From positions 1,612,001 through 1,676,000 of the forward strand of contig NZ_CP022753.1 in NCBI RefSeq assembly GCF_002263495.1: DNA of 64,000 bases. The letters run 5' to 3'. Below, piece by piece: positions 1 through 64,000 of this stretch. Every line of letters starts with the position of its first letter. The first letter of the stretch is position 1. Made by a program: the position numbers and the translations under genes. Under the pieces are notes generated by a model that was given only the letters and a program-made list of their open reading frames with translations, searched no databases and had not been told where the DNA came from. The stretch is from Nocardiopsis gilva YIM 90087 (GTDB lineage Bacteria; Actinomycetota; Actinomycetes; Streptosporangiales; Streptosporangiaceae).

Positions 1-67
1 CGTCGCCACCGCCGCGCCAGACGCGGAACGTCCGCGTGGTGCCCTTGCCGGTCGTCTCGGTGGTCAT
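1..67 (-). CDS. sdhB: Succinate dehydrogenase/fumarate reductase iron-sulfur subunit, N-terminal 22 codons only
   Basis: Partial gene running off the left edge. The visible peptide begins MTTETTGKGTTRTFRVWRGG; the RVWRG stretch is typical of the first strand of the 2Fe-2S domain of SdhB/FrdB. Its ATG (67-65) overlaps the TGA of the upstream flavoprotein (66-64) as ATGA, so translation of the two is probably coupled. By position it is the third gene of the left, minus-strand succinate dehydrogenase operon, after the membrane anchor and the flavoprotein. The cysteine clusters lie outside the window, so the assignment rests on context and the short N-terminus. Confidence 0.8.
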   Translation of the reverse strand, partial: MTTETTGKGTTRTFRVWRGGGD

Positions 68-2019
68 CCCTGGTCGTCCTCCTTCGCGGTGCCCGACTCC
101 GCTCCCGGAGCCGCCGTCGGCTCCGGAACTGCCGCCGCCGGTACCGCGGGCAGTTCGTCGTCGGTGAAGTACTTGGCCAGCTCCTCGCGGTCGAAGAGCT
201 CCAACAGGTCCGGCCGGAGCGCGTCGACCCGCTGGCGGCGCAGGCGCACCCGCCCGTCCTTGGTCAGCGACTCGATCAGGTTGATCCGGCGCCACTCCGG
301 TGACATCCCCGGGAAGTCGTCGCGGGTGTGCCCGCCGCGCGACTCCTCGCGTTCCAGCGCCGCCCGCGCGATGGCCTCCGCGACCAGCAGCATGCTCCGC
401 AGGTCCAGGGCCAGGTGCCACCCGGGGTTGTAGACCGAGCCGCCCTCGGCGCCGACGCGCGCCACGCGGTCGCCGAGCTTGTGCAGCGCGTCCAGGGCCT
501 GCTCGATCTCGGGCCCCCGGCGGATGATGCCGACCAGGGTGTTCATGGTCTGCTGGAGTTCGGAGTGGAGGGCGTAGGGGTTCTCGCCGTCCTCGCGCTC
601 CAGCGGCGCCAGCACCTGCTCCGCGGCGCGCTCCGCCTGTTCGGGGTCGACGGGCGGGCGCTCGCCGTCCAGCTCGGTGACGTACTCGGCCGCGCCCAGA
701 CCGGCCCGGCGGCCGAAGACCAGCAGGTCGGACAGGGAGTTGCCGCCCAGCCGGTTGGAGCCGTGCATGCCGCCGGCGACCTCTCCGGCCGCGAACAGCC
801 CTGGCACCAGCGCCGCGCCGGTCGCGGCGTCGACCTCCACGCCGCCCATCACGTAGTGGCAGGTCGGGCCGACCTCCATGGGTTCGGCGGTGATGTCGAC
901 GTCGGCCAGCTCCTTGAACTGGTGGTGCATCGACGGCAGCTTGCGCATGATCTGGTCGGCCGGCAGGCGGCTGGCGATGTCCAGGAAGACGCCGCCGTGC
1001 GGGGAGCCCCGCCCCTCCTTGACCTCGGTGTTGATGGCGCGCGCCACCTCGTCGCGGGGCAGCAGCTCCGGGGGCCGCCGGTGGTTCTCGGGGTCGGAGT
1101 ACCAGCCGTCGGCCTCCGCCTCGGTCTCGGCGTACTGCGAGCGGAACACGTCGGGCACGTAGCGGAACATGAACCGCTCGTTCTCGGCGTTGCGCAGCAC
1201 CCCGCCGTCGCCCCGGACGGACTCGGTGACCAGGATGCCCTTGACGGAGGGCGGCCAGACCATCCCCGTGGGGTGGAACTGCACGAACTCCATGTTGACG
1301 AGGCTCGCCCCGCAGCGCAGCGCCAGGGCGTGGCCGTCGCCGGTGTACTCCCAGGAGTTGGAGGTGACCTTGAAGGACTTGCCGATGCCGCCGGTGGCCA
1401 GCACCACGGCCGGGGTCTCGAACAGCACGAGCTCCCCGGTCTCCCGGATGTAGCCCAGCGCCCCGGACAGCCGCTCGCCGTCCTTGATCAGATCGGTGAC
1501 GGTGGTCTCGGCGAACACCTTCAGCATCGCCTCGGGGTCGCCCAGTTCGGCGGCGTCGGCCTGCTGCAGCTGGACCACGCGCTGCTGCAGCGTGCGGATC
1601 ATCTCCAGGCCGGTTCGGTCGCCGACGTGGGCGAGCCGGGCGTACTCGTGGCCGCCGAAGTTGCGCTGGCTGATCCGGCCGTCGGCGGTGCGGTCGAAGA
1701 GCGCCCCCCAGTACTCCAGCTCCAGGATGCGCTCGGGGGCTTCGCGGGCGTGCAGCTCGGCCATGCGGGGGTTGTTCAGGAACTTGCCGCCCCGCATGGT
1801 GTCGCGGAAGTGCACCTGCCAGTTGTCGCCGGGGTTGACGTTGCCGAGCGCGGCCGCCGCCCCGCCCTCGGCCATGACGGTGTGCGCCTTGCCGAACAGG
1901 GACTTGGAGATGATGGCGGTCTTCTTGCCCTGCTCACGTGCTTCGATGGCGGCGCGGAGGCCGGCGCCTCCGGCGCCGATCACCACCACGTCGTAAGTGT
2001 GCCGTTTGATCTCGGACAT
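64..2019 (-). CDS. sdhA: Succinate dehydrogenase/fumarate reductase flavoprotein subunit (left operon)
   Basis: 651 residues, the usual length for SdhA/FrdA. It oxidises succinate to fumarate with FAD on the cytoplasmic face of the membrane. An N-terminal Rossmann motif (VVVIGAGGAG, residues 11-20) is followed by KAHTVMAEGG, where His46 is at the position that binds FAD covalently. Also visible are the substrate-loop HPTG and the FAD-binding RLGGNSLSDLLVFGRRAG. The last 30 residues are Ala/Pro/Glu-rich and look disordered. The gene lies 144 bases after the membrane-anchor gene and overlaps the Fe-S gene by ATGA. The three-gene set resembles Rv0249c-Rv0247c (Sdh1) of mycobacteria more than the sdhCAB set at 4408, so the two operons are probably not simple duplicates. 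Whether it works as a dehydrogenase or fumarate reductase in vivo cannot be told from sequence. Confidence 0.93.
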   Translation of the reverse strand: MSEIKRHTYDVVVIGAGGAGLRAAIEAREQGKKTAIISKSLFGKAHTVMAEGGAAAALGNVNPGDNWQVHFRDTMRGGKFLNNPRMAELHAREAPERILELEYWGALFDRTADGRISQRNFGGHEYARLAHVGDRTGLEMIRTLQQRVVQLQQADAAELGDPEAMLKVFAETTVTDLIKDGERLSGALGYIRETGELVLFETPAVVLATGGIGKSFKVTSNSWEYTGDGHALALRCGASLVNMEFVQFHPTGMVWPPSVKGILVTESVRGDGGVLRNAENERFMFRYVPDVFRSQYAETEAEADGWYSDPENHRRPPELLPRDEVARAINTEVKEGRGSPHGGVFLDIASRLPADQIMRKLPSMHHQFKELADVDITAEPMEVGPTCHYVMGGVEVDAATGAALVPGLFAAGEVAGGMHGSNRLGGNSLSDLLVFGRRAGLGAAEYVTELDGERPPVDPEQAERAAEQVLAPLEREDGENPYALHSELQQTMNTLVGIIRRGPEIEQALDALHKLGDRVARVGAEGGSVYNPGWHLALDLRSMLLVAEAIARAALEREESRGGHTRDDFPGMSPEWRRINLIESLTKDGRVRLRRQRVDALRPDLLELFDREELAKYFTDDELPAVPAAAVPEPTAAPGAESGTAKEDDQG

Positions 2020-2163
2020 CTGCCTGACTTTCGGTTGCGTCGATACATCCGGCGCGGGACCGGTCGCGTTGGCGCCGCGGAGATGCGGTGCTGCGGAGGA
2101 TTGGGTCCAGGTCGCCGCCGTATCCGCGGTCGGGGAACGGGGCCATGGGCGGCCCCACGGTCC

Positions 2164-2982
2164 TTAGTTGAAGATCCGCAGGTCGGTGATGACTCCTCCG
2201 GCGACCAGCGCGACGTAGAGGTCCGTTATCACCAGCGTTCCCAGCGTGATCCAGGCGAACAGCATGTGCCGCGTATTCAGCCGGGAGATCTGCGTCCACA
2301 TCCAGTAGCGGAACGGTCGGTCGCCGAAACTCTTCAGTCGCCCGCCGAAGACGTGCCGGCAGGAGTGGCAGCTCAGGGTGTAGGCCCAGAGCAGGATCAC
2401 ATTGCCGAACAGGACGATGTTTCCGATCCCGATGCCGAATCCGCCGTTCTCGCCGTGCAGGAGCGCGTTCGTGGCGTCATAGGTGTTGATGAGCGATATC
2501 AGGAACGCCGCGTAGAAGAAATAGCGGTGCAGGTTCTGCCCGAGCAGCGGAAATCGCGTCTCGCCGGTGTAGCGGCCGTGCGGCTCGCGCACGGCGCACG
2601 CGGTGGGCGACTGCCAGAAGGCGCGGTAGTAGGCCTTCCGGTAGTAGTAGCAGGTGAATCGGAACGCCAGGAGCAGCGGCAGGCTGATCACCGCATAGGG
2701 GATGAACCACGGGAACGCCCATGGAAAGGTCCCGAAGAGTGCCGATCCCGGCTCGCAGGACGCCGATAGGCAGGGGGAGTAGAACGGTGTGAGGTAGTGG
2801 TACTCCGGCACCCAGTAGTGGTCTTGTTGGAAGGCCCGGAGCAGGCCGTACACGAGGAAGGCGGTCAGCCCCGCGACGGTCAGCACCGGGCCGAGCCACC
2901 ATCGGTCCGTGCGCAGTGTCCGAATCGGAAGGCGGGCACGCGTGGCGCCGGAGCTTTCCGGCGGGGGAAGTGTCGCTGTCAT
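2164..2982 (-). CDS. Succinate dehydrogenase membrane anchor subunit (Sdh1 type)
   Basis: 272 residues with about five hydrophobic segments (near residues 31-50, 88-112, 145-165, 185-207 and 238-262). Several histidines lie in or beside them (NLHRYFF, SCHSCRH, NTRHMLF) and could ligate haem. The length matches the 273-residue mycobacterial Rv0249c anchor. It should hold the flavoprotein and Fe-S subunit to the membrane and pass electrons to quinone. First gene of the left operon; the start ATG directly abuts an AGGGA, so the ribosome-binding spacing is poor and the exact start is uncertain. Confidence 0.82.
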   Translation of the reverse strand: MTATLPPPESSGATRARLPIRTLRTDRWWLGPVLTVAGLTAFLVYGLLRAFQQDHYWVPEYHYLTPFYSPCLSASCEPGSALFGTFPWAFPWFIPYAVISLPLLLAFRFTCYYYRKAYYRAFWQSPTACAVREPHGRYTGETRFPLLGQNLHRYFFYAAFLISLINTYDATNALLHGENGGFGIGIGNIVLFGNVILLWAYTLSCHSCRHVFGGRLKSFGDRPFRYWMWTQISRLNTRHMLFAWITLGTLVITDLYVALVAGGVITDLRIFN

Positions 2983-3382
2983 TCCCTGCGTTCTCCATCT
3001 CGGGCGGAGAGCCGGCCGGAGGAAATCACGGGTTCGGAGTAGACCGGTCGCCCTCAGCCACTGATAAGGCAGTGCGGATGCGTATGGGAAGCAACGTTAA
3101 GCCCGCGCCATCACGGATTCAGCAAGAAATTCACCCGAAACGAATGTGAAAAATGCCACTCCCGTTCGCGGGGTTGGCGTGTTTTGTAATGAAAATCGGG
3201 ATTTGTCCCGAAAAGCTCCTGCTGTCGCCTTTGGTGTTATTGGGGCGCGAGGGGCTGGTGTGAATAGCGGCGTCATCGCACTGCCCTTTGTCGAATTTAT
3301 CCGCCCATGGTGAATTCGGTGGGCGCATCGCACCGATTCGCGGTGTGATCCCCGTCCTATTCGGTGTCGCGCCGCCGACGCC
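2983..3382. other. 400-base gene-free region upstream of the left sdh operon
   Basis: Noticeably AT-richer than its surroundings, as expected for a promoter region of the minus-strand operon. It holds a short inverted repeat TTCAC (3130-3134) / GTGAA (3146-3150) with 11 bases between, and a CGGGA/TCCCG pair around a 4-base loop just downstream. Short ORFs across it have no recognisable content. No promoter hexamers could be fixed with confidence. Confidence 0.5.
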
Positions 3383-4327
3383 CTACTCGGGCCCCCGTTC
3401 GGTTATGACCTCCAGGTCGTCGCCGAGCTCCTCGGGAGTGAGCCCGCGCAGGTGGTGCATCATGTGGCGGTGGAACGCCTTGGCCGCGCGCTGCGGCTCC
3501 ACGTCCTTGCGGTGGGCCAGCGCGATGGTGCGCAGCAGGCGGGGCCGGGCCAGCGGGGTGCCGCGCAGGCCGGGGCGGTTCTTCAGGGCCATGCTCGGCA
3601 CGACCGCGATGCCCAGTCCGGCCTCGACGAAGCGGAGCACGGCGTCCATCTCGCCGCCCTCCACCGCCAGCTGCGGCTCGAAGCCCGCGGCGCGGCACGC
3701 GTGCAGGGTGGCCTCGCGCACGTCGTAGCCGCGGCGGAACATCACCAGGGGCCGGTCGCGCAGCTCGGTGATGCGCATGGACGCGCACCCGTTGGGCGAG
3801 GGCCGACTGGTCGGGCTGACCACCACGAGGTTCTCGCGGAGGATCGGCGTGGTCACGAACGCGGGGTCGCTGCTGTGCAGCGGCAGGATGATCAGCGCGA
3901 GGTCGAGCTCGCCCTTGCCGAGGGCGCGGATCAGGTCGCGCGACCCGCCCTCCTCGACCTGGAGTTCCACCCCGGGGAACCGGGTATGGAACCCCGCGAG
4001 CACGTCGGCGATCAGTCCGGCGCACAGCGAGGGCGTGGCGCCGAGCCGGACCCGGCCCCGGCGCATCCCGGCCAGTTCGCCCACCTCCCGGCGGGCGGTT
4101 TCTACGTCGGCGACGATGCGCTGGGCAAGCGGTAGCAGGGCCTCACCGGCCAGCGTGAGTGTGATATTTCCCCGGGCACGACTGAATAACGACGCCCCGA
4201 GCTCCTCTTCGAGGTTGCGGACCTGCTTGCTGAGGCTGGGCTGTGCGACGCGGCAAAGCTCGGCTGCGCGGGTGAAATGGCGTGTCTCCGCGACCGCGAG
4301 GAAGTACGTCAGCTGCTGGAACTGCAT
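3383..4327 (-). CDS. LysR-family transcriptional regulator
   Basis: 314 residues, the normal LysR length. Winged helix-turn-helix at residues 1-60 (MQFQQLTYFLAVAETRHFTR, then AAELCRVAQPSLSKQVRNLE) followed by a periplasmic-binding-protein-like effector domain. It is transcribed away from sdhCAB with 80 bases between the start codons, the classic arrangement for a LysR protein controlling its divergent neighbour and itself. A perfect T-N11-A inverted repeat lies in that gap. The effector is unknown; a TCA-cycle or redox metabolite is a guess from context. Confidence 0.9.
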   Translation of the reverse strand: MQFQQLTYFLAVAETRHFTRAAELCRVAQPSLSKQVRNLEEELGASLFSRARGNITLTLAGEALLPLAQRIVADVETARREVGELAGMRRGRVRLGATPSLCAGLIADVLAGFHTRFPGVELQVEEGGSRDLIRALGKGELDLALIILPLHSSDPAFVTTPILRENLVVVSPTSRPSPNGCASMRITELRDRPLVMFRRGYDVREATLHACRAAGFEPQLAVEGGEMDAVLRFVEAGLGIAVVPSMALKNRPGLRGTPLARPRLLRTIALAHRKDVEPQRAAKAFHRHMMHHLRGLTPEELGDDLEVITERGPE

Positions 4328-4332
4328 GCTTC

Positions 4333-4347
4333 ATAGCTTACGGCTAT
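4333..4347. promoter_or_regulatory. Candidate LysR operator (ATAGC-N5-GCTAT)
   Basis: Perfect 5-base inverted repeat ATAGCTTACGGCTAT containing the T-N11-A core (T4334 to A4346) recognised by LysR proteins. It begins only 5 bases upstream of the lysR ATG and about 60 bases upstream of the sdhC GTG, in the shared divergent promoter region. Confidence 0.6.
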
Positions 4348-4407
4348 CGACACCAGCAGTCCGATGACTTAGACGTATCTGTTAAGGGCGAATTAAAGTG
4401 ACGCACT

Positions 4408-5109
4408 GTGGCGAACAGTACCCTGACCAAACAGCGATCAGAGGCGTTCAGATCCACGGTGGCCCTCAAATCCGCGATGGCGGTCACCGGCGTGATCCTC
4501 GTGCTCTTCCTGATTGCGCACATGTACGGCAACTTGAACGTGTTCGCGGGCCAGGAGGCCTTCGACTCCTATTCCCATCACCTGCGCGTGCTGGGCCAGC
4601 CGATGCTTCCCTACGAGGGCTTCCTGTGGATCATGCGGGTGGTCCTGCTGGCCAGCATCCTGATCCACGCCTACGCGGCGGTCGCGCTGTGGGCCCGCGC
4701 CAAGAAGGCCCGGCCGACCCGCTACCAGAACAAGAAGGCGCTGCAGCGCACCTACGCGTCCTACACGATGCGCTGGGGCGGCGTGCTGATCGCGCTCTTC
4801 GCGATCTTCCACATCCTGCACCTGACGACCAACGACATCGCGCCGGGCGGGCCGTCCGACAGCCCCTACGTGCGCATGGTCAACGGCTTCCAGCCGGAGT
4901 TCTGGTACGTCACCCTGTTCTACTGCCTCTCCGTGATCGCGGTCGGGTTCCACCTGCGGCACGGCATCTGGAGCGCGCTCACCACGCTGGGGGCGAACCG
5001 GGCGACGCGGCAGCGTGCGCTGAACATCATCGCGACGGTGATCGCGCTGGTCGTGACGATCGGCTTCCTGGTCACCCCGCTCTCCGTGACTTTCGGGCTG
5101 GTGGGATAA
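4408..5109 (+). CDS. sdhC: Succinate dehydrogenase cytochrome b558 subunit
   Basis: 233 residues with five transmembrane segments; belongs to the single-anchor b558 (Bacillus/Corynebacterium type) family, which carries two haems b and passes electrons to menaquinone. Likely haem ligands are the histidines in AHMYGNL, LIHAYAA, FHILHL and FHLRHG. The GTG start gives the N-terminus ANSTLTKQRSEAFRST. The TAA stop (5107-5109) is followed immediately by the sdhA ATG. First gene of the right-hand sdhCAB operon and the presumed target of the divergent LysR regulator. Confidence 0.92.
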   Translation: MANSTLTKQRSEAFRSTVALKSAMAVTGVILVLFLIAHMYGNLNVFAGQEAFDSYSHHLRVLGQPMLPYEGFLWIMRVVLLASILIHAYAAVALWARAKKARPTRYQNKKALQRTYASYTMRWGGVLIALFAIFHILHLTTNDIAPGGPSDSPYVRMVNGFQPEFWYVTLFYCLSVIAVGFHLRHGIWSALTTLGANRATRQRALNIIATVIALVVTIGFLVTPLSVTFGLVG

Positions 5110-7046
<1,937 letters not shown>

Positions 7047-7050
<4 letters not shown>

Positions 7051-7793
7051 ACATCACCCTGCGAGTTTGGCGCCAGAAGGGCCGCGACGACGAGGGCCGG
7101 ATGGTCACCTACAAGGTCGAGGACGTGTCGCCCGACATGTCCTTCCTTGAGATGCTCGACGTCCTCAACGAGAAGCTGCAGCTTGCGGGCGACGAGCCGG
7201 TGGCCTTCGACCACGACTGCCGCGAGGGCATCTGCGGTGCCTGCGGTGTCGTGATCGACGGCGTCGCCCACGGTCCGGAGAACACCACCACCTGCCAGCT
7301 GCACATGCGCAGCTTCTCCGACGGCGATGTCATCACCGTGGAGCCGTGGCGGGCCAAGGCGTTCCCCGTGGTCAAGGACCTCGTGGTGGACCGCGGCGCG
7401 TTCGACCGGGTCATCCAGGCCGGCGGCTACATCAGCGCCCCGACCGGTACCGCCCCGGACGCCCACGCCGCCCCGGTGCCCAAGGCCGACGCGGACCGCG
7501 CGTTCGACGCGGCCACCTGCATCGGCTGCGGCGCCTGCGTCGCCGCCTGCCCGAACGCCTCGGGCATGCTGTTCACCGCCGCGAAGGTCACCCACCTGGG
7601 CAGCGTCCCGCAGGGCCAGCCCGAGCGGGCGGCCCGCGTGGTCAAGATGGTGAACCAGCACGACGAGGAGGACTTCGGCGGCTGCACCAACATCGGCGAG
7701 TGCGCCGCGGTCTGCCCGAAGGGCATCCCGCTGGACACCATCTCCCAGCTCAACCGCGACCTGCTGGGTGCGCTGTCGAGCGGCGAGCTGTAG
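7047..7793 (+). CDS. sdhB: Succinate dehydrogenase iron-sulfur subunit
   Basis: 248 residues. The GTG at 7047 overlaps the sdhA stop; this start gives [12 protein letters not shown], the normal SdhB N-terminus, while the longer open frame upstream is only a shadow of sdhA. Cysteine sets for all three clusters are present: [11 protein letters not shown] with TTTCQL (2Fe-2S), [13 protein letters not shown] (4Fe-4S) and [14 protein letters not shown] (3Fe-4S). It wires electrons from FAD to the haem/quinone site of SdhC. Last gene of the operon, followed by a hairpin terminator. Confidence 0.94.
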
Positions 7794-7817
7794 ATCGTCG
7801 GCTGACACGTCAGCACA

Positions 7818-7847
7818 GGGCCGCCTCTTTTTCCAAGGGGGCGGCCC
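7818..7847 (+). terminator. Hairpin terminator after sdhCAB
   Basis: 8-bp perfect stem GGGCCGCC (7818-7825) / GGCGGCCC (7840-7847), 25 bases after the sdhB stop. A weaker 7-bp hairpin GAGGCGT/ACGCCTC (7872-7890) follows and may serve the convergent methyltransferase gene. Confidence 0.65.
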
Positions 7848-7902
7848 TTCTCGTGTTCGGGGACGGGGCCGGAGGCGTTCCCGACGCCTCAGCGGGGCGA
7901 CG

Positions 7903-8574
7903 TCACAGGTGCTGGTCGAAGACGTGCGCCCGGATCCAGGCGTGCATGGCGACGGCGGCGGCCGCGCCCGCGTTGATGGAGCGGGTGGACCCGAACTGGG
8001 CGATGGACAGCACCGCCTGGCACACCGCGCGGACGTCCTCGGACAGCCCCGGGCCCTCCTGGCCGAACACCAGGACACAGGCGCGGGGGAGGGGGTAGGT
8101 CTCCAGGGGGACCGCCCCGGGGAGGTTGTCGATGCCGATCAGCGGCAGCCCGCGCTCCCCGGCCCAGGCCACCAGCGAGGCGGTGTCGGGGTGGTGGTGC
8201 ACGTGCTGGTACCGGTCGGTGACCATGGCGCCGCGCCGGTTCCAGCGGCGGCGGCCGACGATGTGGACGGCCTCGGTGCCGAAGGCGTTGGCGGTGCGGA
8301 CGACCGACCCGATGTTGAAGTCGTGCTCCCAGTTCTCCACCGCCACGTGGAAGGGCTGGCGGCGGGTGTCGAGGTCGGCGATGATCGCCTCGCGCCGCCA
8401 GTAGCGGTACCGGTCCACGACGTTGCGCCGGTCGCCCTCGGCCAGCAGCTCGGGGTCGTAGTGGTCGCCCTCGGGCCAGGGGCCCTCCCAGGGCCCCACG
8501 CCGACCCGGGGCGCGATGTCGGGGGTGTCGGTGCCGGTGGAGGCGGATGGAGACGTTGCGACCTGCTCTTTCAC
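7903..8574 (-). CDS. TrmH/SpoU-family RNA 2'-O-methyltransferase
   Basis: 223 residues. The three SPOUT motifs are present in order: NIGSVVRTANAFG (motif 1), ACVLVFGQEGPGLS (motif 2) and IAQFGSTRSINAGAAAAVAM (motif 3), which together form the trefoil-knot S-adenosylmethionine site. The first 90 residues are less conserved and could recognise RNA. Such enzymes methylate ribose 2'-hydroxyls in tRNA or rRNA; the target cannot be told from sequence. Monocistronic, convergent with sdhCAB. Confidence 0.88.
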   Translation of the reverse strand: MKEQVATSPSASTGTDTPDIAPRVGVGPWEGPWPEGDHYDPELLAEGDRRNVVDRYRYWRREAIIADLDTRRQPFHVAVENWEHDFNIGSVVRTANAFGTEAVHIVGRRRWNRRGAMVTDRYQHVHHHPDTASLVAWAGERGLPLIGIDNLPGAVPLETYPLPRACVLVFGQEGPGLSEDVRAVCQAVLSIAQFGSTRSINAGAAAAVAMHAWIRAHVFDQHL

Positions 8575-8617
8575 GCGCTCCAGCTTAGGTCGCTCCCACG
8601 CGTTCCGGGCCCGCCGA

Positions 8618-8995
8618 CTAGGGGCGGTTGAGGTTCACGCCGTGGACGTCGCGGGCCTGGATGGCGATCCCTTCGACGTCGCCCGTGATGGTGTTGGTGA
8701 CGTTGCCCCCGCCCGAGTCGAAGTGCGGGCGCAGCGCCTCGACAAGGGCGCGGATGTCCGCGTCGCTCTGCTGCGCGCCGTCCATGTGCGTGGCGAGTTC
8801 CTCGACCAGGATCGCGTCCTCGCCGTCGTCGTCCCGCGCTGCCTCCAGCGCGCGGCGGGCCTCGGGGTCGTTGCCGAACCTCTCGCGCAGTGCCGCGCGC
8901 AGCTTCTTCAGGACCGCTCGGGCGCCGTCGTCCAGCGCTTCGGTGACCTTGCCCGCGACGGCGGCGGCGACGGCGAGGGTGATCGGATCGGCCAT
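8618..8995 (-). CDS. Small helical-domain protein with C-terminal RHIM-like/amyloid-type motif
   Basis: 125 residues, good AGGAG ribosome-binding site 7-8 bases before the ATG. Residues 1-92 are predicted mostly alpha-helical, beginning with the hydrophobic helix ADPITLAVAAAVAG and followed by charged helices. A Gly/Asn spacer leads to the last 28 residues, NVTNTITGDVEGIAIQARDV then HGVNLNRP. This G-x-V-x-G-x-x-h-Q-A-x-x-h-x-G pattern resembles the short actinobacterial signalling motifs related to the RHIM that end many small effector and NLR-like proteins (recognition from memory). The N-terminal part resembles the short helical domains, some proposed to be HeLo-like and membrane-active, that accompany them. 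No NLR or other partner is encoded nearby. Function is inference. Confidence 0.72.
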   Translation of the reverse strand: MADPITLAVAAAVAGKVTEALDDGARAVLKKLRAALRERFGNDPEARRALEAARDDDGEDAILVEELATHMDGAQQSDADIRALVEALRPHFDSGGGNVTNTITGDVEGIAIQARDVHGVNLNRP

Positions 8996-9126
8996 GGGGG
9001 TGCTCCTAGGGGGTCCGGGAACGAGGGGCTTCCACGGCCCTCTACTTTCGCATGCGCCGCCGACGCGATGGACGCGTGCCCCGGCAATGGCCGCATCCGG
9101 CGGCTCCCCGATGGAGGCCGTCCTGG

Positions 9127-9509
9127 TCAGGAGGGAGTGGCGGTGTCGGCGGAACGCGCCCGCGCCAATCGCGCGATCGTGCGCCAGCCGAGCAGGGTCG
9201 CGGCGAGGAACAGCGCGGTGACGATCGCGAACGACAGGGGAGCGCCCTCCCCGGTGGCGAGCCGCAGCAGGAGGCCCCGCCCACGGTGACCGCCCACACG
9301 CCCGCGCCGACCGGCAGGATACGCAGGGGGTTCCGCCAGGCCAGGGTGGCGGCCCAGCCGACGACGAGCGCGAACGCGAACGGCCACAGCGTGGTGAGGA
9401 TCCCGATCAGGGCGTTGCCCTCGCCGTGGCTGGCGCGCCCGATCACGACGAACACCACGACGCAGAGGAGATCCAGGACGGCGGCCACGGGGACCAGTGG
9501 AAGACGCAT
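9127..9509 (-). pseudogene. DUF3054 membrane protein, frameshifted in this sequence
   Basis: The N-terminal frame from ATG 9509 reads MRLPLVPVAAVLDLLCVVVF and continues through WAATLAWRNPL to AVTVGG, typical of the four-helix DUF3054 family. It then runs into unrelated Arg/Pro-rich sequence. The missing C-terminal half (LSFAIVTALFLAATLLGW, then RTIARLARARS) is in the next frame and ends at 9127. One extra G in the GGGG run at 9275-9278 (minus strand) would restore a normal protein of about 127 residues. Function unknown. A base-calling error in the homopolymer is as likely as true inactivation. Confidence 0.75.
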
Positions 9510-9531
9510 GTCCCCAGATTATGGGCGGTGG

Positions 9532-9566
9532 CGGGCGGGGTGACCCCGGGTCGGGTACCCCGCCCG
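9532..9566. terminator. Hairpin between MFS gene and DUF3054 gene
   Basis: 10-bp perfect stem CGGGCGGGGT (9532-9541) / ACCCCGCCCG (9557-9566), just downstream of the minus-strand MFS stop. Confidence 0.55.
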
Positions 9567-9574
9567 GACGTTCC

Positions 9575-10933
9575 TTACGCTCGCGCCCGAACGGGGGTGG
9601 CCTCCAGCGCGTCGTCCCGCGTCTCACGGGCGATGACCAGCGCGATCAGGGTGACCAGGGCGGCCGCGCTGACGTAGCCGCCGACCGCCCACAGCCCGAA
9701 GTCGGCCGCCAGCTTGGTGGCCGCGTACGGCGCGAGCGAGGCTCCCAGCAACCCGGCCAGGTTGTAGGAGATGGAGGCGCCGCTGTAGCGGACGTTGGTC
9801 GGGAACAGCTCGGGCAGCAGCGCGCCCATCGGCCCGAACGTCAGGCCCATCAGGGACAGGCCGATGATCAGGAAGATCTGCACCACGAGGGTCGACCCGG
9901 AGCTCAGCATCGGTTCGAGCGCGAAGCCGAACAGCAGGATGGCGATGGTGGCGGCGATCAGGGTGGGGCGCCGGCCGAACCGGTCGGCGACCAGCCCGGC
10001 CACCGGGGTGAACAGGCCGAAGAACACCACGCCGATGAGCAGCATGACCAGGAAGTCGGTGCGCTCGATGCCCGGGCCGCCGGGCCCGGTGCCGTACGAC
10101 ATCGAGAACACCGTCATGAGGTAGAAGAACACGTAGGTGGCGATCATGATCAGCGTGCCCAGGACGATCCCGGCGGTGCTGGTGCGGAACACCTGCACGA
10201 CGGGTCGGCGCGCCCGCGTTCCGTCCGCCACCACCTTGGCGAACGCGGGGCTCTCGTGGAGGGTCAGCCGCACCCACAGCCCGATCATGATGAGGACGGC
10301 GGAGAGGATGAACGGCACCCGCCATCCCCAGGTCAGGAAGGCCGCGTCGCTCATGTTCTGCGCCAGGGTGAGGAACACGCCGTTGGCGAGGAAGAACCCG
10401 ATAGGCGCCCCCAGCTGCGGGAACGTGCCGTACAGCGCGCGCTTGCGCCGGGGTGCGTTCTCGGTGGCGAGCAGCGCGGCACCGCCCCACTCGCCGCCCA
10501 GCCCCAGCCCCTGGCCGAACCGGCAGAGCGCCAGCAGCAGCGGTGCGGCCACGCCGATCTGCGCGTAGGTCGGAATCAGGCCGATGAGGACGGTCGATAC
10601 GCCCATCGTGAGCAGGGAGGCGACCAGGGTGGCCTTGCGGCCGATGCGGTCGCCGAAGTGGCCGAAGAGCGCGGAGCCGACCGGCCGGGCGACGAACGCG
10701 ATCCCGAAGGTGGCGAGCGACTGGAGAGTCGCGGCGGCGGGGTCCCCGGTGGGGAAGAAGAGATGGGGGAAGACCAGGACGGCGGCGGTCGCGTAAATGT
10801 AGAAGTCGTAGAACTCGATGGACGTTCCCGCGAGGCTGGCGATGATCACCTTGCCCCGGCGGTTGGCGGGTGGGGCTCCCGGCGGTCCGGAGGACTCGGC
10901 CTCCTGCTCGCCCCCTGACGTCTGCGTGGCCAC
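9575..10933 (-). CDS. MFS transporter, metabolite:H+ symporter (MHS) family
   Basis: 452 residues with twelve predicted membrane helices. The start of helix 1, ASLAGTSIEFYDFYIYATAA, is the hallmark of the MHS family (ProP, KgtP, ShiA). Family loop motifs GHFGDRIGRKATL after helix 2 and DRFGRRPTL after helix 8 are intact. It imports a carboxylate or betaine-like solute with protons in the inner membrane; the substrate cannot be predicted. Monocistronic. Confidence 0.9.
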   Translation of the reverse strand: MATQTSGGEQEAESSGPPGAPPANRRGKVIIASLAGTSIEFYDFYIYATAAVLVFPHLFFPTGDPAAATLQSLATFGIAFVARPVGSALFGHFGDRIGRKATLVASLLTMGVSTVLIGLIPTYAQIGVAAPLLLALCRFGQGLGLGGEWGGAALLATENAPRRKRALYGTFPQLGAPIGFFLANGVFLTLAQNMSDAAFLTWGWRVPFILSAVLIMIGLWVRLTLHESPAFAKVVADGTRARRPVVQVFRTSTAGIVLGTLIMIATYVFFYLMTVFSMSYGTGPGGPGIERTDFLVMLLIGVVFFGLFTPVAGLVADRFGRRPTLIAATIAILLFGFALEPMLSSGSTLVVQIFLIIGLSLMGLTFGPMGALLPELFPTNVRYSGASISYNLAGLLGASLAPYAATKLAADFGLWAVGGYVSAAALVTLIALVIARETRDDALEATPVRARA

Positions 10934-10989
10934 GACGGACCTACCTCCCCGTATCTGAGCTTGTGTCCGGATGATGATAAGGCGTTCGA

Positions 10990-11014
10990 CTGGAATGCGA
11001 GATCATCATTCCAG
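10990..11014. promoter_or_regulatory. Inverted repeat upstream of the MFS gene
   Basis: Perfect 8-bp arms CTGGAATG (10990-10997) and CATTCCAG (11007-11014) around a 9-base spacer, 57 bases upstream of the MFS start. A second, partly nested pair (GATGATGAT at 10970, ATCATCATT at 11002) overlaps it. Candidate repressor site for the transporter; no regulator gene adjoins. Confidence 0.45.
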
Positions 11015-11088
11015 GATGTGAGACGAAAGGGGGGTGAATTCCGCCGAGAGGGCGCGCCGCAGCGCAACCGACTGCCACCCGGACGGCA

Positions 11089-11123
11089 CCGGACCCCGTG
11101 CGGGACGGTCGCACGGGGTCCGG
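11089..11123. terminator. Hairpin terminator after protease 1
   Basis: 14-bp perfect stem (11089-11102 with 11110-11123, 7-base loop) lying 60 bases downstream of the minus-strand protease stop at 11183. Confidence 0.7.
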
Positions 11124-11182
11124 GCGTGGGGGATCGGAACAGGGTCAGTGGGTTGGCGCGGGTGGGGTGGCTCCGGACGCGC

Positions 11183-12370
11183 TCAGGAGGTGAGCAGGGT
11201 CAGGTCGTACTTTTCGATGATCGGTCGGAGCGGCTGGAAGAACGTGGTCCCACCGCTCGTGCAGTTACCGGCCCCGCCCGAGGTCACGCCCTGGGCCTGG
11301 TCGCCGGACAGATAGGGGCCGCCCGAGTCGCCGGGTTCGGCGCAGACGGTGGTGCGGGTCAGGCCGTGGACGGTGTGGGGGACATACACGGTCTGGTTCT
11401 TGGCCTGGATCGTGCCGCAGTGCCAGCCGGTGGTCTGGCCGGATCTGCAGACCGCCGCGCCCACCGGGGCCTCCTCCGCGCCCGCCACCGTCACTGACCC
11501 GCCGTTGTAGTCGTTCACGCGACGGGTGGGGGTCCAGCGTCCGGTGGTCTTCACCCACCCCATGTCGGTTCCGGGGAAGTCGGCGTCCGCGACCTTGCCG
11601 TACCGCACCGTGAGACCGGCGTTGTGGAACGCGCCTTTGCCGCGCTCGCCGCAATGCCCGGCGGTGACGTAGCCGCCCTCGACACCGAAGCCGACCGAGC
11701 AGACGTAGGTGCGGTCGGGGCGCGGGTTGTAGTACGGGTTGCCGCCGTGGATGTCGGTGGCGGTGTTGGCGAAGGTGCGCGGCCGGTCGGCCCCCTCGTC
11801 GATCGTTACCGCCTCGGCGTCCACCCCCGCCTGGGCGATGAGGTCCGCCGCCGCTGCCTGGCCGCCGTCGAGCACGGTCACGACCACCCCGTTGGCCCTG
11901 GGGTCCAGGTACCAGCCGGTCACGCTCGCGTCGGCGGCGTCCTCCGCTTCGTTGAGCTTGGTGACGACGTCGGTCAGCTCGTCCTCGCTGCGCTCGACCA
12001 GTTCGGTCGTGGCGCCGAGGTCGTCGACGGCGTCGGCCGCCTTTCGGTCGGTCACCGCGACGGTCAGGCCGCCGGTCTCGATGTCGAAGACAGCGCCGCC
12101 GAAGGCGTCACCCGCGACCGCGCGCGCCTGGGATTCCAGGGTCCGTGCCGCGTCCGTCTGTTGCGAGAGCATCGCGGCCTCCTGGGGATCCACACCGAGG
12201 TCTCGCTGGAGTGCTTGGAGGTGACCGGCGGAGAGGCGGGACGGGGCGGGCGTGCTCTGATCGGCGGTCGCGGTTCCGGGCGTGGTCCCGGTCAGGCCCA
12301 GCGCGAGGACCCCGGTGCTCAGGGCCGCCAGGAACGGTGATTTCCGTAGGGACACTATGGACTTTTGCAT
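11183..12370 (-). CDS. Secreted S1E serine protease (alpha-lytic/streptogrisin type), copy 1
   Basis: 395 residues. Signal peptide about 1-36 (cleavage after TATA), alpha-lytic-protease pro-domain about 45-195, then a mature protease of about 190 residues starting near ATDIHGG. The triad is His239 (VTAGHCG), Asp269 (FPGTDMGWV) and Ser349 (AEPGDSGGP). Cysteine pairs flank the active site (CSVGF with AGHC; CRSGQTTGWHC; CAEP with GNC). The pro-domain acts as a folding catalyst in this family and is then removed. The mature part is unusually extended before the first Cys (NPYYNPRPDRTYVC). About 240 bases separate it from a second, similar protease upstream. Confidence 0.93.
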   Translation of the reverse strand: MQKSIVSLRKSPFLAALSTGVLALGLTGTTPGTATADQSTPAPSRLSAGHLQALQRDLGVDPQEAAMLSQQTDAARTLESQARAVAGDAFGGAVFDIETGGLTVAVTDRKAADAVDDLGATTELVERSEDELTDVVTKLNEAEDAADASVTGWYLDPRANGVVVTVLDGGQAAAADLIAQAGVDAEAVTIDEGADRPRTFANTATDIHGGNPYYNPRPDRTYVCSVGFGVEGGYVTAGHCGERGKGAFHNAGLTVRYGKVADADFPGTDMGWVKTTGRWTPTRRVNDYNGGSVTVAGAEEAPVGAAVCRSGQTTGWHCGTIQAKNQTVYVPHTVHGLTRTTVCAEPGDSGGPYLSGDQAQGVTSGGAGNCTSGGTTFFQPLRPIIEKYDLTLLTS

Positions 12371-12609
12371 GTTGTCGGCTCCGTGATGTGGGGGATGGGG
12401 AGCCCGCCCGGGGGCGCCGATGCCCCGGGGACGGGACCCGCACGGACGTCGTCCCTCTGCGCTGAGGGATCAGGGGGATGGGTGGTGGGAGTGCCGGTCG
12501 GCGCCTGGGGATGGACATGTGGGGGGCGCCGACCGGCCTCGTGCAACCGCGGACACTCGGCTGCGCGAGTTCCCGGTACCTCCGCTGGTGAGGTCCCGGG
12601 AGTCGGGGC
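12371..12609. terminator. Spacer between the two proteases, with hairpin 12572-12600
   Basis: An 11-bp stem with one mismatch (12572-12582 with 12590-12600) begins 10 bases after the stop of protease 2 and probably terminates it. The rest must hold the promoter of protease 1. A short TCCCTC/GAGGGA pair (12452-12469) is the only other structure noted. Confidence 0.5.
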
Positions 12610-13788
12610 TCAGCTCGTGCTGAGGGTGAGGTTCCACTCCTGCAGGATCGGGTTCAGCGGCTGGAAGTAGGTGACGCCGCCGGCCGTGCAGTTGCCCGAT
12701 CCGCCGGAGGTGACGCCCTGTGCCTGGTCATCGCTGATCCAGGAGCCGCCGGAGTCGCCCGGCTCGGCGCAGACGTCGGTCTGCGTCAGGCCTTCGACCC
12801 GGCCCTCGGGATAGACGACGGTCTGGTTCTTGGCGCCGATGGTGCCGCAGTGCCACCCGGTGGTCGACCCCGACCGGCAGACCGAGGACCCCTCGGGCGC
12901 CTCCTGGGACCCGGTGACGGCGACGGTCCCGCCGTTGTGGTCGTTCACGAAGCCGGTCGGCGTCCAGCCGGCGTCGGTTTGGACGTAGCCCATGTCGCGC
13001 CCGGGGAAGTGCGACTCGGCGACCGTGCCGGTGCCGCCCCCGCTCTGCGCGGCGACCGGTGTGCCCTTGGCGCCGCAGTGCCCGGCGGTCGCGAAGCCGC
13101 CCTCGACGGCGAAACCGATGGAGCAGCGCCCGCTGCCGTTGATGATGTAGGCGTCACCGCCGAGGATGTCGGCGTACGTGCGCGGCTTGTCGGTGGTCTC
13201 CTCGACGGTCACCGCACCGGTCTCGACCCCGGCGTCCGCGATGAGCTTCTCGGCCGCGGCCTCCTTGCCCTTCAGGACCGTGATGACCACGGCGTCGTCG
13301 GTCGCGCTGGGGTACCAGCCCGTGACGCCCTCGGAGAGTGAGGCGCCCTCCTCGTTGAGGTCGTCGACGATCTTGTCGAGTCCGCTCTCGCCGTAGGTGA
13401 CGACCTGTGCCGTGGCACCGGCCTTCTCGACGGTGTCGACCGCGGCCTTGTCGGTCACCGCGACGGTGAGGTCGCCGCTGTCGATGTCGAAGCGGCTGCC
13501 GCCGAAGTCGTCACCGAGGTTCCTGCGCAGCTCGCTGTCGAGCTTGCGGGCCTTGGCCTCCGTGTCGAGCAGGCGGGTGGCCTCCGTGGCGCTCAGGTCC
13601 AGGTCCCGCTGCAGCGCGGTGAGCTGGTCGTCGGCGGTGGTGGCGGTGTCGGCACTGTCGGCGCTGTCGGAGGAGACCGGGGAGATCTCGCTGCCGCCGG
13701 ATGTGGTGGCGATGGTGGTGCCTACAGCGACGAGGCCGAGCGCGAGGGCGCCGCCGCCCAGCACTCGGAACGTGGGGGACTTCCGCAT
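12610..13788 (-). CDS. Secreted S1E serine protease (Nocardiopsis alkaline-protease-like), copy 2
   Basis: 392 residues. Signal peptide about 1-32, a Ser/Asp/Thr-rich linker, pro-domain about 52-200, and a mature enzyme beginning near Ala206 (ADILGGDAYIINGSGRC). Triad His237 (TAGHCG), Asp265 (FPGRDMGYV) and Ser346 (EPGDSGGSW). The segment SSVCRSGSTTGWHCGTI is almost the same as I recall for the Nocardiopsis alkaline protease. It shares about half its residues with copy 1 by eye, suggesting an old tandem duplication. Secreted protein digestion is the expected role. Its upstream region carries two inverted repeats that may be operators. Confidence 0.94.
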   Translation of the reverse strand: MRKSPTFRVLGGGALALGLVAVGTTIATTSGGSEISPVSSDSADSADTATTADDQLTALQRDLDLSATEATRLLDTEAKARKLDSELRRNLGDDFGGSRFDIDSGDLTVAVTDKAAVDTVEKAGATAQVVTYGESGLDKIVDDLNEEGASLSEGVTGWYPSATDDAVVITVLKGKEAAAEKLIADAGVETGAVTVEETTDKPRTYADILGGDAYIINGSGRCSIGFAVEGGFATAGHCGAKGTPVAAQSGGGTGTVAESHFPGRDMGYVQTDAGWTPTGFVNDHNGGTVAVTGSQEAPEGSSVCRSGSTTGWHCGTIGAKNQTVVYPEGRVEGLTQTDVCAEPGDSGGSWISDDQAQGVTSGGSGNCTAGGVTYFQPLNPILQEWNLTLSTS

Positions 13789-14313
13789 AGTCCTGTCCTT
13801 TTCCTCGGTGAAAGACGGATGGGCGGTGTCCTCGTTAATGAGCGGGGACTCAACGAGGAAGCCCTGGTCGCGGCTGTAAACCCTTGTGGGGAAGCCGTCG
13901 ACGCGGGTTCACCGACCGGTCGGTAAACGATTCGCACCCTAGGACATGCCATGCGACCGCGACAGAGTTTTGACGAGTCCGAGAAATCACGCCATGTCGA
14001 TATTCGACTACTTCGATGTCATCTGTGGGGCTGCTGGGGCGACGGGGCCCGATCGAAATCCGACGTGGATCCGGGAATTCCCCTCCGGAAAACAACTTAC
14101 TGATAATTAAGTTTTCTATTTATCAGGGGATGCACGATGGCCGGATGCGGCCAAAGTTCGAAAGCCCTCTTGTGTTGTAGGATCATACGATGTTTGGCCG
14201 GATTTGTACGTTTCGGCATTATTCCTCGATCCGAGTAAGCAGTCTGTAGTCCCGAACCGACTTTCACGCCCGAAGTGTCGATTCTGGGGCGCCCGAGGGT
14301 GAACGGCGACAAC
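13789..14313. promoter_or_regulatory. Long regulatory gap upstream of protease 2
   Basis: About 525 bases without a convincing gene, clearly AT-richer around 14090-14240. Structures seen: TCCTCGTT (13829-13836) / AACGAGGA (13852-13859), spacer 15; a perfect 14-base palindrome ACCGACCGGTCGGT (13911-13924) of the kind bound by TetR-family repressors; and CTGATAA (14100-14106) / TTATCAG (14120-14126) in an AT-rich stretch. The first two lie 41 and 123 bases upstream of the protease ATG. Small ORFs here have no recognisable content. Confidence 0.5.
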
Positions 14314-14349
14314 GGCCCAGGGGGCGCCGCCTCCGACGCCCCCTGGGCC
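14314..14349. terminator. Hairpin terminator after the S9 peptidase
   Basis: 13-bp perfect stem (14314-14326 with 14337-14349, 10-base loop), 45 bases downstream of the minus-strand peptidase stop. Confidence 0.75.
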
Positions 14350-14394
14350 AACGTGCCGATCTCGCCGCGCTGACGTCCCAGCCGACCGCGGCCG

Positions 14395-16581
14395 CTAGGC
14401 CGTCGTGGCCTGGTCGTCGCCGAGCGCGTCCTTGATGAACTCCACCTGCAGCAGGAGCAGGTTCTCGGCTGTGGCCTCCTCCGACGGCATGTGCGTGATG
14501 CCCGACAGGGGCAGCACCGTGTGCGGCCGCCCCGCCGCCAGCAGCGCCGTGGAGAGGCGCTGGGAATGGGCGAAGACCACGTTGTCGTCGGCCAGCCCGT
14601 GGATGAGCATCAGCGGGCGGCGCAGCCCCGGGGCGTCGTCCAACAGCGAGCTGCGGACATAGGCCTCCTTCCACGCGTCGGGCGTGCCCAGATAGCGCTC
14701 GGTGTAGTGGGTGTCGTACAGCCGCCAGTCGATCACCGGCGCCCCCGCCACCGCCGCGTGGAAGACGTCGGGGCGCCGCAGCACGGCCAGCGCCGCCAGG
14801 TAGCCGCCGAACGACCAGCCGCGAATCGCCACCCGCTCCAGGTCCAGGCAGTCGTAGCGCTCCGCGGCATCGTGCAGCGCGCTCACCTGGTCCTCCAGTA
14901 CCGGCGTGGCCAGGTCGCCGTGCACGGCCTGCTCCCAGGGCACACTGATGCCCGGGGTGCCGCGTCCGTCGGCGATCAGTACCGCGAACCCCTGCTCGGC
15001 GAACCACTGCGAGGTGAGGTAGGCGGGGCGGGCGCCCAGGACCCGCTGCGCGTGCGGACCGCCGTAGGGGTCCATCAGCATGGGAAGCTTCGTCCCGGAC
15101 CCCTCCTCGTACCAGGACGGCAGGACCAGCGCGGTGGGCACCCCGCCCGTCGGCGCCACCGCCAGCCGCACGTTCGGTGTCGGCACCTCCGGCCGCTCGG
15201 CCAGGCTCTCCACCGTGGTGACCTGCTGCCGCGTCACCGAGGAGGCGTTGCGGACGACGACCGTGCGCACCCCGTCGGTGTCCAGGTCGCGCCGCTGCAG
15301 CACCAGCGTGTCGCCGCGCATCGTCCCGGAGTGCACACCGACCCCCTCGGCCCCGGGGAACTCCACCGGGGCGACGCCGCCCTCCTGCAGGTCGACCAGC
15401 CACAGACCGATCTCCGCGGGGCGGCCCTCCGGGGAGCCCGAGCACAGCACGCGCCGATCGTCGACATCGACCACCGAGCGCAGGTAGACACCGTCCGGCC
15501 CGACCACGCGGTCGCCCACGTGCAGGAGACGCTGATCCCCGCCCCGCTCGCGGCCGATCCACACCAGCTCGCCGTCCTTGGTGAAGTCCGGGACCCCCGG
15601 CATGATCTCCACCCACACGTCATCGGTCTCGCTTCGCAGCTCGAAGGCGAGTCCGGTGGCCGGGTCCGCGCTGAACAGGGTCAGGGTGCGCTGGTCGCGG
15701 CTCTGCGCGCTGAACACCACGGTCGGGTTGCCGTCCGGGCCCGTCGTCCACCCGGCCCGCACGAGGTAGGGGAGGGCCGCGCGGTCCCACTCCACCCACT
15801 GCGGTCCCGTACCGGCACCGGAGTGCACCGCGAACACGGCCAGCCGCACCTCGGCGTTGGCCGACCCCGCCGGCGGGTAGGAGATGACCTGCGGCTCCGC
15901 CTCGGGGCTGGCCGGGTCCGCGATGTGCCAGCGGGTGACCGGGGAGTCGTCCACCCGCGCCGCCAGCAGGGCGGCGCCGTCCGGCGACCACCACATACCG
16001 CGGTAGCGGCCCATCTCCTCGGCGGCGATGAACTCGGCCAGGCCCCAGGTCACATTCGGCGCGTCGGGCTCCGCGACCGCGCGGTCCCTGCCGCTGTTGA
16101 TGTCGATGACCCGCACGGCACCGGCGCTCACGTAGGCCACCCGGTCGCCGCGCGGGCAGATCAGCGGAGCCACGACCGACCCCGTGGCCGGAAGCTCGCG
16201 GGGCTCGGTGTCGTCGCCCACCAGGTCGGCGTAGTAGAGGCGGCCGGACAGCGTGAACGCGGCCCGGGTGAAGGCGTCGTCGACCGTGTAGGAGACGATC
16301 CCGCCGCCGGTCTCGCGGAGGCGCTCGCGCCGCGCCCGCTCCTCGGGCGGCAGGTCTTCGTCGTCGGCGCCCATCGCGCGCGGGTCGGCGACCACCCACT
16401 CCCGGCCGCTCTCCAGCTCCAGCATCCACAGGCAGGTGGCGGTATCGGTCCCGTGCCTGCCACGGAGGAACGCCGCGCGTCGGCCGTCCGGAGAGATCTG
16501 GAATGCCCGAGGGACGCCCAGGGTGAACCGCTGGGTCCGGGCCTGTTGCCGAGGAAAGCTCATGGGCCGATTGTTCCGCAT
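14395..16581 (-). CDS. S9 family peptidase, dipeptidyl-peptidase IV-like
   Basis: 728 residues: an N-terminal beta-propeller (about 1-480) followed by an alpha/beta-hydrolase domain. The EFIAAEEMGRYRGMWWSPDG segment holds the double-Glu motif that binds the substrate amino terminus in DPP-IV-type enzymes. The catalytic set is Ser590 in GWSFGG, Asp in HGLADDNVV and His in SGITHMPS. No signal peptide, so probably cytoplasmic. Residue 7 is a second Met (MSFPRQQA, at 16563) and may be the true start. It is divergent from mshB with about 100 bases between. Confidence 0.9.
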   Translation of the reverse strand: MRNNRPMSFPRQQARTQRFTLGVPRAFQISPDGRRAAFLRGRHGTDTATCLWMLELESGREWVVADPRAMGADDEDLPPEERARRERLRETGGGIVSYTVDDAFTRAAFTLSGRLYYADLVGDDTEPRELPATGSVVAPLICPRGDRVAYVSAGAVRVIDINSGRDRAVAEPDAPNVTWGLAEFIAAEEMGRYRGMWWSPDGAALLAARVDDSPVTRWHIADPASPEAEPQVISYPPAGSANAEVRLAVFAVHSGAGTGPQWVEWDRAALPYLVRAGWTTGPDGNPTVVFSAQSRDQRTLTLFSADPATGLAFELRSETDDVWVEIMPGVPDFTKDGELVWIGRERGGDQRLLHVGDRVVGPDGVYLRSVVDVDDRRVLCSGSPEGRPAEIGLWLVDLQEGGVAPVEFPGAEGVGVHSGTMRGDTLVLQRRDLDTDGVRTVVVRNASSVTRQQVTTVESLAERPEVPTPNVRLAVAPTGGVPTALVLPSWYEEGSGTKLPMLMDPYGGPHAQRVLGARPAYLTSQWFAEQGFAVLIADGRGTPGISVPWEQAVHGDLATPVLEDQVSALHDAAERYDCLDLERVAIRGWSFGGYLAALAVLRRPDVFHAAVAGAPVIDWRLYDTHYTERYLGTPDAWKEAYVRSSLLDDAPGLRRPLMLIHGLADDNVVFAHSQRLSTALLAAGRPHTVLPLSGITHMPSEEATAENLLLLQVEFIKDALGDDQATTA

Positions 16582-16685
16582 CCCGGTCCCACGGCGTCCT
16601 TCGGGCGCGGCGCGCCGCGGCGACCCGGCGGCACCGAACGTCTGATTGAGCGCGCGAGGGGCGTTTCCCGGTATCGTCCCGTGTC

Positions 16686-17546
16686 ATGACGGACCGTCGA
16701 CTGTTGCTGGTGCATGCCCACCCCGATGACGAGAGCATCGTCACCGGAGCGACCATGGCCAAGTACGCGGCCGAAGGCGCCCAGGTGACCCTGGTGACCT
16801 GCACTCTCGGGGACGAGGGCGAGGTCATCCCCGACGAGCTGGCGCACCTGGCCGCCGATCGCGAGGGCGGCCTGGGCCAGCACCGCGTCGGCGAGCTCGA
16901 CAAGGCCTGTGTGGCGCTGGGCGTGCGCGACCACCGCTTCCTCGGCGGCCCCGGCCACTACAAGGACTCCGGCATGATGGGCGCCCCCAGCAACGACCGC
17001 CCCGACTGCTTCTGGCAGGCCGACGTCGAGGAGGCCGCGCACCGCCTCGCCAACATCATCCGCGAGGTCCGGCCGCACGTCATCGTCACCTACGACAGCA
17101 ACGGCGGCTACGGGCACCCCGACCACATCCAGGCCCACCGCGTCGCCGTCCGCGCCTTCGGGAAGGCGGCCGAGCGCTCGCTGCCCGGCACGCCCTGGCA
17201 GACGCGCAAGCTGTACGCGATCGCGCAGCCCCAGTCGGTGCTCGAAGGGCGGGTGGCGCGGCTGCACCGGGAGCCGGGGTCCTTCAGCGCCCCGACATCG
17301 ACCGCCGACATCGCGCCGGGGACCCCCGACCGGTTCGTCACCACCCGCATCGACGCTTCGCGCTACTGGGCCGCCAAAGCCCTGGCCATGCGCGCGCACG
17401 CCACCCAGATCACCGTCGACGGCGAACGGTTCGCGCTGTCCAACGACATCGCCCAGGAGATCGACGCCGTCGAGTACTTCACCCTGCTCCGCGGCCCGAC
17501 ACCCAAGCCCGGACCGGACGGGCTGGAAAAGGACCTGTTCGCCTAG
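16686..17546 (+). CDS. mshB: N-acetyl-1-D-myo-inositol-2-amino-2-deoxy-alpha-D-glucopyranoside deacetylase
   Basis: 286 residues, PIG-L/LmbE fold. Zinc motif HAHPDDE (residues 10-16) and the second zinc histidine in [11 protein letters not shown] are both present, and the overall sequence follows MshB. It removes acetate from GlcNAc-inositol in mycothiol synthesis, the actinobacterial thiol buffer. Followed 39 bases later by a small membrane protein that often adjoins mshB in actinomycetes. Confidence 0.93.
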
Positions 17547-17585
17547 GCGCCCACGCGGGCGCGGCGGTTCCCATAGGCTGCTCAC

Positions 17586-18041
17586 GTGTCTGTTTCGATC
17601 TCGCCGGACTCGGAGTCGCCCGACGCGCCCGCCCAGGCGCGCGGATCCGGGGCCGCCCCGGCCGACCTCATCGTGTCGATCATCGGCCACACGGCCCTGC
17701 TGGCCGTGGGCTTCGTCGTGGGCATGGTCGGCGGGCTCGCTGCGGGCTGGCTGTCGTGGCTGTGGGCGGCCGGGACCTCGGAGCAGGTCGCGGCGTCGGT
17801 CGCGGCAGCGGTGGTGCTGATCCTGCTGTTCGCCGGCTGCCGCGCGGCCGGCTGGGGGATGGGGTCGCGGTTGGGCGCCGTCCTGCCCGCGGTGGGCTGG
17901 ACCCTGGCCGCCTTCGCCTACCTCGGCTTCACCACCGGCGGATCCATCGTGCTCACGGCCACCGCCGTCGACTACGTCTACCTGTACGGCGGCCTCGCCG
18001 CCCTGGCGCTCGCCGTCGTGCTCACCCCGCCCCGGTCCTAG
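17586..18041 (+). CDS. DUF6113-type small membrane protein
   Basis: 151 residues with GTG start; about 30 disordered residues and then four hydrophobic segments (near 35-60, 70-88, 95-115 and 122-146). I recognise it as the short membrane protein usually found after mshB in actinomycetes (DUF6113); no function is known. Probably co-transcribed with mshB. Confidence 0.75.
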   Translation: MSVSISPDSESPDAPAQARGSGAAPADLIVSIIGHTALLAVGFVVGMVGGLAAGWLSWLWAAGTSEQVAASVAAAVVLILLFAGCRAAGWGMGSRLGAVLPAVGWTLAAFAYLGFTTGGSIVLTATAVDYVYLYGGLAALALAVVLTPPRS

Positions 18042-18075
18042 GGCGGGGCGGGGTACGGGGTGATCCCCGCGCGCC

Positions 18076-19059
18076 TCAGCTCAGCCAGAACTGGAACAGG
18101 AACTCGCCGAAGCCGATGTCCAGCTGCGGCAGGCCGAGCAGCTGGAACAGGCCGTACATGACGTTCAGGAACGCCAGGTGGGCCTCCGGGAACCACAGCA
18201 CCGCGAAGATCGCGATGACGCCGAACAGCCCGGCGTCGCGGGCCTGGCGGGCGACGCCCTGGGGCAGGTAGGGCGCGATGGCGTCGAACCCGTCCGTGCC
18301 CGGGATCGGCAGCAGGTTGACCAGCGCCGCGGTGAGGTTCAGGTAGCACAGGAACATCAGGCCGCCGATCATCCAGTTGTCGGTGACCGCGTCGGGCGGC
18401 ACCAGCGCACGGACGGCGACGGCGAAGGCGACGGCGAGCAGCAGGCTGGCGGCGATACCCGACAGCGCGATCAGGGTGCGCTTGCCCCGGCTCGGCACGG
18501 CCGAGCGGTCCACGTACAGCGCGGGACCGGTCAGTCCCACGACACCGAGGAACAGGAACACCAGCGGCAGGAGCAGCCCGGCGAACAGCTGGCGGAAGCG
18601 GAACGGGTTGAGCCGCAGATAGGGGCCGCCGCGCAGGGAGCGGTCGCCGAAGCGGTAGGCCACGAGCGCGTGGGCGTACTCGTGGATCGCGAGCGAGGCG
18701 ATCCAGCCGCCCAGGATGAAGACGAACGGCAGGTAGACGGTGGACGCATCGCCGGTCCACTCGACCTCGGCACGGGTCCAGGAGAAGTACCCGGCCAGCG
18801 CGGTCACACCGATGAGCAGCACGAACAGGGGACTGGGCAGGAAGGCGAACCGGTCCGACGCCGTCCGCTCGGCCTTCTGTCCGGCGGTGGCGTCGTCCGC
18901 CGCGTCGGCGACCGTCGCGCTCTCGGTGGACTCCGCGGTGTCGGCGGCGTCCGGCCCGCTGTCGTTCCCCGCGTGTTCCCCGGCCTCGTCCGCTGCGAGG
19001 GTGGCCGTCTCCGCCGACGCGTCGTTGCCGGTGTCGTCGGTCGGCTCGGGCGTGGACAT
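18076..19059 (-). CDS. Site-2 protease (M50-like) membrane zinc metallopeptidase
   Basis: 327 residues. The first 90 are acidic and Ala/Thr-rich, probably disordered cytoplasmic sequence. A membrane domain follows with the zinc site IASLAIHEYAHALVAYRFGD (HExxH) and, further on, LLPIPGTDGFDAI, which matches the third zinc-ligand Asp of site-2 proteases. It would cut substrates within the membrane; no regulated target is evident nearby. Convergent with the mshB operon. Confidence 0.87.
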   Translation of the reverse strand: MSTPEPTDDTGNDASAETATLAADEAGEHAGNDSGPDAADTAESTESATVADAADDATAGQKAERTASDRFAFLPSPLFVLLIGVTALAGYFSWTRAEVEWTGDASTVYLPFVFILGGWIASLAIHEYAHALVAYRFGDRSLRGGPYLRLNPFRFRQLFAGLLLPLVFLFLGVVGLTGPALYVDRSAVPSRGKRTLIALSGIAASLLLAVAFAVAVRALVPPDAVTDNWMIGGLMFLCYLNLTAALVNLLPIPGTDGFDAIAPYLPQGVARQARDAGLFGVIAIFAVLWFPEAHLAFLNVMYGLFQLLGLPQLDIGFGEFLFQFWLS

Positions 19060-19206
19060 GCTGCTCCCACTGGTCGAAGGATGAGCTGGTTGGCGGATTC
19101 AGGCGTGGGGGAACGGCCCGGACCCGCCTTCCAGGCTATGGGGGCGCGGCGGCGCTCCGGCACCGGGGCGCGGCCCGGGCCACCGCCCCGTGTCGGTCGG
19201 GCGTGC

Positions 19207-20541
19207 TCACACCGTGGCGTAGGGGACGGTCGCCGACAGGTGCATCGCGGTCAGCGCGAACGCCCGCCCGGAGGTGGTCAGCCGGCGGTTGCCGGGCTCG
19301 GCGTCGGTGTGGTGTCCGGTGACGAAGCCCAGGGTCTCCAGCAGCCAGGTGACCGTGATCATGATGGAGTGCACCTCGTGGGTCTCGGGGACCTTGGCGG
19401 GGTTCTCCCCGCCCCAGCCGGACTCCACCAGCGTCTCGCGGATCTCCTCGGCGAGGTCGAGGTCGTCGGCGCGGGCGTGGCTGCCGGTGGACCGGGGCGA
19501 GCGGGCCAGCAGCAGGCCGAACAGGGTCTCGGTGGTGGCCTGGCCGAGCCCGTCGGTGTCGAGGACGGCCTCGGCGGCGGCCCGCCACAGGGCGGCGACA
19601 TCGGCGTGCAGCCGACGGCCCCGGCGGGTGAGGACCAGCCGTCGGCCCGACCGCCGCACGGCGCGCATGCGGCGCAGCAGCTTGTTCAGCGCGAGCAGCT
19701 GCATGACGTCGGTCTCGCTGCGCGGCGGCGAGGGGGAGGTGGACCAGCCGAACTCGGCGCACAGCTCGCGGACCACGGTCGGCGAGATGTAGCCGATCTG
19801 GGTCATGCTGATGCCGTCGTCGGCGTAGTCGAGCAGCCGCTGCAGCGGCGCCAGGGCACGAGCGGCGTCGTGCGGCGGCTCCGCGCCGTTGATGAGCTGG
19901 CCCAGGAGCGGCCAGAAGCGCTGCCGGTGCGGCTGGGACGGCGAGCTCAGCCAGTTGCGGACCCGCTCCTCCCGGATCCGGTCGAGGCGGCTGCGCCCCT
20001 GGTCGTCGGGCTGGGCGAGAAACGTGCGGGCGAACTGCTCCTGGGCCGACCGCCAGCCGCGGGTCCCCGGCCGGATCTCGCGCAGGGAGATGGCCAGTTC
20101 CAGGGCGGCGGAGGTGGCCTCGTAGGCCTCGATCTCGGCGCTGCCCAGGGTCGTTCCCCAGGTCAGCTCGGGCAGGTCGGGCGGCTGCACACCGGAGCCG
20201 CGCATGGCGCGCCGGTAGGCCGAGAGCCCGCTGTCGCGGCTGACGCCGTAGGCGTCCAGGATGTCGCGGGTCGGCCTCGACGTGCAGATCTCCGCGTAGC
20301 GGTCCAAGCCCAGCAGGGAGAACAGGTCACCCAGCGACTGGGAGACGAAGACGCGTTCGGTCGCCTCGGAGCAGAAGCGCACCGGGAGGGCGAACCAGCA
20401 GAACTCCTGCACCGCCCGCTGGGTGAGCGTCTCCAGCTTCTGCCCGGCGGTGACCGTGGCCAGGGCGCTCCCCGCCACCTGGGCCGCCCGGGCATCGAGA
20501 CGTGCCAACTGGGCGAGGGCGGACGCGACCGTCTCCTGCAT
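19207..20541 (-). CDS. Conserved-looking protein of unknown function (444 aa)
   Basis: I do not recognise a family. It is a soluble, mostly helical protein with no signal peptide or membrane segment. Near residues 225-330 it has a basic stretch, LLRRMRAVRRSGRRLVLTRR, in a helix-turn-strand pattern that could be a winged-helix; a second such stretch near 380-430 ends in NRRLTTSGRAFALT. Codon-position GC and length indicate a real gene. A DNA-binding or scaffold role is only a guess. Confidence 0.72.
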   Translation of the reverse strand: MQETVASALAQLARLDARAAQVAGSALATVTAGQKLETLTQRAVQEFCWFALPVRFCSEATERVFVSQSLGDLFSLLGLDRYAEICTSRPTRDILDAYGVSRDSGLSAYRRAMRGSGVQPPDLPELTWGTTLGSAEIEAYEATSAALELAISLREIRPGTRGWRSAQEQFARTFLAQPDDQGRSRLDRIREERVRNWLSSPSQPHRQRFWPLLGQLINGAEPPHDAARALAPLQRLLDYADDGISMTQIGYISPTVVRELCAEFGWSTSPSPPRSETDVMQLLALNKLLRRMRAVRRSGRRLVLTRRGRRLHADVAALWRAAAEAVLDTDGLGQATTETLFGLLLARSPRSTGSHARADDLDLAEEIRETLVESGWGGENPAKVPETHEVHSIMITVTWLLETLGFVTGHHTDAEPGNRRLTTSGRAFALTAMHLSATVPYATV

Positions 20542-20679
20542 GGCGCGTGTGCACCACCTTCCCCATCACAGATGGCCGCCCTGGCCTGTGCGGTCGGCCG
20601 TACCTCTCGACTCCCGTAGCCCTTTGCTCTCCGACGTACATCTCCATGGGGAATCCCCCTACGCCCCGCGGCGTGTCAG

Positions 20680-20952
20680 TCACTCACCGGTGCCATCGTG
20701 CGCATCGGTGCCGGACCGACCCCGGCGCGGGGGTGGCTTCTGTGGGATGATCTTGCTCCCAACGACATCGTCGGCTATGACCTCGATCACACTACCGTCG
20801 CGTCGTCGGACCTTGATCACCCGGTTCTGCCAGGATTCCAGCACACCGACGATATCCCGGAAGCGGCCGTCGGGCAGCTGGATGCGCAGAGTGGCACGCC
20901 GACCGAGGTCGTCGGGTGTCACCTCGGTCGTGAATCGCGAGACGAAACCCAC
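20680..20952 (-). CDS. Short beta-domain protein like the N-terminal domain of actinobacterial GNAT proteins
   Basis: 90 residues from GTG 20952, preceded by a GGGGGG tract 8-9 bases upstream. The sequence VGFVSRFTTEVTPDDLGRRA, then a short beta-rich domain with ESWQNRVIKVRRRDG and VVGSKIIPQKPPPR, resembles the small N-terminal domain that precedes the acetyltransferase domain in Rv0428c-like proteins, here without the acetyltransferase. The open frame extends upstream as a shadow of the ferredoxin gene. It diverges from fdxA. Confidence 0.72.
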   Translation of the reverse strand: MGFVSRFTTEVTPDDLGRRATLRIQLPDGRFRDIVGVLESWQNRVIKVRRRDGSVIEVIADDVVGSKIIPQKPPPRRGRSGTDAHDGTGE

Positions 20953-21126
20953 GTGATCGACCCCCCAAGTGCGCACGAAAGCGCGACGAGCGCAATACTG
21001 GAAACTGCGAATCGTGTGCCGGACGCCAGGCGGATCCGCGTGCCGGAGTCCCGGCACCGCCCAGGCTACGACAGCGAAGGCACCTGATACGCGGTCAACG
21101 TGGCGAAGACCGAGGAGGAGTAAGAC

Positions 21127-21447
21127 GTGACCTACGTCATCGCGCAGCCCTGCGTCGATGTGCTCGACAAGGCGTGCATCGAAGAATGCCCCGTCGACTG
21201 CATCTACGAAGGCAAGCGCATGCTCTACATCCACCCGGACGAGTGCGTCGACTGCGGCGCCTGCGAGCCGGTGTGCCCTGTAGAGGCCATCTACTACGAA
21301 GACGACCTTCCGGACCAGTGGGGCAGCTTTTACAAGGCCAACGTGGAGTTCTTCGACGAGCTCGGGTCCCCCGGAGGCGCCTCCAAGGTGGGCCAGGTCG
21401 ACAAGGACCACCCCGTGGTGGCCGAGCTGCCGCCGCAGGCGGAGTAG
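21127..21447 (+). CDS. fdxA: 7Fe ferredoxin (3Fe-4S/4Fe-4S)
   Basis: 106 residues. First cluster cysteines in CVDVLDKACIEECPVDCIYE and second in CVDCGACEPVCPVEAI, the arrangement of actinobacterial FdxA/FdxC. GTG start with GAGGAGGAG 6 bases upstream. Soluble electron carrier in the cytoplasm. The pairing with dapC downstream copies M. tuberculosis Rv1177-Rv1178, where the association is conserved but its reason is not known. Confidence 0.95.
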   Translation: MTYVIAQPCVDVLDKACIEECPVDCIYEGKRMLYIHPDECVDCGACEPVCPVEAIYYEDDLPDQWGSFYKANVEFFDELGSPGGASKVGQVDKDHPVVAELPPQAE

Positions 21448-21753
21448 GCCCGGTGGACGTCGTCGGACCGTAGACGAGCGGCACAGGCCCAGCCGCCGCG
21501 GAGGCGGGGCACGTCAGGCGGGCGAGCCCGGACGTGCCGGACCACTCCGCGGGAGATGATTGGGACCAGTGCCCGGCTCCGGTGCGGGGAGGGCGACGAA
21601 CCGGAGCACGCACGGACAGTGGGGACCGTCGTGCCATCCGTGAGCCGACGGATGGGGCGGCGGTTCCGATGCGTTCGGGCACGATACGTACCGGCGGCGA
21701 CCGCGCCGCCGACAGCCCGACACGGGTAGCAGGACAGAGGGGACCACAACGAC
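21448..21753 (+). other. 305-base leader between fdxA and dapC with a hairpin
   Basis: No convincing gene. A perfect 8-bp stem CCATCCGT (21634-21641) / ACGGATGG (21648-21655) with a 6-base loop stands about 100 bases before dapC and could terminate fdxA transcription or attenuate dapC. The stretch is otherwise GC-rich and unstructured to the eye. Confidence 0.4.
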
Positions 21754-22872
21754 ATGGCCGATCGACGACGCGTGGCCAACCGGCTGCCGACCTTCCCGTG
21801 GGACCGGCTGACCGCCTACAAGGAGACCGCCGCCGCGCACCCGGACGGGATCGTCGACTTCTCGGTGGGGACGCCGGTCGACCCGGTGCCGGAGAAGGTG
21901 CGCGCGGCCCTGGCCGACACCGCCGACGCTCCGGGCTATCCGATGACCCACGGGACGGCGGCGCTGCGCGCCTCCATCGCCGACTGGCTGAGCCGTCGCC
22001 ACGGCGTCACGGTGGACCCCGCCGCCACCCTGCCACTGGTCGGCTCCAAGGAGCTGGTGGCCTGGCTGCCCACGCTCCTCGGGCTGGGCGAGGGCGACAC
22101 CGTCGTCTACCCCGAGCTGGCCTACCCCACCTACGACATCGGCATCCGGATCGCCGGGGCCACCCCCGTGGCCTCCGACGGCCTCACCGCGCTCGGTCCG
22201 GCCCGCGTGCGGCTGGTGTGGCTCAACTCCCCGGCCAACCCGACCGGCCGTGTCCTGGGCGTCGACCACCTGCGGAAGGTCGTGGAGTGGGCGCGCGAGC
22301 GGGACGTCATCGTCGCCTCCGACGAGTGCTACCTCGACCTCGGCTGGGACGACACGCGGCCCGTCTCGATCCTCCACCCCGACGTGTGCGGCGGTTCGCA
22401 CGAGGGCCTGCTGGCCGTGCACTCCCTGTCCAAGCGCTCCAACCTGGCCGGCTACCGCGCGGCGTTCCTCGCGGGCGATCCCGCCCTGGTCGAGGAGCTG
22501 CTGGCGGTCCGCAAGCACGCCGGGATGATCGTTCCCGCTCCGGTGCAGGCGGCCATGGGCGCCGCCCTCGACGACGACGCCCACGCTCGGGAGCAGAAGG
22601 AACGCTACCGCGCCCGCCGTGCCCGGCTCCGCACCGCGCTGGAGGCCGCCGGCTGGGCCATCACCCACTCCGATGCCGGGCTGTACCTGTGGGCCTCCCA
22701 CCCCGAGCACGACGCGTGGGGTTCCGTGGCGGCCCTCGCCGAGCAGGGCATCCTCGTGGCCCCCGGTGACTTCTACGGTCCCTCCGGCGACCGCCACATC
22801 CGGGTCGCGTTCACCGCCACCGACGAGCGGGTCGCCATGGGCGCCAAGCGCCTGGAGGCCATGGCGCGCTGA
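21754..22872 (+). CDS. dapC: Succinyldiaminopimelate transaminase
   Basis: 372 residues, class I/II aminotransferase fold. PLP lysine Lys227 in HSLSKRSNLAGYR; NSPANPTGRV and DECYLDL are the usual cofactor-binding motifs. It converts N-succinyl-2-amino-6-ketopimelate to N-succinyl-LL-2,6-diaminopimelate. With dapD and dapE 1.3 and 2.2 kb downstream it completes the succinylase branch to meso-DAP and lysine, split only by one minus-strand gene. AGAGGGGA ribosome-binding site upstream. Confidence 0.92.
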   Translation: MADRRRVANRLPTFPWDRLTAYKETAAAHPDGIVDFSVGTPVDPVPEKVRAALADTADAPGYPMTHGTAALRASIADWLSRRHGVTVDPAATLPLVGSKELVAWLPTLLGLGEGDTVVYPELAYPTYDIGIRIAGATPVASDGLTALGPARVRLVWLNSPANPTGRVLGVDHLRKVVEWARERDVIVASDECYLDLGWDDTRPVSILHPDVCGGSHEGLLAVHSLSKRSNLAGYRAAFLAGDPALVEELLAVRKHAGMIVPAPVQAAMGAALDDDAHAREQKERYRARRARLRTALEAAGWAITHSDAGLYLWASHPEHDAWGSVAALAEQGILVAPGDFYGPSGDRHIRVAFTATDERVAMGAKRLEAMAR

Positions 22873-22887
22873 GCGCCCGGGTGCTTT

Positions 22888-22951
22888 CGTCGATCTCGGG
22901 GATATCGACCTCATAGTCGTCGGTATTCGGTCGATATCCCCGAGATCAACG
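22888..22951. repeat. Long palindrome, family copy 1
   Basis: Arms of 23 bases (22888-22910 and 22929-22951) pair with a single mismatch around an 18-base loop. The outer end reads CGTCGATCTCGG, one base off the CGTTGATCTCGG shared by copies at 27118 and 60133; the inner stem is unrelated to theirs. It sits between the convergent ends of dapC and the gene at 22966, so it could also terminate both. Confidence 0.85.
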
Positions 22952-22965
22952 GAGGTGCGGCGCGC

Positions 22966-23820
22966 CTACTTCAGGACCAGGGTGGCGCGCGCCGCGCCGT
23001 CGGGGACCGTGGACCAGCCGTCTTCGCCGGCCGCCGCCCGCCAGCGCTGGTCGCCGTAGGTCACCGACCTCAGGCCGTAGTCGCGGGCGTTGGCCACCGC
23101 CCACACCGCCATCGACCAGCCGATCTCGCCCGTCTGCGGGCCGTCGGCCACCGGGAGGTCGTCGGGGGCGGTGCCGAACACGCGCTCCAGCTCCGCCTTC
23201 GCCCCCGCGACGTCGCTCTTGGCACTCGTCTCCGGTTCGTACCAGCAGCTCACCGCCGGGCCCTCGGAGCCGTTGAACGCCGCGGCCATCACCCGGGACA
23301 GGTCCTCGTGCTGGTCGTAGGCGAATCCGTCGGCGCTGCGCTGGACGGCCTGCGCCGCCTCGTAGACGGGCATCTCCTGGTAGTCGGGGACCTCCTTCAG
23401 CTCCTCGTAGAACGACCGCGTGGCGAACACCTGGTCCATGATCTGGTCCGGCTCGCCCCACTCCTGCGAGGGGCGCTGCTGGAACAGGCCCAGCGAGTCG
23501 CGGTCGCCGTACTCGATGTTGATGAACTTCGACTCCTGCCACACCGTCGCGTAGGCGATGACGACCGCGTCCTCGGGCATGTCCAGGGAGAACGCCACGC
23601 CGTTGACCGTGGCGGCGTTGGCGGCCTGTTCCACGTCGATGTCGTGCGTGTCCTCGTTCCCGGTGATCGTGCAGCTCTCGGTCGGCTCGGGTTCGGCGAC
23701 CTCCAGGGGCTTCAGGGAGGTGATGGCGTAGTAACCGCCCGCGAGCAACAGGCCGCAGGTGACGGTTAGTACGGCCAGGATCTTGAAGAAGGCGGAGACT
23801 CTTCGCTGTTTTCGAGGCAC
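22966..23820 (-). CDS. Membrane-anchored lysozyme-like protein (actinobacterial family)
   Basis: 284 residues from GTG 23820: basic N-terminus PRKQRRVSAFFKI, one transmembrane anchor (about 12-35) and an extracellular domain with VWQESKFINIEYGDRDSLGL then FQQRPSQEWG, matching a widespread actinobacterial family that looks like a soluble transglycosylase/lysozyme fold. Peptidoglycan cleavage is inference. The frame is open back to GTG 23928, which would add 36 residues with CPTCGC, but an 8-bp inverted repeat ACCCACAG/CTGTGGGT (23847-23870) in that stretch and the classic anchor start favour 23820. Confidence 0.78.
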   Translation of the reverse strand: MPRKQRRVSAFFKILAVLTVTCGLLLAGGYYAITSLKPLEVAEPEPTESCTITGNEDTHDIDVEQAANAATVNGVAFSLDMPEDAVVIAYATVWQESKFINIEYGDRDSLGLFQQRPSQEWGEPDQIMDQVFATRSFYEELKEVPDYQEMPVYEAAQAVQRSADGFAYDQHEDLSRVMAAAFNGSEGPAVSCWYEPETSAKSDVAGAKAELERVFGTAPDDLPVADGPQTGEIGWSMAVWAVANARDYGLRSVTYGDQRWRAAAGEDGWSTVPDGAARATLVLK

Positions 23821-24130
23821 AGGCAGACCGTTTTGCTCATGGAGGCACCCACAGGTGGGGCACTGTGGGTCACCTCTGCTGACAGGGATTGATGGGCCCG
23901 GGAACGTGCCGCGGGGCCAGGGGGACACAACCGGGGCAGTGGCATTACACCCCGCATATTAGAGCGTGCGCGTCGCCGTGATCCTCTTTCGGCGACGCCG
24001 GGATGGCCCGACCCCTGCCTGAGCAGGCGTCCGCGCGGCGGGAGATTCGCGTCTCTCCGGTCACCCGGCGTGTCCAAACTCTGGTCGCGGGTTGGTTCTC
24101 CGGCGGCCGGACCCAGTAGGCTCGGGGGCC

Positions 24131-24967
24131 ATGACCACCGCGTTCATCAGTCCGCTGCCCCAGGAGATCGACAACCTGTGGGAGCGCCGCACCGAGCTGA
24201 CCCCCGACCACAAGGAAGCCCGCGACATCATCGTGGGCGCCATCGACGACATCGACGCCGGCAAGGCCCGCGTCGCCTTCGTCGATGAGGCGACCGACGA
24301 GGTCGTCGTGGACGAGCGCGCCAAGCGCTCGATCCTGCTCGGCTTCCGGGTCCTCGGCATGGAGGAGTCCAAGGTCGGCGACTTCTACCACCACGACCGC
24401 ATCCCGCTCAAGACCCGCTTCGACGGCGTCCGTGTCGTCCCGGGCGCCATCGCCCGCTGGGGCGCCTACCTGGCCTCCGGCGTCGTGCTGATGCCGTCCT
24501 TCACCAACATCGGCGCGTGGGTGGGCTCCGGAACCATGGTCGACACCTGGGCCACCGTGGGCTCCTGCGCGCAGGTCGGCAAGAACGTGCACCTGTCCGG
24601 CGGCGTCGGTGTCGGCGGTGTGCTGGAGCCGCCGCAGGCGGCCCCGGTCGTCATCGAGGACGACGCCTTCCTCGGCTCGCGCACCATGGTCGTCGAGGGC
24701 GCCCGCGTCCGCCGCGGGGCCAAGCTCGGCGCCGGCACGATCCTGACCTCGTCCACCCGCGTCTTCGACGCCGAGACCGGCGAGGAACTGCCCCGCGGCG
24801 AGGCCCCGGCCTGGTCGGTGTGTGTCACCGCCAACCGGGTCAAGAGCTTCCCCGGCGGCGACTTCGGCATGCCGGTCCTGCTGGTCCTCAAGCGCCTGGA
24901 GGAGGGCCAGGAGCACGACAAGCTCGCTCTGAACGACATGCTGCGCGAGCACGGCGTCAACGCCTAG
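24131..24967 (+). CDS. dapD: 2,3,4,5-tetrahydropyridine-2,6-dicarboxylate N-succinyltransferase
   Basis: 278 residues. Left-handed beta-helix hexapeptide repeats run from about residue 105 to 215, with NIGAWVGSGTMVDTWATVGS and CAQVGKNVHLSGGVGVGGVL. It succinylates tetrahydrodipicolinate, the first step of the succinylase DAP branch. The sequence matches the E. coli-type DapD (274 aa) rather than the longer, about 317-residue DapD usual in mycobacteria. ATG 24131 fits the family start; an upstream in-frame start at 24092 lacks support. Confidence 0.93.
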   Translation: MTTAFISPLPQEIDNLWERRTELTPDHKEARDIIVGAIDDIDAGKARVAFVDEATDEVVVDERAKRSILLGFRVLGMEESKVGDFYHHDRIPLKTRFDGVRVVPGAIARWGAYLASGVVLMPSFTNIGAWVGSGTMVDTWATVGSCAQVGKNVHLSGGVGVGGVLEPPQAAPVVIEDDAFLGSRTMVVEGARVRRGAKLGAGTILTSSTRVFDAETGEELPRGEAPAWSVCVTANRVKSFPGGDFGMPVLLVLKRLEEGQEHDKLALNDMLREHGVNA

Positions 24968-25024
24968 CCGACACCGACGGAACAGCGCTGACACAGCAGA
25001 CGCAAGAGCATCCCGCCGTCGGCC

Positions 25025-25059
25025 GCCCCGCCCCCGCCGTGTCCCGGCGGGGGCGGGGC
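25025..25059. terminator. Strong hairpin between dapD and dapE
   Basis: 15-bp perfect GC-only stem (25025-25039 with 25045-25059) and a 5-base loop, 58 bases after the dapD stop. It probably ends the dapD transcript, so dapE may have its own promoter close by or depend on read-through. Confidence 0.8.
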
Positions 25060-25112
25060 ACCAGGTGGTCGGCGGCCTCCCATCGGCCCCCGATCACGAA
25101 AGCGTGCCCGAC

Positions 25113-26231
25113 ATGCTGGATCTCACCGCGGACGTCCGGACCCTCACCGCCCGCATCGTCGATATCGAGTCGGTCAGCGGAGGCGAACGCGCGCTCGCCG
25201 ACGCCATCGAGCAGGCGCTCGGCGACCTGCCGCACCTCACCGTGTATCGAGACGGCGACGCGGTCGTGGCCCGTACCGACCTGGGCCGCGAGCAGCGCGT
25301 CGTGATCGCGGGCCACATCGACACCGTCCCCATCGTGGGCAACGTGCCCTCGCACGTCGAGGGCGAGCGGCTCTACGGCTGCGGGACCAGCGACATGAAG
25401 AGCGGGGTGGCGGTCCAGCTCAAGCTGGCGGCCCTGGTGCCCGAGCCGGTGCACGACGTCACCTACGTCTTCTACGACTGCGAGGAGATCGAGGCCGACC
25501 GCAACGGCCTGCGCCGCCTCGCGGCCCAGCACCCCGAGTGGCTGGAGGGCGACTTCGCCGTGCTGATGGAGCCGACCGGCGGCTTCATCGAGGGCGGCTG
25601 CCAGGGGACCATGCGCATCGAGGTGGCCGCCCGCGGCAAGCGCGCGCACAGCGCCCGCTCCTGGATGGGGCACAACGCCATCCACGAGGCCGGACGCGCC
25701 ATCGACATCCTGCGCGAGTACGCGCCGCGCCGGCCGGAGGTCGAGGGGCTCCGGTTCCACGAGGGCCTCAACGCCGTGTTCGTCTCCGGCGGCGTCGCGG
25801 GCAACGTCATCCCCGACGAGTGCGTCGTCACCGTCAACTACCGGTTCGCCCCCGACCTCAGCGCACAGGACGCCGAGCAGCACCTGCGCGAGGTGTTCGC
25901 CGACTATGACGTGCGGGTCACCGACGTGGCGCCGCCCGCCCGGCCCGGGCTCGACCACCCCGCCGCGGCGGCCTTCGTCCGCACGGTGGGCGACGGCCAG
26001 GCCCGCGCCAAGCTGGGCTGGACCGACGTGGCGCGGATGTCGGAGCTGGGGATCCCCGCGGTCAACTACGGCCCCGGTGAACCCACGCTCGCCCACACCA
26101 AGGACGAGTTCGTGGAGCTCGACGCCATCGTCGACGCGGAGAAGCGGATGGTCGGCTGGCTCACCGGGGTGGACGCCGACACGGCCGCGGCGGCGGTCGC
26201 GGACGCGATCGGCGACGTCGACAAGGGCTGA
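25113..26231 (+). CDS. dapE: Succinyl-diaminopimelate desuccinylase
   Basis: 372 residues, M20 metallopeptidase fold. Zinc ligands and catalytic residues appear in AGHIDTVP, CGTSDMKSG, DCEEIE, LMEPTGG and LAHTKDEF. It releases succinate to give LL-2,6-diaminopimelate. Start chosen at ATG 25113 with GAAAG ten bases upstream; an in-frame GTG at 25104 and a longer frame from 25065 are possible. Followed 95 bases later by a LOG-family gene, as in M. tuberculosis Rv1202-Rv1205. Confidence 0.92.
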   Translation: MLDLTADVRTLTARIVDIESVSGGERALADAIEQALGDLPHLTVYRDGDAVVARTDLGREQRVVIAGHIDTVPIVGNVPSHVEGERLYGCGTSDMKSGVAVQLKLAALVPEPVHDVTYVFYDCEEIEADRNGLRRLAAQHPEWLEGDFAVLMEPTGGFIEGGCQGTMRIEVAARGKRAHSARSWMGHNAIHEAGRAIDILREYAPRRPEVEGLRFHEGLNAVFVSGGVAGNVIPDECVVTVNYRFAPDLSAQDAEQHLREVFADYDVRVTDVAPPARPGLDHPAAAAFVRTVGDGQARAKLGWTDVARMSELGIPAVNYGPGEPTLAHTKDEFVELDAIVDAEKRMVGWLTGVDADTAAAAVADAIGDVDKG

Positions 26232-26325
26232 GCGCCACGGGCGCCACCTGATCGTTGTCTCTCCCGACGAAAACAGGTGACCTGGGATTCAGCGCGCGTG
26301 CCTGAGATCCGGATAGCGTTGCGAC

Positions 26326-27102
26326 ATGACGGAATCTCAGAAAATCCGCCGGGCGGGTCCGTTGACCTTCCACGGCAGCGCCATCCCTGAGACCACCACG
26401 GACCAGCGGCTGTTGGACCGCCGCGGGCCGGCCGAATGGGTGCACACCGACCCGTGGCGGGTCATGCGCATCCAGTCGGAGTTCGTGGAGGGGTTCGGCC
26501 TGCTGTCCGAGGTCGGGCAGGCGGTGAGCGTGTTCGGCTCGGCGCGGACGAAGCCGGACAGCCCGCACTACCAGCTCGGGGAGACGGTCGGCGGCAAGCT
26601 CGCCGAGGCGGGCTACACGGTCATCACCGGGGGCGGGCCCGGCGTGATGGAGGCCGCGAACAGGGGCGCCCAGAAGGGCGGGGGCACGTCGATCGGACTC
26701 GGCATCGAGCTCCCGTTCGAGCAGGCGCTCAACGAGTACATCGACATCGGCGTCACGTTCCGGTACTTCTTCGTGCGCAAGACGATGTTCGTGAAGTACT
26801 CGCAGGCGTTCGTGGTGATGCCGGGCGGGTTCGGCACGCTGGACGAGATGTTCGAGGCGATCACGCTGGTGCAGACCGGCAAGGTGACCCGGTTCCCGGT
26901 GGTGCTGGTCGGCACCGAGTTCTGGGGCGGGCTGCGCGACTGGATCCGGAAGAACCTGCTGGAGGAGGGGCTGATCTCCCCGGGCGACCCGGACCTGATG
27001 CACCTCACCGACGACCCCGACGAGGTCGTCGAGATCATCCGCGACGCCCACCGGAACCTGGCCCGGATGGACTTCGAGGCCGGGGAACAGGACGGGACCT
27101 AG
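26326..27102 (+). CDS. TIGR00730/LOG family nucleoside 5'-monophosphate phosphoribohydrolase
   Basis: 258 residues, Rossmann-like fold. Signature motifs ITGGGPGVMEAANRGAQKGG and VMPGGFGTLDEMFEAIT are those of LOG proteins, which release cytokinin-like bases from their ribotides. Position after dapE matches M. tuberculosis Rv1205, a characterised LOG. The first 60 residues are an extension common in actinobacterial members. Substrate in this organism is not known. Confidence 0.9.
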   Translation: MTESQKIRRAGPLTFHGSAIPETTTDQRLLDRRGPAEWVHTDPWRVMRIQSEFVEGFGLLSEVGQAVSVFGSARTKPDSPHYQLGETVGGKLAEAGYTVITGGGPGVMEAANRGAQKGGGTSIGLGIELPFEQALNEYIDIGVTFRYFFVRKTMFVKYSQAFVVMPGGFGTLDEMFEAITLVQTGKVTRFPVVLVGTEFWGGLRDWIRKNLLEEGLISPGDPDLMHLTDDPDEVVEIIRDAHRNLARMDFEAGEQDGT

Positions 27103-27117
27103 CCGCGACGCCCAGGG

Positions 27118-27193
27118 TCCCTCCGTTGATCTCGGAGATATTGGGGTGAAAATCGCTTGTGAGACCCCAATATCTCCGAGATCAACGGAGGGA
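27118..27193. repeat. Long palindrome, family copy 2
   Basis: 30-bp perfect stem (27118-27147 with 27164-27193) and a 16-base loop. It contains CGTTGATCTCGG five bases in from its outer end, as in the copies at 22888 and 60133, but the inner stem sequence differs. It lies between the convergent ends of the LOG gene and the gene at 27219. Confidence 0.9.
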
Positions 27194-27218
27194 TGGGGCG
27201 CAAGCCGGCGGCGTGTGC

Positions 27219-27542
27219 TCAGGCCAGTCCGCGGCGGGCCACAGCGGGCGGGCGCGTGCCCTGGATCGAGGCGACCATGTCGAGCGCCTGCCGGGCGTCG
27301 CGCGGCCGATCGGTCGCGAAGAACCGGACGCCCAGCCAGGCGTAGACGGAGATGAGCGCGATGACCTCGGCGGCGGCCGCACCGCTGTCGTCGGCGGGCG
27401 CGCTCGCGCAGCGCACGAGCACCGGTCGGTCACCCGCGACCAGCGCGCGGATCCGGTCCACACTCGGACGGTGACCGGCGTCGACCACGCCGTTCACCAC
27501 CGCGTCGACTTCCACGACCTGCCAAGTTTGATCCGCGCCCAC
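27219..27542 (-). CDS. Orphan domain resembling the C-terminus of dihydropteroate synthase
   Basis: 107 residues from GTG 27542 (the frame is open to ATG 27635, which would overlap the divergent gene). The end, ISVYAWLGVRFFATDRPRDA then RQALDMVASIQG, resembles the last helix-strand-helix of FolP, where R-x-H-D-V normally precedes the alanine-rich helix; here the catalytic R-x-H is changed to FFATD. Most of the TIM barrel is absent. In M. tuberculosis folP2 (Rv1207) lies at this place in the gene order, so this may be a remnant or a repurposed piece. The assignment is tentative. Confidence 0.5.
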   Translation of the reverse strand: MGADQTWQVVEVDAVVNGVVDAGHRPSVDRIRALVAGDRPVLVRCASAPADDSGAAAAEVIALISVYAWLGVRFFATDRPRDARQALDMVASIQGTRPPAVARRGLA

Positions 27543-27625
27543 GTCCCCGAGTCTGCCACCGTACGCGGGCACGCCGGAACCGGGTGTTCTCCTCGAGGCG
27601 GCGAAGGTGTGGCACCATCGGTGCC

Positions 27626-28204
27626 GTGAATCCAACCATCATGGTCCTGATCGCCGTGGCCGCGCTCGCCGTTCTCGCCGGCGTGGCGTTCGTGGTCATG
27701 GGCAAGGGCGGCGAGCTGGCCCGGTTCGAGGCCGACCACCCACCGCTGGATCTCCCCACCGACCGGCAGCTGACCAGCTCGGACATGAGCCGGGTCGCGC
27801 TCCCGCTGGCGCTGTGGGGATACCATGTCCGGGCCGTCGACGAACTGCTGGTCCGGCTCTCCGCCGCGCTCGACGAGCGCGACGCGCGCATCGCCGAGCT
27901 GGAGCGGCGCGTCAGCGACAACGACACCTCCACCGGGCCGCGCCTGCTCTATCCCCGGACCGCACCGACGCCCCTGCCGCAGCGCACGGGCGCCAGTACG
28001 CGGCTGGAGAACGGCGCCCCCGCTGACACGGAGCCGCCGGACCCGCGCTCAGGCGCGAGTACGCGGGTCGAGCATGACGTCCCGGCCGAATCGCGCTCCG
28101 AGCCGTCGGACGCGTCCCCGCCAGCCGAGCGGGTCGATCCGCCCGCGGACGGCGGTCACGCGGACGAGGAGCCCCCGGCGGCGCGTTCCTCGCGGCACGG
28201 CTGA
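27626..28204 (+). CDS. DivIVA-like membrane protein
   Basis: 192 residues from GTG 27626. One transmembrane helix (about 3-25), then FEADHPPLDLPTDRQLTSSD and WGYHVRAVDELLVRLSAALD, the short coiled-coil-forming helix of the DivIVA-domain small proteins, then a long Pro/Ser/Glu-rich disordered tail in which GASTRLENGAPADTE and GASTRVEHDVPAESR form a two-copy repeat. Lies just before tagA as Rv1209 does in M. tuberculosis. Role unknown; polar or septal localisation is inferred from the family. Confidence 0.75.
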   Translation: MNPTIMVLIAVAALAVLAGVAFVVMGKGGELARFEADHPPLDLPTDRQLTSSDMSRVALPLALWGYHVRAVDELLVRLSAALDERDARIAELERRVSDNDTSTGPRLLYPRTAPTPLPQRTGASTRLENGAPADTEPPDPRSGASTRVEHDVPAESRSEPSDASPPAERVDPPADGGHADEEPPAARSSRHG

Positions 28205-28269
28205 CGCGGGCACACGACCGCAACACCCCCCATTCCTCCCGACCACCGCGAGCGACGAGACGATCCCCC

Positions 28270-28836
28270 ATGACCGACATGACGGCCCAGCCCGGCGCCG
28301 ATGGCCGCCGACGCTGCCACTGGGCGCTGGCCACCCCGGACCTGACCGCCTACCACGACACCGAGTGGGGCGTCCCCGTCCGGGGCGACCAGGCCATGTT
28401 CGAGCGCCTCGCCCTGGAGGGCTTCCAGGCGGGGCTGTCCTGGCTGACGGTGCTGCGCAAGCGCGAGGCGCTGCGGGAGGTGTTCGCGGGCTTCGACCCG
28501 GCGGTCGTCGCCGAGTACGGCCCCGGCGACGTCGAGCGGCTGCTCACCGATGACCGGATCATCCGCAGCCGCGCCAAGATCGAGGCGGTCATCGGCAACG
28601 CGCGGGCGACCCTCGAATTGAACGAGGGGCTCGCCCGGTTCGTGTGGAGACATGCGCCCGATCAGCACCCGACGCCCAAGTCCATGGACGACGTACCCGC
28701 CTCCACCCCGGAGAGCGCGGCACTGGCGAAGGCCCTGAAGAAACGCGGATTCCGGTTCGTCGGACCCACCACCGCATACGCTGCCATGCAGGCCACCGGG
28801 GTGGTCGACGACCACCTCGCCGACTGCTTCCGCTAG
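28270..28836 (+). CDS. tagA: DNA-3-methyladenine glycosylase I
   Basis: 188 residues. The family N-terminus CHWALATPDLTAYHDTEWGV holds the first zinc Cys and His, EGFQAGLSWLTVLRKREALR the base-flipping helix, and the C-terminal GVVDDHLADCF the last zinc ligands. Removes 3-methyladenine from alkylated DNA. Corresponds to Rv1210 in gene order. Confidence 0.94.
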   Translation: MTDMTAQPGADGRRRCHWALATPDLTAYHDTEWGVPVRGDQAMFERLALEGFQAGLSWLTVLRKREALREVFAGFDPAVVAEYGPGDVERLLTDDRIIRSRAKIEAVIGNARATLELNEGLARFVWRHAPDQHPTPKSMDDVPASTPESAALAKALKKRGFRFVGPTTAYAAMQATGVVDDHLADCFR

Positions 28837-29000
28837 GGCGGCGCCGCCGAAGACGACACCGGTGGCCACGGCTCCCATTCCCCACCTGTGCCGCTGGTCA
28901 CGGCACATGTCTGCCTAAACAGGGCCGGTGTGCCCTATTCTCTGTCGCTGTACACGCGAGCGGTTCCCCGCGTCCGTTCGCCTTGGAGGAGTCTCAAGCG

Positions 29001-29051
29001 ATGATCAACGCAAACGGCACCATCGGCCGCTCCTTCGGGGACCCCCGGTGA
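29001..29051 (+). CDS. 16-codon leader ORF coupled to the next gene
   Basis: ATG 29001 has an excellent Shine-Dalgarno GGAGGAG (28985-28991) 9 bases upstream. The peptide is MINANGTIGRSFGDPR; its TGA (29049-29051) overlaps the GTG start of the following gene as GTGA. The following gene has no comparable site of its own, so it appears to depend on ribosomes arriving from this leader. No regulatory amino-acid run is present. A 7-bp inverted repeat TGTGCCG/CGGCACA lies upstream at 28887-28907. Confidence 0.6.
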   Translation: MINANGTIGRSFGDPR

Positions 29052-29614
29052 GCAGCGCGCCGACCGACCGGCCGGAACCCGACAGCTCCGGCGCGTCGCC
29101 GATCCGGCAGATGTCCCTGTGGCCGCCGCCCCGGTCCTCCCGGCACAACTCCAAGCGCCGTCGCGGCGCCATCGTCATGAGCGGAGTCGCGGTCCTGCTG
29201 CTGGGGGCCGCGGGCGGAGCCGCATGGGCGCTGCGCGACCGCGTCGACACCCCCATGACCGAGGCCAGCGTCCCCGACTCCTATGCCGGAACGTGGAGCG
29301 GGGAGATGAGTCAGCAGGACGCCGACGGCAACCACATCCTCGACTGGGACGCGCAGGTCAAGCTGGAGTCGGGCGCCGAGAGCGGCGTCTCGGTGTGGGC
29401 CACGCTGAACTGCCGGGGCAGCCTCACCCTGACCGAGCGCCACGGCGACCGGCTGGTCTTCGACTACGTCGAAACCTACGATCCCGACGCGCGGTGCATC
29501 GACGAGTCCGAACTGACCCTGACGCCCGGCGGCACCACGGGCACGCTGGAGGCGACCTGGAACGCCGTCTCCCACGACGGCACACCGATGACCTCCACGG
29601 GCACGCTTCGCTGA
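29048..29614 (+). CDS. Single-pass membrane protein with extracellular beta-rich domain
   Basis: 188 residues from GTG 29048. About 38 disordered residues, a basic patch (RHNSKRRRG), a transmembrane helix (about 42-62) and an extracytoplasmic domain of about 120 residues with two cysteines (LNCRG and ARCID), likely a disulfide. YAGTWSGEMSQQDADGNH at the start of that domain and the repeated strand pattern suggest a small beta-barrel or sandwich. I do not recognise a named family. Translation probably coupled to the leader ORF. Confidence 0.75.
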   Translation: MSSAPTDRPEPDSSGASPIRQMSLWPPPRSSRHNSKRRRGAIVMSGVAVLLLGAAGGAAWALRDRVDTPMTEASVPDSYAGTWSGEMSQQDADGNHILDWDAQVKLESGAESGVSVWATLNCRGSLTLTERHGDRLVFDYVETYDPDARCIDESELTLTPGGTTGTLEATWNAVSHDGTPMTSTGTLR

Positions 29615-29622
29615 TCGCCGCG

Positions 29623-30414
29623 TCAGCGCCCCTCGAAGGTGGGCTTCTCCTTGTTCACGAAGGCCAGGGTGGCGTTGATGTGGTCGGCGGTCTCGGCGCA
29701 CTGGTCCTGCAGGTTCGCCTCCATGTCCAGGGCGTTGGCCAGGTCCAGGCCGGAGCCGAAGGTCAGTTCCGCCTTGATCGCCGCGTAGGCGACCGTGGGG
29801 CCACTGGCCAGCCGAACCGCGAGTTCGCGCGCCGTCGATTCGAGCTCCTCGGCGGGGACCACCTGGTTGACGAGGCCGATCTCCAGGGCGCGCTGAGCCT
29901 TGACCGGCTCGGCGAGCATCAGCAGCTCCATCGCGCGCGCGTGGCCGATCAGGCGGGGCAGCGTCCACGAGGCGCCGGAGTCGGAGCCCAGCCCGACGTT
30001 GGCGAACGCCATCAGGAACGACGCCTTCTCCGAGGCGATCCGCAGGTCGCAGGCGAAGGCCAGGGACGCCCCCGCGCCGGCGGCGACGCCGTTGACGGCG
30101 GCGATGACCGGCTTGGGCATGCGGGTGAGACCGAGAACGATCGGGTTGTAGTGCTTGCGGACCGTTTCGTTCAGGCCCTTGCCCGCGCCGAGCGCATCGG
30201 CGTGCTCCCGCAGATCCTGACCGGCGCTGAAGGCCTTCCCGCTGCCGGTCAGCAGGACCGCGCGGGCGTCGGTGTCGGTTCTGGCGCGTTCGACCGCTGC
30301 GAGGAGCTGGTCCTTCGCCTCGGCGGTGAGCGAGTTCATCGCGTCGGGTCGGTTGATCGTGATCGTCGCGACGCCATCGGAGAGGTCGTAGACAACGCTG
30401 TCTGACTCGGGCAC
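29623..30414 (-). CDS. Enoyl-CoA hydratase/isomerase family protein (PaaG-like)
   Basis: 263 residues, crotonase fold. Oxyanion-hole segments FSAGQDLREHADALG and NGVAAGAGASLAFACDLRIA are intact; GLGSDSGASWTLPRLIG carries the Asp used by PaaG-type ring-opening isomerases instead of the hydratase Glu pair. It may act on phenylacetyl-CoA-derived epoxides or straight-chain enoyl-CoAs; no paa genes adjoin. Monocistronic. Confidence 0.88.
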   Translation of the reverse strand: MPESDSVVYDLSDGVATITINRPDAMNSLTAEAKDQLLAAVERARTDTDARAVLLTGSGKAFSAGQDLREHADALGAGKGLNETVRKHYNPIVLGLTRMPKPVIAAVNGVAAGAGASLAFACDLRIASEKASFLMAFANVGLGSDSGASWTLPRLIGHARAMELLMLAEPVKAQRALEIGLVNQVVPAEELESTARELAVRLASGPTVAYAAIKAELTFGSGLDLANALDMEANLQDQCAETADHINATLAFVNKEKPTFEGR

Positions 30415-30694
30415 GCGGATCTCCCTGCTGCGGTCGGCCGTAAGGTCCCGGCGCCCACGCTACGGCGCCGCGGCTATAACCTTACTGTTCGGATTCTCAG
30501 CAGCCGAGGGCCCGGGGGCTGTCCGATCGTTCCCATTCAGGTCCGAAAGCTTGAGATAATGACAGAACAGTGATTCATTCCCTGAGTCACGCGGATGAGG
30601 CTCGAACCGAGGACCCTGCTCGCCGGTGGCGTGCTTCCCTCCGACGGTGTGGCCCATTCACCCGCGAGAGTTTCCTATGAAAGGGGATACGCAC

Positions 30695-30862
30695 ATGGCG
30701 GCGATGAAGCCGAGGACCGGTGATGGTCCGATGGAGGTCACCAAGGAGGGTCGCGGCATCATCATGCGGGTCCCGCTCGAGGGCGGCGGCCGCCTCGTCG
30801 TCGAACTCACCCCGGATGAGGCCACCGAGCTGAAGGCGGCCCTGGAGGGTGTCGTCGGCTAG
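30695..30862 (+). CDS. DUF3117 protein
   Basis: 55 residues, MAAMKPRTGDGPMEVTKEGR at the N-terminus followed by a short beta-hairpin region and the helix TPDEATELKAALEGVVG. Very conserved across actinobacteria, equivalent to Rv1211, which follows tagA in M. tuberculosis. AAAGGGGA lies 8 bases before ATG 30695; an in-frame ATG at 30677 would add six residues. No known function. Confidence 0.88.
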   Translation: MAAMKPRTGDGPMEVTKEGRGIIMRVPLEGGGRLVVELTPDEATELKAALEGVVG

Positions 30863-31045
30863 CCAGCGATCCTGGCCGTCCCCGTGACCTGGTTGATCGT
30901 TGCCGGGTCCGCGCCTGTGGCGGGTCCCTGCTGCCGCCGTCGTCGTGGAAAACGCGTCAGGCCGTACAGCGTCGGCCGCCCAGTCCCCCCGCGAACGCGG
31001 GGATGGTCCCCGTCGATCACCAGCTTGGAAAGATTGTGAGCGTCC

Positions 31046-32563
31046 GTGCCTTTCGCTACGGAGATCCACTCGGCCCCCGGCACCCTCGCCGATTCCGCCG
31101 CCGACCTGGTGGCGATTCCCGTCCGTACCGACGGCGACCGCCCCGCTGCGGCCACCGCCGGAACAGGGTGGTCCCCGGAGGCTCTCGACACGCGACTTCC
31201 GGCGCCCTCCGCTGACCTGATCGCGCACTACGAACTCACCGGAAAACCCGGTGAGACGGCCACATTCCCGGTCGACCTCGGCCGGGGACTCGTTCGGCTG
31301 GCCCTGCTCGGTATCGGTGCGGGCACCCCCGACGACCTGCGCGCGGCGGGCGCCGCGTTGGCACGGCTGGCCAAGGGACGTGAGCGTGTCGCCATCGCGA
31401 CCCCGTCCCTGGTCCAGGACGGCCGGACCGGGCACGACGCCGCCCTGTCCGCCTTCGCGGAGGGGGCCCTCCTCGCCTCCTACACGTTCTCCATGAAGTC
31501 CGCCCAGAAGGGGCCGCGGCCGGTCCCGGCGATCGACCTCGTGGCGGATGACGACGGCGCGGTCGCCGAGCCGGTGCGCCGCGGTACCGCCCTGGCCCGT
31601 GCCACCGCGCTGGCCCGCGACCTGATCAACACGCCGTCGCTGGAGAAGGACCCGGCGTGGCTCGCCGGGCGGGCCGAGGAGATCGGGACTGAGGCCGGAC
31701 TCGACGTCGAGGTCTGGGACGAGGCGCGGTTGGAGCGCGAGGGATTCGGCGCGATCATCGCCGTGGGGCAGGGCTCGGTCCGACCGCCGCGCATGGTCAA
31801 GCTCGCCTACCGGCCCGAGAACCCGACCTCGCACGTCGTCCTCGTCGGCAAGGGCATCACGTTCGACACCGGCGGCCTGCAGATCAAGCCGACCGACAAC
31901 ATGATGCTCATGAAGACCGACATGAGCGGCTCGGCGGTCGTGCTGGGCGTGGTGTCGGCACTGGCCGAACTCGGGGCGCGGGTGAGCGTCACCGGCCTGA
32001 TCCCGCTCGCCGAGAACTCGGTCTCCGGATCGGCGCAGCGCCCCAGCGACGTGATCACCACCTACAACGGGCGCACCGTCGAGGTGCTCAACACCGACGC
32101 CGAGGGGCGCCTGGTCATGGCCGACGCCATGGCCTACGCCGTCGCGGAGCTGGACGCCGACACCATCGTCGACGTGGCCACCCTGACCGGGGCGGCCAAG
32201 CTGGCGTTGGGAACCCAGACCGGCGCGCTGTTCAGCACCGACGACGCACTGGCCGAGGCGCTCGCCGCGGCCGGCCGCGCCTCGGGCGAGGAGCTGTGGC
32301 GGATGCCGCTGGTCGAGGAGTACCGCGACACGCTGGACTCGCCGGTGGCGGATCTGGCGAACATCGGCACGAAGACCGACTACGGCCACCCCGGCGCCAC
32401 CGAGGCGGCGCTGTTCCTGCGCGAGTTCGCCGGCGGCCTGCCGTGGGCGCACCTCGACATCGCCGGGCCGGGCCGGGCCACCGGCGACGACGGGCTCATC
32501 ACCAAGGGCGGCACCGGCTTCTCCACGCGGCTGCTGCTGCGCTGGCTGACGGCGACGCCCTAG
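31046..32563 (+). CDS. pepA: Leucyl aminopeptidase (M17)
   Basis: 505 residues, GTG start. N-terminal macro-like domain (1-170) and catalytic domain with VGKGITFDTGGLQIKP, LMKTDMSGSA and NTDAEGRL (349-356), which carry the two-metal site Lys/Asp/Asp/Asp/Glu and the catalytic Arg. Removes N-terminal residues from peptides in the cytoplasm. Convergent with the O-methyltransferase gene 43 bases away. Confidence 0.95.
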   Translation: MPFATEIHSAPGTLADSAADLVAIPVRTDGDRPAAATAGTGWSPEALDTRLPAPSADLIAHYELTGKPGETATFPVDLGRGLVRLALLGIGAGTPDDLRAAGAALARLAKGRERVAIATPSLVQDGRTGHDAALSAFAEGALLASYTFSMKSAQKGPRPVPAIDLVADDDGAVAEPVRRGTALARATALARDLINTPSLEKDPAWLAGRAEEIGTEAGLDVEVWDEARLEREGFGAIIAVGQGSVRPPRMVKLAYRPENPTSHVVLVGKGITFDTGGLQIKPTDNMMLMKTDMSGSAVVLGVVSALAELGARVSVTGLIPLAENSVSGSAQRPSDVITTYNGRTVEVLNTDAEGRLVMADAMAYAVAELDADTIVDVATLTGAAKLALGTQTGALFSTDDALAEALAAAGRASGEELWRMPLVEEYRDTLDSPVADLANIGTKTDYGHPGATEAALFLREFAGGLPWAHLDIAGPGRATGDDGLITKGGTGFSTRLLLRWLTATP

Positions 32564-32606
32564 CGGACGGCGGTGCGGGCCCGACCCCGGGTCCGGCCGG
32601 TTCGGC

Positions 32607-33347
32607 TCAGAGGGCCTCCTCGCGGATCGCCGCGAGGAGGCCCTCGCCTACGGGCAGCAGCAGCGGGACCAGGTTCTCGTCCTCCCGGATCAGGCGCCCC
32701 ACCTCGCGCACGGACTGCTGGGCGCTGGGGACGCTCAGCGGCCCGTCGGGGACCGGGGCCGCGTCCAGGCCGTTGTTGAACACCACGATCCCGCCGACGC
32801 GCAGCAGGCGCAGCGCCTCGGCCAGGTAGGCGGGGTACTCGTCGGTCACCGCGTCGATGAAGACCATGTCGTAGGCGGCGTCGGTGAGCCGCGGCAGCAC
32901 CTCCATGCCGCGCCCCTGGATGAGCCGGGTGCGGTTCGCGGGGAAGCCGGCGGACCGGTAGGCCTCCCGGGCCGCCTCCTGGTACTCGGGTTCGATGTCC
33001 ACGGTGGTCAGGATGGCGTCGGGGCGCATGCCGCGGAGCAGCCAGATGCCGGAGCTCCCGCACCCCGTGCCGACCTCCACGACCGAGCGGGCGCCGATCG
33101 CCGCGGCGAGGAAGCGCAGCACCGCCCCGCCCGCCGCGCTGATCGGGCCCACATCCGCCCGCCGCCCGGCTTCGCGGGCGTCGGTCAGCGGGTCGTCCTC
33201 GATGACGTAGGAATCGATGTACGCACGTGTATCGTCTCGGCTGGCGATGTCGGCCTCCCGCACGTGGAACGGATATGACGGCTGCTCGCCGGGTGGGTCC
33301 CGCGTGGGGAAGCGGGAACGCTCAGTCGTGTCGAGAGTGGGCGGCAC
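32607..33347 (-). CDS. Class I O-methyltransferase (Rv1220c-like)
   Basis: 246 residues. SAM-binding VVEVGTGCGSSGIWLLRG, acidic loop TTVDIEPEYQ and metal-site MVFIDAVTDEYPAYLAEALR are those of the catechol/caffeoyl-CoA-type family. Substrate unknown. Lies divergent from sigE as Rv1220c does from Rv1221. The last 12 codons are themselves part of a strong hairpin. Confidence 0.9.
   Translation of the reverse strand: MPPTLDTTERSRFPTRDPPGEQPSYPFHVREADIASRDDTRAYIDSYVIEDDPLTDAREAGRRADVGPISAAGGAVLRFLAAAIGARSVVEVGTGCGSSGIWLLRGMRPDAILTTVDIEPEYQEAAREAYRSAGFPANRTRLIQGRGMEVLPRLTDAAYDMVFIDAVTDEYPAYLAEALRLLRVGGIVVFNNGLDAAPVPDGPLSVPSAQQSVREVGRLIREDENLVPLLLPVGEGLLAAIREEAL
32610..32645. terminator. 16-bp hairpin inside the end of the methyltransferase gene
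   Basis: Perfect 16-bp stem (32610-32625 with 32630-32645), 4-base loop, formed by codons for GEGLLAAIREEAL just before the stop at 32607 and lying 47 bases past the convergent pepA stop. Likely a bidirectional terminator that the methyltransferase reading frame has grown into. Confidence 0.75.
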
Positions 33348-33468
33348 GGCCCGGCAGATGCGATCGATCTCAGAACACCGCGACCGTCACGCGCTGTCGT
33401 AGCGTGATTACAGTCGGATGATGCTCCTGGGCAAAGACTAGCCCGTCCGGAAGCGGGACGGGGCTGTG

Positions 33469-33495
33469 GGAACTTAATTGCCGCCGCGCGGCGTT
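33469..33495 (+). promoter_or_regulatory. Candidate sigma-E-type ECF promoter of sigE
   Basis: GGAACTT (33469-33475) and CGTT (33492-33495) separated by 16 bases match the SigE-type -35/-10 pattern as I recall it. The predicted transcript would start near 33502, about 105 bases before the sigE start, consistent with autoregulation. Confidence 0.5.
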
Positions 33496-33605
33496 GCAAT
33501 CGGGTGAAGGGTCCTCGCGGACGATGACATATCTGGACCGTCGTCCGCGCGATCCGGTCGACGCGACCGGATGCGGGACGCCGCGCATGCGGATCGTGCC
33601 GAAGA

Positions 33606-34229
33606 ATGGGGGTAGCGGTGGCAGGCTCCGAAACTGCCGTGGACTTCGAGCAATGGGAGCCGCCCAGCTGGGACGAGGTGGTGCGGAACCACTCCGCACG
33701 CGTGTACCGGCTCGCCTTCCGCCTGACCGGGAACCAGCATGACGCCGAAGACCTCACCCAGGAGGTCTTCATCCGCGTCTTCCGCTCCCTGGCCAACTAC
33801 ACGCCCGGAACGTTCGAGGGCTGGCTGCACCGCATCACGACCAACCTCTTCCTCGACATGGCGCGCCGCAAGGCGCGCATCCGCTTCGAGGGCCTCGCCG
33901 AGAACGCCGACGAACGGCTCCAGGGCCGGGAACCCTCCCCGGCCCAGTCGTATGACGCCAAGCACTTTGACGCCGACATCCAGGGCGCGCTCGACGCGCT
34001 GCCCGCGGAGTTCCGCGCGCCGGTGGTGCTGTGCGACATCGAAGGGCTCTCCTACGAGGAGATCGCCGCGACCCTCGGAGTGAAGCTGGGCACCGTCCGC
34101 AGCCGCATCCACCGCGGCCGCGCTCAACTGCGCAAGGCGCTGGAGCACCGCAAGCGCATGGCCGCCCAGGAGGGCGTCCCCCACGCGAACGTGACACAGG
34201 CTCATGGCTGGGGCCGGGAGGTGGAGTGA
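33606..34229 (+). CDS. sigE: ECF RNA polymerase sigma factor SigE
   Basis: 207 residues. Region 2 ([20 protein letters not shown], then [14 protein letters not shown]) and region 4 ([20 protein letters not shown], then [20 protein letters not shown]) are clear. Gene order O-methyltransferase, sigE, anti-sigma, RseB-like, htrA follows Rv1220c-Rv1223. Controls envelope stress genes. GTG 33618, with GGGGG six bases upstream, is an alternative start. Ends 3 bases before the anti-sigma gene, so the two are probably made together. Confidence 0.92.
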
Positions 34230-34232
34230 ACA

Positions 34233-34919
34233 ATGGATCACTTGGGGGAACGGCTGTCAGCTCTCGTCGACGGCGAGCTCGGGGACGCTGAGCGCGATCG
34301 GGCGCTGATCCACCTGGCGTCCTGCGAGTCCTGTCGCTTCGAGGCCGAGATGATGCGCCGGCTCAAGCGGCGCCTGCACCACCTCGACGAACCCGCGCCC
34401 TCGAACGACTTCATGGGTCGCCTGTCCGCGCTGAGCGGGCCGCCGTCCGCGGAACCACCCGCGGGGCCGCCGCCCGGCGGTGGCCCCGGGGTGCTCAGCC
34501 GTCCCAGAGGTAGCCGCTCGCCATTCGGAACCGACCCGTTCGGTCCTCCGGCGCCCGGTTCCCTCGGCGGCCTGGCCGCCGAGTCCGCGCCCGCTCCCAC
34601 GTCCACCCCCGCGGCACGGGCGCTGCGCCGCCGCCGCGGCCCGGAGCCGCTCTCGGTGCTCCGACCCGGCTGGCCGGGCGCGCGCTACGCCGTCGCTGGA
34701 GCTTCTGTCGTGGCGCTGACCCTGGGAACGGCGTTCGTCGCGGGAGGCGACGCCCAGCCCGCGCCCGTCGTCCGCCCCGCCCTGGAGGACTACGCGGTCG
34801 AGCACGCGGTCACCGCGCGCCAGGGCGCGTTCCCCACGGCACCGCCGCCGTCGTCCGCCTCCGCCAGTGTCGAGACGGTCATCCGCACAGGCGCGATCGA
34901 TGCGCCCCGGCCCCGGTGA
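34233..34919 (+). CDS. rseA: Zinc-finger anti-sigma factor (RseA-like)
   Basis: 228 residues. N-terminal zinc-binding anti-sigma domain with HLASCESC (H-x3-C-x2-C) in MDHLGERLSALVDGELGDAE and following; a Pro/Gly-rich linker; one transmembrane helix (about 151-172); and a short outer tail. It should hold SigE inactive at the membrane. GTGA overlap with the next gene. Confidence 0.88.
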   Translation: MDHLGERLSALVDGELGDAERDRALIHLASCESCRFEAEMMRRLKRRLHHLDEPAPSNDFMGRLSALSGPPSAEPPAGPPPGGGPGVLSRPRGSRSPFGTDPFGPPAPGSLGGLAAESAPAPTSTPAARALRRRRGPEPLSVLRPGWPGARYAVAGASVVALTLGTAFVAGGDAQPAPVVRPALEDYAVEHAVTARQGAFPTAPPPSSASASVETVIRTGAIDAPRPR

Positions 34920-35992
34920 GCGGCGCGGACCGATGGCGCGGTCCGGCCGTTGCGCTGGTCCTGCTGACGCTGCTCGTCGTGGTGCCCCTGAGCGCCTCTG
35001 GGAGCCCCGGGGCGGCCGCGACGGCGCCGGGCGGTGACGACGACGGAATGGCCCTGCTGCGCCGCGCGGCCCGGGCGGAACACGGCACCTCCTACCGGGG
35101 CGTCCAGTCGGTGACCTCGGGCATCGGGTCGGAGGTCGAGACCCGCCTGGTCCAGGTGGTGCACCGGGCCGGGCACGGCACCGAGTACGGCGGACCGCCG
35201 GGGACGACCGGGGCCGACCGCGTCGTGGTGACCCCGTCGCCGACCCTGCTGCGCATGGACGAGAAGCTGCTGGGCGCGCTCGCGGCCAACTACCGCGTGA
35301 CCCGCGCGGGATCGGGCGTGATCTGCGGACGCCGCGTGACGGTCGTGGAGGCGCTGCGCGCCAACGGGACGGTCGCCGGGCGGTTCTGGATCGACGACGA
35401 CACCGGACTGCCGCTGCGCCAGGAGACCCGGGACGCGGCCGGGCAGGTCGCGCACTCCACCGAGTTCACCGAGTTCCGGACCGATGTCGGCACAGCGACC
35501 CTCCCCATGTCGGCGCACCACGCGTGGCCGTGGAAGGGCGTGACCTCGAACGCGGAACTGGATGACCTGCGCGCTGAGGGCTGGGCCGTGCCCGACTACC
35601 TCCACTGGGACCTGCCGCTGATCGAGGTCTGGTCCAAGGGCGAGGGCGAGGGCCGCGTCCTGCACCTCTCCTACTCCGACGGATTGTCGGTGGTGTCCGT
35701 TTTCATCCAGCGTGGGCGCTTGGGGCGTGAATCCGAGGGAACCGGGGACGGGATGACCGCCGTCGTACAAGGCGATGGCACCGTCTACGTCGACGACGCG
35801 GGGCAGCAGCGGCGCGTGTGGGAGACCGACGGATTCGTCTACACCGTGCTGGCCGACGCCCCCGAGGAGACGGTCAGGGCGGCGGTCGCGGGGCTGCCCG
35901 CCCCCGACGGGAGCGGGTTCTGGCCGCGAGTGATGCGGGGCTTCGAGCGGCTCGGCTCCTGGTCGGGTCTTCCGGTGGCGCAGGCTACCTGA
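34916..35992 (+). CDS. Secreted/membrane RseB-like sigma-E regulatory protein
   Basis: 358 residues, GTG start overlapping the anti-sigma stop. Signal peptide about 1-33 and then an extracytoplasmic domain like MucB/RseB: early GTSYRGVQSVTSG, central GVICGRRVTVVEAL and GRFWIDDDTGLPLRQETRD, and a second domain ending near FVYTVLADAPEETVRA. In proteobacteria RseB protects RseA from cleavage; the same role here fits the operon. M. tuberculosis has no gene here, so the four-gene module is closer to that of other actinomycetes. Confidence 0.85.
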   Translation: MSGADRWRGPAVALVLLTLLVVVPLSASGSPGAAATAPGGDDDGMALLRRAARAEHGTSYRGVQSVTSGIGSEVETRLVQVVHRAGHGTEYGGPPGTTGADRVVVTPSPTLLRMDEKLLGALAANYRVTRAGSGVICGRRVTVVEALRANGTVAGRFWIDDDTGLPLRQETRDAAGQVAHSTEFTEFRTDVGTATLPMSAHHAWPWKGVTSNAELDDLRAEGWAVPDYLHWDLPLIEVWSKGEGEGRVLHLSYSDGLSVVSVFIQRGRLGRESEGTGDGMTAVVQGDGTVYVDDAGQQRRVWETDGFVYTVLADAPEETVRAAVAGLPAPDGSGFWPRVMRGFERLGSWSGLPVAQAT

Positions 35993-36145
35993 GCCGGCAC
36001 CACCCATAGGCGACCTGAACGGCCCGAATGCCCCGGTGAGGACGTAAGGTGCGCCAGTTGGGACAATCCACTGACGGCGCCTGTTAACCAACGGCTTATG
36101 TCGACCGCCCCAGAATGGAGGCGGCAGCGACAACACGGAGAATTC

Positions 36146-37956
<1,811 letters not shown>

Positions 37957-38077
37957 CCGACGCTTCCGCCCCGGACCACGACGTGCCTTCCGGTGAGGGA
38001 ACGGGTCGGGGTGTGACACCGCCCGTGACGTCCGGCCCCTTCGGGCCGGACGAAACCGTGATGCCCCGGTAGCTAAT

Positions 38078-38122
38078 GACGATGGGGGCCGATCCGCCAC
38101 AGGCGGATCGGCCCCCATCGTC
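38078..38122. terminator. Bidirectional terminator between htrA and cytosine deaminase
   Basis: 21-bp perfect stem (38078-38098 with 38102-38122) and a 3-base loop between two convergent genes. Confidence 0.85.
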
Positions 38123-38155
38123 GTCCGTCGAGGGAGGGCCCGTGCGGGACGAACG

Positions 38156-38626
38156 TCAGTCGTCGGTGTCCTCGCCGATGTCCTCGTTCCAGAGATCGGG
38201 GCGGGCCGCGATGAAGTCGGTCATCAGCCGGACGCAGCGGGGGTCGTCGAGGAGCACGATCTCCACACCGTTCTCGGCGAGCCAGTCGTGGCCCCCGGTG
38301 AACGTCGTCGACTCGCCGATGACCACGCGGGAGATGCCGAACTGCCGCACGAGGCCACTGCAGTACCAGCACGGGGACAGCGTGGTCACCATCGTCGTTC
38401 CCGCGTACGAGCGCTGCCGCCCGGCGTTGCGGAACGCGGCCGTCTCGCCGTGGACGGATGGGTCGCCGTCCTGGACCCTGCGGTTGCGCCCGCGACCCAG
38501 GACCTGGCCGTCACGGCCGATCAGCGCGGCGCCGATGGGGATGCCGCCCTCGGCGAGTCCGGCCTCCGCCTCCTCGATGGCGATCCCCAGCCAGCGCCTG
38601 TAGAGCGCGGTGTCCGACTCGGCCAT
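38156..38626 (-). CDS. Cytosine deaminase-like nucleoside deaminase (yeast FCY1 type)
   Basis: 156 residues. Zinc site HGETAAF and TLSPCWYCSG (H-A/G-E and P-C-x2-C). By eye it follows yeast cytosine deaminase along its whole length: GGIPIGAALIGRDGQVLGRG, VIGESTTFTGG, VLLDDPRCVRLMTDFI and the terminal RPDLWNEDIGE. It would convert cytosine to uracil. This is unlike the CodA amidohydrolase common in bacteria. ATG 38626 is the family start; the longer open frame is a shadow of mrp. Confidence 0.87.
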   Translation of the reverse strand: MAESDTALYRRWLGIAIEEAEAGLAEGGIPIGAALIGRDGQVLGRGRNRRVQDGDPSVHGETAAFRNAGRQRSYAGTTMVTTLSPCWYCSGLVRQFGISRVVIGESTTFTGGHDWLAENGVEIVLLDDPRCVRLMTDFIAARPDLWNEDIGEDTDD

Positions 38627-38671
38627 GGGTCCGTCCCTGTCGTGTGTGGAGGTCGTTGTGGTGGATCGACG

Positions 38672-38701
38672 AAGGCCGCCACCTGATCGGGTGGCGGCCT
38701 T
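38672..38701 (-). terminator. Hairpin terminator after mrp
   Basis: 12-bp perfect stem AAGGCCGCCACC (38672-38683) / GGTGGCGGCCTT (38690-38701), 6-base loop, 27 bases beyond the mrp stop. Confidence 0.75.
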
Positions 38702-38727
38702 TCCGTCGTTGAAGCGGCCTTGGCGGG

Positions 38728-39867
38728 TCAGCGGCCGGCCGGGGTGATGCCCAGCTGCATGCCGGACAGCCCGCGCGGCTTGCCGACCAAGTCGTCGGCG
38801 ACCTTGGTGAGCACCGCGCTCGCCTCGGCGTCGGGGTCGGTCAGAACCAGCGGCTTGCCTTCGTCGCCGCCCTCGCGCATCCGCATGTCGAGCGGGACCT
38901 GGCCGAGCATCGGCACCTGGGCGCCCAGGGAACGGGTGAGGCCATCGGCCACGGTCTGGCCGCCGCCCTCGCCGAAGAGGTAGGTGCGCTCGTCGCTGCC
39001 CGGCGCGATGTAGTAGGACATGTTCTCGATGACACCGGCCACCCGCTGGTGGGTCTGCGCGGAGATCGCGCCCGCCCGCTCGGCGACCTCGGCCGCGGCC
39101 TGCTGCGGCGTGGTGACGACCAGGATCTCGGCGTTCGGCAGCAGCTGCGCGACGGAGATCGCGATGTCGCCGGTGCCCGGAGGCAGGTCCATCAGCAGCA
39201 CGTCGAGGTCGCCCCAGTACACGTCGCCGAGGAACTGCTGCAGCGCGCGGTGCAGCATCGGCCCGCGCCACACCACCGGCTGGTTGCCCTGGGTGAACAT
39301 GCCGACGGAGATGACCTTGATGTCATGCGCCGACGGCGGCATGATCATGTCCTCGACCTTGGTCGGGTGGGCGTCCACGCCCAGCATCCGCGGCACCGAA
39401 TGGCCGTAGATGTCGGCGTCGACGACGCCCACCTTGTGGCCCTGCGCGGCCATCGCGGCGGCGAGGTTCACCGTCACGGAGGACTTGCCTACGCCGCCCT
39501 TGCCGGAGGCGACCGCGAAGACCTTGGTCAGCGAGTTCGGCTTGGCGAAGGGGATCTCCTTCTCCGCCTGCCCGCCGCGGAGCTTGGTCTGCAGCGCCTT
39601 GCGCTGCTCATCGCTCATCACGTCGAGCTCGACCGCGACGCGCGTCACGCCGTCGACCTTGGAGACGGCCTCGGTGACGTCCTTCTCGATGCGCCCCTTC
39701 ATGGGACAACCGGCCACCGTGAGGTAGATGCCGACGTTCACGACGCCGCCGTCGGCGATCTCGACACTCTTGACCATGTCGAGATCCGTGATGGGGCGGC
39801 GGATCTCGGGGTCCTGGACGTTGGCCAGGGCCGCGTTCACCTGCTCGGTGGTGGGTGTGGAGGACAT
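38728..39867 (-). CDS. mrp: Mrp/NBP35-family iron-sulfur cluster carrier ATPase
   Basis: 379 residues. N-terminal DUF59/MIP18 domain (TTEQVNAALANVQDPEIRRP), then a deviant Walker A VASGKGGVGKSSVTVNLAAA and DLPPGTGDI. These dimeric ATPases carry and deliver Fe-S clusters; the C-terminal CxxC seen in many members is not visible, as in other actinobacterial Mrp proteins. Same place as Rv1229c after the sigE-htrA block. ATG 39876 (MGYMSS) is an alternative start. Confidence 0.92.
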   Translation of the reverse strand: MSSTPTTEQVNAALANVQDPEIRRPITDLDMVKSVEIADGGVVNVGIYLTVAGCPMKGRIEKDVTEAVSKVDGVTRVAVELDVMSDEQRKALQTKLRGGQAEKEIPFAKPNSLTKVFAVASGKGGVGKSSVTVNLAAAMAAQGHKVGVVDADIYGHSVPRMLGVDAHPTKVEDMIMPPSAHDIKVISVGMFTQGNQPVVWRGPMLHRALQQFLGDVYWGDLDVLLMDLPPGTGDIAISVAQLLPNAEILVVTTPQQAAAEVAERAGAISAQTHQRVAGVIENMSYYIAPGSDERTYLFGEGGGQTVADGLTRSLGAQVPMLGQVPLDMRMREGGDEGKPLVLTDPDAEASAVLTKVADDLVGKPRGLSGMQLGITPAGR

Positions 39868-39987
39868 GTACCCCATGGTAGTAAAGCCCGCGCGTGGCCA
39901 AACACGCGGACTCGCCTTGCTCGGATCCGCGTCACTGCAGGTCAGGGGAGTATTCCCGGATTCCTGGCGATTCTTCTTTCCCAACCC

Positions 39988-40014
39988 TGTCACATCCGCG
40001 GCCTGTCATGTGTC
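39988..40014 (+). promoter_or_regulatory. Candidate ECF41-type promoter
   Basis: TGTCACA (39988-39994), 16 bases, TGTC (40011-40014). The ECF41 consensus I recall is TGTCACA-N16-CGTC, so only one base differs. The start site would fall about 40 bases before the decarboxylase-family gene that is the usual ECF41 target. Confidence 0.6.
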
Positions 40015-40060
40015 GTGGTTGGGGAAGGCAGAAGATAGAAGCGGATGGAGGGAGGCCGTC

Positions 40061-40630
40061 ATGGCCCGCATCTCGTTGGAACCGCCCAGCACCCTGCTGA
40101 ACCGGCTGGTGATGCCCATGGCCCGGCGCCGCTACGGCAAGATCCCCGATCCGGGAAAGGCCATGGCGCACAACGGGCGCGTCCTCATCGCCCACCTTCT
40201 CTTCGAAATGGGCGTGGCGTGGTGGAAGCGGGTGGATCCCACCCTCAAGGCGCTGGCCGTCACCGCGTCGGCGGCACGCATCGGCTGTTCCTGGTGCATG
40301 GACTTCGGCTACTGGGAGCACACCCACCAGGGGATCGACGGCGCCAAGCTGCGGGCGGTCTCGCAGTGGCGCGACAGTGAGCTGTTCAGCCCCCTGGAGC
40401 GCAGGGTGATGGAGTACGCCGAGGCGATGAGCGCCGACCCGATGGAGACCACGGATGAGATGGTCGAGGCGCTGCGGATCGACCTCGGAGAGGCAGGTCT
40501 GGTGGAGCTGACCGCGATGGTCGCGGTGGAGAACCAGCGCTCCCGGTTCAACCGCGCGCTCGGTCTGACCAGCCAGGGGTTCAGAGAGTTCTGCGACGTG
40601 CCGCGGGCACGGCAGGGGGAACAAGCGTGA
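40061..40630 (+). CDS. Carboxymuconolactone decarboxylase/AhpD-family protein (ECF41 target)
   Basis: 189 residues, ATG 40061 with GGAGGGAGG upstream. All-helical AhpD-like fold with the redox pair CSWCMDFGYWEH (C-x2-C-x3-H relay). Such COE proteins are the standard partners of ECF41 sigma factors; their reaction is not well defined, peroxide or hydroperoxide reduction being one possibility. GTGA overlap with the sigma gene, so the two are translationally coupled. Confidence 0.9.
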   Translation: MARISLEPPSTLLNRLVMPMARRRYGKIPDPGKAMAHNGRVLIAHLLFEMGVAWWKRVDPTLKALAVTASAARIGCSWCMDFGYWEHTHQGIDGAKLRAVSQWRDSELFSPLERRVMEYAEAMSADPMETTDEMVEALRIDLGEAGLVELTAMVAVENQRSRFNRALGLTSQGFREFCDVPRARQGEQA

Positions 40631-41586
40631 ACACGATCCAGACGGACGCGCGACAGGTCGGGGGCACCGCCGCCCCCGACAGCACCGAGGTCTTCGAGCG
40701 GTACCGGCGGCTGCTGTTCAGTGTCGCCTACGACATGCTGGGATGCGTCGCCGACGCCGAGGACTGCGTGCAGGAGGCGTGGATCCGCTGGACACGCGAC
40801 GACCGCTCCGACATCGCCGACCCGAAGAGCTACCTGGTCCGGATCACCACCAACGTGAGCCTCAACCGGCTGCGCGCGGCCCGCAGCCGGCGCGAGTCCT
40901 ACGTCGGGCCGTGGCTGCCGGAGCCGCTGGTCACGGCGCCGGACGTGGCCGAGGAAGCGGAGCGCGCGGACGCGGTGTCCTACGCCATGCTCGTGGTCCT
41001 GGAGACGCTGAACCCCGTCGAGCGGGCCGTGTTCGTGCTGCGCGAAGTATTCGGGATGCCGCACGCTGAGATCGCCGAGGCGGTGGGCAGATCGGAGGCG
41101 GCCGTGCGCCAGCTGGCCCATCGGGCGCGGGAGCGCGTGCACGCTCGGAAGCCCCGCTACACACCCGCCCCCGACGAGCGGCGCCGTCTGACCGAGAGGT
41201 TCCTGGCCGCCTGCGCCGAGGGCGATGTCGCCGGGCTGAAGGACCTCCTCGCCGAGGACGCGATCGTGCTCACCGACGGTGGCGGCAAGGTCCGGGCGGC
41301 CCTCCGTCCGCTGTTCGGTGTGGACAAGTGCGCCCGCTTCCTGGCCGGGATCGGTGTCGGGTTCCAGCAGAAGAGCTGGCTGGTCACCTGGGCGGAGGTC
41401 AACGGCGCTCCGGGCATCGTCCTCTTCGACGCGGAGGGCACAGTGCAGGCGACCGCGCTCGTGGAGGCCGTGGACGGGGCCATCACGCAGGTGCTCATGG
41501 TCCGCAACCCGGACAAGCTGGTGCACCTGCGGGAGCTGGGGGCCGCCGTCGAGGCGATCGGGAAAGGCCAGGTCATCAATGAGTAG
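40627..41586 (+). CDS. ECF41-group sigma factor with fused SnoaL-like C-terminal domain
   Basis: 319 residues. Region 2 (FERYRRLLFSVAYDMLGCVA), region 4 (LNPVERAVFVLREVFGMPHA), then a SnoaL-like domain from about 180. The group's hallmarks are present: WLPEPL in the linker, TDGGGKV and RNPDKL in the extension. The extension replaces a separate anti-sigma factor by contacting the sigma core. Gene pair structure and the upstream promoter candidate support self-regulation of one small operon. Confidence 0.92.
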   Translation: MNTIQTDARQVGGTAAPDSTEVFERYRRLLFSVAYDMLGCVADAEDCVQEAWIRWTRDDRSDIADPKSYLVRITTNVSLNRLRAARSRRESYVGPWLPEPLVTAPDVAEEAERADAVSYAMLVVLETLNPVERAVFVLREVFGMPHAEIAEAVGRSEAAVRQLAHRARERVHARKPRYTPAPDERRRLTERFLAACAEGDVAGLKDLLAEDAIVLTDGGGKVRAALRPLFGVDKCARFLAGIGVGFQQKSWLVTWAEVNGAPGIVLFDAEGTVQATALVEAVDGAITQVLMVRNPDKLVHLRELGAAVEAIGKGQVINE

Positions 41587-41650
41587 TCAGTTGATCGCGG
41601 TGGGTTCTTAACGCAGCCGATACACGGGCGGATAGTAATCTCGGCAGACG

Positions 41651-43030
41651 ATGAGAAACACGCCGCCACCGCCTGGTTCGTCCTGGCAGCCCGATCCGCG
41701 GCACACCGGGGGACGGGAACCGTCAGCGCACTCGGACGCACAGGCGTGGGCGTGGCCGCCGGGCACCCCGGCGGTCGGCGCCCAGCCCGCTCAGGCATGG
41801 GCCTGGCCGCCGCCGCAGGAGCGGCGGCCCCGGACGACCGCGTCATCGGGCCCGGCCGTGCCACGGACCGGCAGCGCGTACCACCGTATGGGCCGCACCT
41901 GGCGGCACCGGTGGTGGATCCCTGTGGTGGCGTTCATCTTCGCCGTCGCGCTCTACCTGCTCGTCCAGACCATCATGAGTGTCGCGGGCGCGATCATCGC
42001 GGTGCTGCACGGGCACGAGTTCAGCGCCGAGTCTCCCCTCGGGGCGACCGTGCCCGACCTGGTCTTCCTCTTGCTCACGATCGCCGCGATGATGCCGGTC
42101 GTGATGCTGGCAGTGCGGCTGATCCAGCGGCGACCGGTCGGCACGCTGATCTCGGTGGAAGGGCGGATGCGCTGGCGCTGGCTGTTCATCTGCCTCCTCG
42201 CCGCGGTCCCGGTCCTGGTGGTGTTCTCGGCCGCACTGTACGTCCTGCAGGTGGTCGTCACGCCGGACGAGCCGTTCATCGCCGAATCCGGCGGCGGGAA
42301 GAACGTGCTCCCCGCGATCGTGGCGATCGTGCTCCTGGTCCCGTTCCAGGCCTCCGCCGAGGAGTTCGCGCTGCGCGGGTTCCTGATGCAGCTGGTCGGC
42401 TCCTACGGCGCCGATCCAGGCGAGCGGCGCGGCAGCGGCGCGTGGGCGCGGTTCCTGCGCACGCCGATCCTCGGCGTCGTGGTCACCACCGCGCTCTTCA
42501 CCTCGCTGCACGAGTACACCGGTTGGGGGCTCGTCAACGTCGCGGTCCTGGGCGCCGGACTGGCCTTGATCACCTGGTACTCGGGCGGACTGGAAGCGCC
42601 CATCGCGCTGCACGTGCTGCACAACATCCTGGTCTTCTCGATCAGCGCCTACGAGGGCACGCTCGACGCCGCCGCCAAGGGCCCCGGGTCGTGGGAGGGT
42701 GTGGTGGGCACGACCGTGGAGGTCGGCCTGTTCGGCCTCATCGTCGTCTTGCTGGTCCGGCGGCTGGGCATCCGGCGCACCGCGACCGCCGAGCTGTCCG
42801 CCGCACGGGGCCGTAGCGCGATGTCGGCCTCCGCCGCACCGGCCTACCAACCGCCGACCGGCCCCGGCTCCTCCTACTCCCACTCCTCCTACGGCGGCCC
42901 TGACGCTCCCGGTATCCAGGGGGCCTCCGGCGCCCCCGGTGTCCGGGGCACCCACGGCGCCTCCGGCGGCGGGCGTGCCCAGGCGCCGCCCGCCGACCCC
43001 GGTTCGCTGCCGGGACCTCCCGCGCTGTAA
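41651..43030 (+). CDS. CPBP (CAAX/Abi-like) intramembrane metalloprotease
   Basis: 459 residues. Pro-rich cytoplasmic N-terminus with a tandem AQAWAWPPG / AQAWAWPPP, about eight membrane helices between 90 and 375, then a Gly/Ser/Pro-rich tail. Catalytic motifs EEFALRGFL (EExxxR), LFTSLHEY and LHVLHNIL are in order. Family members process prenylated or other membrane proteins; the substrate is unknown. Confidence 0.87.
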   Translation: MRNTPPPPGSSWQPDPRHTGGREPSAHSDAQAWAWPPGTPAVGAQPAQAWAWPPPQERRPRTTASSGPAVPRTGSAYHRMGRTWRHRWWIPVVAFIFAVALYLLVQTIMSVAGAIIAVLHGHEFSAESPLGATVPDLVFLLLTIAAMMPVVMLAVRLIQRRPVGTLISVEGRMRWRWLFICLLAAVPVLVVFSAALYVLQVVVTPDEPFIAESGGGKNVLPAIVAIVLLVPFQASAEEFALRGFLMQLVGSYGADPGERRGSGAWARFLRTPILGVVVTTALFTSLHEYTGWGLVNVAVLGAGLALITWYSGGLEAPIALHVLHNILVFSISAYEGTLDAAAKGPGSWEGVVGTTVEVGLFGLIVVLLVRRLGIRRTATAELSAARGRSAMSASAAPAYQPPTGPGSSYSHSSYGGPDAPGIQGASGAPGVRGTHGASGGGRAQAPPADPGSLPGPPAL

Positions 43031-43108
43031 CCGCAGGGACGCGCGTCGGCTGGGGCGCAAGGTTCGGGAGTTTCCGCACAGGTCACCGGGGTATCTCTCC
43101 CACCAGCC

Positions 43109-43762
43109 ATGAGATCGGATCCCACCTGCCCGCGCTGCGGTCGCGCCATCCACCCGCCGAGTGTGTGGACGAGCGCGTGGCAGTGTGACGCGCACGGTCC
43201 GGTGGCACCGCTCCGACCGATCCGGCCCCTCGGGGAGGCGTCGGTCGACCTGATCGTCAAGTCCGCCCAGGTGCCCGTGTGGGTGCCCTGGCCCCTGCCC
43301 ACGGGGTGGGTCATCACCGGCTTCGCCGAGGCGGGTGACGACCGCAGCGGTGCGCTGGGCGTCGTCGTCGCGCTGTCGGGTCCGGCCCCGCTGGGTGGGA
43401 TCGGGGAGATGGCCATCGTCGCCGAGGACCCCGGCATCGGCCTGGGCGCGCGCCTCGCCCGGTTCGACGGTCCCGATCCGGGCACCGGCTTCGACTCCGG
43501 CCCGCCTGACGGCAAGATCCGCCACGACGGCCACGAGATCGCGCTGTGGAGCGTCGACGCGGGCAAGGAGCGCGCGGTCTACGCCGGAGAAGCGAACACC
43601 TGCTGGATGTGGCTCGTGTTCAACCCCGCCGATGCCGGCATGCTGATGTGCGACCTCAAGACGGTCATCGACCTCCGTGACCACCAGGGCGGCGTCGCCC
43701 AGCAGCTGCCGTTCGGCGCGCCCTCGCCCTTCCTCGCCTCGGCACTGCAACCGATGGACTGA
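43109..43762 (+). CDS. DUF6758 protein with N-terminal zinc-ribbon
   Basis: 217 residues. CPRCGRAIHPPSVWTSAWQC at the start is a likely zinc-ribbon (CxxC...C). The rest, with VPVWVPWPLPTGWVITGFA and NTCWMWLVFNP, is a conserved actinobacterial domain named DUF6758. No function known. It adjoins the PHP phosphoesterase gene, as it commonly does in this phylum. Confidence 0.8.
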   Translation: MRSDPTCPRCGRAIHPPSVWTSAWQCDAHGPVAPLRPIRPLGEASVDLIVKSAQVPVWVPWPLPTGWVITGFAEAGDDRSGALGVVVALSGPAPLGGIGEMAIVAEDPGIGLGARLARFDGPDPGTGFDSGPPDGKIRHDGHEIALWSVDAGKERAVYAGEANTCWMWLVFNPADAGMLMCDLKTVIDLRDHQGGVAQQLPFGAPSPFLASALQPMD

Positions 43763-43800
43763 CGAGGAACCCGTCGCGACCGCCCCTGTATCTTCGTGTG

Positions 43801-44697
43801 ATGCGCATCGACCTGCATTCGCACAGCTCCGTTTCCGACGGCACCGAACCTCCCGAAAAGGTCGTCGGCCACGCGATCGCGGCGGGGCTCGACGTCCTCG
43901 CGCTCACCGATCACGACACGGTCGGCGGGGTGGCCGCGGCGGCGGCCCACGTCCCGCCCGGGTTCACCCTCGTTCCCGGCATGGAGCTGTCCTGCGCTTA
44001 TGAGGGCTCCAGCGTGCACCTGCTGGCCTACCTCTTCGACCCCGATCACCCCGAGCTCGCCGCCGAACTGCGGCGGATCCGCCTCGACCGCACCGAGCGG
44101 GCCGCGACCATGGTCCGGATGCTGCGGGAGGCCGGTGTGGAGCTGACCTGGCAGCGGGTGCGGGAGATCGCCCACGGGCGGGCACCCGGCGCCGACCTCG
44201 GTGACGTCGGTGCCGACGACGTCGTCGGGCGGCCGCACATCGCCCGCGCGCTCGTGGAGGCCGGTGCGGCCGAGGACGTGCAGGACGCGTTCGACCGCTG
44301 GATCGGCTCCGGCGGCCCCGCCTACGTGGCGCGCTACGCCCTGGACCCGGTGCGCGCAGTGGAGCTGGTGCGCGCCGCCGGGGGCGTGTGCTCGCTGGCC
44401 CACCCGGCGCGCGGCGAGGGAGCGCTCACCGGAGCGGTTCCCGAGCCCCTCGTGGAGCGGATGGCGGAGGCCGGACTCGGCGGGATCGAGGCGGACCACC
44501 CTTCGCACGACGAGGAGGAGACCGAGCACTGGCGTGCCGTCGCCGAACGGCTCGGCCTGGTGGTCACCGGCTCCAGCGACGACCACGGAGAGCTGAGCGG
44601 CCACCGGCTCGGGATCCGCACCACGGATCCGGCCGCGTTCGAGCGGCTGATTGCGCCCGCTACCGGAGCCTCCCTCATCACCGGTCCCACAGGCTAG
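43801..44697 (+). CDS. PHP-domain phosphoesterase (YciV/RNase AM-like)
   Basis: 298 residues. Metal motifs IDLHSHSSVSDG, ALTDHDTV, LVPGMELSC, SLAHPAR and SSDDHG match the trinuclear PHP site. Related proteins hydrolyse 3',5'-bisnucleotides or trim RNA 5' ends. ATG 43801 preferred over the preceding GTG 43798. Confidence 0.88.
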   Translation: MRIDLHSHSSVSDGTEPPEKVVGHAIAAGLDVLALTDHDTVGGVAAAAAHVPPGFTLVPGMELSCAYEGSSVHLLAYLFDPDHPELAAELRRIRLDRTERAATMVRMLREAGVELTWQRVREIAHGRAPGADLGDVGADDVVGRPHIARALVEAGAAEDVQDAFDRWIGSGGPAYVARYALDPVRAVELVRAAGGVCSLAHPARGEGALTGAVPEPLVERMAEAGLGGIEADHPSHDEEETEHWRAVAERLGLVVTGSSDDHGELSGHRLGIRTTDPAAFERLIAPATGASLITGPTG

Positions 44698-44885
44698 ACT
44701 GCCGGGCTGAGATGGGATGATGGCCCGCTGGATGGGGACCCCGAGGGTCTTATCGGCCGCTTAGCGGTGGCGTGGGATCCTCACAAGCCGTGCGGAGGGG
44801 GTACCCGATCACGCCGCGGGGCCGGAACAATGGTCCCCGCACACTCGAGTTGAGTTCCCAAGAAGCGAATCGAAGGGTCGGCACC

Positions 44886-45860
44886 GTGTTCTGGAATCGG
44901 AAGAACAGAAAGAAGGACGTCAAGGAAGCCGACGGCAGCGGCACGACGTCCTCGACGGTGACGGCCGACGAGGCTGCCGAGGACGAGCGCAACGAGCCGG
45001 AGGCGCTCGAGGCGGCGACGGAGAACGGCGCGCACGCGGACACGGACACCGCGGCCGAGAAGGCGGATGAGGCCGAGGAGTCGAAGGGCGCGAAGGACGT
45101 CGAAGCAAACGACGCCGTGCCCGACACGGACGACGCGGACGACGAGGGCAGCAAGGACACCTCGGCCGGGGCGGTGCAGGCCGAGGACGACGAGGAAGCC
45201 GATCCCGAGCCCGAGGTCCCCGGCATCGGCGAGCCCGACGCCGACGGCATCCAGCGCGTCCGCAGCGAGGGCGTCCTGAAGGTCGACGGCGAGGAGTTCG
45301 ACGTCGTCAGCAACACCTGGATCGTCGACGTCGACGACGAGGGTGTCGTGGTGGTCGACCCGGCGCACGACGCCAAGGCCATCCTGGAGGCCGTCGGCAA
45401 GCGCGAGATCTACCTGGTGGCCTGCACCAACGGGTACAACACCCACATCGAGGCCGCCGTCGAGGTGGCCGAACGCGATGAGGCCCCCATTGCCCTGCAC
45501 CGGCGCGAGATCCGGCCCTGGCGCCGGGTGCACGGCGCCGAGCACCGCCCCGACCTGGAGATCGAGGGCGGAGGCAAGCTGCAGGCCGGCGACAAGGAAG
45601 TCGACATCCTTCCCCTCCCCGGCACCGCGACCGGGAGCGTCGCCTACTACATCTCCGAGCTGGGCGCGGTCTTCAGCGGCGACACCCTCCGCAAGGGCGA
45701 ACTGGGCACCGTCGGCGAGGGCTACGTCGACTACACGCGCCAGCTGCACTCGGTCGGCGAAGTCCTGATGTCCCTGCCGCCGGACACCCGCATCCTGCCG
45801 GACCGCGGTCCCGAGACCACGGTCGGAAACGAGACGAAGAACTTCGAGGACTGGGTCTGA
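44886..45860 (+). CDS. Metallo-beta-lactamase-fold protein lacking metal ligands
   Basis: 324 residues from GTG 44886 (GAAGGG upstream). Basic start FWNRKNRKKD, an acidic low-complexity region to about residue 115, then a complete MBL fold. Metal positions are lost: the T-H-x-H-x-D-H loop reads TNGYNTH (181-187), PGHTPGS reads PGTATGS (245-251), and G-H-G reads DRG (306-308). Only His187 and Asp266 (SGDTL) remain. The fold is otherwise well kept, so this is probably a non-catalytic or changed-function member, not a decaying gene. Confidence 0.83.
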   Translation: MFWNRKNRKKDVKEADGSGTTSSTVTADEAAEDERNEPEALEAATENGAHADTDTAAEKADEAEESKGAKDVEANDAVPDTDDADDEGSKDTSAGAVQAEDDEEADPEPEVPGIGEPDADGIQRVRSEGVLKVDGEEFDVVSNTWIVDVDDEGVVVVDPAHDAKAILEAVGKREIYLVACTNGYNTHIEAAVEVAERDEAPIALHRREIRPWRRVHGAEHRPDLEIEGGGKLQAGDKEVDILPLPGTATGSVAYYISELGAVFSGDTLRKGELGTVGEGYVDYTRQLHSVGEVLMSLPPDTRILPDRGPETTVGNETKNFEDWV

Positions 45861-45910
45861 GTCTGCGGCGGACGCCCATCACGTCCCCCCCAGCACCCTG
45901 GACCGGATAT

Positions 45911-45948
45911 CGGAGGCCGGGCGCCCTGGTCAGGGCGCCCGGCCTCCG
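45911..45948. terminator. Bidirectional terminator after the MBL-fold gene
   Basis: 18-bp perfect stem (45911-45928 with 45931-45948) between convergent genes. Confidence 0.8.
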
Positions 45949-45991
45949 GCGTTTCCGATAGCCCACGTTCGGGCGGGTACGGACGGCGCTG

Positions 45992-46876
45992 TCACGAAGT
46001 GCGGGCCGGGGTCTCCGCGTCGTGCCAGAAGCGGGTGAGCGCGCTGGCCGTCGTCTCGGGGGCTTCGACGTTGGGGGAGTGGCAGGCGCCGGGGATGACG
46101 ACGCGGCGGGCGCCGACGCGCTGGGCCATGTCGGCCTGGACCTCCGTGGGCCAGGCGTCGTCGTCCTCGCCGTAGATCACCAGTTTCGGCAGGTCCACCT
46201 GGGCGAGTTCGGCGCTGCGGTCGGGGGCGCTGAGGATGACATCGGCCATGCGCACCAGGCCGTGGGGGTCGTTGGCGAGCATCCGGGCCCGCAGGAAGGC
46301 GTGGATCTCGTCGCTGATGCCGCTCGACCGCGCGGGGGCTTCGAGGTACTCGTCCCAGACCTCGCGCAGCCGCTCGCGCGTGGGGGAGGCTTCGAGCGCG
46401 GTCTTCAGGCGCTGGGCGTCGACCGCCCGCAGGCCGCTGATGGCCGACGGGCCGGAGCTCATCAGGGTGAAGGAGAGCAGCGGGGCCTCGTTCGCGAGGA
46501 CGGCCTCGCGTGTCACCAGGCCGCCGAACGAATGTCCGAGCAGGTGGACCGGTCCCTCGTCGAGGGCGCGGACCACCTCGGTGACCGCCCGGCCCAGCCC
46601 TTCGCGCGTGTAGGACTCGGGGTCCTTGGGGCCGGGCGATTCGTACTGGCCCGGCATGTCGATGGCGAGCACCGAACGCCCGGCCTGCGCCAGCGTCTGC
46701 AGCAGCGCGATGAAGTCCTCTTTGCTGCCCGTGTACCCCGGTACCAGGACGGCGGTCTGGCGGTCCGTGCCACCGGCCGTGGGCATGGCGTGCAGCGCGG
46801 CGATAGGGCCGAGCGCCGTTGGGACATCGATCCGCCGGACACCAGGCGGAAGGTCCAGAAACCGAGGTGTACTCAC
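45992..46876 (-). CDS. Alpha/beta hydrolase
   Basis: 294 residues. Oxyanion VPGYTGSKEDF, nucleophile GHSFGGLV, acid in IYGEDDDAWP and histidine in GACHSPNVE give a complete triad. No signal peptide. Substrate unknown; the fold is shared by esterases, epoxide hydrolases and haloperoxidase-like enzymes. The following 270 bases (46877-47150) hold no gene I can support. Confidence 0.87.
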   Translation of the reverse strand: MSTPRFLDLPPGVRRIDVPTALGPIAALHAMPTAGGTDRQTAVLVPGYTGSKEDFIALLQTLAQAGRSVLAIDMPGQYESPGPKDPESYTREGLGRAVTEVVRALDEGPVHLLGHSFGGLVTREAVLANEAPLLSFTLMSSGPSAISGLRAVDAQRLKTALEASPTRERLREVWDEYLEAPARSSGISDEIHAFLRARMLANDPHGLVRMADVILSAPDRSAELAQVDLPKLVIYGEDDDAWPTEVQADMAQRVGARRVVIPGACHSPNVEAPETTASALTRFWHDAETPARTS

Positions 46877-47150
46877 GACGGTTTACCTTAGACGATCTCC
46901 TCCCCCTGGTGGGGTGTCCAGTGGCCCCGGATTTCTTCGAGATTGGACCAGTTTGGCGGGGCCGTTATGTCGACGATGCCCCAGCGTCCGGGATGTTCCG
47001 GGGCCGGGGCTCTCCAGGGGCCGAGGCGGCCGTATGCCGATCCACGCCGCGCGTCGCCGACGTGTCCGATGCCACCGGCCGGTCCCGGCACGCTCACCGC
47101 CGACCGGCCTGGCACGTTCACGGCCCCTCACATGCGACTGCGGAGAACCG

Positions 47151-48650
47151 CTAGTCCTGGTCCTTCTTCACGTCCACGCCGCTGCGGGTGCGGCGGCGAC
47201 GGCGGCGCCGCGGGGCGGGCTTGTCGGCCCCCTCGCCGCTCGTCTTCTCGCTGCGCTCGGCACCGGAGGCCGCGCGTCCGCTGTCACCGGACGGCTTGCG
47301 GCGGGTGCGGCGGCGGTTGCGGGAACGGCCGCGCGCGGGGCGGTCGTCCTCGTTGTGGGACCGGCCGGTGTCGCCGATGTCCTCGACCTCCTCGGCCTCC
47401 AGCCCGGCGCGCTCCCGGCGCTCCTTGGCCAGCGTCCCCTTGGTGCCCGCGGGGATCTTCAGGTCCTCGAAGAAGTGCGGCGAGGTGGAGTAGGTCTCCT
47501 CCGGGTCGGCGTAGGGCAGGTCGAGCGCGCCGTTGATGAGCTTCCAGCGCGCGGTCTCCTGCCAGTCGATGAAGGTGACCGCGGTGCCCGAGCGCCCCGC
47601 GCGGCCGGTACGGCCGATGCGGTGCGTGTAGGTCTTCTCATCCTCGGGGCACTCGTAGTTGATGACGTGCGTGACATCGTCGACGTCGAGACCGCGGGCG
47701 GCCACATCGGTGGCGACCAGCACGTCGATCTTGCCGTTGCGGAACGCCCGCAGCGCGCGCTCGCGCTGGCTCTGCCCGAGACCGCCGTGCACGGCCGCGG
47801 CGGCGAAGCCGCGCCCCTCCAGCGCCGTGGCGACCTTGTCGCAGGCGCGCTTGGTCTCGCAGAACACCATGCTCAGGCCGCGGCCGTCGGCCTGCAGCAG
47901 CCGCGCCAGCATCTCCGGCTTGTCCATCTGGTGCGTGCGGTACACGTACTGCTTGATGTCTCCGATGCTGGTCTGGCCCGGCTCGTTGTCGTCGCCGGCC
48001 CGCACGTGCGTGGGACGGCGCAGGTACCGGCGCGACAGCGACACGATCTCGCTCGGCATGGTCGCCGAGAAGAGCATGGTCTGGCGCTCGTCGGGGATCT
48101 TCTTCAGAATGCGCTCGATGTCGGGCAGGAAGCCCAGGTCGAGCATCTTGTCGGCCTCGTCGAGCACGACGGCCTGGACGCTGGCCAGGTTGAGGTGCTT
48201 CTGCTGCTCCAGGTCGAGCAGGCGGCCCGGGGTACCGACGACGACGTCGACACCGGCCTTCAACCCGTCGATCTGCGGCTCGTAGGCGCGGCCGCCGTAG
48301 ACGGTCAGAATGCGGCTGCCGGTGCGCTTGCCGGCGGTGGTGAGGTCGGCGGCCACCTGAATGGCGAGCTCGCGCGTCGGCACGACGACGAGCGCGCGCG
48401 GGCGCTTGGACTCACCGGGTCTGCTCTGTGCGAGCTGGAGTAGGGGAAGGCCAAAGGCGAAGGTCTTGCCGGTGCCGGTCCGGGCCTGGCCGATGATGTC
48501 GGATCCGGCCAGGGCCAGCGGAAGGGCCAGGGACTGAATAGGGAAGGGGTCGACGATCCCTTCGGCTTCGAGAGCGTCCGCGATCTCGGTGGTGACACCG
48601 ATATCGCGGAACGTCTGTCGGGGTTCGTTGGTCGAGTCTGTGGTTGTCAG
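47151..48650 (-). CDS. DEAD-box RNA helicase, apparent CTG start
   Basis: 499 residues if read from CTG 48650, which gives TTTDSTNEPRQTFRDIGVTT, the Q-motif PFPIQSLALPLALAGSDII and Walker A ARTGTGKT. DEAD is in VVLDEADKML, SAT in LFSATMP, and motif VI in HRIGRTGRAGR. A GGAGG (48659-48663) lies 8 bases before CTG. No ATG/GTG/TTG precedes the Q-motif in frame before the TGA at 48656-48654; the first GTG in frame (48383) would lose motif I. The tail is very basic. An RhlE-like role in RNA folding is likely; order relative to the ferritin-like gene matches Rv3211-Rv3210c. Confidence 0.85.
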   Translation of the reverse strand: MTTTDSTNEPRQTFRDIGVTTEIADALEAEGIVDPFPIQSLALPLALAGSDIIGQARTGTGKTFAFGLPLLQLAQSRPGESKRPRALVVVPTRELAIQVAADLTTAGKRTGSRILTVYGGRAYEPQIDGLKAGVDVVVGTPGRLLDLEQQKHLNLASVQAVVLDEADKMLDLGFLPDIERILKKIPDERQTMLFSATMPSEIVSLSRRYLRRPTHVRAGDDNEPGQTSIGDIKQYVYRTHQMDKPEMLARLLQADGRGLSMVFCETKRACDKVATALEGRGFAAAAVHGGLGQSQRERALRAFRNGKIDVLVATDVAARGLDVDDVTHVINYECPEDEKTYTHRIGRTGRAGRSGTAVTFIDWQETARWKLINGALDLPYADPEETYSTSPHFFEDLKIPAGTKGTLAKERRERAGLEAEEVEDIGDTGRSHNEDDRPARGRSRNRRRTRRKPSGDSGRAASGAERSEKTSGEGADKPAPRRRRRRRTRSGVDVKKDQD

Positions 48651-49271
48651 GGCTCATGCCTCCATCTGGGCGGGCCTGTCATCGCAAATGCGGCCGGCTG
48701 TCGCGGACAGCTCGCGGCGCGGCGAGCAGGATGTGTCGCTTCTCGTGCGGGTCCCCGAATGCCAGGCGGGAACGAATCCGGCGCGGCGCGAGGGCCCGGA
48801 GCGATCCGGTGCCTCGGCGCGGCCCGTTCTGCGGCCGCGGCGTCGCCGCCGCGGATCACGGATTCATGGTCAGTGCACGCAAGCCATCCGCTGTACTTGT
48901 CTTCCGCGCTCCGGCCCCCTCCTCCGGTCGCCATCGCGCGCGATTGTCATGGTGCGCTGCGGAGAACACCGGGCGTCGGCCCGTGCCCCGAGACGCCGCC
49001 TATGGGCGCCGCGTTTCACGATTCTCCGCGTTCGAGGTGCGCCGGGGGGACTCCGCGCGATGACCGGCAGCGGCCGGTCACTGGTCATGAGTCTAACCTG
49101 TAGGCCCTGCGGCCGGATATAGGAGTCCGTACCACATGCAAGGGACGGCCGCACACCGCGTTTTCGTTACCGTCCACCGCTTCTCTAACGCTCCATAACG
49201 GCCAACACGGATGCGGGTGCGGATAATCCCGAAGGGCCGGTCCACCTCGCGCGGGCGCTAACCTGTGCGGC
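48651..49271. other. 620-base gene-free divergent region
   Basis: Between the helicase and the divergent ferritin-like gene. Short ORFs on both strands are Arg/Pro-rich translations without recognisable content. The last 130 bases are less GC-rich and probably hold the promoter of the ferritin-like gene. No tRNA, strong hairpin or repeat was seen. Confidence 0.5.
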
Positions 49272-50003
49272 ATGACGAACGGCCCTGCCTCCGACACCAC
49301 CCCGGTGGACCCCGACGACAAGCCCGGTCGCGGCGTGATCGATCTGCTGGCCATGATGGCCTACGCCGAGCTGGTGGCCTTCTTCCGGTTGTCGGACGAC
49401 GCCGGGCTCGCCCCGGACCTCGCCGCCAAGGGAGAGCTGGCCGGTGTCGCCGCCACCGAGTACGGGCACTACAAGCTGCTGCGCGACCGCCTGGAGGAGC
49501 TGGGCGTCGACCCCGAGGCGGCGATGCGCCCGTTCGTCGAGCCGCTCAACGCGTGGCACGCCCGCACCGAGCCGCAGAGCTGGCTGGAGAGCCTCGTCAA
49601 GGCGTACGTCAGCGACGGCATCGCCGGTGACTTCTACCGCTACATCGCCGACCAGACCGACGACCGGACGCGCGCGCTGGTCGGCGAGGTGGTCTCCGAC
49701 ACCGGGCGCGGAGAGATCATCACCGCGCGGATCCGCGCGGCCGTCGAGGATGACCCGAAGCTCGGCGGACGCCTGTCGCTGTGGGCGCGCCGCCTGGTCG
49801 GCGAGGCGCTGAGCCAGGCCCAGATCGTCGCGGCCCAGCGGGTGGAGCTGGCGGCGCTGCTCGCCCCGCGGGGCGCTGAGGCGGGAGAGGGAGAAGGCAG
49901 GAGCGAGGGGGCCGCGTCCGACCTCGCGGCGGTGAGCCGGGTCTTCGCCAAGCTGACCGAAGCGCACTCCGCCCGCTTGGCGGCCATGGGCCTCAACGGC
50001 TGA
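49272..50003 (+). CDS. Ferritin-like fold protein (Rv3210c-like)
   Basis: 243 residues, all-helical. Carboxylate/histidine helices include MAYAELVAFFRLSDD, VAATEYGHYKLL and GDFYRYIADQ; spacing is that of ferritin-like/MiaE-like proteins, so a di-iron site is possible but not certain. Conserved next to the DEAD-box helicase across actinobacteria. Function not known. Confidence 0.8.
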   Translation: MTNGPASDTTPVDPDDKPGRGVIDLLAMMAYAELVAFFRLSDDAGLAPDLAAKGELAGVAATEYGHYKLLRDRLEELGVDPEAAMRPFVEPLNAWHARTEPQSWLESLVKAYVSDGIAGDFYRYIADQTDDRTRALVGEVVSDTGRGEIITARIRAAVEDDPKLGGRLSLWARRLVGEALSQAQIVAAQRVELAALLAPRGAEAGEGEGRSEGAASDLAAVSRVFAKLTEAHSARLAAMGLNG

Positions 50004-50166
50004 CGCTCCCGGCGCCCTCGGCGATTCCGGACGAAACCCGCGCCGGTGCGGGAGTCATCCCAGGTCGAAGAGGTGTGTAAGGTCGGTCACGGCCTGCGAA
50101 CTTCATTGCGAATTCGTATATAGTCTGTTGCGTTCCCTTTTGTTCCCTTACCTGAGGTAACCAGCC

Positions 50167-50478
50167 ATGCCCCGTGAATTCTTCGCGGAGGGCCCGCTGG
50201 TCCGGCTCTCTCGTGAGTTCGACGTCTTCGGCCCGATGAGTTCGGATCCCGAGCCGTGGATGACCGCTGAGCTGGATCAGCACGCCGCCGCGGTGTGCGA
50301 GTCGATCACGCGGGACGGCGCGGCGGTAACCCTCCAGAGCCTCAGCCGCTACCTGCACGGTTTCATCGACGGCTGCCGCGAGCGCGGCTGGGACTCCGAC
50401 TCGTCCGGGTATGACTGGGAGACCCTCCGACTGCTGGCGGTGTGCCGCCTGGCCAAGGAACACGGCTTCGTCCGCTAG
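50167..50478 (+). CDS. Small DUF6401-type protein
   Basis: 103 residues, GAGGT eight bases before ATG. Soluble, helical, with two cysteines and the pattern ALQSLSRYLHGF-like helix (here TLQSLSRYLHGFIDGCRERG). I place it tentatively in DUF6401, seen in actinomycetes. The promoter region before it contains a run of AT-rich bases around 50105-50135. Followed by a hairpin. Confidence 0.68.
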   Translation: MPREFFAEGPLVRLSREFDVFGPMSSDPEPWMTAELDQHAAAVCESITRDGAAVTLQSLSRYLHGFIDGCRERGWDSDSSGYDWETLRLLAVCRLAKEHGFVR

Positions 50479-50486
50479 GTTGGTCT

Positions 50487-50512
50487 CGCTGTCGGCGGAT
50501 ACGCCGACAGCG
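50487..50512 (+). terminator. Hairpin after the 103-aa gene
   Basis: 11-bp perfect stem CGCTGTCGGCG (50487-50497) / CGCCGACAGCG (50502-50512) with GATA loop, 8 bases past the stop. Confidence 0.75.
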
Positions 50513-50727
50513 CCCCACCCGCGTGGTGATCGAGAAGTGATCTCGCGAATGCCCTGACTGGGCGTACGCTAAGCCATACCTGGGGTGGCTACCGGCACGG
50601 TGGCCTCCTGAGTCCCCACGCCGTGGCAGGATGCCTCCGGCATGGACCCGACTCGACAGACCTGACCGCGATCCCCCTCGGGAGCGAAGGATGCGGTCCA
50701 ACGCGGACCGTGAGAAAGGAAGAACGC

Positions 50728-50970
50728 ATGAGGAGCGGCCGGCACGGGGCGGCGCGCCCACCGATCGGCGTCCTGATCCACCGGGATCGCGTCGACTTCT
50801 CACTCTTCGCGTTGATCATCGTGATCGCTCTGGCGGTCATGGTGCTGACCGGCTGGACGAGCATCGCCTTCTGGCTGGGGCTCGTGCCGATCTTCGCGAC
50901 GCTGGCCCTGATCGTGCGCCGCATCGACCGCCTCGCTCGCGACGAAGTCCGCGACGAGGAACTGCTCTGA
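50728..50970 (+). CDS. Small two-helix membrane protein
   Basis: 80 residues, ATG 50728 with AAGGA seven bases upstream. Two hydrophobic helices (about 24-42 and 46-62) between a basic N-terminus and a charged tail (RRIDRLARDEVRDEELL). No family recognised. Convergent with the channel gene. Confidence 0.62.
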   Translation: MRSGRHGAARPPIGVLIHRDRVDFSLFALIIVIALAVMVLTGWTSIAFWLGLVPIFATLALIVRRIDRLARDEVRDEELL

Positions 50971-51004
50971 CTGCGGCGTCCTGCTGCGATCAGGACGCAA
51001 CGCG

Positions 51005-51832
51005 TCACTCTTGCGGGGTACGACCCTGCTCGCTGCCCCCTCCTTCTTCGCCCATCGCCGGGCCGTGCGTCGCCGGAGTCTGCTTCTCCTCGGACTCCGC
51101 CTGCGCGGGGGCGCCCTTCTTGCTCATCGCGTCGGCGCGCCCGGCCTGGTAGCTGCCGTCCTCGCGCATCATCGCGCTGGTCTCGCGCTCCGCGCTTTCG
51201 AGCCAGCGGCTCCACCGCTCCTGCATCGGCCTGATCATTCCGCCGCCGACACCGACGACGAGAATGCCGCCGATCGTGGCCAGTACGGCGATCAGGACGG
51301 GCTGGGTGACCGTGGTGGCGATGCCGACCTGGTTCAGGGCGGCGATGACACCGAGCGCCATGATGAAGACGCCGACGACGTTGGCCACGAAGCTCCCGTA
51401 GCTGAGACCGCCCATCGCGCCGGAGACGATGTCGCGCGCCGCCTTGGCGATCATGCCGGCCACCACGACGATGACCAGGGCCACGATGGCCTTCGGGATC
51501 CAGGCGATGACGCTGTCGAGCAGCTGGGTGATCGGGTTGGTCGGACCGAACACGCTGAAGGCGAGCTGCAGCACGATCAGCAGACCGATGTAGTACACGA
51601 TCTTTCCGCAGAGCTGGCTGGCGTCGTAGCGGCTGCGCTGGAAGTACTCACCGACGCCGCTGCGCTCCAGGCCGCGGTCGAGGCCGACCCGGGCGAGCCC
51701 CTTGCCGACCATCCGGCCGACGAACTTCGCGATGATCCAACCGATGACCAGGATCACCAGGAACATGGCGAGGAGGGGTGCGAAGGTCGCTACCGCGCTC
51801 CACGCCTCGGTAAGGCCCTGTCCAATGTCCAT
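51005..51832 (-). CDS. CmpX-like membrane protein with TM-helix repeats (MscS-related)
   Basis: 275 residues from ATG 51832 (GGGGGGAAC upstream). Five membrane helices; the paired segments LVILVIGWIIAKFVGRMVGK and IVVVAGMIAKAARDIVSGAM are the TM-helix repeat of CmpX, a relative of mechanosensitive channels. The cytosolic beta-domain of true MscS is absent and the tail is polar. Membrane-tension or envelope role is inference. Confidence 0.82.
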   Translation of the reverse strand: MDIGQGLTEAWSAVATFAPLLAMFLVILVIGWIIAKFVGRMVGKGLARVGLDRGLERSGVGEYFQRSRYDASQLCGKIVYYIGLLIVLQLAFSVFGPTNPITQLLDSVIAWIPKAIVALVIVVVAGMIAKAARDIVSGAMGGLSYGSFVANVVGVFIMALGVIAALNQVGIATTVTQPVLIAVLATIGGILVVGVGGGMIRPMQERWSRWLESAERETSAMMREDGSYQAGRADAMSKKGAPAQAESEEKQTPATHGPAMGEEGGGSEQGRTPQE

Positions 51833-52033
51833 GAGGTTCCCCCCGTGGGGTTCCATCGACCGGGCAGCGGATTCGCTACCCGTGGGAACGGGTCACAGTA
51901 GCGCTGATTCCCTGTCGGGGTGACCAGCAATCGTCACGGCGTGACCAGGAGCAGGGCAATGTCAGATTTGACCGGCGGTATACCGTCGCATTGCGCTGGG
52001 CCGCACCGGCCCTAACGGCTCTTCCGGGCGGCG

Positions 52034-52657
52034 TCAGCTGCGGGTCAGGTCCCAACCGCTGATGCCACGCCAGGCCAGGCGCGCCACGAGCTTCTCCGCG
52101 GCGTCCTTGGGGATGGAGCCGTAGTTGCTGATCCAGTAGCGGGCGCTGGTCTCGGCCATTCCGACGAGCGCGATGCTGAGCAGGTTGGCCTCGTCATCGG
52201 AGATGCTGGTGTCCTGCCGGATGACCTCGCCGATCAGCTCGGCGCAGCGCTGCAGCGTCTGCTCGGTCTTCTCCCGGACAGCGGGGAGGTTGCGCAGGTC
52301 GGATTCGAAGACCAGGCGGAACGCCTCACCCTCGCCGGACACGAAGTCGAAGTAGCCCTGGAAGCTGGCGGTGACGCGCTGGCGGTTGTCGTCGGTGCTC
52401 TCCAGCGCCTCGCGCTGCTTCTCGACCAGCGACTCGGAGTGCTGTTCCAGCAGTGCCAGGTACAGCTCCAGCTTGCCGGGGAAGTGCTGGTAGAGAACGG
52501 GCTTGCTGACACCGGCGCGTTCGGCGATCTCGTCCATCGCCGCGGCGTGATACCCCTGCGCGACGAACACCTCCTGGGCCGCGGCCAGCAGCTGCTTCCG
52601 GCGCTGCAGCCGGGGCAGCCGGGCCCCCCGCGGGCGCGCGTCTGAAGGAGCAGTCAC
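52034..52657 (-). CDS. TetR-family transcriptional regulator
   Basis: 207 residues from GTG 52657 with GGAGGG nine bases upstream. Helix-turn-helix RKQLLAAAQEVFVAQGYHAA then MDEIAERAGVSKPVLYQHF, followed by a helical ligand domain. Equivalent in place to Rv3208. Ligand and targets unknown; a TetR-like palindrome exists far away at 13911 but nothing links them. Confidence 0.9.
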   Translation of the reverse strand: MTAPSDARPRGARLPRLQRRKQLLAAAQEVFVAQGYHAAAMDEIAERAGVSKPVLYQHFPGKLELYLALLEQHSESLVEKQREALESTDDNRQRVTASFQGYFDFVSGEGEAFRLVFESDLRNLPAVREKTEQTLQRCAELIGEVIRQDTSISDDEANLLSIALVGMAETSARYWISNYGSIPKDAAEKLVARLAWRGISGWDLTRS

Positions 52658-52843
52658 ACCCAATACCCTCCGGATCTCCGTGCGGCGCGAGGGGCGCCGC
52701 GATGCGTGAATGTGGACGGTCGAGTCGTCGTCGGGTCTGGGACCAGCCGCGACGGTGACTCGGCGCGTGTCCTCATATCTTACCCATGCGTAGGTTCGGG
52801 ACCGCCAGACCTGGAGTCGTCGTATTCGCAGCGTTATCGCGTG

Positions 52844-53071
52844 TCAGCGGTATTCGTCCTCCTCATCGGCCACTTCCTGGTGCTGCTCGACGGCGTCGGC
52901 CTCGGGCACCTCGGTGCCGCGATCGTGGCCCCCGCGTTGCAGCCAGTCGTCCGGTGCCTGGGGCGATTCGGTGACGTCCGCGTGCTGTTCCGCGACGTCG
53001 GCTTCCGGGGCCTCCACTGAGGCCTCGTAGTCCTCGTCGTCCGGTGCTTGCTGCCGAGGCTGGGATGTCAC
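52844..53071 (-). CDS. Short acidic protein with PEAD-x2-EQ repeats
   Basis: 75 residues from GTG 53071 (GGGAG seven bases upstream; an earlier GTG at 53077 is too close to it). Two copies of PEADVAEQHADV / PEADAVEQHQEV separated by APDDWLQRGGHDRG, ending DEEDEYR. Likely disordered. The motif recurs in short actinobacterial proteins of unknown role. Confidence 0.62.
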   Translation of the reverse strand: MTSQPRQQAPDDEDYEASVEAPEADVAEQHADVTESPQAPDDWLQRGGHDRGTEVPEADAVEQHQEVADEEDEYR

Positions 53072-53233
53072 GGTCACTCTCCCTGCTCACTCCACCCGGG
53101 TATGCACCGGGTTCGCCCTCACGGTACCCCGATGTGTCCAACGACACGGGAAAGCCCCGGTCTGTGATTGGCCCACACTGCGGCGGTCCGGATGCGTAGA
53201 GTCGTGACCAGGAGCGAACGCGACGGAGGCGTC

Positions 53234-54310
53234 ATGGCCGAACCGATCGAGGTGTGGCCGGGGGTGTTCCGGCGGCTCGGCGAACGCCGGATCTTCGTCC
53301 GCCGGGACGTGGGCGGCGTGCGCGGGGGCGCCGATGCCGCGGACTACGGCGCCGCCGACAGGGCACTCGGGCGCATGGTCTATGTGCACGGCCTTGCTGG
53401 AGCATCGACCGACTGGACCGACCTCATGGGGGCGCTGTCCCAGGGCTCCACCGCAGATGCGCCGGACCTGCCCGGATTCGGGAAGTCGCCGCCGCCCCCC
53501 GACCTCGACTACGGCGTCGACGCGCACGCGGCGGTGATCCGCGACCTGATCCTCTCCGGCGAATACCCGGTGCACCTCGTCGGCAACTCCCTGGGCGCCA
53601 CCGTCGCCGTGCGGCTGGCCGCCGAGCACCCGGAGCTGGTGCGCACCCTGACCCTCATCTCGCCCGCGCTGCCGGACCTCCTGCCCCGGCTCGTCCCGCT
53701 GCAGATGACGGGTGCGCTGGTGCCGGTGGTGGGCCCCTGGGCCTACGCACGTATCCAGAGCCGCCCGCCGGAGGTGCGGGTGCAGAGCCTGCTGGACACC
53801 ACCTTCTACGATCCGGCCGCGGCGCCCGCGAAGCGCGTGCTGGAGGAGCTGGAGGCCGAGCGCGAACGGGACTCGCGCGACTACGCGCACGCGGCGACCC
53901 TCGGGTCGTTGCGCGGCCTGGTCGCCGAGTATCTGCGGCGCGGACCGCGTGCGCTGTGGCGCCAGGCCGCCGCGATCCACCGGCCCACGCTGCTCGTCTA
54001 CGGCATCGGCGACAAGTTCGTGCGCCCGCGCATGGCCCTGCGGGCCGCCGCCACCTTCCCGCACAACCGGCTGGTGCTGATGCCGCGCACCGGGCACGTG
54101 CCGATGAAGGAGCAGCCCGAGCGGGTGGCGCGGGAGATGCGCCCGTTTCTGGCCGCGTCGATGGCGGGCGCCGACGAGGGCGCGAACCCGGATCAGATGA
54201 CGTCCCCGGGGTGGGAATGCCAAACCCCACCCCGTAGGTTGGGTATGAGAGGAAGCACGTCACGTGCCCATCCCCAAGCGCGTCCGGCGGACGGCGCCGA
54301 GGGAGCGTGA
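53234..54310 (+). CDS. Alpha/beta hydrolase (lipase/esterase-like)
   Basis: 358 residues, ATG 53234 after GGAGG. VYVHGLAGASTDW, nucleophile GNSLGATV, YGIGDKFVRPR and TGHVPMKEQ supply oxyanion, Ser, Asp and His. A 70-residue helical cap follows the nucleophile strand. The last 40 residues are low-complexity. Lies just before moeZ; in M. tuberculosis lipV (Rv3203) occupies a similar neighbourhood. Confidence 0.87.
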   Translation: MAEPIEVWPGVFRRLGERRIFVRRDVGGVRGGADAADYGAADRALGRMVYVHGLAGASTDWTDLMGALSQGSTADAPDLPGFGKSPPPPDLDYGVDAHAAVIRDLILSGEYPVHLVGNSLGATVAVRLAAEHPELVRTLTLISPALPDLLPRLVPLQMTGALVPVVGPWAYARIQSRPPEVRVQSLLDTTFYDPAAAPAKRVLEELEAERERDSRDYAHAATLGSLRGLVAEYLRRGPRALWRQAAAIHRPTLLVYGIGDKFVRPRMALRAAATFPHNRLVLMPRTGHVPMKEQPERVAREMRPFLAASMAGADEGANPDQMTSPGWECQTPPRRLGMRGSTSRAHPQARPADGAEGA

Positions 54311-54338
54311 CGCCATCGAGGAACATCGAGGAGCCGCT

Positions 54339-55517
54339 GTGTCGCTGCCGCCGCTGGTCGAACCAGCCGACGAGCTGACCGTCGACGAAGTGCGACGCTA
54401 CTCTCGTCACCTGATCATCCCCGACGTGGGCATGGACGGACAGAAGCGCCTGAAGAACGCCAAGGTGCTGGTCGTCGGTGCCGGCGGACTCGGCTCGCCC
54501 GCGCTGCTCTACCTGGCCGCCGCCGGGGTGGGCACGCTCGGCATCATCGACTTCGACGTCGTGGACGAGTCCAACCTGCAGCGTCAGATCATCCACGGGC
54601 AGAGCGACGTCGACCGCCCCAAGGCTGTCTCGGCCCGCGACTCCATCCGCGAGGTCAACCCCAACGTCGAGGTCGTCCTGCACGAGGAGCGCCTGGACTC
54701 CGACAACGCGTTCCGCGTCTTCGAGCCCTACGACCTCATCGTCGACGGCACGGACAACTTCGCCACCCGCTACCTGGTGAACGACGCCTGTGTGTTGCTG
54801 GGCAAGCCCTACGTCTGGGGCTCCATCTACCGCTTCGACGGCCAGGCGTCGGTCTTCTGGGCCGAGCACGGCCCCTGCTACCGCTGCCTGTACCCCGAGC
54901 CCCCGCCGCCGGGCATGGTCCCCTCCTGCGCTGAGGGCGGCGTGCTGGGCGTGCTGTGCGCGTCCGTCGGGTCCATCCAGGTCAACGAGGCCATCAAGCT
55001 GCTCGCCGGATTCGGCGACCCGCTGGTCGGGCGGCTGATGATCTACGACGCCCTGGAGATGAGCTACCGGGCGGTCAAGGTCCGCAAGGACCCCGAGTGC
55101 CCGCTGTGCGGCAAGAACCCCACGATCACCGAGCTGATCGACTACGAGGAGTTCTGCGGCGCGGTGTCGGACGAGGCCGAGGAGGCCGCCGCCGGGTCCA
55201 CCATCACGGCCGCCGAGCTGAAGAAGATGATGGACGACGGTGAGGACTTCCAGCTCGTCGACGTCCGCGAGAAGAACGAATACGAGATCGTCAACATCCC
55301 GGGCGCGGTGCTGATCCCCAAGGGCGAGTTCCTGAACGGCGAGGCGTTCGCCAAGCTGCCGCAGGACAAGAAGCTCGTGCTGCACTGCAAGTCCGGTGGC
55401 CGCTCGGCCGAGGCCCTGGCGGCGGCCAAGGGCGCCGGCTTCAGCGACGCCGTCCACCTCGGCGGCGGCGTGCTGGCCTGGGTGCACCAGGTCGACCCCA
55501 GCCTGCCGACCTACTAG
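54339..55517 (+). CDS. moeZ: Adenylyltransferase/sulfurtransferase MoeZ
   Basis: 392 residues from GTG 54339 (GAGGAG five bases upstream), the length of M. tuberculosis MoeZ. E1-like domain with VVGAGGLGSPALLYLAAAGV, catalytic Arg/Lys segment NLQRQIIHGQSDVDRPKA and zinc pairs CYRCL and CPLCG; then a rhodanese domain with active Cys in VLHCKSGGRSAEALAAAK. It adenylates and thiocarboxylates ubiquitin-like sulfur carriers for molybdopterin, thio-cysteine and other sulfur pathways. Confidence 0.95.
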   Translation: MSLPPLVEPADELTVDEVRRYSRHLIIPDVGMDGQKRLKNAKVLVVGAGGLGSPALLYLAAAGVGTLGIIDFDVVDESNLQRQIIHGQSDVDRPKAVSARDSIREVNPNVEVVLHEERLDSDNAFRVFEPYDLIVDGTDNFATRYLVNDACVLLGKPYVWGSIYRFDGQASVFWAEHGPCYRCLYPEPPPPGMVPSCAEGGVLGVLCASVGSIQVNEAIKLLAGFGDPLVGRLMIYDALEMSYRAVKVRKDPECPLCGKNPTITELIDYEEFCGAVSDEAEEAAAGSTITAAELKKMMDDGEDFQLVDVREKNEYEIVNIPGAVLIPKGEFLNGEAFAKLPQDKKLVLHCKSGGRSAEALAAAKGAGFSDAVHLGGGVLAWVHQVDPSLPTY

Positions 55518-55568
55518 GCGCGAGGGCCGCGGACCCGCGCCCGCGCGGTTCGCGCCATCGGCACCCCC

Positions 55569-55604
55569 AGGGCCGCCGCGAAGCCGAGGCTTCGCGGCGG
55601 CCCT
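55569..55604 (+). terminator. Hairpin terminator after moeZ
   Basis: 17-bp perfect stem (55569-55585 with 55588-55604), 52 bases past the moeZ stop. Confidence 0.8.
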
Positions 55605-55773
55605 CGCTGTGTTCGGGCCCGCCCGGTCCTCTGGGGCCGGGCAACCGCGCACGAACCGACAGGTGAGGTGTTCGGCGGATACATCCCCTTCGGTCTGGTT
55701 GCGACATAGGTCACACTGGGTACGAACAAGCAATCCAATGCCGACGCAGAACCGCCGGTCGGGGAGGTGCTCC

Positions 55774-56184
55774 ATGAAGATCAGGGGCATGAGGATCACG
55801 GGGCGTTGGGAGGACTGGGTGGCCGTGGTCGCGGGCGTGGCCGCCGCGACCAGCTGGGTCTGGCACGGAATGGTCGGTGCCCCCATGCTGGCCCTCTACC
55901 TGACGGGCCTGCTGACCGTGCTCGCCGCGGTCATGTCGATCACCCGTCCCGGGCTGATTGCCTCTGAGGCGATCATGGCCGTCCTGGGCGTGTTCATGTT
56001 CCTCACTCCGTGGCTGGTCGGCTTCACCGACGTCACGGCCGGGGCATGGACGGCGTGGATCCTCGGATTCGTGATCGCCGCCGTCGGGGTCGTCGACCTC
56101 CCGATGGCGAACACCGCACACCACCGAGGCAGCCCCACCCACCTGGCGCGTGGCGCGGGCGCACACGGCACCGCCCGGACATGA
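55774..56184 (+). CDS. SPW repeat membrane protein
   Basis: 136 residues, ATG 55774 after GGGGAGG. Four membrane helices in two similar halves, each with a Trp-containing turn (ATSWVWHGM and LTPWLVGFTD), the SPW repeat. Basic/His-rich tail. Function unknown. Confidence 0.8.
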   Translation: MKIRGMRITGRWEDWVAVVAGVAAATSWVWHGMVGAPMLALYLTGLLTVLAAVMSITRPGLIASEAIMAVLGVFMFLTPWLVGFTDVTAGAWTAWILGFVIAAVGVVDLPMANTAHHRGSPTHLARGAGAHGTART

Positions 56185-56230
56185 GACCGGTCGGCACGCA
56201 CCGACCCACGAGCTCGCTATGGTCGGAGCC

Positions 56231-56551
56231 ATGCCCCGACCCGACTCCCACCCTGACGAGTACGCCGAACGCGTCCTGGACGTCGTGGAGCGCATTCCCT
56301 CGGGCAAGGTGATGTCCTATGGCGACATCGCCGAGTACCTGGGCGAGGGCGGCCCACGCCAGGTCGGCGCCGTGATGTCGGCCTGGGGAGGCGGCGTCCC
56401 CTGGTGGCGCGTACTGCGCGCCGACGGCACCCCGCCACCCGGCCACGAGGTCCGCGCCCGCGAGCACTACGCCGCCGAGGCCACCCCGCTGCGTCCCAGC
56501 GGTCACCGCGTCGATATGCGTGCGGCGCGATGGGACGGTGCGCCCTCATAG
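56231..56551 (+). CDS. Alkyltransferase-like protein (ATL, no acceptor cysteine)
   Basis: 106 residues. MGMT DNA-binding domain IPSGKVMSYGDIAEYLGEGG with VPWWRVLRADG where repair methyltransferases have PCHRV, so the acceptor Cys is Trp. ATL proteins bind O6-alkylguanine and flag it for nucleotide excision repair. Matches Rv3204 beside adnAB. ATG 56219 is an alternative start. Confidence 0.88.
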   Translation: MPRPDSHPDEYAERVLDVVERIPSGKVMSYGDIAEYLGEGGPRQVGAVMSAWGGGVPWWRVLRADGTPPPGHEVRAREHYAAEATPLRPSGHRVDMRAARWDGAPS

Positions 56552-58052
56552 TCGGCGGAGTGCCACGGTTGGTCGTGGGCATCTGGTGAACTAGGAGGGG
56601 TGAGCTCATCCCCGTACCGCCTCGTGCGTCGTGTGCACCACGAGACGCCGCCCCCCACGCTGGACGAGAACCAGCGGCGCGTGGTCGTCCACAAGGGCGG
56701 CCCGCTGCTGGTCCTCGCGGGGCCGGGCACGGGGAAGACCACGACGATCGTCGAGGCGGTCGTCGACCGCATCGAGAACCGGGGTGTGGACCCGTCGCGG
56801 GTTCTGGTCCTGACCTTCAGCCGCAAGGCCGCCCAGGAACTGCGCGAACGCATCACCGCCCGGTTGCGCCGGACCACCCGCGAGCCGCTGGCGCTCACCT
56901 TCCACAGCTACGCCTACGCCCTGATCCGCCGCGAGTTCCAGCGCCAGGGGGACCTGCCGCCGCGCCTGCTGTCGGGCCCCGAGCAGCTCATGGAGGTCCG
57001 TGAGCTGCTGTCGGGCGAGGCCGACGACGGCGCGCCCATGTGGCCCGAGCGGCTGCGCCCGGCTTTGCGCACCCGGGGGTTCGCCGAGGAGCTGCGCGAC
57101 TTCCTGATGCGCGCGCAGGAGCGCGGCCTCGGCTCGGTCGACCTGGACCGGCTCGGCCGCGAGTACCGGCGCGACGACTGGGTCGCCGTCGGGGACTTCC
57201 TGGACCGCTACACCGGCCGATTCGATATCGCGCCGATGCCCACGTTCAACTACGCCGAGCTGGTCCGCGTCGCCGCGAACCTGCTCGCCGAACCCGAGGT
57301 GCAGGCCCGGGAGCGCGCGGCCCGCGAGGTCGTGTTCGTCGACGAGTACCAGGACACCGACCCCGCCCAGGAGGAGCTGCTGCGCGGGCTCGCCGGAGAC
57401 GGGCGCGACCTGGTCGTCGTGGGCGACCCGGACCAGTCCATCTACGGCTTCCGGGGCGCGGACGTGCGCGGGCTCCTGGAGTTCCCGCGGCGCTTTCCCA
57501 CCATGGCGGGTGACCCCGCCCCCGTCGTCGCCCTCCAGACCTGTCGCCGCAGCGGGGCGGCCCTACTCGCCGCGTCGCGCGGGGCCGCCCGCCGCCTGCC
57601 CGCCGCCCCGGCCCGGCGGCGGCCCGGTCAACGCCCACCGCGTCCTTGCCCCGGCCTCCGACGCTCCGGAGGGCGAGGTGCGGGTGCTCATGGCGGAGAG
57701 CCCGACGCAGGAGGCGGCCGTCATCGCCGACACGCTCCGCAGGGCGCACCTGGTCGACGGTGTCCCGTGGTCCAGGATGGCCGTCCTGGTCCGCTCGGCC
57801 ACCCGGCAGATCCCCGTGCTGCGCCGCGCGCTCGCCGCAGCCTCGGTGCCGGTGGCCGTCGGCGGCGACGAGCTGCCGCTGGCCGCCGAACCCCTGGTAC
57901 GCCCGCTGCTGCTGCTGATCCGCTGCGCGCTGTACCCCGACACCCTGGACGACGACGCCGCCCACGAGCTGATGACCAGCGCTTTCGGTGAAGCCGACAC
58001 CGTCCGGCTGCGACGCCTGAGCCGGGCGCTTCGGCGGCTCCGGATGGACACC

Positions 58053-58310
58053 GAAGCAGCGAGCCGCCGAGCGAGCGGAGGCGCCGACGCTGATGGCCGG
58101 AGGCCGAATGCTGTCGGCGGTGGAGTCGAGCGAGAAGGCGAGCGCGAGCGGGGGTTCGAAGCAGCGAGCCGCCGAGCGAGCGGAGGCGTCGGCGCTGATG
58201 GCCGGAGGCCGAGCGCTGTCGGCGGTGGAGTCGAGCGAGGAGGTGAGCGCGAGCGGGGGTACGGAGCAGCGAGCCGCCGAGCGAGCGGAGGCGTCGGCGG
58301 CGGAGCCGAG
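58053..58310 (+). repeat. 105-bp tandem repeat within adnA
   Basis: Unit 1 58053-58157, unit 2 58158-58262 and a partial unit from 58263. Units differ at a few bases only. Each encodes 35 residues containing AASRRASGG, DGRRP, AVGGGVER and GERERG. The following 120 bases degrade into similar Ala/Ser/Glu-rich sequence. It lies between helicase motifs and keeps the frame. Confidence 0.9.
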
Positions 58311-60132
58311 CGCGGCAACGACGGCGCCACGGCGAGCCCCTGGGCGAGCGAGGTCGTCGAGGCCAGCGCGCGGAACGCGGGCGGGCACAGCGAGGGCGGT
58401 GTCGACGGAGCGGACGAAGCGGAACGTCGCGGCCCCCGCCCTTCGGGAACACTGCTGGCCGAGGCCCTGCTGGACCCGCGCGAGCTGACCCTGATCGATC
58501 CGGAGGTTGCCGCCCCCGCCACCCGGGTGGCCGCCCACCTGAAGCTGGTCCGCGACCGCACCGCCGCTGGCGACAGCGCCGAGGACGTGCTGTGGGCGGT
58601 CTGGCGCGCCAGCGGGCTGGCCGACCGGCTGCTCAAGGCCAGCCAAGCCGGAGGACGGCGCGGGGCGGCGGCCGACCGCGACCTCGACTCCGTCGTCGCA
58701 CTGTTCGAGAGCGCCGCGCGCTACTGCGACCGGCTGCCGCCGGGAACGCCCGCCGGGTTCCTGGAGGACCTGGAGGCCCAGGAGATCCCCTCCGACACAC
58801 TCGCCGAACGAGCACCCGAGGGGGAATCGGTGCGGATCCTGACCGCGCACCGCTCCAAGGGGCTGGAGTGGGACCTGACCGTGGTCGCTGGTGTCCAGGA
58901 AGGGCACTGGCCCGACCTGCGGCTGCGCGGGTCGCTGCTCGGCGTGGAGCAGCTCGTCGACACGGTGACCGGATTCGCCGACAGCTCCGGGGCGGCCGTG
59001 GCGTCCAAGCTCCTCGACGAGGAGCGGCGGCTGTTCTACGTGGCCGTCACCCGGGCGCGCCGCACGCTCGTCGTCACCGCCGTGGGCGGCGAGGACACCG
59101 AGGAGCGCCCGTCACGCTTCCTCGCCGAACTCGGGGTCGGCGAGCCTGAGCGCGTGAGCACCGGGCGCCGCTGGCTCTCGCTGCCCGCGCTCGTGGCCGA
59201 CCTGCGCTCCGTGGTCACCGACCCCTCCCGCCAGGCCCCGCTGCGCCGCGCCGCCGCCGCGCACCTCGCACGGCTCGCGGCGCAGGGCGTTCGCGGCGCC
59301 GACCCGGCGGAGTGGTACGCGCTCACCCCGTTCTCCGATGACCGGCCGCTGGTGGACGAGGACAGCACGATCCGGGTCTCGCCGTCGCAGGTGGAGAAGT
59401 TCACCACCTGTCGGCTCCGCTGGCTGCTGGAGAGCGCGGCCGGTGCCTCGGCCATGGAAATGTCGTCGGCCCTCGGCAGTATCGTGCATGCGGTCGCCGT
59501 GCTCGTCGCCGAGGGAGCGAGCATGGACGACATCCGGCGCCGGATGGACGGCATCTGGTCGGAACTGGACTTCGGCGGCCTCTGGTACGCGGGCAAGGAG
59601 CGCGAGCGTGCCGACGAGATGGTGCGCAAGCTCATCTCCTGGCACGAACACAACGAGCGGGAACTCGTCGTCACCGAGGAGGGCTTCAAGGTCGAGCTGG
59701 ACGGCATCGAGATCACCGGCCGGGTGGACCGGCTGGAGCGGGACGCCGAGGGCCGGGCGGTCGTCGTCGATATCAAAACGGGCGGCGGCCGCCCCAAGGA
59801 CGACGAGCTCGCCCGCCACCCCCAGCTCGGCGTCTACCAGCTCGCGGTCCTGGAATCGGCGTTCGCCCAGTTCGGCCTGACCGCCCCGGGCGGCGCCGAG
59901 CTGGTCCAGGTCGGAAAGGCCGCCCTGAAGAACCAGGCGCGTGACCAGCGGCAGCCGCCACTGGGAGCGGATCCCGACCCCGAGTGGTCGCGGACCCTGG
60001 TGCGCGAGGTCGCCGACGGCATGTCGGGGTCGCGCTTCGACGCCACCCGTAACCAGTACTGCGACTCCTGCCCGGTCCGCTCCAGCTGCCCGCCCACGAC
60101 GAAGGAAAACGTGTCTGATCGCCCCGCCCCGG

Positions 60133-60196
60133 CGTTGATCTCGGGAAAGTGCGCCAAGAAACCGCCGGAATTTGGCGCACTTTCCCGAGATCAACG
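60133..60196. repeat. Long palindrome, family copy 3, at the adnA-adnB junction
   Basis: 25-bp perfect stem (60133-60157 with 60172-60196), 14-base loop, outer end CGTTGATCTCGG as in copies 1 and 2. It encodes the last residues of the adnA frame, ending 4 bases before its TGA, and contains a TTG that is a false start for adnB. Unlike the other copies, it lies between two genes of the same direction. Confidence 0.9.
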
Positions 60197-60237
60197 GTGA
60201 AACGGGGCCGAAAGATCAGGAGTGGGATATCGAGAGC

Positions 60238-63200
60238 GTGGACGTGACCCAGGAACTGGCCGAAGAGGCCGCGGCCTTCCCCCGCCGTGAGCTGACGCCC
60301 GCCGAACTGGCCCGGCTGCTGGGGCAGCCCGAGCCGACGGCCGAGCAGGCCGCGGTCATCTCGGCTCCGCTCGGGCCGAGCGTCGTGGTGGCCGGTGCGG
60401 GCTCAGGCAAAAGCGAGACGATGGCCGGGCGGGTGGTCTGGCTGGTCGCCAACGGACACGTGCGACCCGAACACGTCCTCGGCCTGACCTTCACCCGGAA
60501 GGCAGCCGCCGAGCTGGCCGAACGCGTCCGCAAGCGGCTCGACCAGCTGCGCGCCACCGAGCAGGTGCCCGCCGAAGTCCTCGACGGCGATCCGATGGTG
60601 TCCACGTACAACTCCTACGCCGCCCGCCTGGTCGGCGACCACGCGCTGCGCGAGGCCATCGAACCCACCGCGCGGCTCATCAGCGAGGGCCAGGCGTGGC
60701 AGCTCGCTGCCCGCATCGTGGCGGACTACGACGGGCCGATGGACGCCATCACCGTCACCCCCGGCACCGTCACCGGGCGGGTGCTGGAACTGGCCGGTGA
60801 GTTGGCCGACCACCTGCGCACCCCGGACGACGTGCGTGGTGTCGGCGAATGGATGGCCGAGCGCGCCGCGGCGCTGCCCAAGCGCCTCAAGGAGACCCGC
60901 GACCTGCTGGACACCCAGCGTCGGCGCGAGCAGCTGCTGCCGCTCGTCGAGCAGTACACCGAGGCCAAGGCGGCGCGCGAGGTGATGGACTACGGCGACC
61001 AGGTGGCGCTGGCAGCCCGCATCGCGACCCGCCACCCGGAGGTCGGGATGATCGAGCGCAGCCGCTACCGGGTGGTGCTGCTCGACGAGTACCAGGACAC
61101 CAGCCACGCCCAGCTGCTCCTGCTCCGGGCGCTCTTCGGCGACGGCCACCCGGTCACCGCCGTCGGTGACCCCTGCCAGTCGATCTACGGGTGGCGGGGG
61201 GCCAGCTCCGGCAACCTCACCGGCTTTTCCACCGACTTCCCCGAGGCCCCGGGGCGGCCGGCGCCGGTGCGCCGACTCGCCACCAGCTTCCGCAACGGCG
61301 AGCGCGTGCTGCAGGTCGCCAAGCGGGTCTCCGAACCCCTGCGTGAGGAAGCCGAGTACGTCCCCGTCCTCTACCCCGGCCCGGCGCGGCGCGGGCGCGG
61401 CACGGTGGCCTGCGGGCTGTTCGCGACCGAGACCGAGGAGGCCGCCTGGATCGCCACGACCATCGAGGCGGCGCTGCGCCAACCCGACCACCTGGCCCCC
61501 GATGGCATCACCTGGCCCGAGGGGGAAGGCGCGGCCGCGATCACGCACGGCGACGTCGCGGTCCTGTGCCGCAAGCGCTCGCAGTTCCCCGTTTTGCGGG
61601 AGGCGCTGGAGGAGCGCGGTATCCCCGTGGAGGTCGTGGGCCTCGGCGGACTCCTGACGGTTCCCGAGGTGCGCGACATCGTGGCCACCCTCCGCGTGAT
61701 CCATGACGCCAACGCGGGCAACGAACTCGCCCGGCTGCTGACCGGGCCGCGTTGGCGGATGGGGCCGCGGGATCTCGTCGCGCTCGGCGACCGTGCCGCG
61801 GAGCTCGCCAAGGAGGTCCGCCGCGACCTCAACGGATCGGCCGCGGCACCGGATGAGGTGGCTGAGGCAGAGGAAGCGGAGGAGCTGCTGCGGCGCACCG
61901 TCCTCGACGTGACCGCCGAGAGCGGCAGCCTCGTCGACGCCCTCGACGATCTCGGCCCGGCCGAGCGCTACTCGGAGACCGGCTACCGACGGCTCACCGC
62001 CCTCGCCGAGGAGCTGCGCGGGCTGCGCCGCCTGGCCACCCAGCCCCTGCCCGACCTCATCACCGAGATCGAGCGGGTGCTGGGCCTGGACATCGAGGTC
62101 GGGGCGCGGGCCGGTCGCGACCCGATGGCGGCCCGCGCCGACCTCGACGCGTTCGTCGACGCGGCCGTGCGGTTCGTCGGCAACAGCGAGGACCCCTCAC
62201 TCGGAACGTTCCTCGCCTACCTGCGCGCCGCAGAGGACGCGGAGAAGGGGCTGGACCCGGGGGAGCGGGTCGGCGGCAGCGACACCGTCAAGTTGATGAC
62301 CGTGCACGCCGCCAAGGGGCTCCAGTGGCCGCTGGTCGTCGTCCCGGGGCTGTCCGGGGGCCGCTACCCGCTGTTCCCGACCAAGCCGAAGGCCAGCGGC
62401 GGGTGGCTCACCCAGGAGCAGCAGCTGCCGTTCCCGCTGCGCGGCGACGCCGCGGGCCTGCCGCGCCTCGACGACGTCGACAAGCCCGGCATCGTCCGGT
62501 TCAAGGAGGCCGACCGCGACCGGCATCGGATGGAGGAGCGGCGGTTGGCCTACGTCGCCGTCACCCGCGCGTCCTTCGCGCTGCTGTGCACCGGCCACTG
62601 GTGGGGGCGCGCCAGCGCGAGCAAGCGTGGACCTTCGCCGTTCCTGGAGGAGATCCAGGAGACGTGCGCTGCGGGGGCGGGCCGCGTCGCGCACTGGGCT
62701 CCGCCGCCCGGTGACCACGAGACCAACCCGCAGACCGCCGAGGTGGAACCGGTGGCCTGGCCGCAGACGCCCGAGGAGTACGAGGGCGGCGCGGCGCGGC
62801 GGTATCGCGAGGTGGCCGAGGGCGCCGAACTCGTGGCCCGGGCCGCCGCTGACGGTCACGCTGAGGGCCGGAGATGGCTGGAGACGCTGGAGCGCGCCGA
62901 GATGCCCGCGGCGATGCGGCGCCGACTGGACGGGTGGAGCCGCGACACCGAGCTGCTGCTGGCCCACCGCGAGGCCGAGGACCGCCCCGAGGACGGTGCG
63001 ATCCCGGTGGAGCTCCCGGCCCACCTGTCGGTGTCGTCGCTGGTGTCGTTGGCGCGCGACCCCGCGACGCTGGCCCGGCAGATCCGCCGCCCCCTGCCGC
63101 GTCCCCCTGCCCCGCACACCCGGCGCGGCACCGCCTTCCACACCTGGCTGGAGCAGCGGTTCGGCCAGCAGAGCCTGCTGGTGCCGGACGAGCTGCCCGG

Positions 63201-63621
63201 TGCGGCCGACGAGACGGCCGTCGAGGTGGACGGCGACCTCGCGGAGCTGCAACGCCGCTTCGAGGAGGGCGAGTGGGGCGGGCGCACCCCGCTGGACGTG
63301 GAGGTGCCCTTCGAGACGATCATCGGTGACCGCCTCATCCGGGGGCGCATGGACGCGGTGTTCAACGACCGCGACGACGGCCACTACGACGTCGTGGACT
63401 GGAAGACCGGCCGACCGCCGGGCAACGAGCGCGAGCGCGCGGCGGTGGCCGTGCAGTTGGCGGCCTATCGCATCGCCTGGGCGGAGCTCGCGGGGGTTCC
63501 CCTGGCCGACGTCCGCGCGGCCTTCCACTACGTGCGCGCGGGGGAGACGATCCGACCGGCCGACCTGCTCGACGCCGATGGGCTGGCGGCCCTGATCGAG
63601 GGGCTGCCGGTGGCCGACTGA
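60238..63621 (+). CDS. adnB: AdnB helicase-nuclease subunit
   Basis: 1127 residues from GTG 60238 (VDVTQELAEEAAAFPRRELT). UvrD-like motor: VVVAGAGSGKSETMAGRVVW, LLDEYQDTSHAQ, VGDPCQSIYGWRGASSGNL, LMTVHAAKGLQWPLVVVPGL, RRLAYVAVTRASFALL. C-terminal RecB-type nuclease with GRMDAVFNDRD and YDVVDWKTGRPPGN. It is the lead motor of the heterodimer in mycobacteria. The frame is open upstream to TTG 60172, but that lies inside a palindrome and has no ribosome-binding site; AGGAG at 60218 is 15 bases from the GTG, so the exact start is uncertain. Confidence 0.93.
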   Translation: MDVTQELAEEAAAFPRRELTPAELARLLGQPEPTAEQAAVISAPLGPSVVVAGAGSGKSETMAGRVVWLVANGHVRPEHVLGLTFTRKAAAELAERVRKRLDQLRATEQVPAEVLDGDPMVSTYNSYAARLVGDHALREAIEPTARLISEGQAWQLAARIVADYDGPMDAITVTPGTVTGRVLELAGELADHLRTPDDVRGVGEWMAERAAALPKRLKETRDLLDTQRRREQLLPLVEQYTEAKAAREVMDYGDQVALAARIATRHPEVGMIERSRYRVVLLDEYQDTSHAQLLLLRALFGDGHPVTAVGDPCQSIYGWRGASSGNLTGFSTDFPEAPGRPAPVRRLATSFRNGERVLQVAKRVSEPLREEAEYVPVLYPGPARRGRGTVACGLFATETEEAAWIATTIEAALRQPDHLAPDGITWPEGEGAAAITHGDVAVLCRKRSQFPVLREALEERGIPVEVVGLGGLLTVPEVRDIVATLRVIHDANAGNELARLLTGPRWRMGPRDLVALGDRAAELAKEVRRDLNGSAAAPDEVAEAEEAEELLRRTVLDVTAESGSLVDALDDLGPAERYSETGYRRLTALAEELRGLRRLATQPLPDLITEIERVLGLDIEVGARAGRDPMAARADLDAFVDAAVRFVGNSEDPSLGTFLAYLRAAEDAEKGLDPGERVGGSDTVKLMTVHAAKGLQWPLVVVPGLSGGRYPLFPTKPKASGGWLTQEQQLPFPLRGDAAGLPRLDDVDKPGIVRFKEADRDRHRMEERRLAYVAVTRASFALLCTGHWWGRASASKRGPSPFLEEIQETCAAGAGRVAHWAPPPGDHETNPQTAEVEPVAWPQTPEEYEGGAARRYREVAEGAELVARAAADGHAEGRRWLETLERAEMPAAMRRRLDGWSRDTELLLAHREAEDRPEDGAIPVELPAHLSVSSLVSLARDPATLARQIRRPLPRPPAPHTRRGTAFHTWLEQRFGQQSLLVPDELPGAADETAVEVDGDLAELQRRFEEGEWGGRTPLDVEVPFETIIGDRLIRGRMDAVFNDRDDGHYDVVDWKTGRPPGNERERAAVAVQLAAYRIAWAELAGVPLADVRAAFHYVRAGETIRPADLLDADGLAALIEGLPVAD

Positions 63622-63692
63622 GCGGCCGCCGACGGCGCGGTCCCGCCGCCCGCCCGGCCGTTCGCCGACGGGTGGTGGGCGGCGGTGGCGGG

Positions 63693-64000
63693 TCAGGACG
63701 TCAGGCAGTGGACCTGTGGGGCGGTCGGCGAGCGTTCGGCCGTGACCGTACCGATGTAGGGGAAGGCGAGGACGTCCCCGGTCCGCAGCCGGTCGATGTG
63801 GACGTCGCGCACCAGCACCTGTTCCATGCCGGAGCGCTGGAACGTGATCGTCACGGGCTCATCGACGAACTCGGGCCGGGGCCAGGGGCGGTCCCAGCCG
63901 TCGTCCAGGGGAACCACCCCGAGGCAAGCCCGGCCGTCCTCGCCGACGGCGGCCTCCGCTGCCCGCGCGCCTCCGGCCACCACGGCATAGGCGTGTCCGT
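63693..64000 (-). CDS. Partial uncharacterised protein, C-terminal part
   Basis: The frame is open to the right edge, and the visible end of about 100 residues includes GHAYAVVAGGARAAEAAVGE and VHIDRLRTGDVLAFPYIGTV. The second segment looks like a small beta-barrel strand pair. No family recognised; convergent with adnB. The true start lies beyond the window. Confidence 0.55.
   Translation of the reverse strand, partial: GHAYAVVAGGARAAEAAVGEDGRACLGVVPLDDGWDRPWPRPEFVDEPVTITFQRSGMEQVLVRDVHIDRLRTGDVLAFPYIGTVTAERSPTAPQVHCLTS

Follow-up and report, generated by a model that had tools for sequence, protein, structure and literature searches.

The window, a stretch of 64,000 nucleotides of the Nocardiopsis gilva YIM 90087 genome, carries three long palindromes at the positions, with the arm lengths and with the mismatch in copy 1 that an earlier note on this DNA had given (Table 1). 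This mismatch is a single outer one, T/C (GTCGATC/GATCAAC), the arms of copy 2 are lengthened outward to 30 bp through CCCTCC/GGAGGG, and copy 3 lies within the 3′ end of an ORF. The gene calls were obtained with a simple in-house caller (coverage 0.75-0.76), and some of the contexts are wrong.

Table 1. Palindromes of the window and their neighboring genes
Feature	Position	Strand	Description
Copy 1	22888..22951	.	type B stem (GGATATCGACC); 62-bp core 22889-22950; 23-bp arms
Copy 2	27118..27193	.	type A stem (AGATATTGGGGT); 62-bp core 27125-27186; 30-bp perfect arms
Copy 3	60133..60196	.	type C stem (GAAAGTGCGCCAA); 62-bp core 60134-60195; 25-bp perfect arms
Gene	21772..22872	+	stops 15 bp short of copy 1 (in-house caller)
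Gene	22966..23820	-	convergent; its end lies 14 bp beyond copy 1 (in-house caller)
Gene	26326..27102	+	stops 15 bp short of the lengthened arm of copy 2 (in-house caller)
Convergent gene beyond copy 2	27219..27461	-	weak call, score 11
ORF	57510..60200	+	final residues (ALISGKCAKKPPEFGALSRDQR-stop) encoded by copy 3
Co-directional gene downstream of copy 3	60238..63621	+	start as set by the in-house caller

The RNA folds of copies 1, 2 and 3 lie far below those of 200 shuffles each (z of -8.6, -11.0 and -10.3). Allowing up to two mismatches, CGTTGATCTCGG occurs 29 times in the window for 9.0 matches expected, a number reached by 0 of 100 shuffles, and each of its five exact matches is a palindrome arm. 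Rfam at gathering thresholds gave no match in the window, and copy 2 gave none in phage and plasmid collections. The inner stems had been described as completely different from copy to copy; read in register from the sequence, those of copies 1 and 2 are identical at 6 of 11 positions (GGATATCGACC / AGATATTGGGG), and each of the three stems is also met elsewhere in the family (types B, A and C, respectively).

A dispersed family of 62-base hairpins

Pairs of the form GTTGATCTCGG-N-CCGAGATCAAC number 143 in the 6.14-Mb genome of N. gilva (146 in a second count), for none in the reversed control, and the same search in relatives, as proposed in the earlier note, returned 90 copies in one congener and up to 190 among Nocardiopsis species. 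TTGATCTCGG occurs 184 + 165 times in the N. gilva genome, and 292 of these arms belong to 146 pairs; doublets far outnumber single ends, one of the features by which REPINs are recognized. The palindromes belong to a dispersed family that numbers about 150 hairpins of 62 bases; as had been suspected, its members have common ends and stems that vary from copy to copy but match within each. A 12-mer at random frequency carried by three hairpins only, which would have spoken against a family, is not what the genome holds. The family has relatives in kindred genera: covariance-model matches, counted per strand and each count to be read as at least that number, were present in 11 of the 68 sampled genera of the bacterial family, those in genomes G030 and G052 being single and weak.

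A looser search retrieved 67 matches in 1.2 Mb of N. gilva and 65 in the congener G021, of which 48 and 50, respectively, were retained as members; those dropped lay inside genes, were chance-like or belonged to a second palindrome type (GATGATCAYGG...), set aside as located in larger non-coding repeats. In N. gilva, 47 of the 67 are exactly 62 bp long, and the other 20 comprise one 61-bp family copy, chance-like matches and members of another repeat family. Among the 120 stretches listed with the pattern, 14 come from other organisms; none of these has the 62-bp form, and only 1 to 6 of 11 inner positions pair in them, which is about chance. No description of the family was found in the titles and abstract openings of the papers listed on Nocardiopsis or actinobacterial intergenic palindromic repeats and on the 11-mer.

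The ends, which read CGTTGATCTCGG with no GTAG in their consensus, are nearly invariant with GATC at fixed places, and the loop of roughly 8-16 nt contains a conserved off-centre YCG. The fixed length and the mostly fixed GATC places hold in other genera too. Outward of the 62 bp, pairing continues for about 6 bp with copy-specific sequence. The 47 N. gilva copies of 62 bp fall into four stem types (B 21, A 17, C 6 and D 3). In an alignment of 32 rows, 31 of them distinct, pairing was 93.3%, the covariation score was 0.417 versus 0.149 when shuffled, and 15 of 24 pairs had changed on both sides.

Mismatches in co-directional copies, read in transcript sense, were divided between G.U and A.C at 34:32, the tallies being 22:16 over pairs 1-24 and 12:16 over pairs 12-23. 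Since G.U is not in excess over A.C, the pairing of the stem looks to be kept at the DNA level. The orientation of the loop is likewise unbiased with respect to transcription (16:20). No U-tract follows the stem in 91 copies considered in both directions, with U at or below about 10% at each of eight downstream positions.

Placement and turnover at gene 3′ ends

Copies lie within 30 bp of a stop codon in 36 of 45 cases in N. gilva (4.6 expected) and in 25 of 44 in the congener (4.9 expected), and divergent gaps hold 0 and 2 copies for 12.7 and 12.6 expected, respectively. The presence of copies between both convergent and co-directional genes had been taken as unexplained by termination alone, but sites of both kinds adjoin stop codons alike, which fits a role at 3′ ends; the copies perhaps terminate transcription in both directions. 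Some of the other strong hairpins in the region have a short loop and a T tail. A further hairpin of at least 10 bp was found at 6 of 46 convergent junctions with a palindrome versus 57 of 160, a biased test of little weight, as the remainder is split into short pieces. By eye, some orthologous junctions without the palindrome bear ordinary GC-rich hairpins instead.

Comparison of the two congeners revealed a palindrome in both at 14 of the 41 junctions collinear with N. gilva copies. The stem type was the same at only 2 of these 14, and the mean arm identity was 5.8/12 versus 7.4 for random pairing. Among the 27 copies scored as absent in G021, 7 correspond by eye to a variant or a one-arm remnant, and shared occupancy or remnants at about half of the collinear junctions would fit ancestral sites too. 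For N. endophytica, 27 of 30 flanks were queried; these gave 16 junctions in G008, an abundant repeat in one case and no usable junction in 10. Seven were followed further by a scan of the whole gap, and at six of them (L086, L093, L106, L113, L115 and L120) G008, G142 and G123 have no family palindrome; at the seventh, L094, it is common to G008 only among these genomes.

Gained stretches measure about 80-100 bp, with one of 178 bp, and their edges are unalignable. Visual inspection of 8 aligned junctions, at 7 of which the relative lacks the palindrome, revealed no target-site duplication, and no clean element-only empty site was seen; for these reasons insertion is what we infer for the gain of copies, deletion in relatives being possible at each site. 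L103 of N. suaedae and L182 of N. endophytica have different stems and different immediate flanks within surroundings 94-96% identical, the right end apparently shifted by about 12 bp. In a single pair, L076/L090, the loop is exactly inverted in place between flanks 97-100% identical. The earlier note called for something beyond plain descent, and the stem types differing at one junction, the inverted loop and the sites gained or lost agree with this. Its two proposed mechanisms fare less well: the capture of a new stem by each copy is at odds with the few dispersed types, and arm-to-arm copying is not generally frequent, as Nocardiopsis often keeps two unlike arms together (of 130 copies, 38 had both arms in the two commonest classes, with 29 unlike pairs versus 9 alike).

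Origin of the hairpins

The earlier note had pointed to a Y1/TnpA-REP-like transposase. PF01797 (Y1) matched in six of eight genomes: twice in N. gilva, once each in G021 and G158, and also in G008, G142 (partial) and G123, with no match in G101 and G073. The exact family palindrome is absent from all seven Y1 loci. The four in N. gilva, G021 and G158 have TnpB-like ORFs (Pfam) beside the Y1 gene, and no RAYT, a stand-alone Y1 transposase, was found among these four. A Y1/RAYT mobilizer was rejected on these grounds, the four loci adjoining TnpB and both G101 and G073 bearing copies yet lacking Y1. No parent element enclosed by the same ends was noticed in 1.2 Mb each of N. gilva and G021.

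Integron attC sites combine conserved ends, a variable structural stem and an off-centre asymmetry, with the core GTTRRRY/RYYYAAC. The family shares these three traits, but its ends (GTTGATC) misfit that core, with T at an R position, and no cassette arrangement was noticed. Like MITEs, it is short, dispersed, non-coding and made of inverted repeats; unlike them, it showed no target duplication at the 8 junctions, and a same-ended parent was not noticed in the two 1.2-Mb regions. REPINs (PMC3116915) have two conserved ends at a fixed distance and a variable pairing spacer with compensatory changes, so that the view that REP-type repeats share their whole stem fails for them. The family likewise combines inverted ends spaced at a constant distance with a pairing spacer that is less conserved, and it has many extragenic copies and, probably, non-autonomous spread. 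It differs in lacking a RAYT, as far as found, and a GTAG or similar tag, in arms that are not REPs with their own stem of at least 5 bp, in its phylum and in its sharp placement at stop codons, whereas PMC3116915 describes a random distribution of REP doublets over extragenic space. GTAG- and CGTC-tagged REPs (PMC3733652) are also short palindromic repeats with stem subsets and frequent unlike dimers, and the CGTC class lacks a dedicated transposase, none having been tied to the present family either; their stems are 5-13 or 8-9 bp, unlike those of the family. The words Nocardiopsis, Streptomyces and actinobacteri- are absent from the main text of PMC3733652.

Bidirectional intrinsic terminators, like the family, place a hairpin just past the stop codon, often between convergent genes. 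Were the palindromes plain terminators of this kind, inherited with their genes, the RNA helix held by compensatory selection and the common ends serving as an RNA-protein contact, the 3′-end placement, the near absence from divergent gaps, the very stable RNA hairpins, the rarity of a second hairpin in the biased test and the ordinary hairpins replacing the palindrome at some orthologous junctions would all be expected. RNA selection, however, predicts an excess of G.U, whereas G.U and A.C are balanced; the loop of 8-16 nt, its unbiased orientation, the missing U-tract, the exact 62-bp length and the turnover of stem types at orthologous junctions also set the family apart, which makes this explanation unlikely. 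Alternatively, the sites could be ancestral and exchange their stems in place, with dispersed copies recombining or undergoing gene conversion via the shared ends. This would agree with the 14 of 41 shared junctions and the 7 more seen by eye, above the roughly estimated 12% for random placement among eligible gene ends. The shared ends, at 11-17 bp, offer little length for homologous recombination, stems at orthologous junctions resemble each other less than chance would give, and L103/L182 differ just outside the palindrome too, with a shifted right end, as from two separate insertions; we regard such swapping as distinctly improbable.

We give very little credence to MITE-like spread of double-stranded binding sites for a DNA-organizing protein (52 bp, or about five turns, between GATC centres): the fixed length and mostly constant GATC places, other genera included, would suit it, but a duplex reader needs no complementary inner stem, and complementarity is strong. 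Lastly, the palindromes might be by-products of replication template switching, locally made and repaired at 3′ ends and not mobile. Arm homogenization and spacer inversion are known for this process (PMC8604942, PMC8794818), and the exact inversion in L076/L090 and the copy-specific outward pairing agree with it. Local creation cannot account for the recurrence of one set of ends, one length and a few stem types at about 150 places, and mismatched arm pairs survive amplification; template switching (PMC8604942) accounts for the modification of copies, not their dispersal. As sole cause it is largely refuted by the repeated sequence types, and this origin is scarcely credible.

Because ends and length are kept, changes in the middle of the stem are matched between the two arms, and copies come and go between close species, the family has the look of the REPIN type, and we consider it probable that its members are mobile DNA hairpins of a REPIN-like, non-autonomous kind that are kept at the 3′ ends of genes. 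Copies would spread as folded single strands, recognized in trans by a putative enzyme through their shape, ends and loop. Retention would occur where a strong hairpin downstream of a stop codon does no harm or brings a benefit, through bidirectional termination or 3′-end protection. Different stems at one junction would arise mainly from repeated insertion and loss at favored 3′ ends; template switching may sometimes invert the loop and repair arms, although the unlike arms retained together speak against steady repair.

A bolder version, which we put forward tentatively, is a RAYT-independent REPIN class special to Nocardiopsaceae, in which a putative single-strand hairpin enzyme would read the shape, the exact 62 nt, the GATC ends and the off-centre loop CG and deposit copies directly after stop codons; the genome would in this way gain and exchange portable two-way terminators with a nearly free stem sequence. 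REPIN-like biology would thereby be extended to a high-GC actinobacterial family in which no RAYT was found; therefore, either the hairpins are moved by another enzyme or their spread needs no dedicated one. The natural series of different stems at the same junction, inverted loop and gains between close species offers a way to separate the effects of selection on DNA hairpins from those of insertion and of template switching, and two-sided covariation in a hairpin need not imply RNA function.

Copy number, spread and anatomy of the palindromes

The three long palindromes of the window were each located exactly where the earlier note had placed them (Table), and each has a 62-bp core, GTTGATCTCGG ... 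CCGAGATCAAC, with one end mismatch in copy 1. The family it had proposed was borne out by a search of the host genome (6,142,152 bp, one contig) for the paired ends, which returned 143 matches versus 0 for the reversed control; ends one base shorter gave 146 copies. Exact copies occur in only 7 of 250 family genomes and 2 of 68 genera: the host and its congener G021 (90 copies) in the host's genus, and N. endophytica (G158, 190), N. halophila (G123, 63), N. suaedae (G008, 50), G101 (8) and N. chromatogenes (G142, 1; species names inferred) in the second. A covariance model built from 32 copies detected relatives in 13 of the 73 genomes searched, covering 11 of 68 genera, two of the 13 resting on one weak match each, and, at an E-value of 0.001, in every one of 11 selected genomes, among them G073, where exact copies are absent. 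Most of the 14 readable relatives from other genera retain the 62-bp frame as well as GATCT close to the ends; their ends and stems vary (e.g. GCTGATCTTGACG, GGTGATCTCGG, GCCGATCTTGAGG), and a few, such as locus L382, are weak. Seven of the retrieved copies lie at most ~90 bp from a contig end, at starts (L069, L070, L074, L087) or ends (L075, L119, L129). Because short-read assemblies may break at family palindromes, copy numbers from draft genomes may be underestimates.

Table. Coordinates of palindromes and neighboring features in the window and the host genome
Feature	Coordinates	Description
Family copy 1	window 22888-22951	stem type B
Family copy 2	window 27118-27193	stem type A
Family copy 3	window 60133-60196	stem type C
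ORF upstream of copy 3	window 57510-60200	cysteine motif YCDSCPVRSSCP near C-terminus
Short-loop hairpin	window 38078-38122	perfect, 21 bp
Short-loop hairpin	window 45911-45948	perfect, 18 bp
Second palindrome type	genome ~1398690-1399512	outside window
Second palindrome type	genome ~1693042-1693696	outside window
Second palindrome type	genome near 1711040, 1905537, 2026378	
~166-bp stretch of repeat	genome 1399247-1399412	

Position-wise anatomy was derived from 91 copies of exactly 62 bp, found in 1.2 Mb of the host and 1.2 Mb of G021. Most of positions 1-11 barely vary (T at position 3 in 89% of copies). At the variable positions 12-23, pairing is far more frequent within a copy than across copies (z 4.6 to 11.2), and the paired region reaches out to about -6 in sequence that is specific to each copy (z 1.6 to 6.2). 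In a gap-free alignment of 32 rows (31 distinct), the 24-pair stem was 93.3% paired versus 78.2% when shuffled, two-sided change affected 15 of the 24 pairs, and the covariation score of 0.417 (0.149 shuffled) was equalled by none of 500 shuffles. An off-centre YCG is present in the loop (C in 85/91, G in 87/91), figures inflated by the orientation of the copies on YCG itself. Stem types among 62-bp copies are B 21, A 17, C 6 and D 3 in the host, and A 27, B 8, D 6 and unassigned 3 in G021.

A second palindrome type, GATGATCAYGGGAATTC..., is embedded in larger repeats that are non-coding and have ~100-bp inverted ends; at three of its places in the host genome a family palindrome lies 130-175 bp away. 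The ~166-bp stretch of this repeat has eight near-full copies (86-90% identity) plus partials in 1.2 Mb of G021; in the host's own 1.2 Mb it otherwise matches only its own reverse complement, at 71%, and is thus itself imperfectly palindromic. One flank of the N. endophytica copy L100 has more than 30 matching places in N. suaedae (including L329-L331 and L333-L343), often in short arrays, and represents another abundant repeat, of ~130 bp. By eye, composite repeats surround N. endophytica copies L092, L101, L102, L123-L125 and L127, with AGAGCCCGCGCGGACAGGCGGG-like sequence on one or both sides of the copy, often inverted.

Turnover at collinear junctions

For 48 host copies, 41 junctions were collinear in G021, with a palindrome in both genomes at 14 and not at 27; seven of the latter hold variants or one-arm remnants, by eye. 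The reverse comparison of 50 G021 copies gave 15 matched, 25 unmatched and 10 not collinear. G021 is empty at all three window sites. The stem type is the same at only two of the 14 shared junctions, in one case with the loop reversed, and mean arm identity across them (5.8 of 12) fell below nearly all of 5000 permutations (mean 7.4).

The comparison of N. endophytica with N. suaedae covered 16 mapped junctions, with flank identities of 79-98%, mostly about 90-97%. A gap scan of N. suaedae found a family palindrome at four of them, of the same type at L094, of another type at L124 and L112, and across a small gene at L121, and none at the other 12, among which L127 is a decayed copy and L102 a half remnant by eye. 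At five of the empty junctions the gap spans just 8-22 bp. When seven N. endophytica junctions were traced in N. suaedae, N. chromatogenes and N. halophila, six had no family palindrome in any of the three, which points to gains in N. endophytica; the seventh, L094, is common to N. endophytica and N. suaedae only. Variant 62-bp palindromes occupy two traced junctions in G073, and a 60-bp variant one in G101. At L103 (N. suaedae)/L182 (N. endophytica), stems and immediate flanks are unlike within surroundings 94-96% identical. At L076/L090, from the same two species, the 14-base loop is exactly inverted between identical stems and nearly identical flanks; orientation is kept in three other same-type pairs (L149/L160, L118/L148, L094/L325).

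Placement at gene ends and the level of pairing

With genes called by a simple in-house program, 45 of 47 host 62-bp copies lie in gaps: 26 convergent, 19 co-directional and none divergent, versus 12.7 divergent under random placement. Thirty-six are no more than 30 bp from a stop codon (4.6 at random). Every one of the 44 G021 copies falls in a gap, which is convergent for 22, co-directional for 20 and divergent for 2, and 25 are near stop codons versus 4.9 at random; the 86 copies examined at Nocardiopsis loci comprise 40 convergent, 26 co-directional, 4 divergent, 1 within a gene and 15 unclassified. Window copy 3 extends into the upstream ORF and encodes the final residues of its protein, so that any terminator there would stand ~41 bp ahead of the next co-directional gene, as called. 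As this tail is palindrome-encoded, the insertion seems to have altered the C-terminal end of the protein.

Selection on an RNA helix is expected to favor G.U pairs. Transcript-sense mismatches in co-directional copies were 22 G.U and 16 A.C in the host and G021, and 12 and 16 in Nocardiopsis, pooling to 34:32 in a modest test whose cells are not independent. The loop motif runs along and against transcription in 16 and 20 copies, and no U-tract was found downstream of the family palindromes. Given the lack of G.U excess, the unbiased loop orientation and the missing U-tract, arm matching is best understood at the level of the DNA hairpin. Among the other strong hairpins of the region are some with short loops and T tails; the two ordinary hairpins tabulated provide a useful local comparison for the family.

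Among 130 distinct copies (122 Nocardiopsis, 8 host or G021), the commonest arm classes, ACGCTA and CCCCTA, form 29 mixed pairs versus 7 and 2 alike, the remaining 92 having other arms. Given these 29 unlike versus 7 + 2 alike pairs, constant arm repair does not explain the matching arms.

Relation to known repeat families

Pseudomonas REPINs are described in PMC3116915 as a pair of conserved, inverted ends set a fixed distance apart, with a spacer whose length and pairing ability matter and in which compensatory changes are common. The architecture of the family is the same, but it has no GTAG tag, and no transposase could be tied to it. The Y1 genes of the host, G021 and N. endophytica adjoin TnpB, and a profile search gave no Y1 match in G101 or G073. 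Because the architecture is that of REPINs while no such transposase was found and the tag is lacking, this is classed as a REPIN-like family and not REPIN proper. CGTC-tagged REPs, as described in PMC3733652, have no dedicated transposase, often pair unlike units and have stems of 8-9 bp; the family resembles them in the first two respects and differs in stem length. Spacer inversion and arm homogenisation are described in PMC8604942 as known marks of template switching.

Family copies may move as a single-strand hairpin and could act as portable two-way terminators. Specialists would find notable the scale of the family, its exact length, its placement at stop codons and the lack of any RAYT (the stand-alone Y1 transposase of REPINs) among the Y1 loci examined; the main surprise, shared ends with free stems, is already named in REPIN work.
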